Below are positions 1 to 64,000 of a DNA stretch of 64,000 nt, one piece after another. This DNA is from Microbotryum silenes-acaulis (Eukaryota; Basidiomycota; Microbotryomycetes; Microbotryales; Microbotryaceae). Position numbers and translations under genes: made by a program. The stretch lies in contig QPFY01000016.1 in the NCBI GenBank assembly GCA_003665825.1, positions 785,826 through 849,825 on the forward strand, written 5' to 3'. Position 1 is the stretch's first letter. Each line of letters opens with the position of its first letter. The notes under the pieces are model-generated. The model searched no databases. It was not told the origin of the DNA and saw nothing but the letters and a program-made list of their open reading frames with translations.

Positions 1-1088
1 TTGAGCCTCTCGACTTGCACCTTCTTGCCAAACTTCTTGGCATCGCGTAACTTGCGCGCATCCTCGGACGCCTTCATGCCCGCTTGTTCGTCGAGCAGCT
101 TTTGACGCAGGTTCGCCATGTGTGCGTCCGTCTTGATCATCTCGGCAAAGTAGTCCGCGGGGCGGAAAAAGGGAAGCGAGGCTTTGTTGAAGCGCTTCTC
201 GGCTTCCTGGGCGGCCCAAAGAGCTTGCTTGTAGCTGCGATTTGAATGGGAGGATGGCACAAGGATGAGCGAACGGATGTAATCCGCGAGTGATAGACTC
301 GTCGAACCAAGACTCACAAGGCCAGTTCCCGTTCGAGATCGTTGTCAGCGTCGATCTCGGCAGATGAATTCGGGTTCGCAAGGGCCAAAGTGTCAAAGAA
401 GGTCGTCGGCAGCTTAATGCTGGCCAGAATACGCTCGAGTGCGGCCTGAGAAGAAGCGAGCAGATGCGGGTGAGCCAACGAAAGCACGGATCGGCCAGGG
501 ATAGGAGAGCAGGCTTACATCGTTCCTGAGTGTTTCGCGCTCGACAGGGACGAGATCGGCATCATCGCCGACCTCTTCGTCATCGAGGTCTTCGTAGAGC
601 TTTTCCTCGCCCTCGTCACTGTCTTCCTCGTCCTCTTCGTCGTCCTCCTCCTCGTCTTCGTCATCTTCCTCCCCCTCGATGGATTCGTCTCCCTCTTCCT
701 CCTCATCGTCTCCTTCGACATCCAAACCCAGTTCAGCCGGGTCGACATCACCCAAAAGTTCCATCATCTTGTTCCATCCTTCCTCGGTGATATCATCCTC
801 TTCCTGCTCACTGTCATCTTCATTATCCTCGTCGTCGCTCTCGTCCTCGTCATCCTCCGAATCGAAAGCCAGAGCTGCATCCTCCTCGTCCTCGTCCTCG
901 GTATGCTCATCCTCCTTATCAATTTCACTGTCCTCTTCATCACTCATGATTGACTCCGGAGCCTTTGCGACCGGGCCCTTTTTCGAGGTGGTCGATTGGG
1001 ACTTGTCCCCGTTCACTTTCGCGGCGGCGAGGACACGTCGTTGCAATCCCTGCGCGAGCATTTTCTTTTGCGTCGACTTGGACGACAT
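1..1088 (-). CDS. EBP2: rRNA-processing protein EBP2 (3' end outside window)
   Basis: EBP2 is a nucleolar factor of 60S ribosomal subunit assembly. Three exons are visible: 519-1088, 318-445 and 1-234, with the C-terminus beyond the window edge. The start is the ATG at 1088 (MSSKSTQKKM); the frame is open further upstream but that part looks non-coding. Residues about 45-180 are an extreme Asp/Glu-rich acidic tract, usual for the N-terminal half of this family. The conserved EBP2 domain begins in exon 2 and is clearest in exon 3, with the signature LPFFRPADYFAEMIK followed by a Lys/Arg-rich segment. The serine-rich open frame on the opposite strand is only the mirror image of the acidic repeats. 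The assignment is firm from the domain signature. Confidence 0.88.
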
Positions 1089-1418
1089 GATGGGGCGAAG
1101 ATGCTTTGCTCTGGAAATCGCTTGAGTCAAGGAAGTCGGTGAGCGCTGGCTGAGGTGGGGTGTGTGGGAGAGAGCTGTTACTGCACGACCCGCGCGGAGC
1201 TCAGTCACGGCCGATTCGAGCTTCGCAGCCTTCGATCAGTTTGGGCGAGCCAAGGCTTGCGGCTGTGCTTGCGCCAACTTGCGCTGGCCGTGCGAAGCAA
1301 GCGCAGAGCAGCGCTGCGCGCAGCCGCGAGTCTTCGACCGACACGATCGCCGGCGAAGATTGGCTCTGCCTCTGGTACTCATTCAGCACATTTGACTCCT
1401 CTTTCCACATCCATCACC

Positions 1419-2262
1419 ATGGTCAGTCTAGAGCCTGCCACCAGTTTCGGATGAATGTATCCGCTCAGGGATAGTCCCAATGGACCCCTCCGCCACTCCC
1501 GCTTCACTGCTCGCTGCCTCATCCAACCTCGCTGGAATTTACCACCATCCTACAGGCCAAATCACTCAAGTCTAAATCCAAACGAGCGTTCCGAGCCATC
1601 AAGCGAACGGACCCCAAGTACGATCCCGCAATTACTCTGTACCCAGCACTTCCCGCGAGATCCATAACCTGACCTGACCTCTACTGGCTCGTCCCCCACT
1701 CAGCTCGGTCTTCAAACAAGCCGACGACCTGCGCCTGCAGAGGCTCTCGGCCAAACTCAAGGCCTCGGCTCTGAAACCTCGGGAAAGGACTGACAAGGAG
1801 GAATGGGAGAGGAAACAGGATGGGTATGAAACTGAGGAGGACGGCGAGGGCGAGCAAGCTACATCGAAGGATGCCAAGACTGAGGATAAGGCTGTTGGTC
1901 AGTTCGGGAATTCTTTCGGGGGAGGACATACCCAGCAGCCCTAATACTGATCGCCGCACTGGTTTCAATTCTGACCTTTCAGACGAGATGACCGTCGATG
2001 GTGAGCAAGCCGAGACAAGCGAGCCCGCTTCCAAGCAAAAGATTTCGACTTCGGGTCCGAGGATGACCCGTCGAGAGGTGTTTAGGACCGAGAAGAACTT
2101 TATGGTAAATACAAGTAGTCTCTGTCTATCCTTGTGACCTGACCCGTTATCTGATCTTGTGCCCTCGTCAACTTTTAGGTTCGACCGACACCCAAGACCG
2201 TGTTCCCGGCCCGAGGGGAGAAGAAGCGAACGGGGCTCGGTCGATCTCGTAGCAAGCGATGA
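1419..2262 (+). CDS. DUF2423 / YBL028C-type small basic nuclear protein
   Basis: Five exons (1419-1421, 1556-1617, 1704-1897, 1983-2104, 2179-2262) give 154 residues. The first coding exon is only the ATG codon, followed at once by a GT intron; joining it to exon 2 gives MAKSLKSKSKRAFRAIKR, the expected start of the DUF2423 family (yeast YBL028C). That match decides the start. The middle is rich in Glu, Asp and Lys, and the C-terminus is a basic tail ending in GRSRSKR. The family is small, basic and linked to the nucleolus and ribosome assembly; its exact job is not known to me. It is divergent from EBP2, with about 330 bp between the two start codons, which would suit shared control of two ribosome-biogenesis genes. 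Confidence 0.82.
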
Positions 2263-2984
2263 TCTCGCCTCGCGTTCAATCACTAGCCTCGCCGTGAATG
2301 ACATCTTGTTACGGTGTGTAATGTATGTGCTCCTGTGTGTGTAATTGTGATTTCCTCCTTTGTCCTTTTCATTGGCGTTTCGGCTCATCGGGACCACCGT
2401 AGGATGGCTACTAGTCGGGCGACACTGGTTGATCGTCAATTGAACCTCGACCGTGATTCAGTTCGAGCCGCAAAGAGCAGCTTCTTGGTGATCATCTCAT
2501 GAATGAGGCAAGCTTCGGGTACGACCCTTTTGCTAAGGTCAAGCACAAGCGATTGCACTTGGTCGCCACGTCATCCCGACCTTTTCTACCGTCCAAACGT
2601 CTAGTACGTCCCGTGACCTTGCCCGTACTTCAACTGGAAATGTCATATGGGCGCAAAGTAAGTGCATTCCCAATCTCAATGACAGGAATAAAGAGTATGC
2701 GTCGTTCGCGAAGGAGCATACCAAAAGTGTTGCGCTGCTCCAGAATTTGACTCGCAGTCTCGGACTATCTCGTCTCGATCTGTTCTAGGTCGGCGAGGGT
2801 CGGCGGCGGCTGGCGGCGCGTCGGGCCGGGTTCCACGTCTTGCTAGGCCTTGCTCGCCCCACATGCCTCGAGACTCCTCGCGTTAGCCTGCGTTAGCGAA
2901 GCGGCCAGAGCGACCTCCGCATCCTTCACTCACAAGGGGCCCTTTGAGACCTTCCCGTGTCTTTCTGAACATCGATTGACGATC
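2263..2984. other. Intergenic region, no gene recognised
   Basis: About 720 bp lie between the DUF2423 stop and the amidohydrolase start. The open frames here are short, overlap on both strands and lack recognisable motifs. I read it as 3' end plus promoter of the next gene. Confidence 0.55.
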
Positions 2985-4486
2985 ATGTCTTCCGGATCGA
3001 CACCGTCTGCGAGCAGTACAAGTCGAGGCCCTCCGCGCCGACCCCCCAAGCTACCCTCGTCAGCCTTCGCACCCGCTCCCGTCGTGGCACGTCGACCGTA
3101 CCCTCAACGAATCCTCGACACCCACGTCCATCTCTGGACCACGGAGCAACTCGATCAAGGGAACATCACCTGGCCACCTACGTGTTCGAACGCGTTGAAT
3201 GATGGTGCGCATTCGTTGGATGGCGAGTATGCCCCGGCGGTGCTGAAAGGGGTCAAGATGGTTGAGCGACACGTCGAGGCCGTCGGATGCGTATATGTCC
3301 AAGCCGAGTACAAGCATGACGATGCTGAGAAGAATGGATCGGGTGGTGGGTGGGACAGCAGTTTCGCCGAGGTCAAACAGTTGAGTTGCAAGCGAGGTCT
3401 CTTGTGTGGGGTCCGAGCGTGCGTCGCTGACCCGGGGTTGCATATCTTGCAGTGTCTGTGAATCCTCGGCCAAGAGTGATGTCAAGGTACTGGCTCTGTG
3501 CCCATGGGTGAGTACTGGAAAACGACGACAGTTCTGCTGTAATCCGAGCGTACCTGATCCAAAAACCTTGACTATAGGCACCCGTACATCTTGGCGCATC
3601 GGTCCTCGAGTCATACCTTCCCAAAATCACTTCGGCAGCATCATCAAGTTCGATCCCCATCGCCTCGTTCCGCTACCTTCTCCAGGACTCCCCGAAAGGT
3701 ACCTACCTGACCCCGGACTTCATCTCGGGTCTTCACCACCTCGGCTCGAAAGGGTACGCCTTTGACCATACGGTCGATTCAAGACGGGGCGAATGGATGT
3801 TACAAGATTCGGTCGAGATGATCTCGACGTTGAGATCCCAAGGTGGGACGACCAAGATCATCTTGGACCATTGTGGCAAACCCAATTTGGCGAGCTGGCC
3901 CCGGTCGTCGAATTCGTCTGGAGCTGATAATGTGGCGTCCAAGACCTCGCATGGTGACTGGTTGGAGTCGATCTATCAGTTGGCTTTATTCCCCGATGTC
4001 TATGTCAAGGTCTCAGGTCTGTTGGACCTCTGTCCGGCGGAGACCGTCGATCTCGCCGCGCGCGAATTCGAGCAGAAACAACGTGATGCATCTTCGAGTC
4101 AGAGTGTAAAGGGAGGGGAGGACGCGATGGACGAGCTCAAGGCGAGGATCAAAAAAGTCGTAGAACCCATCTTGGAAGCTTTCGGTATCGAAAGGGTTAT
4201 GATTGGGTCCGGTTAGTCATGTGTCACCGAGGTCGGAGGATCACCCTTTGAAGAAACTGACTCGACAGTCCTGGATCCAGACTGGCCCATGTTCCGAGCG
4301 TGTACGATCCCGACTCGGGAGAAAGACGCTCATGAAGGCAGGGACGTTGTTCAGGAAGCGTCGGCATGGGCCTTGGGGATGAAGTTGTGCCTCGACGTCT
4401 TGCTCGAATTGGGGTTGGATGGGCCGGCATTGGATCGAATTTTCGAGGGGACCGCAAGGGAGGCCTATGGGATCAGCAGTGCATGA
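2985..4486 (+). CDS. Amidohydrolase-2 family metal-dependent hydrolase (lactonase-like)
   Basis: Four exons (2985-3379, 3453-3507, 3578-4211, 4269-4486) give 433 residues. The TIM-barrel amidohydrolase_2 fold (PF04909) is shown by the metal-binding DTHVHLW near residue 43, ILDHCGKPNL in the middle, VYVKVSGL, and the C-terminal ERVMIGS joined across the last intron to DWPMF, which supplies the conserved Asp. The closest functional classes are L-fucono- or L-rhamnono-lactonases and 2-pyrone-4,6-dicarboxylate hydrolase; the sequence alone does not choose among them. The start MSSGSTPSAS fits because the upstream in-frame codons are low in family resemblance. A Ser/Pro-rich 35-residue leader precedes the barrel and is not a clear targeting signal. 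Confidence 0.8.
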
Positions 4487-4751
4487 ACGAGATGGAAGCG
4501 ATTTGGATTGCTCCATAGGTAGTTTTTTTTACTTGGTGTACATATGCATCGTTCCACATTCATTCACAGGGAGAGCTAAAGTGTCGAAGAACGAGCTGCC
4601 CCAACTTGCCGAAAACTCGAGGATAGACGAGCGGGGGCGCGTCGTGCAACTGGTGAGGTGTCTCGCTCTACACCACTGCTCTCACGCGCGCTCTCGCTCT
4701 CGCTCGCGTCATCCATTCACGCTCGCACGGCAACCTGTACATTGCGCAACA

Positions 4752-6744
4752 ATGACGTCTCTTGCTGATGAGCTGATGAACGACCTCGATTCTGACTCTG
4801 GAGGAGAAGATGACCAATTGGACGCCGTCCTCGGCTCGAACGGCCACGCTGGACCGTCGACGTCGAAACTGAACGGAACGACGAACGAAGCATCCAACAG
4901 CGCAGCAAACGACGACGATGGCCAAGAGGATGAAGCAGGGGATGTCTTGATGGACTCGACTGCGGTGGGAGACATGATGGTCCCCGAGGGTGGGGTACGA
5001 CCGACCCTCGAGCTCAACCCAGACGACGTCAATGCGATGCAGTTGGGCGAGGTCGGAGAGCTAGCAAAGGTCGCCAAGCTGGCAAATGGCAAGACCATGA
5101 AGGATGTACTCAGTGTGCGTAGTTTCTCAGCTGATTGTTTGCTGCGCTGGGTGGCTGAGGCTGACTTGGGCGGCGAATGCGCTCGGTGGGGGTGGGATCT
5201 CGTTCGATCAACTGCGATGGTTCCATGCAGAAAATCGCATACTACCGAGAACATCCGGATCCGAACCTGGCTAGCGATGGCGACAGTCAAGAGTACCGCC
5301 TCATTGTGCAGGCCAACAACCTCAACGTCGAGATTGACAACGAGATGCTCATCATCCACAAGGTCCGTGCGCCGTTGACTCAGGACGAGGCCCTGAACGT
5401 GGCACACGCTGATACACCCTGACGATTCATTCATCTGTAGTTCATCAAAGACCACTACCTCCCGCGCTTCCCTGAACTCGACACGCTTGTCTCGGCCCCC
5501 CTGCCCTTTTGTCGTGTCATCCTCGCCCTCGGCAACGGTCCCGAACTTCGAGGCGATCTCACCGGCCTACTCACATCGGGTACGGTCATGGCCGTCACCG
5601 TCACCGCCGCGACCTCGCGAGGACAAACCTTGGACGATGCCGAGTGGAAGGTCGTTGAAGGTGCATGTGCGATGATGTTCCAACTCGACGATGCGAAGCG
5701 AACCATTCTCGAGTATGTCGAGTCAAGGATCTCGCTCCTCGCTCCCAACATCTCCGCGATTGTAGGAACACAGACCGCAACGAAGGTGCTCGGGATTGCG
5801 GGTGGACTACAGGGTCTGTCGAGGATACCTCACTCCAACATCTACGTATGTTTTGTTTTGTGCTCTAGCTTGATCTGGTGTGACGTCCAGCTCATCTTCT
5901 CCAACCCCACTCACTGCCCACAGGTCCTCGGGGCGGTCAAACGAGCAACAACAGGATTCTCAACTGCCGCTCATTCCGTTGATCGACTACACACCGGTTT
6001 CATCTACCAGTGCCCACTTGTGCAACGCACACGAGCCGAAGATCGCATGAAGGCTCAGCGCAAGGTCGGAGCCAAGGTCGCTCTCGCCTGCCGCGTCGAC
6101 TTGGCCGGCTCGCATCCAACCGGTCAATTCGGGGAAGAGATGTTGGAAAAGCTCGAAAAGGAGATGGAACGTTTGGCACGACCGGCACCGAGCAAGATTG
6201 TCAAAGCGTTGCCTCGACCGGACGAGCAGAAGAAGGCTCGAAGGGGTGGAAAACGAGCTCGGAAGGCCAAGGAGGCGTATGCGCAGACCGAGTTGAGGAA
6301 GCAACAGAACAGGATGAAGTTTGGCGAGGCCGAGGAGGAGACAGGTTACGCCGACGAGACGGTCGGAATGGGCATGATCGGTTCGAGTGGGAGTGGGCGC
6401 GTGCGTGTCACGGATGGGGAAGCGAGGAGCAAGGCCAAGTTGTCCAAATCGGCGAAAGGGCGATTGGCGAGCATCAAGACGAGTTCAAGTGCGACGTCGG
6501 GTTTGGCGACGAGTTTGGCGTTCACTCCGGTCCAAGGTACGTTCAGGGGCAGAACCCTGCTGTTCGTTGTGCGATCGGATTTGACTTTGTATTGCTTCGC
6601 TTCCGCTCAGGTCTCGAGTTGGTTGACCCGAGCAAACTGCGGACAAAGACGGAAGAGGCAAATGCGAACTGGTTCGCCAACGATGGTGCTTTCACGCATG
6701 TGCAGAAGGGGGGTGGATTCGGGAAATCCCAGGTCAAGCGATGA
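4752..6744 (+). CDS. PRP31: Pre-mRNA-splicing factor PRP31
   Basis: PRP31 is the U4/U6 snRNP protein that holds U4 snRNA and Snu13 and helps join the tri-snRNP. Five exons (4752-5114, 5231-5362, 5441-5845, 5924-6536, 6611-6744) give 548 residues. The N-terminus is acidic. The Nop domain follows in the middle, with NISAIVGTQTATKVLGIAGG, then SNIYVLGAVKR and HTGFIYQCPLVQ. The C-terminal third has the PRP31-specific basic segment (KKARRGGKRARKAKEAYAQ) and ends in GGGFGKSQVKR. Length and domain order are as usual for the family. Splice junctions restore the Nop domain without gaps, so the model is reliable. Confidence 0.93.
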
Positions 6745-6937
6745 TGGCGCTCTGCATGATGTGAATCTGAAATAAAACGCTTCCATTGCAGACTAACCAA
6801 AGTTGTCAAACGGAAAATTGGGTTTTTTGTTGTGTTTTGGATTTTTTTGAGTTTCAGAACCCCTTTGCTATTTGTTGCCGATACTGTCCACGCGTTTGCC
6901 TTCTCATCCCGCCCCCTTTGAAAACATCTATCACCTA

Positions 6938-9842
6938 TCATCGACCTCGCCTACCCCTTGAGGATCCTCCACCACGGTTCGTATTGCCGGTGGTGATCGG
7001 ATCTTGGCGCGCCAGGACTTGGAGGTGTCGCATGACCTCAGGCCGACGTAGCATGGGCGCGTTCTCCCACCTCTTCTTGAAAAATTCGACCCCGCGAGTG
7101 CCGAACGTCAAGTTTTCGACTTCAACGGCAGCGTGCAGCCATGCTCGGGACTCGTCAGCATGCAAGTCTCCCCGCATAGTTGTGAACGTGTGTAGGCAGA
7201 GGCACAGAAGCGTGGTGACGTCCGAAGAAATGCCCAAGGCCTGGACTTGGATCTTGCAGTTGCTTGACCATTGCGCGTCCTCGCGAAGTGGGTCCATCTC
7301 CTCGGCAGCGGGACCAGTTAGAGTCATCTGGCATCCCATCGCGACCAACGCCCTTTTAAAAAGGCCGCTGACGGAAAGCGGGAAAATAATCGAAGGCCAG
7401 TGCGGTACTAGTAGACGACCTATGAGGTTCATTGCGCTCAGCCCGCCAGCGACCGCCGTGGCTTGTTGCAGCAACGTGGCCCCTGCGAGCTCCCAGAAGG
7501 GTTCAGCGAGCTCGGGGCGCACAAGACCATGACCAGGCCTATAGGTTGCTTCTAGCGCATTCACGAAGTTGCAAAGCCTCTTTGCTTTGGGGTAGAGGTC
7601 GAAAGGCTCCTCGAGGTGCTCGAAGGCGTGGACCACAGTGCCAGCGGTGTCGAATAGGCCTTTGCGACGACTGAATCGGGAGGCACCGTCCAGCTTGTCG
7701 TCGACGCAGCACCGACATTCACATTCTTCTACACCACTCTCTTCAGCTTTCTCCCTCAAACGTTCACGCGTAGCATGTTTGTAGCCCGTAGCCGATTCGG
7801 CCATCGTGATCTCCGCGCCGGCCGGAATGAACTCGCGAGCGCGTACGAAGGTGAGGTCTCCGAATCGCGCAGCGACTGTGACGTTCGGAAAGCACGCGTG
7901 GTTGATGAGGGAGAGATACGGGCACGCTCCTAGCATCAACGTTTTGAGGCGTTCTGCTTCACTTTCAGGAATGATTGGCCTCGGCGGGAAGATGTTCTCC
8001 GGTCCAGGCACAACTGGCAAGCCACATGATCTGTCCAGCGATGCAAAATCATTCGTCAGCAATTCGGTTGAGCAGACCGGGAAGCACCGGCAGGAGTTTC
8101 GAGAGGCTGCCACTTGCGAAACCTGGGCAATCAGAAGGTCGACTGAATTGATATCGAGGTAGAAATCACCCCCAACAGGGGTGTATGGCTTGCGAAAGTC
8201 TGCATGAAAGCTTTGCGAGCCGGGGGTCGCAGAAAGGGCCGCCATATCTGCGTCGCGACCGTGATGAAGAGGAGCCAGAGTCTCGATCAAGGTGGGGTCG
8301 TCAATTAGCCTTGATATGAACATGTTGTGATAGAGATCTTGTTGTTGAGATAGACTGGTTCTGTCCTTGGAGAGACTTGAAACAGCATACCCCGATGCGA
8401 AAGCTTTCTCGGCCAGGATGAGCTCTCCGACTTGAATATCACTCGTGGCGATCACGCCGCGAATGCCTCGACCCTCGACTTTGTCGACGACGCGGATCGG
8501 ACCGATGTAGTTGCCGACAGGCATGCGAGGATCCTCCTTGGGCTTGAGCGATCGCTCGTAGAGCTCGAGCCAAGGGTAATGCTTGCCCGTGCGACTCTGC
8601 TCGAGCATCAGCTCGACGCGCGCAATGCCTTGTTGAGCCTCGACCTTGAGCGACCGACCGAAAGCCAGTACTTGCTTGTACGATGCGAGCGCGAGCTCGA
8701 GGTTGTCGGCTCGCTCTTCAGCGACGGCCCGTCGACGCCACGCCTTCTCGAGCCAGTCCTGGATGGTATTTGGACCGATCTCGAGCCGACCCTCGGGCGT
8801 CACGTTTTCAACCAACTCGATGACCTTGAGCGCATCCTGGTGCGCCTGACGCAGGTTGTCGACCTTGAGATGGGCCGCGCAGCGATTGTTGTGCAGCAAG
8901 ACGAGGCGCTCGACGGGCTCAGCTGGGTTCGCATGCGTGACGAGATCAATTCCAGTCGAGTAGAGCTTGATAGCACCACGCCATTGCTTGCGAGCAAATG
9001 CGGCATTGCCGAGAGCCTTGTAGTCGTCGTTTAGGCTCGGAACCGGACCGGGAGCGGGGCCGCTCCACGAAGATGCGCTGCCACGCACTAGTGGATGGGA
9101 AGGCTCGAGCATCACGACGTCGGTGGGACTAGGGCAGATGAAGTAAGTCTCATTGGGTCTGAAAAATCTGCGAAGCCGCTTGATTGCAACGAGCTGGCCG
9201 AGCGGGAAGAGGAGGTCGAGCTCGGGTCCTGTTGCGGTTGTCCCCAAAGGCCAACTCGAGACACGCATCATCGCCGCTGCCCCAGACTGGTCCTCGAAAG
9301 CGAACGCGACAGCGCCCTGATTGCGATGCGGTCTCGAGATGATACGAGCTAGGAGGTAGATTGACTGATTACCAAGAATACTCGAGGAAAGGTTGGTGAA
9401 AGTCATCCTCAGAATCATACACGCTACCTATGCTCACCTTTCCGTCATGCAGGGCCTTCAAAGCATCCTTGATGTCCGCAGCTGCGGGGAAGAATGTGAA
9501 GCTGGTCAGTTGATCGTGTTTATTGATTAAGAGTCAAAAACACTCTAAGGACAAACCTTTGTAGCGGTCTGCCATGGCAGCCGAATTTATCGCTGCGGGT
9601 CCGTACTTCACCTGCTCGACAGTGTCGTCCACAAGGCTAGGATGAGCATACACCGAGCGAGCGAGAGCCATGATCTTGAGCAGTATGCGACGCGATTCGA
9701 CGACCTTCGAGAATGCTCTCTGGAAGGGTACGTCGGTTTCAGCTTGTTCATACAGTTCCATGGCGCGCAGACGCTCGAGGAAGCGTAGCTCGGAACGAGC
9801 AGAGTTCAGCTCGCCCTCGCCAAGGGGTTCTGGCGGATTCAT
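6938..9842 (-). CDS. TPR and SET domain protein (SMYD/SET5-like methyltransferase family)
   Basis: Three exons (9557-9842, 9438-9481, 6938-9316) give about 902 residues; the 44-nt middle exon restores the frame. TPR-like helices lie around residues 200-330 (DDYKALGNAAFARKQW and following). The SET region follows, with IGPIRVVDKVEGRGI at its start, the cofactor/substrate motif SLINHACFPNV, and a post-SET cysteine cluster CECRCC. A long insert separates the two halves of the SET domain, as in SMYD-type enzymes. The likely role is protein-lysine methylation, but the substrate cannot be told. The C-terminus is a Gly/Arg-rich tail. ATG 9842 was chosen; an in-frame ATG at 9875 would add 11 residues. 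It ends about 190 bp from the convergent PRP31 stop. Confidence 0.75.
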
Positions 9843-10739
9843 TGTTCTTCGTGATGCGGCGCAGGTCTTGGGCAACGGTTGAAGGTACGATGAAAGGTAC
9901 GATAGATGGAAGAATCCAAGAGGTGTTTTCTCTCAAGTGCCATAAGGGCAAAGCGGGTTGGTGATTGTTCTTTTTGCCCGCCGGCACACGTCCGGATAGG
10001 AGCTACGCTCTTCTGCCCGTTTAGGCATTTCTTCCAGCCGCTCGCGTCCTCCATTAGCCTGTTGTACAGTGTTTCCAAGGTCAATCACCGAGCCCTGGAG
10101 CGCCCTGATGGTACTTGGGTCTAGTCAGGGTCTTTTCTCCGAGTCTAAGAATTCACGAGGGTCGAGATTGAACGCGCACAAACAGGCGATCCGCCCTTCC
10201 TGTTCTCTGCAAGTGTACGGTATAGATTTCGGTATTTGGCGCTCGCAGCTCACGAGAAAATGAAAAAGCTGTCCCACCTGAAAACTAAAAATGCTGTGCG
10301 GTTTATGAAGAAATCAAGTTGGAAAAAAAAGGGGTAAAACGAAGGGAGATCGCTCCTAAAGGTCCATTCATACCGGGGAAGAAAATCCGATCTGCAACCG
10401 AAGTCAGTTCGCCTTGCCATGTTTGAGTCTGTAGGTTGAATGGCGCCCGAACTCAGGCTTGCTGCACAGGAGGCGCATTCCTTGTCGATTCTTGGTTCAA
10501 GGAAGTGGAGGACAGAGTGGTGATGGAACGAGCATGAGAAGGGAGAAAGAAGGAAGAGGAAGCGAGTGCGGGAGGGAGATCACAACTCGAAAGGAAAGCC
10601 GAGCCTCATCAGACGTCTCCTATTCTCACCGACTGCCCTGGCGCCGGCCATTCCTTCCCTCAATTCCGAGCAGCTCGATCCAAGCTTCGCATGAGCCTTA
10701 ATCCATGATGTATGGCAGCTCATCTCACAATTGTGATTC
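9843..10739. other. Intergenic region
   Basis: About 900 bp between the TPR-SET start and the ELP2 stop, both on the minus strand. Only short unsupported frames are present. It should hold the promoter of the TPR-SET gene and the 3' end of ELP2. Confidence 0.5.
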
Positions 10740-13700
10740 CTACGTCCAGATTGATACATCAATGATCCGAACCGAACGATCCTCGCTCCCACTAGCCAGT
10801 CTAACCGTCAAAGCGTCCTCCATCTTCTTCGGGCAGAACGACAGACTCGTAACCGTTTGGACGTGAGCGATCCTGTGACGAGCATGCCACAGGATGAGAT
10901 CAGTTCTCCTGCATGTTCCCGATGAATTCCCCGGCATTGGACTCACTCGGGTCCTAATACGACCACCTCCTTCCAGCCCTCTACCCGCTCAATAGCCTTT
11001 ACAAACACCCGAATCACGCCATTCTCCAACCCCACCGCCAACACATCCTTCCCTCCATTCCTCGTGCAAGCCACCGCCGTCGCCGCCTCCTCGAATTTGA
11101 TCGTCTCGACCTCTTGCCATGTGCTGGTCGACCACACTTTAACGGACTTGTCCCTCGAAGCTGTGAAGAACGTTTCTGCATCGTGGGAGAAGCATGCGTC
11201 CCAGATGATACGGGCATGGGCCTTAACCCCCGCTTTGTGGGGACGGTACATATCTGTGCATAATGGAATACGCGGTCTCGTCAAGTCATGAACTGTTCTC
11301 CATCGAATGATGAGACCACGAACCTTCATCCTCAGTCCTCTCGAACACCCTCCAACTCCGATCCCTCGAAACGCTCAACAACCACTTGCCTCCCTCCCCT
11401 CCAAAAAGGACCTTCGTAATACTCAAACTATGGCCATTCAATCCATCTTTTGGTCCCACCATCTTCCCCAACTTGGGTTCAAACAACCTTACTACGGCGT
11501 GTTGTTCAACCGTGGCTTTACAACTCGTCGCGATGAGTTGGGACGACGACGACGGTCCGTCGGATCGGCGCGCAGCGATCGACAAGAGCTCAAATCCATG
11601 TCCGTAAAGTTTCTCAATCTCGGGCCAGAGCGTCGATCCGAGGAGATGTTCTTCGTATGGAGGATGATCAGGAACGGTCAAAGACGCGTTCGAGAAAGCC
11701 GTCGTGTACAAACCCCCTTCAGTCTCCTTGGGAATTTGTTCTTCCTCCGCTTCCGCTTTACCAATCGCTCGATTCGATAAGCCGAGTGGAGGCACATTTG
11801 CTGCCATGGGACGATCTTCCCCATCTTGAGCGAATTCGATCTGACTCAACTGGTTGAGCGATTTGAGGAAGTTGCCTGGTGCCGAGAAGACTCGAACGAT
11901 CTTCTCGTCCGCTCCGGTGACGAAACTGAGTCGGTCGAGGAAGGCGATCGAAGAGAGTGGGTAGCCGTGGATTTGAGGGCGCGCAAGTTCTGCGAGAATA
12001 GGCCACTGGAATCAGCCATCCCATCGCTGTTGGTTGCCACTGATTAAAGGCTCACCGTGCCAGGTTTCGATCTGTGCTCCCTGCGGACCTTTCCGCCTCC
12101 AAGGTCCATGCAACCTCGTCGCCATATCGTGTCTAGTCACCAAATTTCTCAGTCGCAGCCCCCGAATCATCTTCTTTCGCACAAGTAACCTCACTCCAAC
12201 TCACCCTGCGGACATCAAGTACTCCCCCTCCGGTTCCCATTCTGCGCACCTGACCTCACCGAAATGCCCCGTCGTCGCAACGATCGGATCCCAACTCTCC
12301 GCTTCAGCCTCCTCCCCCTCCTTCCTCCTCCAGGCATGCCAACTCCCACCCCAACCGTTCGCCAAGACCGTTCGAGCGTTGAAGCCCCATAGAGCACCGA
12401 AGAAACCGAGGTTCGTCGCGGAAGAGAATTCGCCAAAGCGTCGGGAGGAAGTCCATACGGAGGAGGAACTTGCTCCTTTCAGCGTTGAGGACTGGGAGGT
12501 ATCTTCATCCGGTACGGAGGTCGCCACGATGGGCGTGGGTGTCCAAAGGATCATCGACCTATCGGCCGAAGCGCTCAACAAGCTCAACCCATCTTTGGGA
12601 TCTACCAAAGGTGACCAACGCAGCCCCGTAACCCATGCATCATGACCCAACAAGACGGCCTCACTCGCACATGCGAAACTCTCGCAAGAAGGGGAAGAAC
12701 GATCGCCGACGATGAATTGATGGGATTTGAGCCTCAGCTCACCTTCGGCACTCGAGGTCGATTGATCCAAGGCGTCGAGCGCTTCCAAGCCCGAGGTGAG
12801 GCCCGTCGTAGAGTCGGTTCGTACGGGGGCGGGTGAGAAGCGCCAAAGTCGGATGTAGTTGTCTTGAGAACCCGAGGCGAGCAAAACTTCGGAGGATGCG
12901 ATGTCGTAGTTGAGGGAGGTCGAGGTGCTCGAAGAAGGAGCGTCTGCAGGGATGGGGGTGATGAAGGAGAGGCAGCGGATCCAGTCCGAGTGGCCTTCGA
13001 GCGAGAGGGATTTGGTGAACTGGAAGGGAAATTTATGAGCTCGAGCTGTTATGAGCTGAATCTGATTCGGATGACCCACTTTGATGGAAGATGCGGTTGG
13101 ACTCGCGTAGATGGTCAGTCGCTTGTCGGTACTTCCGACGGCGAGCGCGACACCTGGGAAGAAGCAGACGGGGGTCTTAACAAGGAGCCGAGATGACGGT
13201 GGGAGGACACCTTGAGACTCACTCGACGAAGCAGGAAGGAAGCTGGTCTCGAGTGAGAGTGGGATCTTGCCCTTTGTATCCATCTTCTGGACAAGTTCTG
13301 TTCGCGGAAGCTGGTTTTAGCAGCCAGCCGAGTGAGGTGAAGGGTGAAATCTATTCCCCCGATGAGACGTACCCGGCTCAGCATCGGTGCGGATCCGCCA
13401 TACTCGAATGGAGGCGTCGGATGATGCTGTGAATACGAGAAAGTGATCGCCGCTGCTACCGTCGTCTAGGGCCACTGTCGTGAGGGCCGAGATGGATTTG
13501 ACATGTCCCGAGAGGACGGCGCGAGTGGACCACTTGCGAGCGACGATGGGGAGCAGGAGCAAATGGGTGAGGATTGAGACGAGTCGGCTTTTTGAGGCAG
13601 GGGCGTACGACCTACCTGTTGTGTTTCCGAGTGCTGCTTCCACAGCCTAACCTGACCTACACTATCTCCCGTGACCAAGTGTCGACTCGGGGTCGAGTTG

Positions 13701-13987
13701 CTGCTCGGGGTCTTGATGAACCTGAGCGCGGTGAGATTGCCCTCGTGTCCTGCCAGAGTCTTGTGGATCCCATTCGAGGTTGGGGACTGTGTAGACCATG
13801 CCGCAATCGGTGAGAGCCGTACGATGGTCTGCATTGCCCGAACCGACGCCTGCCTACTCACATTGGATTCCCACAGAGCGACGAGATGGGCCGAGCCGAA
13901 AGCGAGCAGTCCGTCGTGGGGGCGACAGTCGGCGACGTCCGCTCGGTTCGCAGCCGCCGAGATGTACACCGAACGAGCGGTGGCCAT
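10740..13987 (-). CDS. ELP2: Elongator complex subunit 2 (WD40 protein)
   Basis: ELP2 is the double-WD40-propeller scaffold of Elongator, the complex that modifies wobble uridines in tRNA. The start at 13987 gives MATARSVYISAAANRADV, matching the family's N-terminus (ISAACNR-type). Coding blocks in order on the minus strand are about 13630-13987, 13385-13550, 12200-13280, 11840-12150, 11320-11840, 10950-11270 and 10740-10890, separated by short introns. WD repeats are seen as LAGHEGNLTALRF, LSGHVKSISALT, LEGHSDWIRCLSF, LLGHDAWVTGLRW, HFGEVRCAEWEP, NGHSLSITKVLF, HARIIWDACFS and TVTSLSFCP. The gene spans 3.25 kb, consistent with the usual 800-900 residues. Exact exon edges in the middle are less certain than the ends. 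Confidence 0.88.
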
Positions 13988-14254
13988 GACCCCCGAGTTG
14001 GAGTGTAAAGAGTCGAGCGGGGGAGGAGTTGGAAGCGCAAACACTCTGGCGTGACTGGTGTTGCGAAAAGGAGCAAGCACCGAGTGAGTAGTGAGTGGGT
14101 GCGTAGGGCGCTCGCTCCGGCTGGGCCACTCTTGGCCACTCCTTACACCGCTTTCTTCCACCACATTGCCACGAGTGGAAGCGTACGCACCGAGTGGAGT
14201 AGAGCACATCTCAGCTCGGTGATCGTTCCCCTTACCCCGTCACCGGCAGTGATC

Positions 14255-15218
14255 ATGTCCGACCCCACTTCGAACCGCGCCTCGACGAGCACGCATCCGG
14301 CTACAGCAGCAGCAGCCACCACGTCCACCACCACCACGGCTACGACTCAGCCGGGCACATCCCGAGCACAAAAGTACCGGCCATTCAGGGCAAGAGGTGA
14401 GCACAGCGCTGCCTACACCTCCACACCTCCGGGAAGAGCTGACTGGGCCTGTTTGACTGCATACTCGCGCCAGGTCTCTTTGTCAAGGATCGTACGTGAC
14501 ACCAGTCCATCATCCCCACACCAAGATCATCATTGACCCTAGTCTTCACACACACACCCAGTCGGACCAATGCTCTTTGGCTTTGGTGACCAAGCACCTT
14601 GCCTGCCAGAGACCGCGCTCCTGATGGAGGAACTGCTCATCAACCACATCACTTCCATCGCAAGTCGAAATTGCATCACTCGCGGACCTGGGGAACCACT
14701 GTCGCATGCTCTTGCGACCACTCCATCCCCCATCTCCAGACTCACTGACCGACCTCCCTTTTCTCTCTCTCTCTCAGTGTCAATCCGCGCAACGTTCCGC
14801 CCTCGATCGGGACCGTCTCAAACTCGACGACGTCAAATTCTCCCTCCGTCACGACCCCAAGAAACTAGCCCGAGTGGAGGAGTTGCTCTTCATGACCGAG
14901 GTCATCGCGCGTGCGAGGGGTAGGGACGATTTGGAACAGTATGCTGATGAACCGATCGGGGGCACGAAAGGGAAGCCAGCGGCGGGGACCGGCGAACAGG
15001 ACAAGGAGAAGGAGATGCAGAGCGTGGCTGCGGTGAAAGAAGCTGCGACTCTTCCTACGCTTTCCAAGACGGGTGGGATCACGAGGCCGAGGGAGGGAGC
15101 ACAAGCGTCGAGCAAGGGGGTTGCAGACGGTGGTGGCGAAGGGGAAGGTCCCAAGAAGAAAAAGAAGAAGGACAAGGGCAAGGCAGCCGTGTCGACACCC
15201 ATGGCCGCGGACGAGTAG
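14255..15218 (+). CDS. TAF13: TFIID subunit TAF13 (histone-fold)
   Basis: TAF13 pairs with TAF11 in TFIID through a hist­one fold. Four exons (14255-14396, 14474-14491, 14562-14659, 14778-15218) give 232 residues. Exon 2 is only 18 nt and encodes the residues around LFVKD; exon 3 begins with the conserved LGPMLFGFGD. The third intron (14660-14777) has a GC donor (GCAAGT) and is required to join NHITSI to CQSAQRSALDRDRLKLDDV. The histone fold runs from about residue 48 to 135. The N-terminus is a Ser/Thr/Ala-rich leader and the C-terminus a long Lys-rich tail with seven consecutive lysines, longer than in yeast. Divergent from ELP2 with about 270 bp between starts. Confidence 0.9.
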
Positions 15219-15354
15219 GTGGCTCCCACCGAAGAGAAGAGGTAGATCTGAATGTTGTAAAACCGCGCAAACACATCCTTCACTCCACTGTCTGCCAGAG
15301 CTGCGTGAACACAAAGTCTAAAATTTTAAATTTGGGGAAACACTCAAACTCCGG

Positions 15355-17722
15355 CTATGTCGGTCTCCACCCATTCAACAACAACCTCGCCTGTTGGAAC
15401 CCCGTCCTCCTCTGCTGCTTCGGTGCCGTCCTCCCTCCCGTGGTCCTCATCTCTTGACATGTGAAGCTCTCCGGTGGGGTCCTCCACTCGTCCAAGACGT
15501 ACTGCGCATTCTTCTTCATCTGGGGTCCCTTGTCCTCACCTGTACCGAACAGATCCAAAGCCAGTTGGATGTGGGAAACACCGGCGTAGGTCGTTACGCA
15601 GCGTGGGTTGACGAGGATGCGCGCAACGGCGTATTCGAATTGAGCGTTAGGGAGTGACTTGGGCCGGCGTTTCGAGAGCTTGCGCTTCTTGTGCGCTTCG
15701 GAAGGGATCGACACGGAACGCTTGTGCTTGGCTCGCACCTCGACCGGTGCTGCTACTGCTGGTCCTGCTTCTCTCTCTACCGCCGGTTGTGGTGGCGGCG
15801 GCGGCGGTGGTGCGGCATCCGACGACGTCTCCCCATCAGCGACGGAAACGTCGGCCGCCGCGGCCAAAGCAGCCCCTTCTTCATCCTCAATCTTGACCGC
15901 CAAATCGATCGGTCTCCCCTTGCCACCTTCGTCCGCGTCATAAGGTTCCGGTTCGAGACCCATCTCCGCATCCGCAGCGTCTCCCTCCTCATCGAACTCT
16001 TCATCGTCTTCCTCATCCCCTTTCCCGTCCCCGCCTTCCGTTGAAGCCTTCGGCTTGCCATCCGGAGACGCCCCCGTCTCATCCACCAGATAATCCCCCG
16101 AATTCGCGTACCCGACTTTATCATTCGTCGTAGGGGAATAAGACGTCGTTGCTGCCGCGATCAGGTCCTGCATGAAAGGATGCACCTTTCTCGCTTTCCC
16201 AATCTTTTCGTCGTGCGCGATTCGTTTGGCTTCCTCCTTGATCCCATCGCGGAATGCTACCATCCACATGTCGCGACAGAAATGCACTTGCGATGAATCC
16301 ATACAGGGCCCTTCGGACCATTTGGGTGGGGCTTTACCGTCCGAGGCTGAAGTGGTGTTGAACACGCCTTGAACGGAAGATTGGTACGTCACGCCATGGT
16401 AGTAAGATTGATGAGGATCGACGACGTGCGAACCCGATTCGCAACAAAAGACTTGGAACGGGAGATGCAACGTGTACCTTGCTCCACCGTACGCATCGCG
16501 AGGTGGGGCCTCGTCGATCGGGGAGGTCGATTTCGAGCCTCGAAACAAGTTGCCGTCCATGTCGCGCGTACGCCAACGATCGTTGTAGATGAAGAAACCG
16601 TTGTGTTCCTTCCAGTCCATCGAGCACACCATCGCGGCTTCGTTGATCTCGGAAACGCGGATCGTCTCCAAGAGGTCGTTGGGGCAGGTGAAGCCCTTGA
16701 GCCAAATCACGCGACTGAACTTGACCTTGCGACGTTCCCAAAGTTCGATCAGGGGTTCGAGCGCAAGGTTGCGCGTGTGAGCCTCTTCGAGAGGGTAGTA
16801 AGCTGCTGCCGGATCTTGCGTCATCGCGGGGACTTGTCGGATCCGGTACGAGATACCCAAGAGGAGAAAGATGGATTCGGCGATGTCGCACAAAAACGGG
16901 GTCGAGTCCGACGAGGCATAGTCGACGAGCGAGACAAAGATGGAGCCCGCGCCGAGCTGTTTAGACAGCTGCACAATCACCGCGAGCTGGTCGACGACGA
17001 AGTGATCTGCACCATGGACGATGAGCGCAAAGTAATACAGCTTGCCCTGGCCGGCAAGGTCGCTCCAATCGTCGTCTTCCTTGTTACCGAACGGACGGGT
17101 CAGCGATGCACAAGCCGCTGCGGCCCATCCGTTGAAGCCCAACAACTCGTCGACCGCACCTCGCAGCACTTGTTCATCGAGATGCATCGTATCGGCGTTC
17201 GTCGCGAACGGCCTTTGAAATCGGTTCCAAAAATCGTTGATGCCCGTCGCGATGTCGGTGTCGAAGATGTCGGGACTTTCGTCGCGATTGATGCGACTCT
17301 GCAGGAAAGGGTATTTCTTGGTATCGAGCGGTTGTCCGGATAAGGGTGATCCGAGTGTTATCCGTTCGAGGATGGCTGGATGAGCGACTTCCCCATAGGG
17401 TGTTGTAGGCTAGATCGGGTACGAAACGAGATCGCGAGGGTGAGCAAGACGGGTCTCCGCGGAAGAAGGGCGAAGCTGATCATCGCTAAGGATGGGTTAG
17501 CACGATCTTATACACACCTTGGAGTCCCATATCAGCCATTTGACTGAAAAGCAGGTTACGACGACGACGGCGACCCGGATCGCCAACCGCTGGACTGGGT
17601 TGAGCGAGACCTGTTCGTGACGTTGGGCAAGAGGAGGCGCGTAGAGGTGAGCGTGACCGAGTCAGGATGAGAACAACGAACCCCATAGGAAAGATAGGCT
17701 GGAGAGAACATACCCGTGGCAT
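15355..17722 (-). CDS. GT69 alpha-1,3-mannosyltransferase (CAP59/CMT1 type)
   Basis: Three exons (17714-17722, 17518-17610, 15355-17409) give 718 residues. Exon 1 is nine nucleotides (Met-Pro-Arg). Exon 2 supplies a type II membrane anchor (RLAIRVAVVVVTCF, about residues 12-30), as expected for a Golgi glycosyltransferase. The lumenal CAP59/CMT1 domain (PF11735) runs from about residue 60 to 410: DTDIATGINDFWNRF, GFNGWAAAACASLTRPFG, YYFALIVHGADH, SIFVSLVDYASSDST, VIWLKGFTCPNDLLET, VCSMDWKEHNGFFIYNDRW and VQVFCCES-type cysteines. The known Cryptococcus members transfer mannose in capsule or glycolipid synthesis. The C-terminal 250 residues are acidic, Pro-rich and basic in turn, and not family-typical. 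The long plus-strand frame over 16369-17343 is only its mirror. Confidence 0.85.
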
Positions 17723-18577
17723 CTCCAACCCAGTGAGTGCGTCGATGCTCTACTAGATGAGCCGCCTCGTCCCCGAGTTGCTGTGGATCGAATCGGACTC
17801 CGACTCGAAGCTCCCTCCTCTCGTCGATGGTGGTGCTCAACACGCAGCAGCAAGGACGGCCGTCTGACTGGCAGGGACGGCCACGTACAAGAGCAAGGAT
17901 GAGCTAATGCGTCGTCTAGCTGTGCTGTTCCTCGAACGATCGAGCTTTGTACGGTGCAAACGTGAGGAGCAGATCCCGAGATTGGTTCGATCGCTTGACT
18001 TTGACCAGTCAGATTACTTCGGCGCGCACGGACCCCGGAAATAAGCCCTCGCCTTGCTCAAAAACTACTAATGCACTCGAGTATAGACGTGTAGAGTCTA
18101 GGCAGCTCTGGCACACGTTCTCGGATAGAATACGGACCTTTTTCAACTCCAGATAAAGTCTACACTATCGGTGTACTTGTATGCGCAGCTCGACTCAAGT
18201 CTCAAGGTCGCCGAACGACGTGGAGGAGCCTGCCATTTCACCCGTCCGAAGGCCCAGACACCAGACTATAGGCCGGAGCGAAAGCTCGCTGACGCTCACA
18301 CGCCAACTCCCTCGACCTGATCGACGACGGGGCTTCAGCTCTTGCTCACCTCGCAACGTAGCCGAGCGGGCTCAACATACGCCGGGATCTGATCACAAGG
18401 CATTCATCGGTGCCACTTGGGGTCATCGTCGCCTACGTCTTGTGTTTCCCACCCCCCGGCGCTGTGCTTTCGCTTTGCAGGAGCTCCGACCAGCCTTCCA
18501 TCGGAATCCGCGGCCCTCCTCCTCTCATCGCCATTGTACCGGCGTCAATCGCCTAGATTAGAGCTCAATCAACCGCG
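17723..18577. promoter_or_regulatory. Divergent promoter region between GT69 and SGNH-like genes
   Basis: About 855 bp separate the two divergent start codons. No coding exon is supported. The stretch should hold both promoters; no specific factor site could be assigned. Confidence 0.45.
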
Positions 18578-20671
18578 ATGCTACACCGGAGAAGAGTGTC
18601 AAGTCGATCCGAACCGGTGACCACCGCCCCAACAGCGCATGGCAATGGTCGTTCCTCACCGACCGGTCTCGCTCGCCTCTTCGGGGGCCTCTCATCATCC
18701 AACTCGCGGAACGTCGGCGGCAAGGCCGATCGGACCCTCACACCGTTACGACGACTTGTCTACATTCTGATTGGCCTCGTCGCCATGTTCATGATCCTAC
18801 ACTACGCGTCGAGCAATTCCTCGACGAGAAGTCGATTCGGGATGCGAGGATCGAGGAGAACGGATGCGCTCGTGCGACAAGCTCGGAAGCAGCGCGCCTC
18901 GGCAGCAGTGTACAACGCAGAAGGGGGGAGTGCACCGGCAAACTTTTCCGAAGCACCTCCCTTCACTTTCTGCCCGAGTTATGGATCGAGCGACGAGTTG
19001 GGCAACAAGTACGGGAGGGAAGCGATCTCCAAGACCAGGTCTCATGTCGGTGGTTCGGCGAGGGTGCAGAGGGTCATCAAGAGGGCCATGGCCGGTCTTC
19101 CCATCACAATCGGTGTCTTGGGTGGCTCGATCAGTTCGTGTCATGGTCTCGACGCATCCCCAGCGCACCCACTAGGCAATCCGATCGGTCCGAACTGCTA
19201 CCCCCACCGGATTTTCAGCTGGCTCAACGACGTCTTTCCCCATCCCGCCAATGAGTTGACCAACGGTGCATGTGAGTTGGCACATGAATTTGGTCGTGCC
19301 GAGGCGAAAAACTGACCTTATTCCTTTTGCTTCCCAGTACGGCGAACAGGGACGTCGTACTATGGATTCTGCTCGGACATGCACTTGCCCGATCGTGTGG
19401 ATCTCATCATTGTCGAATTCGATACCGAGGATCCGCAGTGAGCACCATCATGGGCCTATAGTGGAGGACCGTGCTAAATTCTTGGTCACAACTTCTACAG
19501 TGACCCGACTTCGCTTTCGACGACCGATCTGCTGATCCGGTCGCTCCTACTCCGACCCGACCACCCTGCCGTGATCATGCTCGGGCATTTCGCTCCTCAG
19601 ATCCAAGGCGAATACGGTTTCGCCGGTCCCGAAATCTACCATACGACCGTGGCGCAGTTCTACGACGTCGTGCACCTGACCGTCAAAGGCCTCATCTACG
19701 AAGAGTACCTCCTCAACCCGCAAAAAGTGCGTTCGACATACTTCCTCGATCCGATCCTCGCCAACGCCAAGGGGCACGAACTCTTGGCCGATACGGTCAT
19801 TTCCTTCTTGGAGGCTCAGGTGTGCCAGCTTTGGGACCAAGTCGCTCTACAAGCCGATATCGCCGCTTTGGGAGGGTCGACGACGATCGTATCCCCCTTG
19901 AACGTCGGCGAGGACTTCCCTTCCCTGCTTTCAGGTAAAGGGTTGAGGAAATCTGACAACGTTTTTGAAGAGGCCGACTCATCGAACTCGCCTGATACGG
20001 GCAAAGGATCGCGGTCTTCGCATTCCAAGATCCCACCTTTCCGAATCGGGGATCGACCGCACACCCTGGCTCGATTCCGCGAGATCAAGCCCAACTGCGC
20101 TTCAGCGAACGATTTGATCAACCCTCTCCCTCCTTCCGTTTTCGCCGGTTCGGGATGGTCTCCCGTCGTTCCCAAACTTGAAGAGGAGGATGAAACGCAT
20201 TATTGGTATACCGATGCGCCTGGGTCGTTGCTCAAGATCCCGATCAAGTGTGGAGCAGGCGATATCGCGGTGTACTACTACAAGGGACCGGCGGCGCAAG
20301 GCTGGGGGAACGTGTTGTGCTGGGTCGACGATAACACCGCTGGTGCGGTCGAGTTGAAGGGAAGTTGGGATCGAGACTACGGGCAACCGACGTGAGTAGC
20401 TTCTTTCCCTTTATTGCGGTCGTATCGTGACACACGCTAAAGGTGTCGATCTTCATTGCTGCCATCAGGGTCACTCAAATCGATCAAGCCGTTACCAAAG
20501 GCTCCCATTTCGTCGTTTGCGAACTGCAAGGTAAAAACTTTTCCGGACTCTCTTCTGCCTCGCCCCCCATCAATACTGACCACCGCGGGCGTATTCTCGT
20601 CTCCTATCCACTCAGGGCAACCCGGAGTCGATCACGCCCAGTTCAAACTCTTTGGCATCTTTTCGACTTGA
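18578..20671 (+). CDS. SGNH/GDSL-like esterase-family membrane protein
   Basis: Five exons (18578-19271, 19338-19437, 19501-20391, 20469-20530, 20616-20671) give 600 residues. A short cytosolic Ser/Arg-rich tail precedes one membrane segment (LVYILIGLVAMFMILHYA, about residues 61-78), giving a type II lumenal protein. The SGNH core starts with ITIGVLGGSISSCHG (block I, candidate nucleophile Ser in GGSIS), continues with DLIIVEFD and ends with LANAKGHELLADT, where the His of a block V-like motif may be catalytic. The C-terminal 250 residues form a cysteine-containing beta-rich region of unknown role. Proteins of this kind in basidiomycetes are thought to modify surface polysaccharide, for example by acyl removal or transfer; that role is inference. 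It is divergent from the GT69 gene, which supports a glycan function. Confidence 0.68.
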
Positions 20672-20883
20672 GGGAACACATGTAGACACCCATCATTATC
20701 TGCCGTCTTGTCTCTTACGTTCTCTTCTACAAAATACACTCTGACTTAGTCTGTCTTCCCCACTTGCATTCCGAAATCTTCTTCCTCAAGCCCATTCTAA
20801 GCTTCTCTGCTCTAGCCTTAATGAGACGACAGACGGGAAAGAGGTGGGATCACCTACAACCTAACGATGATACCAGTCCTGAT

Positions 20884-21919
20884 TCAATTCCACCACCACT
20901 TGACTCTAGCCAATTCTCCCCGAGCGCCTACGCCCACACCCACGAGTAACAAACCTGCGACGGCCCAGCCTAGATCCATTTTGACGACGGACCAGACCCA
21001 CAAAGTACCGAAAGCGGGGGCGGAGGCCATGACTTGGAGATAGGATTGCGTCGAGGTGAGGTGGACGAGATGGATGCCTGTTGCGGCGCAGAGGAGGAGC
21101 AGGAGGGGTTGTTGGATTCGAGGAGGGAGGGTCGGGAAGCTGGTTGGTGCTGAGGTGGTGGACGGTGTAGAGTGGTTGGCAGTGATGGTGGTGGGGGATA
21201 TCAGATTGAGAATGTACATGGCTGCGAGGGACGGTGGGGCTATCAGTGAAGGTAACGCGCGCTGGAGCAGGGTCTTCGGTCTCACTCGGCAGAAGTGAGG
21301 AGAGGTGAGAGACAATGAGTGATCTCGGTAGGTCTTGTCCGTATTGTGCATGAACAGCATAGTCCCTGAAAATGGATGAAGTAACCGTCTTGTCAGCATC
21401 GGAGCGAATGCATCGCCCTTTCTCGATCCCGAGCGAGCAGGAATGAAAAACGAAAACTTGCATGCCGACAAAGAGGAAAGTAAAGGGAATCGTCCACAAC
21501 AAGGCGTCGACCAAGTGCTCCCACAGTGCTGGTGGTTCGGATCCTTCTTCAAGATCATCTTCAAGCTCGGACTGAAAATCGCGGACCGTGATGCCTCGGC
21601 CGTGTGATCGCTCGGCGTCGGCGTCCGATTCGTCGACGTTGTCCTCGAGCTGCTCGTCGTCCTCGTTCTTCCATTCCACGATACCGGCCAGATCTTCGGG
21701 AGAAAGCCTAATCAAGGGCTCTAATCCAGGTGGCGGCTTGACTTGGGATGGTCGAATGCGCTTCGTCAGGATGGGCTCTGAGGTGGATGACGATGACGAG
21801 GCAGTGGTGGTGCTCCGAGTCTGAGCTGGCGGTGCTCGCTCAGTTTCCGAAGCGGAGGAACGATTCGGTGAGGGAGAAGAAGTAGGGTTCCATGTCTTGC
21901 GCGATCTCGGGGTGGCCAT
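20884..21919 (-). CDS. Conserved fungal multi-pass membrane protein, function unknown
   Basis: Three exons (21462-21919, 21286-21365, 20884-21239) give 297 residues. Intron 1 uses a GC donor (GCAAGT at 21461); only this splice joins LLWTIPFTFLFVGM to DYAVHAQYGQDL, which resembles the 'VHQQYGQ' motif I associate with an uncharacterised fungal membrane family. The N-terminal 130 residues are Ser/Thr/Pro-rich and then acidic, and look disordered and cytosolic. Four hydrophobic segments follow: around TIPFTFLFVG, AAMYILNLI, QPLLLLLCAATGIHLV and AVAGLLLVGVGVGA. No catalytic motif is seen. It is convergent with the SGNH-like gene, only about 210 bp apart, and divergent from the uL11m gene, 242 bp apart. 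No function is proposed. Confidence 0.65.
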
Positions 21920-22161
21920 GAGCTTCGATGTCGAGAGCTGTTCACGCGATGAGGCGACGAGGACCAGAACCACGCGAGCCGACTCGCTTGGCGAGATGGA
22001 CCGGAGCCCTTCCGGCCTCACGCAGGAGGACCGAGCTCAAAAGGCCCGAGGCTGAGCGCTGAGCGCTGATGATATCACACTCTGCGAACTGAGCGCGAGA
22101 GACTTGGCTGATCTGGGTTCGATCGGATCGTCTGTCGCCTACATCATCATCGGCACCCGCC

Positions 22162-22778
22162 ATGTCCAAAGCCACCACAACAGCGGCAGCTCAGCTGGTC
22201 AGGTCAGTCCTCAGACTCAGAATCGCTCCCACACTTCTCCTCCCGGCAAGAGAGCTGATCAAGCCCTCGCTGTTGAAACCGACTATCCGGACAGACTGGT
22301 CGTCCCCGCCGGTAAAGCCACTGCAGCACCTCCCGTCGGACCTGCCCTCGGTGCAAGGGGTGTCAAGTCCATCGATTTTGTCAAAGAGTTCAATGGTACG
22401 TGCGTGGCGAATTAAAATGCCACCTTGTTTCGTCGCCCACGTACTCGTGCTCGCCTCGCAGCCCGGACTTCGAGCCTCACACCGGGAACACCAACACCGG
22501 TCAAAATCACCATCCAACCGGACCGAACCTTCACCTTTACGATCCAGTCCCCACCGACCTCGTACTTCATCCGTCAAGCCGCAGGGATCGAGATCGGCTC
22601 GGGCACACCCAACAAGGCCGCCGGTGGAACGATCGCGGGTACGATTTCGCTGAAAGCGGTGTACGAGATTGCAAAGCTCAAGCAGGCCGATCAAGGATTG
22701 AAGGGTGTCGAGCTGGAGAGCATCGCCAGGAGCATCGTCGGCAGCTGCAAGAGCGCCGGAGTGCAGGTCGTGCCATGA
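22162..22778 (+). CDS. MRPL19: Mitochondrial large ribosomal subunit protein uL11m
   Basis: Three exons (22162-22202, 22295-22395, 22462-22778) give 152 residues. The splice from exon 1 gives [23 protein letters not shown], split here at LVR/LVV, the hallmark of ribosomal L11. Further signatures are [26 protein letters not shown] and the C-terminal RNA-binding half with [13 protein letters not shown] and [13 protein letters not shown]. Eukaryotic cytosolic L12/uL11 differs, so this is the bacterial-type organelle protein that forms the factor-binding stalk base with the rRNA. The N-terminus is short and basic with few acids, as in yeast MRPL19, and could serve as a weak import signal. Confidence 0.9.
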
Positions 22779-23700
22779 GGCTCAGGTGGTGGTGCGATCA
22801 TGTCTTGTATTCGGGAGGCCGGCGAGTGTATTTTTACTGCATGATTCAAACCATTGAATTCCACATTGTTCGACGCAATCAATCTTTTGGGACAGGCTCC
22901 AACGGAAGATGAAATACCGATCGGAGAGCCGCAGTCGGGGAGGTAGAGACAATCGGCCTTCTGTCAGAGTCAGACTTTATCTAGCCTCATAGGCCACCAA
23001 ACGTGAACAGTAATCAAGATGTAACTTGATTACGAACTGAGCGCTTTAGCTGTCATAGGCCTCTGACTATGACACCTTCCTTCTCCCCTTGAAGAGGCGC
23101 TCAGGAGTACGTATGACCCTCACCCAAGTCCCATGGCATCGCTGAGATGTCGCGATCTTTTGATCAGACTTTTCGCATAGCGCCACCTGCCTGCTTCTTC
23201 CACGTCCGAGCACGTTGGCAGGTGCAGAGCACGGTCCCGTGGACACGGAGAGAAGCGGAGTCATCGAATAGCCCGTAGGTCGAGGGATTCGCTGATTTTC
23301 GACCCCTCTGGATTTGTACCGGCTCCGGGGGCCACCAGCAGATGCCTCGCCGATCGCCAAAGATTCTTGTCGAGACTATAGTGACACTACGCGTGATGCT
23401 TCCAACACCGTGGCTTGAATAAACACCACTTGAAGGTGCCTGATCATGAACAAGACTTTGCCAGTGGAAGGCCGCGAGCGCTCTCGGCGTACCGCCCGAG
23501 TGCCAAAATTCTAATCATTCGCGTTAACCGTCTACGGGGCAGGAAACGCTTGGCGATTCAGGGGGGCGGCCACAACAGGTGCGAGCTTGATCACCGGCCG
23601 AAACCAGCACGGTAACCGGCGCTCGGCTTTCACATTCCGTCTCCGATTCGGCTTGCCCCTCGCGTTCGTCAATCTCAAGAGGCAATCGGCTCTACCATTC
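22779..23700. other. Intergenic region, no gene recognised
   Basis: About 920 bp between uL11m and the next start. It contains a small inverted repeat with 8-nt arms (tgtcatag at 23051 and ctatgaca at 23067) but no supported coding exon. Confidence 0.45.
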
Positions 23701-25062
23701 ATGGCCCACGACGAAGCATCACCGCCAGCAGCCTCACCCTCGGCATCGGAACCGACGCAATCCATCGATGCACCTCCTTTGGCAAGCACGAGTCAGAGCC
23801 ACGACTCGGCCCCACCTTTGACTCCAACAGCGCCTGTCGCGACTACACCTGTACGTGCTACTCTCTGGGCATCCAAGTGAGCTTGATACTGGTATCCTAA
23901 TTCTGTCTCCTTGCTGCTGTAGACGCCTTCGTTGCCATCCATCGAGCCGAGGGATTACAACAACTCAACATCGTCGTCGTTGTCCTCGATCCGACCCGTG
24001 AACCTTCCCCCCGCCTATGCACCCAATTCCACGGTCCCGACCTTTATCAGGACCTTGGCGATCCTCGTCTTTGTTGTCGGTGGCACGAGTGCGGCAACGA
24101 TTGCTTGGGTGTACAAGGTACGCCTATCCCCCGCAAAGTGTTCGGAGGTTCGATTGCTGGCACTGATGGAAGTCGTTTGGGGGAGTGCAGAACATCTTTT
24201 ACCCTCGATTGGTGCTCGCACTCAAAGCTAGGACAACACTACACCAGGGCCATCTGAAGGGGTATACTCAATTCGTCGATGCTGTACGATCGTTCGGCAA
24301 GAGTGGGTCGAGGACATTGATTGGTGGGTTGAAGGATGTTCCCGGTGTCGTCGACACGGTCGACTCGACGCAGGAGGCTTCACCCAAGGAGGAAACATCT
24401 TCGACCCAGTCCACGAAGGAGGAAAAGCTGCCTTTGACAGAACAAGGGGACGAGACACAGCCTCTGCTTTCCGCGACGGACGAAACCCCCGCCTCCATTC
24501 CAATCGAAGCACCATCAATCCTCACCCCTCTCTTGACCTCTCTCCAAACCTTCTCTTCAACGCTCCATACCTCGAACCTTGCACCCAACCCCTACGCCTC
24601 CACCCACGCCTCCGCCTCATCAGCGTTCACGACCCCAAACCCCAACACAACGCACCAATTCACTTCCCCCCGCTCAGCCGCGGCCGCCTCCGCCGCCGCG
24701 GCCGCTCAATCCCGTCTTTCTCCCGACCATACGCTCGTCACTTCGTTAAGCTCGTTGAACGAATGGGTCGAAAATCAAGTTTATGCGATTGCTACGCAAG
24801 GGTATAGGACGTATGGGTCCGTTTCGGGGATTTCGTCGTCGAGTTCGGGTGGGGTGGGAGGTACAAATGGGGGTAAGGAATTCAAGGCTTTGAGTGAGGC
24901 GACGGCGGGTTTCAAGAGTGAGATCAGGGCGGTCAAAGGTCAGTTGGGATTCGGTTAGTGTGCGGTCGTATGAAAGGGTTCATGCTGATTCTCTCTGCGG
25001 AGGGGCATGCAGGCTTGTTGTTGAACCGAAGAAATTTTGCGGTGGGGACGGCAAGTCGGTAA
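23701..25062 (+). CDS. Single-pass membrane protein, possibly peroxin-14-like
   Basis: Four exons (23701-23850, 23923-24117, 24191-24938, 25013-25062) give 380 residues. The N-terminal 90 residues are Ser/Pro/Ala-rich. One membrane segment follows (TLAILVFVVGGTSAATIAWVY, shown in part, about residues 94-114), then a basic stretch FYPRLVLALKART. The rest is low-complexity, with a predicted helical stretch LSSLNEWVENQVYAIATQG. The last splice replaces an in-frame stop and adds a short end, KGLLLNRRNF. The end motif and layout recall fungal peroxin-14/33 C-termini, where a KG-LL-RRNF-like sequence follows a coiled coil, but the canonical Pex14 N-terminal domain is absent. I treat the peroxin link as a weak suggestion. 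Confidence 0.5.
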
Positions 25063-25216
25063 TCCCGAACAAATCTAGCCTCTCTTTTCCTTACTGCGGT
25101 TTTCGCAATGCAAGCACTCGCATGAAACATATTTCTTCCTTATTCCAATGCAAGAAGTGAGACGCGTACCCGCCAAAAAATTACTGCAAAAGTTTCGCGC
25201 TGGTCCTTCCTTGGCT

Positions 25217-26391
25217 TCACTCTAGCTTGGGTGTGATCTTTTTCGACAGTACCCACGCGTCCCTCGGCTCGATCTTGCGATAATAGTCCTTAATCTCTCC
25301 CTGTGGACGATCACCGCGAAAGCCGAGTCGACAGTCAGACTCGACGCACATTATACGTCCCACACGGACCGGGGTGGCTGGCTCAACTCACGCTCATTTC
25401 GAACCCATGTTTCTCCCAAAACGCCTTCGCTTCCGGATTCCCCTTCCACACATGAACGTAAACGCTATCGACGATCTCACTCTTGGCTTGAAGTTGCCAT
25501 TCGCGAAGTTGGTTCTCTTGTTTCTTCTTCAGCTTCTTCGCCGCTTCTTCTTCCTCTTCCTGGTCCTTGTCCGATTTGGCTGGCGGTGCTGAGCTAGCGG
25601 AGGTTCTGGATTTTTTGGAGGAAGGTGGGTGGTTCGAGTGAGGGTCGGTCTGGGAAGGAAAGGTCGGTTTGGGCGGGATCGGTTCGTGGGATCGTTCGGC
25701 GGCTTGGAGGACCGAGTGCAAGAGCTTGGTTGCGAGACCTTGACGGCGGTACGGGGACAGGATACCGAGGGTCATGATGTAGAGTTGCACGTGGGGTCTT
25801 GTCGGCACCGCCGCCGCCGTCATCGTCGTCGTGGAGGGAGTGGATGGTTTAGCTTCGGATGAAGATTCGGTCTCTGTGGTGAGCGGTTCTAATCGGGACA
25901 CGAGGTTGCCGACGGGGAGGTCTTGGTAGTAGACTGTGGGGGAAGAGGGCGCCGGCGGTCAGCGGGATGGAGAGGCAGCAGAGTGAGGTTGTGTACGGAC
26001 TGAGTTTGCAATAGGGTTCGAGGTTGTGTTGGAGCAAGGTCGAGTAGAACTTGTCCGAGTAGTTGACGGGGAAGAGCACCTGAGGAGGGGAAGAGGGGTG
26101 GTGACTGGGATCAGCTGCGGGAGAGTGAGGGGTCCGGGGGGATGGATGTAGTGGGGTGAACGGACCCAGTTGAGCTTTTTGAGTGTGCCAAGATTGTTCG
26201 GTGTGCTGTGGGATCGTGTCGAGGGTAGATAGGTGATCAGCCTGCAGCTCCAAAGTGCCGGCTGAAAAAGAAGAATGTGGGACTGACACTTGTCCGAGCG
26301 CGACGCGTGCTGGGACGCGTATGCGTTTGCCGTTGATGGTCACGCCCGGCTCCTTGGCCAAGGTCGGCAGCGAGTCGAGGATCGCTGACAT
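25217..26391 (-). CDS. N-alpha-acetyltransferase NAA50-like (GNAT)
   Basis: NAA50 acetylates N-terminal methionines as part of the NatE complex. Five exons (26288-26391, 26166-26205, 26001-26079, 25392-25933, 25217-25300) give 282 residues, against about 170 in animals. Correct splicing yields VALGQVTPNNLGTLKKLN then WVLFPVNYSDKFY, the family's N-terminal substrate-binding segment. The GNAT core follows: LPVGNLVSRLE, LYIMTLGILSPYRRQGLATK with the acetyl-CoA loop (RRQGLA), and VYVHVWKGNPEAKAFWEKHGFEM; the end is KDYYRKIEPRDAWVLSK. Extra length comes from an insert of about 75 residues, Pro/Ser-rich then Glu/Lys-rich, between the acetyl-CoA helix and the next strand. Its promoter holds a transposon about 100 bp upstream of the ATG. 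Confidence 0.83.
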
Positions 26392-26485
26392 AACGAGTTC
26401 GATCGAATGCGGTGTGGTGGGGTTTGAGCCAGGAGCCAAGCTAATAGCCAAGCGTAAGTCTTTGGAGCTCAGTCGCGCGAAAGCC

Positions 26486-26493
26486 GATCCGCC
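26486..26493 (+). repeat. Left 8-bp target-site duplication
   Basis: Octamer gatccgcc directly before the left inverted repeat of the 1-kb element. The same octamer follows the right repeat, which marks the insertion boundary. Confidence 0.8.
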
Positions 26494-26527
26494 AGGACCC
26501 CCGAAAGCCCAGCCAGAGGCGGCCCGC

Positions 26528-26630
26528 AAATTTGGACATTCTGGGGACCGGAAAATCGGCTAGGCAGCCCGGAAATTTGGACATTTTTGGCTCAAAATGG
26601 GTCGAGGCTCACCTCATTTTTGGACATTTT
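26528..26630 (+). repeat. Three subterminal copies of a tttggacatt motif
   Basis: The core tttggacatt occurs near 26531, 26576 and 26619, the first two preceded by aaa. Clustered short subterminal repeats are typical transposase-binding sites of hAT-like elements. The clustering within 100 bp of the left end is directly visible; the binding role is inferred. Confidence 0.55.
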
Positions 26631-27156
26631 CCTCCCTCCGGTCGAACTTTGAAGCGCAGACCAGGGTAGCGGGAGGCTGGAGGCGCAGGGGATAGCCCGC
26701 CCAGCTGCGCGGCGCGGGTAACAGTCGCGCTGTTTGCGTTTGGAGCGCGTTAGTGTCTGCATTTGCTGTAAGGTATGCGCCTCTGATGTGCATAAAATAC
26801 ACTCTGTCGTTCTTGACCGCTAGGCTAAAAGCAAGTCGTAACTAGAACGCGATAGACCTAGCTACTCAGAGGCTACGGGGATGTTCCTGTGAGGCATCCC
26901 CTTACATTTGCGATCGTTTATCGTTTTTTGATCGTCTCTCGCTCGGCTCCGACTTGTCGAGCTACGTCTCCTCTTCTTCCTTTCGATCTGGAAGCTCTCT
27001 CGCCGAGAAATATCTTTCTTTTCCTAGTCGGTCGATAGATTCACAGGGTTCGCCGCCACCGATTCTCGTCGGATTCTTTGGAACCGATCACCGAAATGGC
27101 ACTCGAAGAGCTCCGGGCGTCAATTCAGGAGTCCAAGGCTCGCCTTGTGTCTCTGT

Positions 27157-27176
27157 AAATCACCCAAGGGTGATTT
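27157..27176. repeat. 20-bp palindrome inside the 1-kb element
   Basis: aaatcaccc and its exact reverse complement gggtgattt are separated by two bases. It lies within the interior of the 1-kb transposon. Its role is unknown; it could be a protein-binding site. Confidence 0.6.
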
Positions 27177-27516
27177 GGTGGGCATGATTGATTCTGATTC
27201 GGGGTCAATGAGTCCTACACTACTGGCCTAGCCAGTGTGCTTGACTGCATTTCCTCCGACTTTTCCAGAGATTTCTAGGTATTAGGATATAGCGCGCGGC
27301 TGAGAACCTTATTTTGGGGTGCATTCTTTGATGTAGATGTAGATTAGAGTGTCATTTTAATCCATCAAATGACAAATGATAAACAAAGATGAGATCCTAT
27401 TCGAGTCCATTTCATTTTGAAAAGGCTCGTTGGCGGTCGCGCTGGCGGCGCTCTTGGTGCTTGGTGCGCGCGCGCAACCTTTCCCGCCCGCGCGCGGCTG
27501 GGCTTTCGGGGGTCCT

Positions 27517-27524
27517 GATCCGCC
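27517..27524 (+). repeat. Right 8-bp target-site duplication
   Basis: Octamer gatccgcc directly after the right inverted repeat, identical to the left copy at 26486-26493. Confidence 0.8.
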
Positions 27525-27540
27525 GCCAGTCAGTCTCCGT

Positions 27541-27573
27541 CAGCCGCCGTCAGCCGCCGTCAGCCGCCGTCAG
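27541..27573 (+). repeat. 10-bp tandem repeat (cagccgccgt x3) upstream of YSH1
   Basis: Three exact copies of cagccgccgt in a row, preceded by a diverged copy, lie about 160 bp before the YSH1 ATG and just outside the transposon's right end. They could be a promoter element or slippage product. Confidence 0.6.
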
Positions 27574-27730
27574 CTCCTTCAGCCCGCTCTACCCGCTCTG
27601 AGCGTTCTGCGGCTCGCTGCGATTCCCCCCCTATTTCCCCACCACCGCTCAAGTCAAGCTCCGTTCTCTCCCGCTCTGGCTCGGTGCGACATCGTGCCCG
27701 TTCGCCCCCCACAACCTTCCACCTTCAGCC

Positions 27731-30700
27731 ATGAGTAAAAGAAGAGCGGTCGGTGATTTCGCAGGCGTGCCCGTCATCTCGGCACCGGGCATCATCCAAG
27801 GCATCGACGACGAGATGCACGTCCAGATGCTCGGAGCCGGTCAGGAGGTCAGTCCGGCCGCACCCAGACCGAGAGAGCACAACAGAAACAGATAACAGAT
27901 CAGACTAACAGCCCATATCGTCCCACCCCAGGTCGGTCGCTCCTGCTGCGTCATCAAGTACAAAGGTCGTACCATCGTCTGCGACGCGGGTGTCCACCCA
28001 GCTTTCTCCGGCATGGCCGCTTTACCCTTCCTCGACGAACTCGACTGGTCTACCGTCGATGCGATCCTCATCACCCACTTCCACCTCGACCATGCCGCCA
28101 GTCTGACCTATGTCATGGAAAAGGTGAGCCCCGTTGCTGCTTGTTATGGGCCGGTCTGCTTCCTGACCAGTCCGCCACTGTAATCAAGCGAGTCGTGCTG
28201 ACCATAATCGCGCCTCACAGACCAACTTTAGGGAAGGCAACGGGGTCGTGTACATGTCCCATCCGACCAAAGCCGTCTACCGCTTCCTCATGTCCGACTT
28301 TGTCAGGGTCTCGTCAGTCTCGTCGGTCACGTGAGTCCCCCCCGCAACGAGATCTCTCACTCCCCATCCCCATCTCCCACAGCACCGCCGGATCGGACGA
28401 CAAGTTGTTCACAGAGGAAGAGATGCTCGCATCCTGGTCGACCATCATCGGCTTTGATTTCGAACAAGAGATTCTGCTCCCGGCGAGCAACACCCCCGAG
28501 TCGTCGACCTCGTCGAGTTCCAACGCCGCCGTGCGCTTCACCTCGTTCGCAGCCGGTCACGTCCTCGGCGCGTGCATGTTCTTGATCGAGATTGCGGGGT
28601 TGAGGGTCCTGTACACGGGCGACTATTCGACAGAGGAGGATCGGCATTTGGTTCCTGCCAAGCTCCCGATATGGGAAAAGAAACCCGACGTCATGATCTG
28701 CGAATCGACATATGGGCAAGTGCCTACATTTCCTCGGACGGGAACGGTCGAGGGACCTGACTCGTCATTTGATTATGGACTTTTTGCAGTGTACAAAGTC
28801 ATGAACCTCGGTTAGAAAAGGAAGCTCAGTTCACAAGTGAGCCAATTCCTCGAAGTATTCATAGCTTCTCGGGATTGAAAACCCAGCTGACACTGCACTC
28901 CAACAGCACTCGTGTCCAACATCATCAAACGAGGTGGTCGAGTACTGCTCCCCGTCTTTGCCCTCGGCCGAGCCCAAGAGATCCTCCTGATCCTAGACGA
29001 ATACTGGGCCGCTCATCCGGAACTGCACCACGTTCCCATCTACTACATCTCCTCCCTCGCGCTAAAATGCATGGACGTCTACCGCCAATACATCCACACC
29101 ATGTCCCCGAACGTGAGGGAGAAATTCGCGCGCGGGATCAACCCTTTCGACTTCAAAGCCAAGACCTCGTTCATCCGACCTCTCGAGAGGGGTTTAGCGA
29201 AATTGAATGATAGAGGACCTTGTGTCGTTATGGCGAGTCCGGGTTTTCTAACGAATGGGACTTCGAGGGAGTTGTTGGAGAAGTGGGCACCGGATCCGAG
29301 GAATGGGCTGATCATTACGGGGTACTCGGTCGAGGGGGTTATGGCGAGGGTGAGTGTGGCTTGGTGAGATGTATGATTTGACTCGTTGAACTGATATTTC
29401 CTTGTTGAATCAGACCATCATGAATGAACCGACCGAGATTCAGGCCTTGAATGGAGGTGCCAAGATCTCACGGCGGTTGTAAGTCACGAGCCCCTTCACC
29501 GACTTGGCTGTTTCCCCGCTAACGGTCGCTTCGCGTCCCAGATCGGTCGATTACATCTCCTTCTCGGCCCACGTCGACTATACCCAGAATGCCAAGTTTA
29601 TTGATGAAGTATGTTCCTCAGTCTTTCTTGGAGTACGACCCTGTCTAACAAATTTTCTACTACGAACAGGTGATGCCTGCTCATCTCATTCTCGTGCATG
29701 GAGAGGCCAACAACATGTCGCGTCTACGCTCGGCGTTGAAGACCAAATTTGCCGAAAGGAAAGACGACATCCAAATCTACACCCCGAGGAACGTCGAAAC
29801 GGTCAAAATCAGATTCAGAGGTGAACGAATGGCCAAGGTGGGTCGCATCTGAGAAAACGATGTCAAGGCCTTTTATTGATCCTCGTCACTTGTCCGCGCG
29901 AGGTCCACAGGCTTTGGGTACGTTGGCGGAGACGACACCCAAAGCAGCGACCCCACTTTCCGGTCTACTCGTTTCAAAGGATTTCACCTACACCTTCCTC
30001 GCCCCTTCGGACCTTCGTGATTTCACCGGCCTCTCGACCTCGATCATCCTACAACGCCAACGCTTGACGCTTTCCGTCTCCTGGGAGCTCGTCCAATGGC
30101 ACCTCCAAGGGATGTACGGCAAGATTCAACAAGGCGTCGATAAGGAAGGACTGATGACGATGCGTATTATGGATATCGTGGATGTCAAGGCTGTGGGCAA
30201 GATGGATTGGGTCGTTGAATGGGTCGGGAGCGTGAGTAATGATATGGTGGCCGATTCGGTCATTGCGTTGGTTTTGGGGGTCGATAAGAGTCCGGCTTCG
30301 GTCAAGAGTGAGTTCTTCGCCAATGACCTATGTTGAGATGCGCGTGAAGTCTGAAGTTCGATTTTGACCGTCGTTGACTGGTCAGAAACATCCATGGGAG
30401 CTTCGTCGCACTGCTCTCATCGACATCCCCATGCCGAACCGATCACACCACCGCCGAAAACGACGAAGACGCTCGACGACGCCGAGCCGACGGGAGAAGA
30501 GACATCGCAGGAGGAGGACCTCCCTACCCGTCTCGATCGATTGATCGCTTTCCTCGATTCATACTTTGGCAAAGTCGAGCTGGTCATTCCTGAACCGAAG
30601 ACTGCGGGTGTAAGTTCACCACCGCTGGAGAACGCTGCTGAATCGGAGGAGAAGTCGACGGAGCCGTCAGTTCCTCTGGAAGGGGATACGGAATTGACGT

Positions 30701-31044
30701 CACCCACAACGACGACGACAAATCCCGAAGACGAAGAGCACCTCGCCGAGGTCGAAACGACTACGACCCCAACACTCCCCACCCAGCCCCTCGTGCCCGT
30801 CATCCGCGTCCACCTCGACGACCTCATCGCCGACGTTCGAGTCGAAGACCTTCAAATCATCTGCGAGAACGAATCGTTCAAAGCGAGGGTAGAGAACGTC
30901 GTTGGGTTGGCGATGGCGGTGGTGAGACCCCTTTCGGGGATAGGAGCGGGTGTGTTTTTGGAGAGTGTTAAAGAGGTGGAGGAAGGTCCAAGGGGGAAGA
31001 GGGTGGCGAAGGTGGTTGAAGGGGAGGCCGACAATAAAGTGTAG
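27731..31044 (+). CDS. YSH1: mRNA 3'-end endonuclease YSH1 (CPSF73)
   Basis: YSH1/CPSF73 is the zinc-dependent nuclease that cuts pre-mRNA before polyadenylation. Eleven exons (27731-27847, 27932-28123, 28221-28330, 28383-28715, 28790-28836, 28907-29349, 29414-29478, 29542-29608, 29670-29837, 29911-30307, 30386-31044) give 865 residues. The metallo-beta-lactamase core carries the zinc motif ITHFHLDHAA at about residue 88, YTGDYSTEEDRH, ICESTYG, and the beta-CASP domain with GGRVLLPVFALGRAQE, ASPGFLTNGTSRELLE and ISFSAHVDY. The C-terminal domain is partly low-complexity. Intron 4 (28716-28789) needs a GC donor (GCAAGT) to join STYG to VQSHEPRLEKE. The family is essential, so loss of function is unlikely. 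Confidence 0.94.
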
Positions 31045-31206
31045 ATCGTTCAATGCAGATAAATAGCGCTCGTGATGAGAAGCAATGTAGGAATAAAGCT
31101 CGCCCGGGCTTTGTTGCAAACAAACTTGATAGGGTATGATCCGATGCCCGTGGTATTACAACATATAAAAGCCCACTCTACACGTACTCCTCTTGATCTC
31201 CTCGAC

Positions 31207-32713
31207 TCAGTGCTGGTCAAATTCTCCTGCCCGTCGCTTCTGCAAGAACTCGCGGTATGGTGGGGCAGTCGGTGCTTGGATAGGGTCTTTGGAAAGAGTC
31301 GACGAGAACGAGTTGCCGTAGTGCGTTTCGGAATCGAAGCCACTGAAGGGAGTGAACAAAAAAAAACCGGTTTAGAATCAGAATTTCGAAAGTGAACGGC
31401 GGGGGCCGAGTTCCATGATCTCTCACCTCAAATCACCACACGCGACGAAGGGAGCGATGTATCTCATATCGCCAAGCAGATCGTTCTTTGCTCCGTCCGG
31501 TTTGAAATCGGAGGAATCGACGGGTGAGGGGGTGTAGGAGAAATCGAGCAAAGGCTTTGAGAGGTCCGGTTTGAAGCCGCTTCGGAAGCGTTCGCAGACG
31601 ACGAAGGCCTCTGACGGAAATGGATACCGAGACAGTCATACGTATTAGAAACCATGCTCGACTGACCGAAGCGTAATAGATCCCTCACTCACCCATACTG
31701 CTGTTTCGCGAACTACGAGGTTTGGCGCACGTGACGTTTTCGAAGAAGCACCGCAGTTGATCGTAGAGCAAGGTCACGTCCCTGCCTCGGAAGATCTTGG
31801 CGACGAACGTTCCCCCCGGTTGGAGAACGTGGAGGGTGATATTGAGAGCCTGGGAAGATGGTCATAGGATGAGTACAGTATAAGAGCGGGAGACGACAAA
31901 TCTGCTTCTCGGCGACTTACCGCGAGAAGGAGTTGCGCTTGAACGAACTCGTCGAGATCGTGAAGACCCGTCACTATAAGACCGGAAAGCAGTCTGGTCA
32001 GAACTATGCCGGATACCAATCCTTCCAGCCTTGGGCTCACCATCCGGAGCTCCGTCGCACACGACAAGATCTGCCAATCCACCTTTGAAATGATCAATGA
32101 TTTGGTTCGCGGTCGAGCTCTTGGTGATGTCTCCTTCGATTTGGACTACTCCGGGAAGAGGCGCCTGATGAGTTGGATTGGATCGTCAGTTTTCGAGTCA
32201 GAAGAATTGGCGCCTGTGCAGACCGATCAAACGAACCATGGGTTGCAGGTCGACGGCGACAATCGTAGCTTCTTTCGCAGAGGGATCGCCTTCCTTCTTC
32301 TCGCTGCGGCAACGGAAGTCGTTTCGATTAGTCAAATCAGTTTGTAGCGTCCATATAGATCACACTCACTTGAGCCTCTGGGTCAGCACCTGGGACCAGC
32401 TGCCCGGCGCGGCACACAGATCGACACATTGCTCGACGCCTTCGAACAGGTTGAATTGCTCGTCCAGATGGAGGAGCTGTTGGTTGACGAGAGTGACAAT
32501 ACTTGGTCAGCGGCTATAAACTTTGAGTACGATCAAAGGAGGATGAGCAGACCTTGTATGCTGATCGAGCGCGATAACCTGCAATGAGGGGGCACGTAGA
32601 TCAGCAACAGCAACGGTACCGCGAAAATGACACACCCTCCTTTGTCGTGGCTTACCGTCTTCCTTGGCACTGCGAAAGAACACGTCTCGCTTGAGTGCAC
32701 TCGATTTGCCCAT
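31207..32713 (-). CDS. TRM7: tRNA 2'-O-methyltransferase TRM7 (FtsJ family)
   Basis: TRM7 methylates riboses 32 and 34 of the anticodon loop in several tRNAs. About eight short exons are needed. The start at 32713 gives [19 protein letters not shown], then a 26-nt exon supplies GYRARSAYK. The Rossmann fold follows with [16 protein letters not shown] (SAM site), [59 protein letters not shown], and the distal segment with the final Glu in the K-D-K-E set. The end is [17 protein letters not shown]. All four catalytic positions are visible. The stop lies about 160 bp from the convergent YSH1 stop. Confidence 0.9.
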
Positions 32714-33421
32714 GGTTCGAGCGTTGGCCTCGACGGGTCGCCGACTCGGTGGTGGTCGTTGCGAAAGTCTCACGCGCCATGAGCGACGAGAGGCCCGAGC
32801 GCGTCGAGGCATCTAAATTAATTCAGAGTGTGATCACTTTTGATGCCTTGCCGTAAGACTCGGTTGAATTCTCCTCGCCGGATGGACGGGGTCCTGCAGT
32901 AGGCTTACAACATTCATTTCACTGGCAAATAATCTGCGTCAATCCAAGAAAATGGGGCACAAGGCACGCCACAACCTGTGCCAGCCAGCGACCGGACTGA
33001 ACGGATCCGATAAACAGAAGTTGCCCGGAGAGCTTGCATTCGGCCGACTAGTGACGTGGATCTTCGTCGCCACCACGTGCAAGTACGAAGGGCCACGTGC
33101 CAAGGCGAGGTCACTTGTATAAAGCTGGAAGCTGCTTTTCTCCGTTGAAAAGGGATAGTGTTCGCAGTCGCCACTAGTCCTTGACCCGTTGAACGCCGGC
33201 GGCTTCGGCTAATCTAGCGCGCGCCAGAAGCTATGGACAACGTGGGGCAGCTTGCCAACGGGTAAAGGCATGGCATTGGCCCATTGTTGCATCGAGATCT
33301 ATGACGTCGAGTCAGGTGTTTAACTAGCATCGTGTCTCGCGTGCATTGTGAGTCCCGGGAGACTAAATCCTGAGTTTCTGATCGCAAATTGCACTTGGCC
33401 GAGGCGCCGCGGAGACCGCCA
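32714..33421. other. Intergenic left flank of the KDZ transposon
   Basis: About 700 bp between TRM7 and the transposon's target duplication. I see no supported gene. It should include the TRM7 promoter. Confidence 0.45.
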
Positions 33422-33429
33422 CTGCATCG

Positions 33430-33556
33430 CACCTCGGGCAGACATAAAAAGTACGCCTCAACAGGCGCGCGCGCAGCGCCCTCCCACGCGCCTTCCAAGC
33501 CACAATCCCGGCGGGTTGCAACCTTTGCTACCCCAGGTAGCAGATTAGGCCCAGGT
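33430..33556 (+). repeat. Left terminal inverted repeat of KDZ element
   Basis: 127 bp, reverse-complementary to 39060-39185 with one single-base indel (three T versus two in the segment near 33525). It includes the run of gcgcgcgcgc and the site gggttgcaacc. Confidence 0.85.
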
Positions 33557-33819
33557 TGCGCCCAACTCCCTGCTTCGAGTCGATTCTGTGTACACACAAC
33601 ACTCTCACGGCTGCTAGATTGATAAGGGAAGTGCGTAGTAGATGCATTCCTTCCTTCATCTTTTTCTCGCATCTTTCGGGTGTCGTCAGAGTCACATGTC
33701 CGAAGCGGTCGCGCGGGATTTCGGTCCCGAGATCGAAGGGTCCGAGCACACGCGTTGGCGGCAGTCGGCAGTCGGCCACGCGCGCCAAGGCCTAGCGCCA
33801 CACGCGAGGGACCTTCCAC

Positions 33820-35931
33820 TTGACTTGCCGCCTCACCTCGTTGCTTCCGCTACAGTTCATTGTAGCGTCGCCATCGACTGTACAGGCCCCACGGCTCGCG
33901 TTCGTCCTCTTGCTTATGCACTTGACTCGGCGTCGCCATGCCGCCGAAGAGAAGATACAAGTCCAAACCGTCGGTCTACAAATTGCAGGTCACCTTCTGT
34001 GCCTCCGAGTCGCGGTGTGCTACGGACGTCGAACGCTTGGCCCAACTTCTCTTCGACCGCTTCAATGCCGATGACAGCCTTCTCATTTCGACGGGTCGAG
34101 CAGGCCCACGCGAGCTGGAGGGTCAGCCCCCGCGCTCTCACCGGCTATGCGGACGGCCTCAAAGAGTATTACTCCCGTTGTGGGTGGGGTCGGGGTCACT
34201 ATACGGGACATCCTTGGGTGAGTTTGGACGCCGCCATCGTTTAGAAAGCCTGCCTTCCGCGCATGCAGGACAAAGACCTTCCGAAGCAACGCGATCGACG
34301 AGTACCGCGCTCTCGAAACATGCGAGAAGGACAGCGGGGACCTTCTCGTAGGCACCGTCGATTCGTTCCAACAAGTGTCCCGCGTGCTTCGGGTCAACGT
34401 GACTTAATCAACCTTGTCACGACGTCACATTGGATTGCGTGCTTGCATACGACGGCAACTTTCAGCAAATGCGTGAGAAAAACTCGAAGCACGACCAGAT
34501 CGTTCCGGACATTTTCTTGGGTGAGGAAGAGGTTCAGGCGATGAAGGCCGAGGTTGAAGCTTCGGTGCGGCCGACCAAAAAGGTGAGTAATGCCGCAATG
34601 CCGCTCTTTGCATTTGCTTTAATGGGATCGCTTACCTCTACACCCACCCACCCTCGTAGGCGTGCACAGAGTCGTGGAAGGCTGCCGACGACGGAGCTGG
34701 CTCAACCTCGTCACGAGTAGTCGACACCGGACTCGTTGCCTGCGTATGCCGTCATGATGTACACCTGAAAATGGTTAATCTTGAGAGGTCTGGTGAAAAG
34801 TGAGCGCAGAGCTGTCTGGCGGGACTTAGTCGCTTCCGCTTTCCTCTCCCAGTACTAATGCGCATATTCCCCTCCGACCACTCAGATTGTACTATGCGCT
34901 TGCCATCCTCAAGCACATCTCAGAGCGCCTTCCTGAAAACGCCAAGATCGGAGTCTTATACGACATTGCTTGTACCTTCAAGCACCACATTGAAAATGTA
35001 TGCTTCGATCACGACGCGTCCCTTCCTCCTCAGTCTCGTTGGCACAGACCAAATGCGCCTACTTTCCTATCATTTGTCACCAGAGGCAGCTCCTGCCAAA
35101 GCTTTTCAAGCGACTGGAGCTCGCCACGAACGTCTTCCATGCATACACCCATATCTGGTCCTGCCAAGTCGAGTTCAACCCCCGCCTCATTCCGAACTTC
35201 GATTGTGGAGCGGGCTACGGTCGCTCATTCCGCGAGGAGTAGCAGCTGTGCGCGCCAAGGATCGAGTCGGTGAGGAGAAAGCGCGGATCGGCGCCGAGGT
35301 GCGGCAAGCTTTGGCTTGGATCGAAGATGAAAAGACTCGTATCACTAGTTGCCAAACACTTTGGACTAACGTTTCGGGTAAGTTTTCGATACAGCGTGCT
35401 CCAAATCACCTCTTATGTCGCCCTGACATCTTTCAAACCATCCCAACAGATACCCTTCCTGAATCGACCGACCCAGCTGATGCCAAGTCCATATTCGGCA
35501 CTGAAGATGTTGAAGAGATCCGAGACCGCGCGCTCATTATACTGGATCGCCGGATGGAGCTTCTTCAGCTGCGCGAATGTTCTTGGTCCCAGAACGACCA
35601 TTTCTTCGATGTTTGGCTCGACACTCGCGGGCAGTCAGAGGGCGATTCCGAGCCCATGCCTCCTGCACTGTCAGAATTTCGTGGTTTACATCAACGATTG
35701 AACGCGACGGGAAGAAGTGTCAAGAAGGCGAAGCATCACCAGCTACCTGCACATAATCGATCGGGAACACGCGGTCCTATGGAGACATCTGGCCTCGACG
35801 ACTCGGCGCGGCCTCCACCGCTGGCCCGTGACGTTCAGCAAGTGCGGGTCATTCAGGCGCAGATGGATATGAGCGACGAGGCTCAACTCGCAAAGGAGGT
35901 GGGGGCTATAACTCCTCGAGCAGGACGGTGA
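33820..35931 (+). pseudogene. KDZ-family transposase, decayed
   Basis: The core is unmistakable across spliced blocks: CPACFGS (34375-34400), then LDCVLAYDGNFQQMREKN, DIFLGEEEVQAMKAEV, ACTESWKAADDGAG (34661-), TGLVACVCRHDVHLKMVN, YYALAILKHISERLPENA, IGVLYDIACTFKHHIEN, NVFHAYTHIWSCQVEFNPR and LWSGLRSLIP. These follow the KDZ order. Two defects are visible: an in-frame TGA directly after CPACFGST near 34403, and a shift of frame with about ten residues lost between EFNPR (near 35185) and LWSGLRSLI (near 35215). The later frame stays open to 35931. The N-terminal boundary is uncertain; a stretch around 33850-33940 resembles the family's first conserved block. It is probably not functional as it stands. 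Confidence 0.75.
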
Positions 35932-37493
35932 GATGGGCAGCTCTTCGGATGAAAGCTACGGCGATGACTTTGCTGGTCAGGAAGACGAATACTTCTCGGG
36001 CGTTTAGATCAGCTTCTGATTTAGATTGAATTAGTGGAGTAACTTGATGTTGAAACAATGGACATGGTGTTTGCAAACTAACGTCGTCTCAATTGCGGTG
36101 GGTGAGAGTAATATCACCGTCTCATAGAGAGAAATATTGTCAGACCTAATCTCTGGGCTGCGCCTGTCTTACTCCTGCCGGGTGACTTGCCGGGTGACTT
36201 TTCAGTTAAAGCGCATGCAACTGCTCGAGTACCTAGAATGCCTACCACGTGAAACTGGGTGAGTGGGGTTGATCAATATAGAGAATGTATCTCTTACCCT
36301 CGGACAGGGTTGAATAGCAAAGTTGGCATGTGCGTGCAAGCCCTTCTTCCGAACAAGATGGCTCGGCGGCTCTCTCTCTCTGAGGATTCCCGCTCGAAGG
36401 ATTCGACTTCCTGCCATGGCGCCGCCAAAGACCCTTTGCACCGATCCCGATCCCTGCTACTGAGACTTGCGCCTGTTGTAAGAAGAGCTTGGTGTCAAGA
36501 TCTCAAGATCAAGTCTAGTCTATGCTTGACGGGGGCAGAAATGCTGACAATTCATTTAAGTGCGGCGAATGCAAGAATTCTCTCTGCTTTGAGCACTCAC
36601 CATGTGGCCTGAGGATTGGCGGCCTACCTCATTGATGAGAGGGAATGTTTATCAAGTAAGAGGTAGGTATGAGCGGCCATCGATCATGTCTCGAAGTCAA
36701 TTGAGGTTTTCGCTCCAAGAGCCTGTTACAAGCCTAAGCCTTCCATGTTTTCACCGAACCTATTATCGCGTTCGACCCACCTCTCATCAAGCACGTACTT
36801 TGTCGCTACTTCGCTTCTTTGCAACTTACGACTGATTACCTACGTGTTCCGCTCCGCTTGCGCGTTCAGGGGCTCAGATCAGTTCGCCTTCTGGGAGCGC
36901 GCGCCGCTTGAAGTCAGCCGGCCCGGGGTCGTCACCGTGGCCCAGCAGCTCTGATTGGCACTTTGGTGAAGACCGAGCCCGGCCAGATGCAACCCTTGCC
37001 CGTTCACTTTAGTGCTAATAGACTATAGAAAGATGCTAACATACACTGCAATTAGTGGAAGCGCGTTGCGACTTCTGTTTATTCATTCTTTGCTCGAAGA
37101 GTCACTTCCGGAAAGCAGACGCTCCGTCTGGTCCACGGATCAGGGAGCACTCCATTCTCACTGGGCAATTCAACTCTACATAATACTTCGAAAACAACCC
37201 AGAACAAGAAGGATAATGTTTGTGAGCAGGATTACGTCACTGGCACATCCCACGTCAACAAGGAGAGGTCGGTCTCGAGCGGCCCAGGGGAAGATTAGGC
37301 ACGAAGGACAACGAACAATCACCCTGTCCGCCTTTAGTCACCTAGAGCCGGATGCATATGAAGCAAAACTATAACAGAACGATTGTGGTGGCCTGTGTTG
37401 TCCAACGAATTCTGGCCCTTCAACAGCCAAGATCTCCGCACCGCATGTGCGTCGACGAGTCCGGCTGGCGCTGAAAGCTCGGCCATCGTCACC

Positions 37494-38633
37494 TCACTCG
37501 CCGCTGTACTCGTCGGAGCTCGTGTTCCGAGTCCGCCGGTCAGCATCGCTGTCGCCGCCTTCATCGCCGTCGGCCATTGCCTGGGCTGCACTTGGTCCGA
37601 TTACCTCTTCCTCCAGTCTGAAGCTCAGCTCGCCTGCACGCAGCAATGGGATGATCCGAACCAGGTCTGGTCCCAACAACTTGAGCTTGCCACTCGGGCT
37701 TCGGAAATCCGCTTTGCGAAGGAGCGCGCCGCGCTGAACAATGATTCTGGTGTTGTCCCTGAGAGCCTTTACGTCATAGACGAACTTGGGCGATTGGATC
37801 TTCTCGCCGTCCAGCACGGAGCGTCGGCGCAGCGCGAACTCTGAAGACAGCGAGCCGGGTCAAAATTAGGCACCGTGTATGGAAGAGTAGGCAGGCTGCA
37901 CTTCTTGTACTCACGGAACAGTTCCTTGAGGATGATGTTGTACCATTGGCATTTGGTCTCAACGTTTTTTGTCGGCCACGGGTGCGTTCCAAGCTGTGCG
38001 CACACATTCGCTGATACATCCCTCCCTCCTCGTCTTGGGAAACTTGTGCGGCCCGCAACTTTTGACGATCGCGAGCGGAAGGTGCAGTATTTGGCAAACC
38101 TGCCGCGTCATCCGTGCCGCCAGGATTGCTCCCTTCTTGTTCGACCATGCTTGCGATGCTTGCGAGATTGATGCTTGCTGGCAGAGCTAGATACGGGCCA
38201 TCGGTGCGTCCAGGATCGGGGAACGTTGGGACGGTAAACTGGTTGGTTGGACGAAGCAGATCCCGGAGACGATTGAGAGTTGTACGACGCAGGATTCGAA
38301 ATGGCCGTTACGCCAGCGGAAGTGGACGCTGGATCGGGTGCACGACGGTGTAACGTCAGAACAGACCGATGCTGTACGCGATCGACGCGACGGCCACCCA
38401 CGGACCCGAATAGTCGTTATATGCGGACTGGTAGGGAGTCCAAGGCGAGGTGCGCGACTCGTACCCAGAAGCAGCATACGAACCTATGTGTCAGATGTGA
38501 TCGTGAGCCGGTAGTCCAGTCAGAGCACCCGTGTCGATCGGCGGCAAACATACTGCTGTTCATCGCCGGAGCGCCAAACGTTGGCTGCGATTCGGGAGGT
38601 GGTTAAGTTGATGGATTGACTCATCATGATAGG
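37494..38633 (-). CDS. Second gene inside the KDZ transposon, function unknown
   Basis: Blocks on the minus strand join cleanly at 37494-37840 and 37915 upwards: the donor ttcc|gtgagt and an acceptor at 37841 link NIILKELF to QFALRRRSVLDGEKI. The last exon encodes SPKFVYDVKALRDNTR, LLRKADFRSPSGKLKLLG and an acidic Asp/Glu/Ser-rich end. Upstream come TKNVETKCQWYNIILKELF and a Ser/Pro/Gln-rich low-complexity part around 38200-38480; a candidate start is MMSQSINLTT near 38630. I recognise no domain. It may be a transposon accessory protein, such as a DNA-binding partner, or a captured host gene. Exon edges in the first half are unsure. Confidence 0.4.
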
Positions 38634-39059
38634 AGCAGCAGAAGTATGACTGATCCGGTGTTTCGAAGTGGGCGTTCGTTTCAGACTGTCGCAAGGTGAC
38701 GGATGCTCATTGTATAGTTCGTTACTTCGTATACGTAGTAGGGGGCGATTGGGCAAAGCAGAAGAATGGGCGGTATGCGCGAGCGCGACGCGTCGCCGCC
38801 ATCTCCAGCGTCTCCGGAGTCGTGACGCGTCGACGTCCGGGCCAGTCCCGGCCCCAATTGTTCCGCGCGACCCGTGCCGAATCACGTGTTCGAGGTAGAG
38901 CGCCTGTACAGCTTGCAGAGGACAACAATAACTCTCGAAAAATATCCAAAAATCCGAATACACTATTGTTCGCCGACTGCGCCTTTGTTTCCAGGTTTTC
39001 CATGGAGTTGTAGTGGGAGTGAACGTCTCGGCAACTCGACATCGAGGAGGGCACACCTG

Positions 39060-39185
39060 ACCTGGGCCTAATCTGCTACCTGGGGTAGCAAGGTTGCAAC
39101 CCGCCGGGATTGTGGCTTGGAAGGCGCGTGGGAGGGCGCTGCGCGCGCGCCTGTTGAGGCGTACTTTTTATGTCTGCCCGAGGTG
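39060..39185 (-). repeat. Right terminal inverted repeat of KDZ element
   Basis: 126 bp, the inverted partner of 33430-33556. Homology stops abruptly at the inner base 39060 and the outer base 39185. Confidence 0.85.
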
Positions 39186-39193
39186 CTCCATCG

Positions 39194-41117
39194 CGACGTC
39201 CGAAGCGCGCTGGCGGCTGGCCTCTGGCTACACCGGTACTTAGAGTTCAATTGGGCATGGAAAACGCCTGGGCACCTATATGTGTTTTAATGATTTGATG
39301 GAGTTCTTGGGCCGCAACATTGGGGTCTAAGCCTGGCCATAGATCGATGGTGTTGCGTTCGACCAATTCGGAAAGCCTCGGCGGCGATCTCTCGCGGTCT
39401 CCGAGTCAGGCTCGGCCTCCGACATTCGCCATAGGATGTACTTGCTTCACTTTCTTTTCCACGAGCTAGTAGATACTGCTCGCTCAATCGAAGTGGTATC
39501 ACGACAGACCCTGGAGTATTGCAGAGATAGGTAGTCCTGGCTGGCTGCCCTCGTGCCGGTGGCTGCTCACCGTCGTCAGCTAGGCTTGGGCGCACGCACG
39601 TGCCATCGAGAATGATTAATGAGCGACCCGACCGCTTCCGAGTCTGGTCTCGAAGAGTCGTCGTGGAAATGTTTATCGCGTCTATCTACAATAGTACTAC
39701 CGTATAGGATTTCGCCGCATGATGGATGTCGTCCAGAACGTCATTGGGTATTCAGGTTAGACAATGGTTGCCACCTCCTTGACGAATGAATAGTGCCAGA
39801 GTGAAGCGGCAAACTCGGTTGGTGAAGTTCGCGACCACGGCAGCAAAGACTACATTCGCGTACAAGAGCTAGAGGTGCGGTATCAACACTATGCGATTCG
39901 GGTAGCTAGGCATGAAACAGGAATAAGCACTATATGAGAGCTGGGACCAGTCACTCAGTGGGACGTTAGACATCCTCGGCAATGGCGCGTCTCGCGTGTT
40001 AGTACTGGCGCTGAGCTATCGCAAAATACATGCGATAGCCCTACAGTAGGCTACAGACCAGCCGGATATTCGACGACTTGGCCGGTCTTCTCACTCGAGC
40101 TTCGAATCAAGGGGGGCCACAGCTGCATACAAAGGAAAAGCGAGCTCAGAACTCAACGCGCTCTCTGCCAGATGCCGATAGGAGACGATGCGGTGCGCAG
40201 CGCTTCTGCTATCGGGTCAACCCCCCCGGCGCGCGCCTACGAGGGAACCCATCCGCTCGGCCGCCCGGCGGCTCTGCTTTATTTAGCGCTTTTGGGCTTG
40301 AAACGGTGCGACAAATCAGAACAAGTGTGCTCTTTGAACCTAGTGCGCTTGGCGAAGCACCGGCGAAGCACCGATGGCACGGGACTTTGGATGCATTGGG
40401 CGAGAATGATTCGAGATGAGAGAGTGGAATTCCGGGGGTGGGCCCGATCGACAATTCCCGAGGGCGTCTGAGCCAATCAGAGCGCGGCGTTGAATGTCTT
40501 GGCGCACGTTTCATCTTGTCGTCGCCTGCGCGCGCGCCGGCGCGTGCCACTGCTGCCGATCAGCGCACGTTCCGTCGGTTCTAACAAGCCTCGATGCCAA
40601 TTCAAATCCTCGGGCAAGGTGCGCACGGTCGGGCTCTGAAGGGTTCCCGGGTGTGATTGGCGCAGCTGTCTCCATTTCCGCATGCACCTATGCCGACGAG
40701 TGAGAAGCCGCCGTGAGGGCCGAGAGCGACGCCCAATCTAGGCTGCTTGCAGGGAGGTTCCGTGCCTCGTTCCGAGAATTTTGTTGCGAAGACGCCCGCC
40801 GGGCGGGCCGATGGAGGGATCGGAGGCCATGAGAGGCCATGTCTTGCAACTCAAATTGTGTGCGACGTCTTTTTCCTCCTCCTCTCTTTCCCTCCCTCTC
40901 TTTCCTCATCCGACCACGTTCTGCTCGACTCTTGACGACCGCTTCAACTAGTCGACTCACCCCGGCCCAAGTTTGAAACTCTTTCGGCTCTCCTTTCCTC
41001 TCTCTCCTGACCGACTCTGCCAGACTTGCCGTACCCCGCTCCCAGGCTCAGCCTGAATTTGCTCCCTTCGTCTTTCTCCTTCTGCCCTTTCGCCACCTCT
41101 GGAAACCACCTGTCGCC
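39194..41117. other. Gene-poor region right of the KDZ transposon
   Basis: About 1.9 kb without a convincing gene. One minus-strand frame ending at 39247 reads in a protein-like way (LVERNTIDLWPGLDPNVAAQ) for about 50 codons but has no start, splice or family match, so it may be a relic. From about 40860 to 41110 the plus strand is rich in C and T, typical of a promoter of a strongly expressed fungal gene, here the phosphate transporter. Confidence 0.5.
40860..41117 (+). promoter_or_regulatory. Pyrimidine-rich promoter/leader of the phosphate transporter
   Basis: Long runs of C and T (for example tcctcctcctctctttccct near 40875 and ctctcctttcctctctctcc near 40995) lead up to the ATG at 41118. 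Such tracts are common before highly expressed fungal genes. No CACGTG (Pho4-type) site was seen in this stretch. Confidence 0.4.
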
Positions 41118-43100
41118 ATGTCTGTCGAGCTCAGCCACGAGAAGATTATCGATGACGGTTCCGACCACAACAATTCGGCCGTCGACCTCAACGCCCGTCG
41201 CCGTGCTGCGCTCGAGGCGCTCGACAACAAGCCTTTCGGCTGGTTCCACGTCAAGGCGTGCTTAGTCGCCGGTGTCGGGTTCTACACCGATGCTTACGAT
41301 GTGAGTGTTTCATTTTCTGCTCTTGCTAGAGATCAGCCTACTGGGAAATGTCCAATCGTCGGATAAACCGAGGCCCGGTGTCTGGTGTAGCCGGCCTTCC
41401 TCAGGGTTCGAACTCTGACGCCGAACGAGGCGGCACATTCGGGCTTTTGAAACTGACCTAAGCGCCTTCGTGCTTCTCCTATCCGCCAGATTTTCGCCAT
41501 CAACTTGGCCTCGACGATGATCGGAGTGAGTCGCCTTTTGCATTTCCTTTCAGTCCTAAAACCGAGTTGCGGTGTCTGAGCACGTCATACGACTTTGTCA
41601 CCATCAACAGTACGTCTACCGACCCATCACCCTCGCCAAGCCCCGTGGAGCGCTTACGGCCAACCAAGATCTCGGTCTCAAGGTCGCCACGCCCGTCGGC
41701 ACCTTGCTCGGTCAACTCGGCTTTGGTGTAAGTCCTATAGCATTTAAATTGGAAAATTTACGGTCATTGACACGACCACTACTCCACAGTACCTAGCCGA
41801 TGTGTACGGTCGCAAGAAGATGTACGGTATCGAGCTCATGGTCATCATCATCGCCACCGTCGGCCAAGCCGTCGCCGGTCGAGGCCCCGGTATCTCCCTC
41901 CTCGGCGTCCTCATCTTCTGGCGAGTACTCATGGGTATCGGAATCGGTGGCGACTACCCTCTTTCCGCCACCATCACGTCCGAGTTCGCTGCGACACGCA
42001 TCCGTGGTCGCATGATGACCGCGGTCTTTGCCTCGCAAGGATGGGGACAGCTCTCGGCCGCCCTCGTCTCGCTCGTCTGCCTTGCTGCATTCAAGAAGCA
42101 AATTTTGGCCGACGACCCTCTCTACCCCCGCCATCTCGACTTTGTCTGGCGATTGCTCATCGGTCTCGGTGCTGTCCCCGGTGGTGTCGCCCTCTACTTC
42201 CGTCTCACGATCCCCGAGACCCCTCGCTTCACCATGGACATCGAGCGCAACGTCAAGCAGGCCTCGACCGACGTCGATGCCTTCCTCTCGACTGGTGGCT
42301 ACGTTCACGACTACGAACAACCCCAGGCCGTCAAGGTTGAGGCCCCCGTCGCCAGCCGCCGTGACTTCATTGCCCACTTCTCCAAGTGGGAGAACGGCAA
42401 GGTCCTCCTCGGCTGCGCCTACTCGTGGTTTGCCCTCGACGTCGCCTTTTACGGTCTCGGTCTCAACTCGTCCATCATTCTCGGTGCCATCGGCTACGGC
42501 AACGTCAGCAGCGGAACCCCCCAATTCATCCGTTACCAGACCCTTCACAATCTCTCGATCGGCAACATCATCCTGTCCGTGGCCGGCCTCATCCCGGGCT
42601 ACTGGGTCTCCTTCCTCTTCATCGACTCGTGGGGCCGCAAGCCCATCCAGATCATGGGCTTCTGCTTCCTCGTCGTCACTCTCTCATCCATGGGTTTCGG
42701 TTACCACAAGCTCAAGGACAACGCCCCCGGTGCTTTCGTCGCTCTCTACTGCCTCACCAACTTTTTCCAGAACTTTGGCCCCAACACCACCACCTTCGTC
42801 GTCCCCGGTGAGGTCTTCCCTACCCGATACCGTTCGACCGCGCACGGTATCAGTGCCGCCTCGGGCAAGTTTGGTGCCATCGTTGCTCAGATCATGGCTT
42901 TCAAGCTCAAGGACCGTGGAGGAGCCCCCGGTTCCAACAACTGGGTCAACCACGTGCTCCAGATTTTTGCGCTCTTCATGCTCACGGGTCTCTTCTCGAC
43001 TTTCCTCATTCCCGAGACCAAGGGCAAGTCACTCGAGGAGCTCTCCAACGAGTCACAAGACGAGTTCATCGCCCCTCCCAAGGCTTCTGCCCGTGTCTAA
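41118..43100 (+). CDS. High-affinity phosphate transporter, PHO84 type (MFS)
   Basis: Four exons (41118-41300, 41490-41525, 41611-41727, 41790-43100) give 548 residues. Exon 2 is only 36 nt. The protein is a 12-helix proton:phosphate symporter: helix 1 is VKACLVAGVGFYTDAYDIF, followed by the MFS loop YLADVYGRKKMYGIE, GIGIGGDYPLSATITSEFA (phosphate-site region), the long central loop with DVDAFLSTGGYVHDYEQP, AYSWFALDVAFYGLGLNSS, and NFFQNFGPNTTTFVVPGE. The C-terminus ends LIPETKGKSLEELSNESQ. These signatures are those of Pho84 and plant/fungal PHT1 proteins. It acts in the plasma membrane, and genes of this kind are normally induced by phosphate starvation. Splice joins are phase 0 throughout. 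Confidence 0.92.
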
Positions 43101-44020
43101 GAAAAAAAGATGTCGACTCCAACCATCTTGGTTTCACTTCTTGCGCCCGTCGTCCAGTCATGGGGGGTTCCACCGTAATGCGTGTGTTTAGGTCTGCGTG
43201 TGGTTCGTGCACAATCTGACCATTCGTGTCACATAGTAATATTAGTTATAGATTGACTGTTTGCTCTGCAAGTATCCAGTTTGCGAATTTCGTGGGAATG
43301 TGGCGAGAGCGACGGCGAGGTGAGCGGCTTATAAGTGCTGCGCATGCGCGGTCCCCATGGCCTCATTTGCCTCGTCTTGTACGAGATATATAGTATTTCG
43401 GTTCCGTAAAGGGGTGGCATTCTGCATCCGGGAACCACGAAAACTAGTACGACACAATCGCCCGCATCTTCTCCCGCAATTTGCGCCCCTGTTCGACCAG
43501 ACGCTGGCGGTACGCGTGGACGCTCCCTCGTGTGCGATGCCAGAGGTCAATCAAGACTGGCACGGTCGCGAAGAATTCGACTCGTAGGCGTCGGCGGAGG
43601 CCCACAAGGACGAACACGATGCCGGTTCTTTGAGAGTCGCCGAAGATGACGCTAGGGATGCTTGGTACCAGAAGCGTGAGAGTCCCTTGCCGGCTACGAA
43701 AGAGAGGTTCCACGCCGACTCAGAAGAGGCGATCCACCAAGAGATTGAAAAACTTGCAACATCAAAGCGAGAACTGTCCAAGTGATCGTCAAGCTCGCCA
43801 AGTTACTTCTCACCCCCGATAAGCCCAAATACGAAGGTGGAGCCTTGCGGATAACGAGTCGATTGTCGCGACGGCCGTTCACCAGCCGTCGCTACTACGA
43901 CCAAGAGAGCACCACAGAATCTGCCCACGGTTCGCGAGCGTCGTCCTTATGCTAGGGCACAGTTATTTCGACGTTGCACGTTCATCTAACGAGACACTTC
44001 ATATAATCAATCCCCTTCAT
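43101..44020. other. Region between phosphate transporter and glucosidase II
   Basis: About 920 bp between two convergent stops. On the plus strand at 43575-43783 a highly charged frame reads AEAHKDEHDAGSLRVAEDDA and so on for about 65 codons between two stops, with no start. It could be a gene relic or chance. Nothing else is supported. Confidence 0.4.
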
Positions 44021-47000
44021 CTAAAGTTCATCCTTCTCGTTCGACGAGTTAGTCGCCTCCTCGAAGCAAACGGCGGGTGTGTTGATCTTGAACAGATACA
44101 AGCACTTGTCCGGTTCGGTCACCGACACGAGCTCGTTCTTCGTCCCACAGGTCAACAAAACCCTCGACGATCGCACGGGTCCATTCCAGCATCGCGCTCC
44201 TTCGCTGTAGCTCTGTTCGAGGTAGTACTCGTCCGTTCCGACGGTCGCGGTCGGGGACCAGCCGGAGAAGGTGCCAAGTGACGTCGGCACACCGTGTTGA
44301 ATCTGTTCAGCCTTGTCCAAGAAGCAGACCTTGTACTCGAACCTGTGATTTTATAGGACAAGTACAATGAGTGATCTAGTGACACTGTGATCAAATGCTT
44401 GAAGCATAACTCGCCCTCCGTGATCTTTCTCAAGACATGTTTCGGCCAGCTTTTTCCATTCCCAATCGCGTCCGTAGTCGCGGTTGAGGTCACCCTGCGC
44501 CGACGAGATGCGCTCTTCAAGTCGACCCTTCTCATCTACCAAAGCGCTGACAGCCGCGCGTGCAGACGTCAATTCTACCAAGATATGCATGTACTGTCAA
44601 TAACGGTACGTAGGAAGGGAAGCAGCTCCGTCCGAATGTACTCACCAGCCGTTTCGGCACCCTCCGTCGACGCGGAAGGGTAGATGATGCCCGTGCTGAC
44701 GAGCACATCCATCAAGCTCTTCTTGAAGGCATCGTAGCGCGGCTTGAACTTGTCGGGGATGTACTCGCCGATGTTGAAGACTGCGCCAAACACGAGATAA
44801 CGTAAGCATGTAGGAGCTTGCACCCACACGTACACGCTTGCCCATATTCCAAAACTTACTCGTCGAGGAAGAGCTCGGAATAACCCGCTCGCCAACGCGA
44901 GTCGACAAGCTATCGATGAGGTTGAGCGGGTCCTCGTTGCGCAGCGCATTAAGTTGGTCATCGGTCAAGTCGACTATGTTGTTGGCGACGGGGACCTGGA
45001 GGATCTCGCCTTCGATTTGGTAGGGTTTGCCATCTTCGTCGAGGAGGTTGTTCGTCGTTTGCCATTCCTTGAACGCTCGAGTGGCGCCGAGGACGGCCAT
45101 GTCTTGGTAGTTGGGATTGAAGTCGCGCTGCACACAAGTAAGCACGAACGGAATAAGAGTCAGCCAATGTTCTGTACTTCCCACGAAGTCCGCACGATGA
45201 ACTCACCGAAAGATCCGCCAACACTCCACTCAGTTCGACGATATGCCCTTCGAGGTTCTGACGATGTTTCTGCAGAGCCTCGATCGCATGCTGCATCTTG
45301 ACGATCTTCTTATACAACAAGCTCTCCTTCTTGCGCTGAATATCCCCCGCCGCCTCATTCTCCAATCTCTCCAAAGTGGCCTGCGACGACTGTTGCTTGA
45401 CCGTCAATCGTTCGAGTTCTTTTTGGCCCTTTTCGATCTCATCCTGTAGCCTCGCTTTTTCCTTGACGCCGAATTTGATGTAATCCCGACGAATCGCAGC
45501 GCCAACACGATGCTTCCTCTTCTTTTCCGCCATGATCCTCGCGTTCTCCCTTGCGAGCTCAGCACAAAAGTTACCGCACTTGGCTTTGCCGTCCGTTTCG
45601 TCCGAACCGTCACAGCATTCAGGATCGCAGATCCCGTCGTTGACGCGCGAACGAAGGATACAGTTGGGTGTGAAACCTTGGTTCTGGCAGTAGAACTGAC
45701 CGGGGGCGCATTCGGGAGATTGCAAGCGAGCTTCATGGTCGATGGCAGGAACGGTCGGGCATGCGTTGCCTCCAAAGTTGAGGGTGATGTCCCAGTCTTG
45801 CACGACGAGCACTCCGGCATCTTTAATGACGAGTTCGGCCGAACGTCTTCCACCGCGTCGACGAGCACTCGAGGCGGCCAGGCCGTCTATCCAGTCGAAT
45901 TCGAGGCCTTGTTGCGTACCCGCGAGTCGGACACAGGTAGGTTTGCTCGCGAGACCGAGGACGTGGATCTCTCGAACGACGACATCCTCGATCTTCTTGG
46001 CCCAGGCGTTGGAGGTCGCATCGTACTTTTGCAAGCCGACGGCCGACGGGTCGACGAGTGAGCGCGAAGAGAGGACGAGGGACTTGCTGTCCGGCGACGC
46101 AGGGGCGAGCTGGAAACCTCGGTGGACAAAGTCGCCTTTTTCGTGGTCGAAGGACTCGCCATCGTCTAGGTAGAGCGAACCCTCGGCCTTGGTGCCGGTC
46201 AAGTCGACGGCAACGACGAGGGTGATGGGGTCCTTCCACATCAAGATCGACGAGCGACGAACAAGATCGCGGCGAGGGAAGATGGAACCACCACGGTGGA
46301 AGAGAGGGGTCGAATCGAGCGGCGCGGCGACCTTGATCGTCGTTCCACCCGACGCGACACCGAAATAAAGATCGTGGTTGAAGTAGTGGTAGTAAGGCTG
46401 ATCGTCGGAGATGTAGACTTCGGCTTGCGTCACCCCCTCGTGGACGACGGGTTTGGCCAACAATCCGGTCGAACCGAGGTAGAACTGATCCTCCATGTCG
46501 AAACCCTTGGGATCGTTGGGGAAGACGACGTACTGTGGCCGCAAAATGGGGATACCCGTGCGACTCGCTTCGTAAAAGGCCGTGTACATCGCCGGTAAGA
46601 TCTTGTACCTCAGGCGAATCGATTCGCGCATCATCGAGCGGTAAGGCTCGGCAAAGAGGTAAGGTTCGCGACGCTTGGTGTCGAGATGACCGTGGGCGCG
46701 GAAGAAGGGTGAGAGGGCGCCGACTTGGTACCAACGCGTCATCATCTCTTCGGAGGGGTCACCAAAGAAACCTCCCGTGTCCGAGCCGGCGAAGGTCATG
46801 CCCGCGATACCGTTCGTCAGCAGCATCGGCAGCGTTGATTGAAGATGTGACCAACGGCCGAGGTTGTCACCGGTCCACATGGCGCCGAAGCGTTGAGAAC
46901 CCGCGAAGAAGGCGCGCGTGAGCACGAAGGGGCGCCTGGGCACGGGTTCACGCTCGACCAAACCCCGGGCGGTGATGTTTTGCTGCGGGTGCAAGGAGTC

Positions 47001-49178
47001 TCGGCAGTCAGTGATCGCTCGATCGCCCCGATCAGCTGCGACGACTCCGGGAACGTACGTAGAGCATGCCGTTGATGTTGTGCACATCGCGGTGTTCCCA
47101 TCCTCCGTAGTGGATCGCATCCTTATGCATCGTAATCTCGGGTCCGTCGAAGACCGAAGGCTAAGGTAGGCGGGCATTGAGAACAAATTAGTTGCCTACT
47201 CCAGACGCTCACTCGCCGACGACCGCGAGACCCACCTCGTTCATATCGTTCCAAATGTACAAATTCTTGGTCGAGCCGACGAACTTGTCGAACCTGAACA
47301 ACGAAACCCACCAGTCCCAACTCTTGGGGTGGAAGAAATCGACCCAAGCCGAGTCGCCGGTCCAGCACCATCCGCGGAACTCGTTGCCGTCGCGGTCCTT
47401 GCACAGCACGTCAAGATCTTGCGCTTCTTTGTAGACGTGGAGCGACGAGGTGCGCTTGATGTGCGGGTCGACGATCGCGACGAGCTGGAGATACTCAGAT
47501 ACTCAAGATATCAATGATCCAAGTCACCGCGAGTCCGCTTTGTTAATGGTCATGCTTACCTGACGCCCTCGATCGACCAACTTCTGCTGCATCTTTTCAG
47601 GTGTGGGGAAGTAGTCTTTGTTCCAAATAAAGTACTTATGCTCCTCGGCGTATTCGATATCGAGCCACATGACGTCCATGGGGATGTCGAACTCGTCGAA
47701 CTTGGTCTGCACCTCCTGCACGTCCTCTTCGTTGACATAATTCCATCGACATTGGTGGTAGGCGGTAGCGAAGTATTGCGGCATGGGGATCTTGCCCGTC
47801 AAGGTCGTGTATTGGTCAAAGATGTCGAGCGACGAAGGCCCCAAGAAGACGAAAAGGTCCAAGATGCCCGATTCGGCGATCCAATGCGTCGACGTTGTGA
47901 CCGGAGAAGGACCCGCATCCGTCGACGCGCCGTCCCTGGACCTCTTCTTGAAGGCCGAGGTGATAAGCTTGGGGGTCGAGCTCTTGGTGATGTCGATCCA
48001 CATCTCGGATCCGATGGCGGCAAAGACGGCGACGGTCGATCCGGCGCGGTGGGCCTTCATGAAGGGGATCGAGCCGTAGATGGCCATCTCCGAGTCTGCG
48101 TCGTATTCAAAGACGTCGAGGTTGTAGAGGCGGTAAGGGTCGGTGTAAGCGTTCGTGCCACCCCTGTGTTGGGTTGTTCGGTTAGTTTGGGGGCTGCTCT
48201 CTTTGAGCTTGTTGCAGATGCGCTGACGTACCTGGTCTGCTTGAGACTCAGCGTCGAGGCATGTTGGGGAATACCATAGACGTGTTCGTAACCAAGGAAG
48301 TTGATGTCGAGACTGAGCGATTCGGGGCCTGTTTCCGTGCGCGGGCAAGCTAAGTTTTAGCCGAGTGCAAATCTAACGCGTGAGGACGCGCACTCACCCT
48401 TGGGCTTGGAGTCTTGTTTGCCATTGAAATTCTCCTCCCACATGCCGTCGTCGCTGGTGGGTAAAAAGCCCGGGTAGGCCTTTTCGGGTACGATGACGGT
48501 CTGTTCGGTCGGATGGTCCGGGTCCTGAATGACGACCTCGCCCTGGTCCTGGCCGGCGATGGGTTTGACGCGAAAGTGTTCCATGTTGAACAAGCCCCTC
48601 TCGTTGAGGACGATGTGGGGCTGTCCATCGCGGAGGAAGGTGATGAGCAATGGGTCGTGTTGGACCTGGACCTGTTGGCCGTGCTGGGGCGGACCGTACG
48701 AGATGGTCGATTGCTTGGCATCGATCTCGACCGAATAATGAGCGTCGTCGAGATCAAGAACAGGTTCTTGCACCAAGGCCCAAGAAGCGGTCTCGTTGTA
48801 CCTCTGCCTCAATCCATCGACCTCGTCGACGATCACGCGCGCCAAGCCATCGTTCTGGAAGCGGATCTCGAGCCGGAAGCTGATTGAAGGGAACAGCGCG
48901 TTCTTGACCGACGCGATGTAGCGCCCTGCCTCGAAGCGGGGCGGGCTAGCGATCGAGTAGGGCGATTTCCAAGTAGAGGAAGCGTCGATCGCTCGGTCGG
49001 CGAGTTGTCGGTTGCGATTGCAGAAGCCAGATTGCTCGCACGTCTTGAAGTCCTGCTTCTTGACCGCGATGACGACGTCCACGCTGGCGATCGCGGCCCA
49101 CACGAGCAGCAGTACAGAGAGGCGACGGGACCAGGTGGAAGACGGCTTTTTCTTGGCCGCGGGTCGCGTTCGTGCCAT
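44021..49178 (-). CDS. Glucosidase II alpha and beta subunits fused in one polypeptide
   Basis: Ten exons (48398-49178, 48232-48328, 47560-48163, 47236-47484, 47059-47160, 45207-46982, 44860-45127, 44646-44780, 44415-44574, 44021-44342) give 1,497 residues. A signal peptide or anchor ([19 protein letters not shown]) leads. Residues about 40-1014 are a full GH31 alpha subunit: [15 protein letters not shown], nucleophile motif [31 protein letters not shown], ending [11 protein letters not shown]. The same frame runs on, within exon 6, into the beta subunit: one LDLa ([18 protein letters not shown]), a long coiled coil, and an MRH lectin domain ([38 protein letters not shown]), ending EKDEL for ER retention. 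The usual first LDLa repeat and beta signal peptide are missing. It trims glucose from N-glycans in the ER. The last intron may use a GC donor (44414) or a GT donor three bases on. Confidence 0.88.
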
Positions 49179-49606
49179 GGTCGTCGGGGGTGGGGCAGAG
49201 TAGAGCCTCCTGGGTTCGATGTAGCGCCCGCGAGTGGGTGAAACGTGGGAAGTCGCGCAGAGCCAAGCCAGTCAGTGCCGCTTGCCGGCCACGTCGACAG
49301 ACGTCGACCGCACCTGGCCCAGCGGAGCACTGCGGAGCATTATCGATCCGCACCGGGAGCCGCCAAGGGGCACACCGTATTGCAGAGAATTACATGTGAT
49401 CACATGAGGGTGTAGAAAATACCAAGGACTGCACCGACTCGGCCTGGGGAACTTGATCATCATTTCCCTTTATTTCGGGGGGCCAACTCCTCCACAGTTC
49501 CTCCGCTCGCAGTCCCCGTGCTCGTCCCGTCCTCGCGGTGCTCGAGTCTTTGCCCTCTCTTCGCCTCAATCGACACCCACCCTGACCCTCCCCCCAGACA
49601 CAGCCA
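49179..49606. promoter_or_regulatory. Divergent promoter between glucosidase II and HIS2
   Basis: About 430 bp between two divergent start codons. No coding exon or specific factor site could be supported. Confidence 0.45.
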
Positions 49607-50744
49607 ATGACGATTTCGCACCACTCCCACTCGGGCCAGTTCTGCCTCCACGCCAATGGGACGCTCGAACAAGTCGTCCAGACCGCGATCGCGAAAGGAT
49701 TCACCACTTTTGGCTTGACCGAACATGTGCCCAGGTCAAGAGTGCAGGATTTGTATCCCGAGGAGGTGAGTGATGGCAGGTCATCGGTGTACTCGACCTA
49801 CACCGAGCTGGACGCTGACTCTCTCTCTCTCGCCCATACCTCCGCCCCCACCCGGACGACCCCCACTTTTTTTTTGCAAAAAGGCCGACCTGACCCCCGA
49901 GGACCTCACCACCACGTTCGCCTCCTACCTCGCCGAAGCCCTACGACTCCAGATTCACTATTCCTCCCAAATCACCCTCCTCATAGGCCTCGAAACCGAA
50001 TCCATACACCCTCTCACCCTAGATGAACTCGAATCTCTCCTTTCGGACCCGTCAAGTCCGATCCAATACCTCGTCGGTTCGATCCACCACATTTCCGAGA
50101 CACCCATCGATTTCGATCAACGAACGTACCATACCCTCCTCTCCTCCCTCCCCGCTCCCACAAGCGAGACTCGACTCACCCTCCTGTTCTCCTCCTACTT
50201 TGACGCGCAATACGACCTCCTCGTGCGGTTCAAACCCGAAGTGATAGGCCATTTCGATCTGTGTCGGTTGTATGACCCCGATCAACAGTTTAAAAAGTAT
50301 CCCCAAGTTTGGGCCAAGGTTGAGAGGAATGTCAAACAGGCGATTGGGTACGGCGCCTTGTTTGAAATCAACGCTTCGGCTTTTCGGAAGGGGTGGAAGA
50401 CGCCTTATCCGGGCCGGGATGTCTTTGAGGTAAGTGAGGGCGAACCGCCCACAAGAAACAACAGAACGGACTACCTGACCCGAACAAACCCACCTCTACA
50501 GCTGATCCAATCCCTCGGCGGTCGCTTCACCCTCTCGGACGACTCGCACGGTCCTCAAGCCGTAGGACTACACTACGACCAAACTTATTCCTATCTCGTC
50601 GAAATGGGTCTTCAAGAACTATGGTACCTTGCACCTGCACCGGTAGGATCGGCCGATTCAAACGTCTCGAGAGATGTGGTGGCTAGGAAGATTGAAGGGA
50701 GACCTTGGGAAAAGGAGTGGAGGGATCTGTTGCAGCGATCATAG
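49607..50744 (+). CDS. HIS2: Histidinol-phosphatase (PHP family)
   Basis: This enzyme removes phosphate from L-histidinol phosphate, the penultimate step of histidine synthesis. Three exons (49607-49765, 49884-50429, 50502-50744) give 315 residues, the usual size. PHP-domain metal motifs are visible: HHSHSGQFCLHA at residue 5, GLTEHVPR, LLIGLETESI, VGSIHHI, VIGHFDLCRLYDP, LFEINASAF and FTLSDDSHGPQAVGLHY. The start matches the family N-terminus at the metal-binding HSHSG. The acceptor of intron 1 follows a T9 and A5 run, so length variation could occur there. It is convergent with the ATG22-like gene, with only 95 bp between stops. Confidence 0.92.
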
Positions 50745-50839
50745 CCCTCTTGGTGTTAGACGAACTCGGAAGTAGGAAAAAGGTCCATGTTGTAATAATC
50801 AATCTATACCTCACTCCGAACAACATCTACCTCTCCCGC

Positions 50840-53165
50840 TTAGTCCCACTCGCCCACCCCTTCTCCAACCCCCTCCAATTCCTCCCTCTCAAAACCCTCC
50901 GCATCCCCTCTCCCACTCTCCATATCCACCGCTCTCAAAACGGGCAAACTCCCGACCAACATGACCAAAATCAACACGAACCCGTACCTGATTTGACCCG
51001 TCGCGTTCGTGATGATGGCGACCAACATCGGTCCGAGGAAGGAGGAGGATTTGTCCGTGATGCTGAGGAGACCAAAGAATTGCGCGGAGCGCGAAGGGGG
51101 AATGATTTCGGAGAAACAGGTGCGGATGAAGGCTTGGAGGGAGCCGTAGAGGGCTTTTTTGTTTTTGTTTTGATGAGTCGGGAAAAATGAAAAGGCGGTT
51201 GCGTCAGTCAATCGAAAAGAACACTTCAAAGTAGAACCCTGCATCTTCACCGACCCACCTCCAAAGACGAACGCGAGCGGGTAAATCTGCCAGGAAGTTC
51301 GGAGCGCGACGATCCCCCAGAAAGGAATCACACACATCCCCATCGCCAACGCCATCAACGTCCTCAAATTCGACCAACCCCAACGTCTTTGAACCTTGGG
51401 CACTGTAATCGCCCCCACGATCCCCGCAGCGGGCGAAATGACAGCGATCGCGATCAAGGCAGCAGTGGGGAGGCCCAACGTCGTTTTGGCGAACAGCATC
51501 GCCGTCGAAGTGATCGTCGACCCGGCATCGCTGAGGAAGAAGCAGGCGGCTAGGAAGGTAAAGGTCGCGGGGAGTCGACGCCATTCGCGGAGCATGCGAT
51601 CGAGCGCTCGCCAACCTTCTGCGACGCGCGTGCGGATGGGGATATTGGGTGGGGGGTGTTCGGAGAGCGTGTAGTCTTTCGGAGGACGGAGCCAGATCGC
51701 CGCCGCTACATGAGGCATCCACAAGGAGTTTGAGTGCGATCAGTAAAATTGATTCGACTCGACTCTTGTGATATGGACTCACGTATGGTACCACCACCCC
51801 ACACGGCGCCCGCACCAGCGATCGCCATCCTCATCCCCCACGACGATCCACCCCCTATCCCAATCGGGACCAACGCCAACACGAGCGCAAGGATCCCACT
51901 CGTATACCCGACTGCGATCCCTTTGGACGAAATCGCGGCCGTAGCGAGCGCCTTGGCTTGAATGTATTCGTCCCTTGCGCGAACAAAGGCCTGCGAGGCC
52001 GACAAGAGGACTTCGCCGGGGACTTTGGAAGAGGATCGATTCGCTGAACGAGGACCACCGGGTGTCGAAGGTGGTCGCAGAGAGGCGAGATGCCGTCGCG
52101 CCGAGTCGAGGGTGTTGTGAAGCTCGAGGACGTGGGATGATGACCTTCCGAGATCAGGAACTGTGAATATTGCCGCGCACTTTCTATGATCTCGCTCTCA
52201 CTCTTCTGAGCCTCATGAAACTGCGAGACCACTCACGATAGGAATTGAGGCAGACCGATCCAGCGCCGAACGCGACGTTGGCCCCGATTGCAAGGAGGAT
52301 GCACAGTAGCCACACGGGTGATTGCGCAGGTACGACCAAAAAACCCATGGTGCAGATCGTGCCGATCGTCACGAACGCGACGAGCAGCCGATGCCTTGCC
52401 CTCGCTGTGCCCAGTCCCCAAAAAGTCAGCTCGGCGTCTCATCACTCGTTGCCTTACGAAAATGCTTCATCTACCGATACGCACGTTCATCAGCCCAATT
52501 GCCCATGGAGATGACCGTCAGCGCTTGAACTGCCACACTAGCCGAGTAAGTATAGAGCGAGAACGAAGCGGTGTCGAGGTAGTGCCCCAAGAGGCGAACG
52601 GCGCAACGAGTCGAATCGGTCGTTCCACCGCCGTCAGAGGGGACTTCGGACGAAGGGGGACAGGGTAGGAGGTACGAAGGGCCGAGACGACCATTTTCTC
52701 GAGCATAGGTTTCTAGTATGACGGGTAAGAAGAGACCGCCTAATCGGGGCCAGCGATTCCGGTAATGAGGTCAGTCCGTCGAGCTCGGTCGAGATGGTGC
52801 GAAACAAGTGGGGGTGAGCCGGTGAGCCCCAGACGTCAGACACCAAGCTGCCAGCTGCCAGCAGTGGACTCGGGCGACGAACCTGCGACGGTGACATACA
52901 CCTCACTCGCGATCGAGTAGGCATAGAAACCCTTGAGCAACCTCTTTCGATGACTGCTGTTCTTCTTGTTGCCGTACACGCCGTTTGACGATCCATCGCT
53001 TGTGGAACGAGGCTCGCCCAGTTCGGCGTGAGGGTGTGGGGTCGTAACGCTGCCGTCCAAGAGGGACCAGGCCTCGTCACCATCGGCGGGCGGCAGCTCG
53101 GGCACACCCACGATGTCGGCCCGTTGGATCGGCGTCAAGTGGGGTGAGACTTTAGACGAGGTCAT
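50840..53165 (-). CDS. ATG22: ATG22-like vacuolar amino acid exporter (MFS)
   Basis: ATG22 exports amino acids from the vacuole after autophagic breakdown. The minus-strand blocks give GFYAYSIASEVYVTVAG (helix 1), FSLYTYSASVAVQAL, VTIGTICTMGFLVVPAQSP, LLAIGANVAFGAGSVCLNSY, SKGIAVGYTSGILALVLALV, TFTFLAACFFLSDAGSTIT, GAITVPKVQRRWGWS and the late signature QAFIRTCFSEIIPPSRSAQF with FFGLLSITDKSSSFLGP, characteristic of ATG22. Several introns separate them, the last around 51190-51240. ATG 53165 (MTSSKVSPHL) was chosen; an in-frame ATG at 53453 would add 96 residues. The first 80 residues are hydrophilic and cytosolic. Confidence 0.82.
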
Positions 53166-53542
53166 GCCTGGTGCATCGGGGGCACTTCGAGGTGCGACAA
53201 AGTGCAGCGACGCCACGTCGAGAGCCGAACCCGTGGCGAACGTGCGTGGGCTTGGGAATCTGGGAGTGCCAGGGCTTTGAAGATTCAGATACTCTGCAGA
53301 GGGCGAGCTTCGATGACCAAATATTCTGGCCCATTTTCTGCGAAGTGATCTGGCTCCATGATCATTCCAATTCACCACATTACAAAAATGAGGATAAGAA
53401 ACATCAGCTGCTCGGCGCGAGGGCCTCGGGCCGCGGACTGAGCCTTTTGCCAAAAGTGCTCTCGCTCGGAATCACCCGAATATACCTAAACCATCTTCGC
53501 TGATAATGTCTACAACACGTATTATGAACCTTTATACGACAA

Positions 53543-54991
53543 TTAAAGCCCCAAATCCAACGCCTCGATGGTTTTCGAGACCTGTAAATCCTCATCATCG
53601 TCATCTTCTTCCTCGTCTTCTTCATCCTCATCAAAGTCGTCCCCTTCTTCTCCACGTCCCTCTTCTTGCTCGACTGGGAACACACTCTTTTCTCCTTCGG
53701 CCTTCTCCAATCCACCCACTATCGAACCATTCCCCAAGGCCTCCCTCTGTCTGCCGCCCGTGCCAGTGCCTTCGCCGGTCTCCCCACTGCGACTCTTCGA
53801 TCCATGAACGGCTCTTTCTTCCCCAACTCCACCAGCAACGACATACCTACTCTTCCCTGCCCCTTCCCCGCCCCCCACGCCAGATCCAATCCCAATCCCT
53901 ATCCCAATTCCGGCCCCACCCCCACCCCCACCGTTCAACTCCTTCCCCGTCCGTCCCTTCTCGAAAACTTTCTTCCCTTCCCCTCCTTCCTCCGCCCCAT
54001 GTCCGTGCGCAGCTGCTGCAGTCGGATCATGTTCGACGATGACCTTCATACTCGCATGCACGCCCTTTTTTCCCGGAAAGCCATGGGGCCATAACCAAGG
54101 CACACGGGACGAAGGTTTGGGGACAAAGATACCGTCGGGTAGGGTGGAGGAGGAGGGGAGGGGTTTGGTAGGGGTTGGGTTGCAGGATGAGGAAGGAGGC
54201 ACGGTCGACGAAGCGGTGTTGTTGGAGGTGTGGGTGGTCGGGGGTAAGAGCCGACGTAGGAAGGCGAGATGTTCGGGTTCGGGCGGGGGTTGTCGCAGGT
54301 ATCTGTGGTCCAGAGCGAGTGATTAGCGACTGGGAAGGCAAGGTTTGACTTTTGCCGTGCACACGAACCTGGACATTTCTTCGGACCAAGCGCCCTCGGA
54401 CCATCCTTGTAACTTTCTCAGCGCCGCACCCATCATGGCCACCACGTCCGATCCGTCCAAATCATGAATATAAATAGGGTATCCAGTCCGATTGATCAAG
54501 AGCTGTGTTCGTGCGACGATCAGGATCAGCCGAGGGGGGGGAAAGGAAAAAAGCTCGGGGGTGGTAGAATGACGACCGGGACTGACCTCGAGTACAAGTT
54601 TGACCGTCGCAGCCGTAACAGGGATCGCACCATCCTTGGCTTTACCCACTTTGACATGCACCAAGTTGACCCCCCTTTGTCGAGCCCAGGTCGTCAAAGA
54701 CGGGCTTCCTTTGCCCGGTCCTGGCTCGGTCGGCTTCGTCGCGGCCCCACTCGGTCCTACCAGCTCGCCATTCTCTTCGTAGGTCGAGATGGGTTTCGGC
54801 GTGAGGGAGATGATGGTGCGGAGGTGGAGCGTATCGAGGAAAGGGAGGTTGTGCCATCGGGGTAGTGAACCTCTGTAGAGGGGAAAGGAGGACGAGTTGG
54901 TCGAGGAGGAGGGGGAGGAAGAGGGGGAGGAAGAGCTCGCGGCTGTAGGCTCGGAGGAGGTTACATGCTGTGGTAGGGCTGAAGAGGCCAA
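53543..54991 (-). CDS. OCA/SIW14-family tyrosine phosphatase-like protein, catalytic site lost
   Basis: Three exons (54587-54991, 54369-54502, 53543-54302) give 432 residues. The family fold is clear: SFPLYRGSLPRWHNLPFL, LRTIISLTPKPI, GVNLVHVKVGKAKDGA and the helix ALRKLQGWSEGAWSEEMSRY. At the active-site loop, where dual-specificity phosphatases have HCxxGxxRT, this protein has IHDLDGSDVVAM: Cys is Asp and Arg is missing. It is therefore predicted to bind but not to hydrolyse phosphate, as in yeast Oca4/Oca6-type members. These proteins are linked to inositol pyrophosphate signalling in yeast. The C-terminal half is long, Gly- and Asp/Glu-rich and absent from yeast relatives. Confidence 0.72.
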
Positions 54992-55280
54992 GTGCCCGAA
55001 CCGGAAGGGTGGGATCAGCGATCGGTCCTCCAGCTTGGCTGTTGTTGGCTCGGTGAGGGAGGTGCAGCCGCGGACCGAGAGAGCGGGAGAGAGCGGGAGA
55101 GAGCGGGGAGGTGCGGCATTAGCTTTGACTCGAAAGCGTGATTACAAATTGGGGTAAAGGCTCGTGGTCAAATCCACGCGCGCTCCGTCGCGTCGAGCTG
55201 AGGATCGAGGATCCAGCTCGAGAGGATCCAGCTCGACTCGACTGTTTCACACGCGTTCATCCAACCTCGGACGAGCCGTC

Positions 55281-57238
55281 ATGTCATCCAAATACTCGTC
55301 CCTGCCCGACATTGCAAGTACCAGCTTGGTGTCGTTGCAAAAATCTTGTCTGACCTCGCTCCGCTCCTCCATTGCAGGACACCGCACCGGACGTTTATGA
55401 AACCGCCGACGTCCCTCTCGAGGCGACACACGCCGTAAGTACCATACCACTTGTCGAGCGAAATCAATCGAAACGAACCTATCTCTAATCGTTTCCTTGC
55501 CATCCCGCAGCTCGACAGCGACTCGGACTCTGACCTCCTCCCCCCTCGAGCCGGTTCACCCTCTTCGACACGTCGAGGCGCCCTCAACCCCGCCCACCCG
55601 AGCGCCGGTCCTTCCTCCTCCAACAATCGAACGCACAGTCCAGAGGACGAGAATCTCGTTGGGAAAAGGTTGGATGCGCACGAGGCGAGGAGGAGGTTCC
55701 AAGGTGCTCGATTTGAGAGAGGTCAGTTTCGTCGATCAGGAAGAGGACAGAGAGGAGGGGGGGACCGTGCACTTTTCGTGCAAAGCGTGACCCGGAATAA
55801 CTTATACTCTATCAAAACTTGGACGAGCGCACAGATTCGTCGAGGAGTCAGAAGAAATCATCATCGTCGTCGTCGCGTCGTTTGCCGACTACATCAACGT
55901 ACGCGCTCGGCGCTTCCCCCTCGCTCAAAGAAGGGAATCACGAACCCGAAACCACGCTCGAGCGCTTGAGGAGGCTTCGATTCGAGATCACCGAATTGGA
56001 GGAGGACGTCAGGAAAGAGCAAGCAGCACAGCACGAACAGAAATCACCTTTCGAGGCCACAGGCGATGAAGGTCAAGCACCAGGGGAGAGTCAACCGACG
56101 GATCTCAAGGGCAAGAGGAAAAAGGTTCAACGCGAGGTCTCCCCCGCCGTACTGTTGCAACAACTGCAAATGCTCAGAGGCGATCTGGGGGCATTACAAG
56201 TGAACGAAGAAGAGATCGGAACGAATGTGTTGCACGGCGGAGGGCAAAAGGTCGAACCGGGAAGCGCACTGTCGGAAAAGGTGCAGAATTCTTCCAGTCT
56301 GCTCGCAAAGTTGGGGACGGCCACGAGTGGAATATCACCGCGCGCATCGACTTCTCAAGGTGGTGTCACTACGGTGGGCAGGGTCGAGGATCAGGGTTCG
56401 ACGAATCGGGGTGATTTGGAGAGACGGGTGGCCGAGATTGAGAAGCTCGTCGGGGCGAGTGAGGCTGATGTCGACGAGGTGAGTGGTCCGGGCAAAGCAT
56501 GCTCGCGTGGCTATACTCGTATTTGACATTTTAAACTCTCCCACGTGACTGCGCGCACAGGCCCATCCAATCCCACCCCCTCTACTGACGACCATCGGGC
56601 GGCTCGACCATCTCCTAACGCTCTTGACCCAACCGCGCCACCTCGACTCGATCTCTCGTCGGGTCAAAGTACTCGTCTCTGAACTCGAGCGTCTCCACGA
56701 ATCGCGGCGTAAATTAGGCGATACACGTCCTTTGAACATTGCTCTGTCGGGTGGGATGACCGTCTCGAACGGCGCCGCATCATCCGCCGACAAGGGTCCT
56801 ACAACGACGAACACGGCCTCGGTGCTCGGTGGTTCAGTGTCCCACCCACCCCAGGCGACGTCTTCGACCCAACTCCCTCCCGACGCTCTACAAAAGATCG
56901 ACGCGCTCTTTGCGCTTTTACCTCGTCTAGACCCCTTACTACCTCTCGCGCCTCGCGTGCTCAACCGTCTTCGTTCCCTCTCAACCCTGCACACCTCGGC
57001 GCACGAATTCGGCTCCACTCTTGCTCAGTTGAGGGAAGAAGTCGGGAGGTTGACGGAGGCCGAAACGGGGTTGAAGGAGGTGGTGGAAGGGTTTGGGATG
57101 AGTCTGGAGGAGAACGAAGGGAGAATGAAGGGAATTTGGAGGGGTTGGAGAAGAGGGTCAAAGAAGTGGTGCGGCGGTTGGAGGGGTTGGGTAGTGAAGA
57201 TGACGAGGAGGACGAGTAGTACCGCGATCGATCGATAA
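55281..57238 (+). CDS. Dynactin subunit 2 (dynamitin, p50), C-terminal frame disturbed
   Basis: Dynamitin forms the shoulder of dynactin and links it to dynein. Exons 55281-55313, 55378-55434, 55511-55721, 55835-56478 and 56561-57238 give 540 residues. The start MSSKYSSLPDI joins to DTAPDVYETADVPLE, the family signature, only through a GC-donor intron (55314-55377, GCAAGT). The rest is helical coiled coil (LERLRRLRFEITELEED, DLERRVAEIEKLVGA, TIGRLDHLLTLLTQ, DALQKIDALFALLPRLD). Near 57110-57131 an 11-bp near-duplicate (gagaacgaagg, gagaatgaagg) throws the frame, so the end is a Trp/Gly/Arg-rich tail; in another frame the same DNA encodes a normal coiled coil ending at 57219. Confidence 0.83.
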
Positions 57239-57558
57239 TGATGTAGAGTCTGGTCCATGGGATAGAGTGCTATTTCTTTGGTTTGTGCATAGATCGGTGC
57301 GGATGGGAAAGCGTTGAGGAGGTGTGGTCGCACGAGGTTTGGCCGTGGACCGCGTTTGACTCGGGCGGCGAGCGCTCGGGTCTGGTCACGTGCTCGAGGG
57401 GCTGTCATCAGCTGCTGGAATGAAACCGCGTGGAGCTCGACTCGTAGCACCCTGCCACCAACAAAGAGACACTCACCCGAAATGCGACCCTCCCAACTAC
57501 AGTTCGTGATACGGTCCCACCCATCGTATCGTGCTCAGGACGAGCTGTCTCAGCGGAC

Positions 57559-57822
57559 TCAAAGGCCAATCCGCTCGTTCCTCGCCCTGATCGTCTCACT
57601 CTGCGTATCATTCGCCATCCCGTCCGCGCCGCCCATCTTTTTCTTCCTCTTGGCATCATTATGATCGGCCGCTGTCGAGGAAGTAGGGGCATCAGGATCC
57701 GAGGTGGGTTGATCGTCCGGTTGGGCTTCTTGAGCTTCCTGACGGGCTTGGACGAACGCTTGCATTTCGGCTACGTCAGAGGGCTTGAGGGTGATGAAGG
57801 TGGGCGGACGACGGATCGACAT
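57559..57822 (-). CDS. CDC26: Anaphase-promoting complex subunit CDC26/APC12
   Basis: CDC26 is a tiny APC/C subunit whose acetylated N-terminus sits inside the CDC16/APC6 TPR superhelix. The single-exon frame gives 87 residues with the family's N-terminal motif MSIRRPPTFITLKPSDVAEM (Arg-Arg-x-Pro-Thr then Leu-Lys-x-x-Asp). The rest is Asp/Gln-rich with a Lys/Arg cluster, and unstructured. ATG 57822 was chosen because the motif must start at the N-terminus; an upstream in-frame ATG at 57882 is less likely. It is convergent with dynamitin. Confidence 0.75.
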   Translation of the reverse strand: MSIRRPPTFITLKPSDVAEMQAFVQARQEAQEAQPDDQPTSDPDAPTSSTAADHNDAKRKKKMGGADGMANDTQSETIRARNERIGL

Positions 57823-58116
57823 GGTTGGACGTCTGGGCTCGGCGTCGGAGGTGGTGTGGTCGATGGGTCGGTAGATGAGCACGAGGAAGAAAGACGGATG
57901 CGCGAAGTGAGCTCGAGGACGCGCGTGAGACCACGACGCTCAACATTTGCGCTAGACATCTCTCGACATCTCTGCCGCTAGACATCTCGGTCAGGTCGGT
58001 TGAAGTGGTCAAGCGATCGTACGGTGGGTCGTCGCCTCTCTGGCAGCTACTGACTCACTCGACCGTGACCTCCGAGTCGAGTCGTCTTCGTGGAGTGAGC
58101 CCACCCCAAATCCAAG

Positions 58117-60615
58117 ATGGTCGGTCCGGGCGAGTCGCCGATCAAGGCGTGGATCGCGCAGGACACGATCACCTACAGCCGAGAATACAACTTTCAGCTC
58201 GGCGCGACCATGGACAAGCAACGCAAGCTGCAGCTCATAGAGGTGAGCTGACTCCAGCTTCACCTCCAGGCCACGCAGATCGGACCAAAGTGCTGACCGT
58301 CGCGTCGAAACGCGTCGCTCGCCACCTCTTTTCTCTCCGACCAGACTTCCGGACTCGATACGGGCATCGACAACGTCCACTTGTGGGCTACCATGACCGA
58401 CAGTGATCTCTGGATCCACGTTGCCATCCCACTCGACGTGGTGCGCACCTTTAACAACCAGTCAGTCCCACTCTCCCCTGTCGTACCCAACGTCAAGTGA
58501 CTGACTCCTCACCTACCTCCTGCTTCGATTTTTTCCCCTCGAACAGCGACAGCGCCGAAGCTTTCACCGCACTGAAGGAACACATCTTCACCATCACCTC
58601 GTACGACTACGTCTACGCCAGTCCGGTCGGCTACAACCTCTCCGCCAAACGCTTCGAGGCCTTGTCCCCACGCCTTGTACTCCGCGTCCTCGAATTCCGC
58701 CATTACGGTCTCTACAGGGGTCTCGCCTCCCGTCACTCCGACAAGTCCGTCAGGGACTACAGATCCGAAAAGAGTGGACATCCGGAGTTATATCGGTCAA
58801 TCGAACGCATCGAACACAGCAACCGGGAATCCGCCCAGGTTTCGAATCAGGCTCAACTCTTGAAGCAGGCTCATTCGTGTCAGGCGTCGTTGGAGACCTT
58901 GCCCGAACTGTATCCGCATCCCAAAACTCGTGTCTCGTTGGGGTCACGTTTGGGTGTCGATGCGGCTCAAGTTAGGGTTGGGGGAGCACGCGAACCTGAG
59001 GGGATCAAGCAGCAACCGCCTCTGAACGGTTACCTCCGAGCGGTCAACTGGACTTTGCCACAGTTTACTGCGGTGAGTACGGGCTGTTTGTAGCACCTTT
59101 ACGGGTTGACTTTATCTGAAGCCTATCCTTACTTTTCGCCGCACAGCCCAGTCATTGGAGTCCCCGAGATCGAACCAAGGCCGAAAGTCCAGCGACTGCT
59201 GCGCCTGCCTTGTCTGCGCAAACCGTCGAGCCCCACCCGGTCGCTTCTACCTCCAGAGCACCCACCCTGATGTCAACCGTCCAGACGGTGTGCAATCCCG
59301 CTCCCGCCGTTGAACCTGGAGCTAACGCCGACCCATTCCAAGCCCCTATGACCGTCGTCGAGCCCGTTCGCGTGCCTCCCGTTGACTCGCCTCCCAAAAT
59401 CCCCAAGAAGGAATCGTCGAAACCCCTCGCCGCCTCATCCTCTCTCTCCGAAGTCATCTCCTCGCTCAAAGAGGTCGAAGAACAGTTCTACGAGGATTGG
59501 ACGCCGTCCTCACCTCCCAAACGAAAAAGGCGAAGGTCCGCTTCTTCTTCTGCCTACTCCTCTTCGACTTCAATTGCCAGACGGCACCCGAGCTCAGCAG
59601 CGACGATGGCGGACGATGACAGGATGGACGTCGACGACCTCCATCCATCCGAAGACGAAAAGGATGAATCGGCATTATCGTCGTCAAGTGCGCTTCGTTC
59701 GAAACGCCTTTCAAGAGCCAGTTCCTGCTCGTCTCAACTCAAAGAGGACGTCAAGCCTTTGACGATCAAGATCAAGGGCAAGCATCTCGAGCTCTTGTCC
59801 CGGGAGGAAGGGTATTCTAAAAAACGAGGCGCGCCTCGCTCCAGATGAAAAACCACCACGGAAAATGGATACCATCATAACTGAACGAGTTCCTCCGCTA
59901 CGACCTGCCACGGAAAGGCACCTCGGCGACCTTTCAGCATCATCATTCCGATCGTCGCAGATGCCGAGGCCGGGTCAAATGCCCACTGCGACATTCGAGC
60001 CTTTGACGCCGCTAGAAGACGAAGACGATTCGACGCAACTGTCGGGAATCCTACCTTTGGAAATGGTTACGCAGGTTGAGGGCCAACCGAGTGCTGGACA
60101 GGGGCAGGGGAGAAGAGGCTCGTTTACGCCAACGCAGCCGTAAGTTTGGCGTTGAAACTTGTTGTGTAAGACCGAGGGCTGACTGGCTTTGGAGTGTTCC
60201 TAGCGAGTCCTCTCGACCGAACGGGAGGGCGGCTTCGTCACCGTTCACGAACCTGCCACCGTCTTTAACAGCCACAGCCACCGCCGCGATCATCGCCACC
60301 TCCGGCCCAACAAGCGAGGCATCCACGATCCGAGCCACTCGACACACCTCAGCCCATCCTACACCAATACTGCACGACCCTACACCGAAGATATTCGAAG
60401 AAGACATCAAACCCATACCTACCCCTCCTACAGCCTCCACCACCAAAAGGGCCCGCGAACTCAACCTTGCAGAGCTCCTCCTACCTGCCCCTGGTGTGGC
60501 CCAAGTCGAGCACGTGGAAATGGATCTGGATTGGCTGCGCCTCCCCGATGGATTCAAGGCTTTCGTTCCTAGTCAACCGGCGGTGGTGAAGAGGTGGAAG
60601 AAGGAGGTGGGGTGA
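58117..60615 (+). CDS. Orphan protein, function unknown, apparent frame break at 59817
   Basis: Four exons (58117-58242, 58345-58460, 58547-59072, 59147-59848) encode 489 residues to a stop. The first 180 residues look folded (KAWIAQDTITYSREYNF, VHLWATMTDSDLWIHVAIP, TALKEHIFTITSYDYVYA); the rest is Ser/Pro-rich with a basic KRKRRR nuclear-signal-like patch and an acidic DDDRMDVDD stretch. At 59819-59824 there is a run of six A; with five the frame would continue as NEARLAPDEKPPRK and on through 60138, then splice to 60207-60615 ending KRWKKEVG. I recognise no domain. A nuclear role is a guess from the basic patch only. Confidence 0.5.
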
Positions 60616-61371
60616 GAACCTTTACGCTCTGAGCTTTCAGAAGGCTAGCACTGTTTGTGACGTGTGTTGCAGTTGTACGCATGTGCATTTTGCACAAAAT
60701 TTCACCAGGACTTTAGTATCGAGGTTGTCCATCAAGCATCCAAAGCATACAGCTCTCCCGTGTTCAAGGGCATATGATGCACGCTTCGCCGTGAAAGCCA
60801 ACAAGGAGAGGATAGTAGACATGAAAGGAGGGATTGTCCAGGCCTCGTGACGGCACCCGTTGCATTAGGGTCGGAAGTAATGGGCATACAACTCGGCTGC
60901 GAACGTCGTACCACCACGACGAAAGCAGGTCATCTATCCGAAGACACGAGCTCAGCACCAAACTGGATCCGGACATCAAGTGGTGCGATGCATCAGCTTT
61001 GGGAGAGAGAAATTGCAAAAAAAAGGGGCTCGTCCGGAGACCTCTTTGGCGTCTCGGTGTCCCTGTGGGCTGAACCCACTTGTCGACCGGGACTGCTGTA
61101 GTCACTATATAACAGATCAATACGAATGTATGTACAGTACAGTGCAACTCGGGGTTTTCCAAAACAAAAATCGCCAGAAATGAAGTGCGAGAATAGGTTG
61201 TGTACACCCATGCATCGTACCGGCCAGCAAAGTCCCCCAGGGCGGCCTCCAAACTGGACGACGCTCCGTATTTCACCACAAGCGCGCTTTCTCCTTGGTC
61301 GCGCCTCGAGGAAGGCAGGAGAGAGCAGCGTGGTGCTTGATCGCCGGCCACTTTGGTGGCCTGGCTAACAT

Positions 61372-61403
<32 letters not shown>

Positions 61404-62045
61404 GTACGTCGAATAAACGCATTCGATGGGGGTCATTTCGCACGGTTCGGCTCGAACTCACCCTCTAGCACCCACCCACCTCAAACAGGGCCCCTGCACA
61501 AGGATGACAACATGCAGTCAGAAAAGGTAACCTACGGGTTATAAAATTTTAGATTCCGGTTTCCAGGAACTCGGCATCGGGCAGACATCGGGATGTTGCT
61601 GATGCTGAGGTACTCCCTGGATGTAGTACGTGCGGTTGCTCAACTTCCGGCCCGGGCTCAACTGCAAAGTTGCGGGCCCAGGTGCGCAAAGGTGTAGGCG
61701 GCAGTGGAAAGTAGGGAAAGCCCCGACCCCGGTCAAACGGGCCCCGCGCCCGAAGGTGTTCGGGTGCGAATCCGCGAATCCGATGGCCAGGTCTCCGAGC
61801 CTGGGTGGGGTCACACTGCAGTGTCAGAGTAACTTTGTCTTCGCTGTTCTAGGGTTCTAGCTCATACAAAGCAACTGCGGACGCCCAGACCCTGGCTCCT
61901 GGAATTCACTGCCCTGTTACGAAGGGTTGCCAACGAGACGCCCCCCACAAAAATCATCTTTGATTCAAGTGGTCACTACAACAAATCATCTGCACAAGGT
62001 GTTCACCCACGGTGCATGCACCCAAATGGTCACCCCCGCGACCCT
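60616..62045. other. Intergenic region, no gene recognised
   Basis: About 1.4 kb with only short overlapping frames. It lies between two stops facing each other. GC-rich partial inverted repeats occur around 61640-61690 (ccggcccgggctc and gcgggcccag) but I could not define an element. Confidence 0.45.
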
Positions 62046-63930
62046 CTACTTTACGTCGCACGAAATCCAACGATGACACGCCTCGCAGCTCCTCAATGTC
62101 TTCTTCTTCACCTTCATGCAAGGACCCGTCTTCTTCTTCGCGTTCCCATGAGAAACACTTTCCGAACGAACAAAACCGCACCTGTCGAGATCGGGGCGTT
62201 GCGCCAGGTCGATATCCGACAAATCTTGATGCTCCGAGCAGAAATCCGGCACACCGTTCCATGCGGCGATCTTGCCGCACTCTTGGCCGTCCACGCGCTT
62301 GCGACACATCCCGGCTTGTCGTTTGTTGGAGGCGCTTTTACGACACTCCTCAGTGCAATAAATGATCTTGCGCGAGACCTTTTTGGGCGGATCGACCCGG
62401 ACCGGCCCCAAACAGATGGCGCATGTACCGACGATGACGCTAGTGGTGGCGTCGGTCGGGGGTGACTTGCGTCGTTGGTACGCGCGCTCCTTCGACGTAC
62501 GAGCATACCCCGCTTGCTCGAGGTGGGAGGGGTGGTCGGTGCACGTGCACGTGCACCAGTCGAGATACCTACGCTCCTCCGGGTCGCCCGCGGTGTGGTA
62601 CGAGCACGTCGCGGCGCGCAGACCCGCGCAAAGAGGACAGCCGCACGTGCATTCGCTCGGATGGGAGGTAGGGGCCGGCGACGCCGAGCAAGCGCAGATG
62701 TAGGAACCCAAACCTTCGAAACAGGTGAGGTTGAGGGTCGCGCATTCGAGTTGCGCAAGCAACCATCTTTGGATCGTCTTGATCCATTCCGCAGTCGACT
62801 CGTCCGAGCTCAGAGACACCTCCATCAAGCTCCCCGGGACGACCTTGTTTGACTCGAGGCGATGCGACGATGCGTTGAAGCCTTGAGTGAAGCTTTTGCC
62901 GGCCTGGACACGGCGTTGTAACATGGGCGCGGGGGTCAAAGTTGGGCTGATGAGGACCGCGGGGAGGATCGTCGGGCGGCTCAGGCCCGCCTGGAGACGC
63001 GGCAAAAGTCCGCCGAACCAAGCGCACGTCGCGGGCGGGTAGAACAACCTGTCGAGCAAAAGTCACCCCGTAGTTTGCTGTGTCAGTGGTGGGATTCCCA
63101 CCGGCTGGGCTACGCGCCCTTTCGCCCAAGTATCGAGCTCACCCGGTGGACCCCTGAGCAGTGACCATTTGCCCCGCCAACTCGGACGCGCAGTCGGCGG
63201 GCCACACCATGGCGACGACGTGTAACCCCTGCTCCCCGGCCATTCGCGCGAGCGCGTCGTAGTGCTCGGGATGGCGGAGGGCGCGGTCGACGGAGACAAC
63301 AAACACGAGTGCCTGCGAGATTCCTCTCGAGCGGAGCTCCCGCTGCAGAACGGCGGACTCGGCGGACTCGGCGAGCTCGATGTGGGTGCCCGCGAGTGCC
63401 CGAGGCTTCAGTAAGCCTAAGAACGCCTTTTGTCGCATCCGCGAGCCTTCCGACAGGTGGTTTGTCGAGGAGCGAGCGAAGGTGACGACCTTGTCGAGAC
63501 CGTGTCGTGCGGCGTAGTCGGCGAGCGCGCTGCGCAACTCGATGACCTGGTGGTGACGCCCGGCGTCGAGCGCGACGTTGGCGGTTGCGAGGGCGCTGTC
63601 GACGACCACGGTCGAGGACGAATAGAATCCTTGTTCGGCGGACAACGCCAGCGAGTGCTCGAGCTGACGACGGCCGTCGTCGGCGAACATTTCTCTGTCG
63701 AACCAGGTCCAGGCCGAGCTCGTGGATGACCCCAAAGACGCCGACGAGGGATCGCTCGCAGCCACGTCCGCGCCAGCAGCCGGGTTCTCGGGCAGCAGAG
63801 AGCAGGTCGGCACGGCGAAGCGCGCACCTAGCTCCTCAAACTTGTCCAGCGCGGTCTCGATCTCCGCGGCGCGACGCGACAGCCGGTCGAGGTTCGCCAT
63901 CAGAATCGTCGTCGGTCTCGAGCGATGATG
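62046..63930 (-). CDS. Serine-recombinase-like protein with two resolvase-type domains and cysteine-rich tail (5' part outside window)
   Basis: Two exons are defined: 63143 upwards and 62046-63048. Domain 1 is partly visible: TRKAYRHVLDIIARDR, then in the next frame PTTILMANLDRLSRRA, EIETALDKFEELGARF, as in the resolvase 'DRLxR' helix. Domain 2 is complete: VVTFARSSTNHLSEGSR resembles the catalytic (Y/F)AR-x-ST loop, followed by ALVFVVSVDRALRHPEHYDA and EQGLHVVAMVWPAD. The second exon encodes a cysteine-rich tail (ECTCGCPLCAGL, CTCTCTDHPSH, GTCAICLGPV, YCTEECRKSASNKRQ, CEACHRW), likely binding zinc or DNA. A one-base discontinuity near 63913 separates ARDR from PTTIL. Most likely a mobile-element recombinase; function is inferred. 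Confidence 0.5.
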
Positions 63931-64000
63931 TCGAGGACGTGCCGATAGGCCTTGCGCGTGGCCAGCGGGTGACGAAAGCTGGAAGCAAATTCAAAGACGA

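Follow-up and report, generated by a model that had tools for sequence, protein, structure and literature searches.

ER glucosidase II checks glycoprotein folding and has a part in setting the time that a glycoprotein spends in the calnexin cycle. Its two subunits, alpha and beta, are normally encoded by separate genes. The roles of beta (tethering, ER retention and mannose sensing) are hard to separate, as loss of beta removes all three. A locus in the genome of Microbotryum silenes-acaulis raises the question of whether both subunits can be one protein, as had been claimed in an earlier note on the window (the whole stretch of DNA analysed, 64,000 nucleotides). We consider it very likely that the locus encodes a single-chain ER glucosidase II that stems from an ancestral fusion in the Pucciniomycotina and whose linker is probably pinned by disulfides.

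The gene model on the minus strand gives one protein of 1497 aa and 168,650 Da with a single terminal stop (Table 1). The alpha chain is complete up to its own C-terminus (...DWDITLNF, aa 1011) and is followed in frame by beta, with the 16-residue motif of the LDLa repeat starting at aa 1058, both within exon 6. A stop-to-stop open reading frame of 745 codons (47195-44958, minus strand) spans the junction and is open throughout, so that the continuity of the frame inside exon 6 described earlier is borne out, and a merge of gene models can be ruled out as the junction lies within one exon. Eight introns are of the GT-AG type and the ninth is GC-AG; taking the latter as an intron results in GGFEYKVC, resembling GGFNYKVC of M. 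intermedium. The public gene model of M. silenes-dioicae, to which the window beta part is 95% identical, treats part of this intron as coding.

Table 1. Coordinates of the fused gene and its parts, counted from the first letter of the window
Feature	Position	Strand	Basis
Complete gene of the glucosidase II alpha-beta fusion (1497 aa in 10 exons)	44021..49178	-	gene model and relatives
Exon 1: N-terminus, hydrophobic and likely a signal peptide; beginning of alpha N-terminal domain	48398..49178	-	gene model
Alpha part, aa 1-1011, introns counted in	45783..49178	-	gene model; profile match; P0001 fold comparison
Exon 6 (1776 bp), which contains the junction: a section of the GH31 barrel, the C-terminal domains, the linker, LDLa repeat 2 and the first coiled coil	45207..46982	-	gene model
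Cys961 codon, fusion-specific, alpha (KPTCV)	45933..45935	-	alignment counts
Linker, aa 1012-1035, including Cys1019, stops one residue short of Cys1036	45711..45782	-	gene model, alignment
Cys1036 codon, retained final Cys of LDLa repeat 1	45708..45710	-	alignment counts
LDLa repeat 2, aa 1043-1084	45564..45689	-	PF12999 profile positions 71-168 of 176
Cys1052 codon, fusion-specific, LDLa repeat 2 (TPNCILRS)	45660..45662	-	alignment counts
Beta coiled-coil and acidic region (exon 6 end, intron 6, exon 7)	44860..45563	-	gene model; helices in P0001 model
Intron 9, GC-AG	44343..44414	-	gene model
Exon 10: most of MRH lectin domain and KDEL end	44021..44342	-	PF13015 79.1 bits; MRH residues

The same 7.5 kb are found on contig C27 with three one-base indels, none of them inside the gene, and a further copy lies at the start of contig C8. 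This C8 copy has no substitutions and many indels, including an extra A at window position 45584 within LDLa repeat 2, and it reads as an error-rich redundant contig end; a pseudogene or duplicate was set aside, as its 7 kb here differs by indels alone. The indels in the C8 gene copy might suggest an artefact of assembly or gene prediction, as might public data in which gene prediction seems to have merged beta with unrelated neighbouring genes (Tulasnella and Aspergillus rows). However, a single open exon holds the junction, C27 is identical to the window within the gene, and many genomes keep the fused state with hardly any variation in junction length, which leaves an artefact next to no probability. 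A stand-alone GII-beta was not found in the genome by the profiles PF13015 and PF12999, which match only the three copies (window, C27 and C8). Thus, the single-chain reading stands: both parts are encoded by one frame, a separate beta gene was not found and fused relatives exist. One further MRH-type match on contig C26, where PF07915 is just under the cut-off in the piece scanned, presumably is Yos9/OS-9-like, judged by its motif, rather than a second GII-beta, and a GH31 locus on contig C3 is another GH31 gene. With NCBIfam, P0134 and P0121 gave only generic GH31 matches below the cut-off, and the C26 piece gave none.

The alpha part comprises the GH31 barrel with N- and C-terminal domains, and its best match is solved GII alpha over other GH31 structures. 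In the model of the fused relative P0001, the alpha fold runs to residue 944 of the human chain 8d43_A, which we take to be the last residue of that chain. The window protein has D574 (WNDMNE) and D650 (WTGDN), presumably the nucleophile and the acid/base, respectively, and among 33 long fused rows the former is Asp in 30 (2 gaps, 1 G) and the latter in all 33. On the beta side, Q1404, R1448, E1467 and Y1473 are present, which we take to be the MRH lectin residues; Q, E and Y are each kept in 31 of the 33 rows (2 gaps), as is R (1 gap, 1 N), and 31 rows end with KDEL, RDEL or KEEL. In exon 10, PF13015 was above its cut-off and PF07915 was under it (24.4 bits, cut-off 27). The window protein itself ends in KDEL.

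LDLa repeat 2 binds calcium in the human enzyme via D94, D98, D104 and E105 (PMC9713302). Three of these ligands (D94, D104 and E105) are kept in 53/53 fused proteins, and at the D98 position 46 have D and 7 have E. The pLDDT of this repeat is 45-77 by blocks in the window model and 86-92 in the P0001 model; the 50 PDB matches listed stop between model residues 521 and 691, and the LDLa part is thus barely covered. The arginine equivalent to R815 is R in only 1/52 fused alpha parts, but this difference is not specific for the fusion, as the unfused alpha of Chaetomium lacks this arginine as well, and it was dropped as a mark of fusion.

The fusion occurs in a range of rust, smut and red-yeast relatives of this fungus. 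In public proteomes, 40 long proteins with a beta part were found, of which 35 are fusions of alpha and beta; those with an organism name belong to Pucciniomycotina (Microbotryum, Rhodotorula, Sporobolomyces, Puccinia and others); their architecture is identical to that in the window, with no difference in kind. The search for relatives covered the best 120 of 1969 matches, and the named hits contain no Agaricostilbomycetes, Cystobasidiomycetes, Tritirachiomycetes or Classiculomycetes. No named Pucciniomycotina was found among the best 120 of 404 matches of stand-alone beta size, and other Basidiomycota among the matches listed have a stand-alone beta. The Puccinia triticina protein P0020 (998 aa, 'partial' in the source), which stops at the junction, was left out of both the fused and the unfused sets, and the environmental unfused alpha P0017 groups with agarics and was therefore rejected as an unfused member of the Pucciniomycotina. 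The beta tree was built on 19 fused and 26 unfused rows (out of 53 and 121, respectively) and puts the fused forms in one clade with support of 98/96; Mixia is a long branch in it, flagged as unsure. The alpha tree, which has no outgroup, was built on 25 fused and 20 unfused rows (out of 53 and 101, respectively, the unfused set having no named Ustilaginomycotina), and here the fused forms make up one side of a branch with 96/91. As the fused forms group together in both trees, one old, vertically inherited fusion is the simplest reading. The fusion thus is not private to this genome; the Pucciniomycotina sampled share it, apparently from a single origin.

What was lost in the fusion is not trivial. 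The beta part has no signal peptide and lacks most of LDLa repeat 1: the PF12999 match of the window begins at profile position 71 of 176, and the core motif of repeat 1 is found in 0/53 fused and 97/121 unfused beta sequences. The earlier note had both parts missing, which is right except that the last cysteine of repeat 1 (SPEC, aa 1036) survives, and the repeat thus is truncated just before its end. The note had also regarded the lost parts as redundant after fusion, which is too simple a view of the repeat: three of the four named beta aspartates at the alpha interface of the human enzyme sit in LDLa repeat 1 (PMC9713302), and in S. pombe mutation of a calcium-binding Glu of this repeat (E73) inactivated function, according to a study cited in that paper. 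Loss of the repeat therefore calls for a substitute, and derived cysteines at the junction could be a candidate.

Cys961 of alpha is found in 52/53 fused and 0/101 unfused alpha sequences, and Cys1052 of LDLa repeat 2 in 51/53 fused and 0/121 unfused beta sequences; Cys1036 is as frequent in the fused forms (51/53) as it is usual in the unfused ones (120/121). On the tree, Cys1036 and Cys1052 require two changes each, and Cys961 and Cys1019 one each. P0018 lacks Cys1036 together with Cys1052 and keeps the other two, and P0019 lacks all four. These paired losses, which come from two environmental, partial proteins, suggest two new disulfides in place of the missing repeat, and the sequences indicate that the linker is probably pinned by the two derived pairs Cys961-Cys1019 and Cys1036-Cys1052. 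With a real fused gene, the new cysteines might also form other pairings or stay free thiols, as Cys1019 may be a remnant of repeat 1 or may be new, the aligner placing it against a repeat-1 cysteine. This is a serious possibility, yet the less probable one, as the gained cysteines equal in number those left without repeat-1 partners (two each) and cysteines are missing in pairs from P0018 and P0019. The length of the linker is nearly fixed across the fused relatives in the alignment, and aa 1010-1029 have a pLDDT of 92-96 in the model of the window protein; the junction does not give the impression of a loose tether.

Whether the chain would also stay in one piece is a further question. A precursor could, once folded, be cleaved within or close to the junction, resulting in a two-chain enzyme that is perhaps still disulfide-linked, and there is indeed a basic stretch (RRRGGRR, aa 985-991) directly before the last strands of alpha, with aa 990 basic in 33/33 long fused rows and a gap in 92/101 unfused alpha rows. 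Such a cut is nevertheless improbable: cleavage at RRRGGRR would take away part of alpha's own domain, the window linker has no dibasic site and is predicted to be ordered, and Kex2/furin-type cutting takes place in the Golgi, whereas the chain has a KDEL end. Even less can be said for two products made from alternative transcripts or an internal start, with an incidental fused frame, as the linker and the junction cysteines are conserved at the protein level, and neither the window linker nor those of the 33 long fused rows have a hydrophobic N-terminus for beta, so that a separate beta is not expected to enter the ER.

An uncleaved single chain would work as follows. A single signal peptide would carry the whole chain into the ER, where the GH31 part would trim the inner glucoses of N-glycans and the MRH domain at the C-terminus, which the coiled coil holds, would bind the substrate by its mannose arms. 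Both activities are established for the family and would be present in a fixed 1:1 ratio. The terminal KDEL would retain the whole enzyme. In an ancestor of the Pucciniomycotina, the natural C-terminus of alpha would have been joined to the end of the beta LDLa repeat 1, so that beta lost its signal peptide and the greater part of this repeat, and the peptide bond may have taken over the repeat's job of holding beta on alpha. LDLa repeat 2 would still dock on conserved alpha arginines, and the linker of near-fixed length would be pinned by Cys961 of alpha and Cys1019, with Cys1036-Cys1052 capping LDLa repeat 2. That the whole Pucciniomycotina rely on such a covalent 1:1 glucosidase II, with one fusion, a discarded repeat and an interface rebuilt by a peptide bond and two disulfides, has slightly better than even chances in our estimation.

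Heterodimeric glucosidase II (GANAB/PRKCSH; 5f0e, 8d43, 5jqp) hydrolyses alpha-1,3-glucose on N-glycans, and its MRH domain stimulates this activity. The fused form has in common with it a GH31 alpha that carries the two catalytic Asp residues and a beta with LDLa, coiled coil, MRH and an ER-retention end, but it is one gene and one chain, lacks the beta signal peptide and LDLa repeat 1, and has two extra, nearly invariant cysteines. An earlier description of a fused glucosidase II was not found in the literature, which was searched in part. Fungal tryptophan synthase is a biosynthetic enzyme with domains unrelated to those of glucosidase II. It is similar in that two partner subunits come from a single fungal gene (alpha and beta in one chain with a linker; PMC10893352).

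A clade with a beta that cannot dissociate and that misses a main docking repeat would separate the roles of beta and, if the proposal is true, would be a natural experiment that parts its tethering role from its lectin role. It would also offer a natural design for a single-chain glucosidase II, and the fusion is a likely shared character for the Pucciniomycotina. Some caution is advisable with databases, which can name fused proteins after one of the two subunits only; the public entries that carry a functional name are called, for example, 'Glucosidase 2 subunit beta', 'glucosidase II' or 'glycoside hydrolase family 31 protein', and the names shown leave unsaid that the protein combines both subunits.

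In the window, both subunits of ER glucosidase II (GII) are encoded by one gene, the exon borders of which were placed by splice-site scans and comparison with relatives, and the gene model gives a protein of 1497 residues and 168,650 Da. The continuous alpha-beta frame claimed in the earlier note is borne out: exon 6 is open across the junction and passes from alpha into GII beta with neither a stop nor an intron between, alpha being followed there by a 24-residue linker, LDLa repeat 2 and the coiled coil, while the acidic region, the MRH lectin domain and the KDEL end are encoded in exons 3' of exon 6. The best solved-structure match of the exon-6 part is Chaetomium GII alpha (E 5.7e-103), and the alpha part has both catalytic aspartates. 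The public protein of M. silenes-dioicae (P0121) apparently translates part of intron 9, which that of M. intermedium (P0122) does not.

Features of the fused gene, its neighbours and an MRH gene on another contig (C26) of the same assembly
Feature	Position	Strand	Remarks
Fused GII alpha-beta gene	44021-49178	minus	10 exons, single terminal stop
Alpha part	aa 1-1011		glucosidase II alpha chain
Exon 6	46982-45207	minus	1776 bp; holds alpha-to-beta junction
Intron 9	44414-44343	minus	GC-AG, in MRH part
Sugar-transporter-type MFS exon	41748-43097	plus	PF00083, 147.5 bits; adjoins fused gene
PHP-domain gene	49770-50741	plus	PF02811, 33 bits; 5' of fused gene, divergent
Yos9/OS-9-like MRH gene	C26:120854-121177		nearby frame ends RRRDEL

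Contig C27 carries the same 7.5 kb with 0 differences inside the gene and overlaps the window at 99.93% (over 20 kb compared). Another contig repeats window positions 38767-49967 (C8:1-11189, 11.2 kb) with 0 mismatches and 21 gap openings; this copy, in which many indels fall within the fused gene, including one in LDLa repeat 2, is taken as an uncorrected contig end. Given its divergence from the window past 11.2 kb, the start of C8 is a redundant or chimeric contig end. A separate GIIbeta gene, which the earlier note had named as a point to settle, was not found by PF13015 and PF12999 profile searches of the 29.85-Mb genome. Two extra profile matches were rejected as second subunits: that of PF01055 on contig C3 is another GH31 gene, and that of PF07915 on C26 is, judged by a sequence motif, a Yos9/OS-9-like lectin, which is probably the second lectin that reads N-glycans in ER quality control.

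The fusion is widespread among relatives. In a search with words drawn from the beta part only, for candidates of a length matched to the full chain of 1497 residues, 35 of the 40 proteins returned carry both alpha and beta; in the remaining five, beta has different or additional N- or C-termini. Fused forms occur in Microbotryum, Rhodotorula, Sporobolomyces, Rhodosporidiobolus, Phenoliferia, Pseudohyphozyma, Meredithblackwellia, unnamed Microbotryomycetes, Atractiella, Mixia, Puccinia, Cronartium and three environmental proteins, and a further search added Melampsora (P0004). The nearest relative, M. silenes-dioicae (95% identical over the beta part), belongs to the Pucciniomycotina, as do the other fused genera; the comparison within this group proposed earlier yields the same fusion. 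In the stand-alone size range, the best 120 of 404 matches include beta from Ustilaginomycotina, Tremellomycetes and Agaricomycetes and no named Pucciniomycotina; the four matches of that size with an alpha tail (P0012, P0013, P0158, P0162) represent incomplete pieces of fused genes.

Phylogenies of fused and unfused forms, likewise suggested in the earlier note, group the fused proteins together for both subunits. In the beta tree (outgroup Aspergillus), the 19 fused beta parts fall into a single clade (98/96) whose sister is an Ustilaginomycotina group that includes one environmental protein, with a single change of state; Mixia sits on a long branch of unsure position. In the alpha tree (no outgroup; columns before the junction), a single branch (96/91) separates the 25 fused proteins from the rest, again with one change, and this tree is less informative on the exact branch because the unfused alpha set contains no named Ustilaginomycotina. 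An environmental clade (P0002, P0003, P0005, P0006, P0011) outside Microbotryomycetes and rusts is also fused. The trees suggest a single fusion event that predates the divergence of four or more classes, and vertical inheritance thereafter.

At the join, the model of a fused relative (P0001, mean pLDDT 80.6) matches GII alpha through residue 944 of the human chain 8d43_A, which we take to be its last, and beta begins directly after the alpha end. As claimed earlier, the beta part lacks its signal peptide and LDLa repeat 1: the core motif of that repeat occurs in 97/121 unfused beta vs 0/53 fused proteins, and no hydrophobic N-terminus remains in the linker of fused forms. The last Trp of alpha is 58-61 residues away from the CCDG motif in 47 of the 53 fused proteins, 62-63 in three, and 49 and 51 in two (one could not be measured so), a nearly fixed spacing that hardly suggests a free tether. 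The linker is also predicted to be ordered, since in a model of aa 790-1110 of the window protein (mean pLDDT 85.3) residues 1010-1029 reach pLDDT 92-96 and include a strand or bridge of two residues (1021-1022); LDLa repeat 2 is modelled poorly there (45-77) and well in P0001 (86-92).

According to a study on the human enzyme, beta docks through its LDLa region on an electropositive surface of alpha; the residues it names are D53, D54 and D57 (repeat 1) with N93 and D94 (repeat 2) on beta, and R460, R815, R817, R818, R891, R929 and K930 on alpha, and S. pombe work cited there reportedly found function abolished when either E73 in repeat 1 or E114 in repeat 2 was mutated (PMC9713302). With repeat 1 in the human interface and its E73 reportedly required in S. 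pombe, a substitute for the lost repeat is needed. The repeat-2 side is retained: equivalents of R817 and R818, which face it, are kept in 52/52 fused proteins with a residue there, and D94, D104 and E105 in 53/53, by mapping to the human residues. On the repeat-1 side, 90/101 unfused vs 11/53 fused proteins have K or R at the R891 position; at the R929 position, 39/53 fused ones do, so that repeat-1 contacts are not all given up. The R815 position (window aa 851), which faces repeat 1, is R in 100/100 unfused basidiomycete proteins with a residue there and in 1/52 fused ones, the other 51 being hydrophobic or Thr. This loss was not counted as a mark of fusion, as unfused Chaetomium has Ile there, and the history of the position does not simply track fusion.

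Two of the 21 cysteines encoded in the fused gene are almost always kept in fused forms and are lacking in unfused ones, namely Cys961 of alpha (52/53 fused vs 0/101 unfused alpha) and Cys1052 of LDLa repeat 2 (51/53 fused vs 0/121 unfused beta). Cys1036 corresponds to the last cysteine of repeat 1 and should have been left partnerless by deletion of most of that repeat, and Cys1019 of the linker, though aligned to another repeat-1 cysteine, may be newly arisen. All four are present in 51/53 fused proteins; the losses are confined to two partial environmental proteins, P0018, which lacks 1036 and 1052 and retains 961 and 1019, and P0019, which lacks all four. These paired losses provide a lead to putative disulfides 961-1019 and 1036-1052, for the testing of which these two proteins are useful natural variants.

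In the most likely mode of action, one chain with one signal peptide would trim glycans by its GH31 part and bind mannose arms by its MRH domain, KDEL would retain both activities, and the peptide bond would substitute for the tethering by repeat 1 while repeat 2 would still dock on alpha. Sequence, conservation, phylogeny and retained residues are direct observations, from which we infer translation as one uncleaved chain, the disulfides, docking and stoichiometry. The main alternative, cleavage of the chain at the basic stretch aa 985-991, is disfavoured, as these residues are part of the alpha domain itself and the enzyme bears an ER-retention end.

A 2023 review describes GII as a heterodimer 'in most eukaryotes' (PMC10532485). 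In the titles and abstract beginnings covered, an incomplete part of the literature, no description of a GII alpha-beta fusion was found, nor did term searches find a passage on it in the searchable text of the M. lychnidis-dioicae genome paper (PMC4469406) or a Sporidiobolales genomics paper (PMC12093110). This kind of protein is not unseen, as public databases already contain fused sequences, though their names there give no sign that both subunits are present. Of the neighbouring genes, the PHP-domain gene possibly encodes a histidinol phosphatase.
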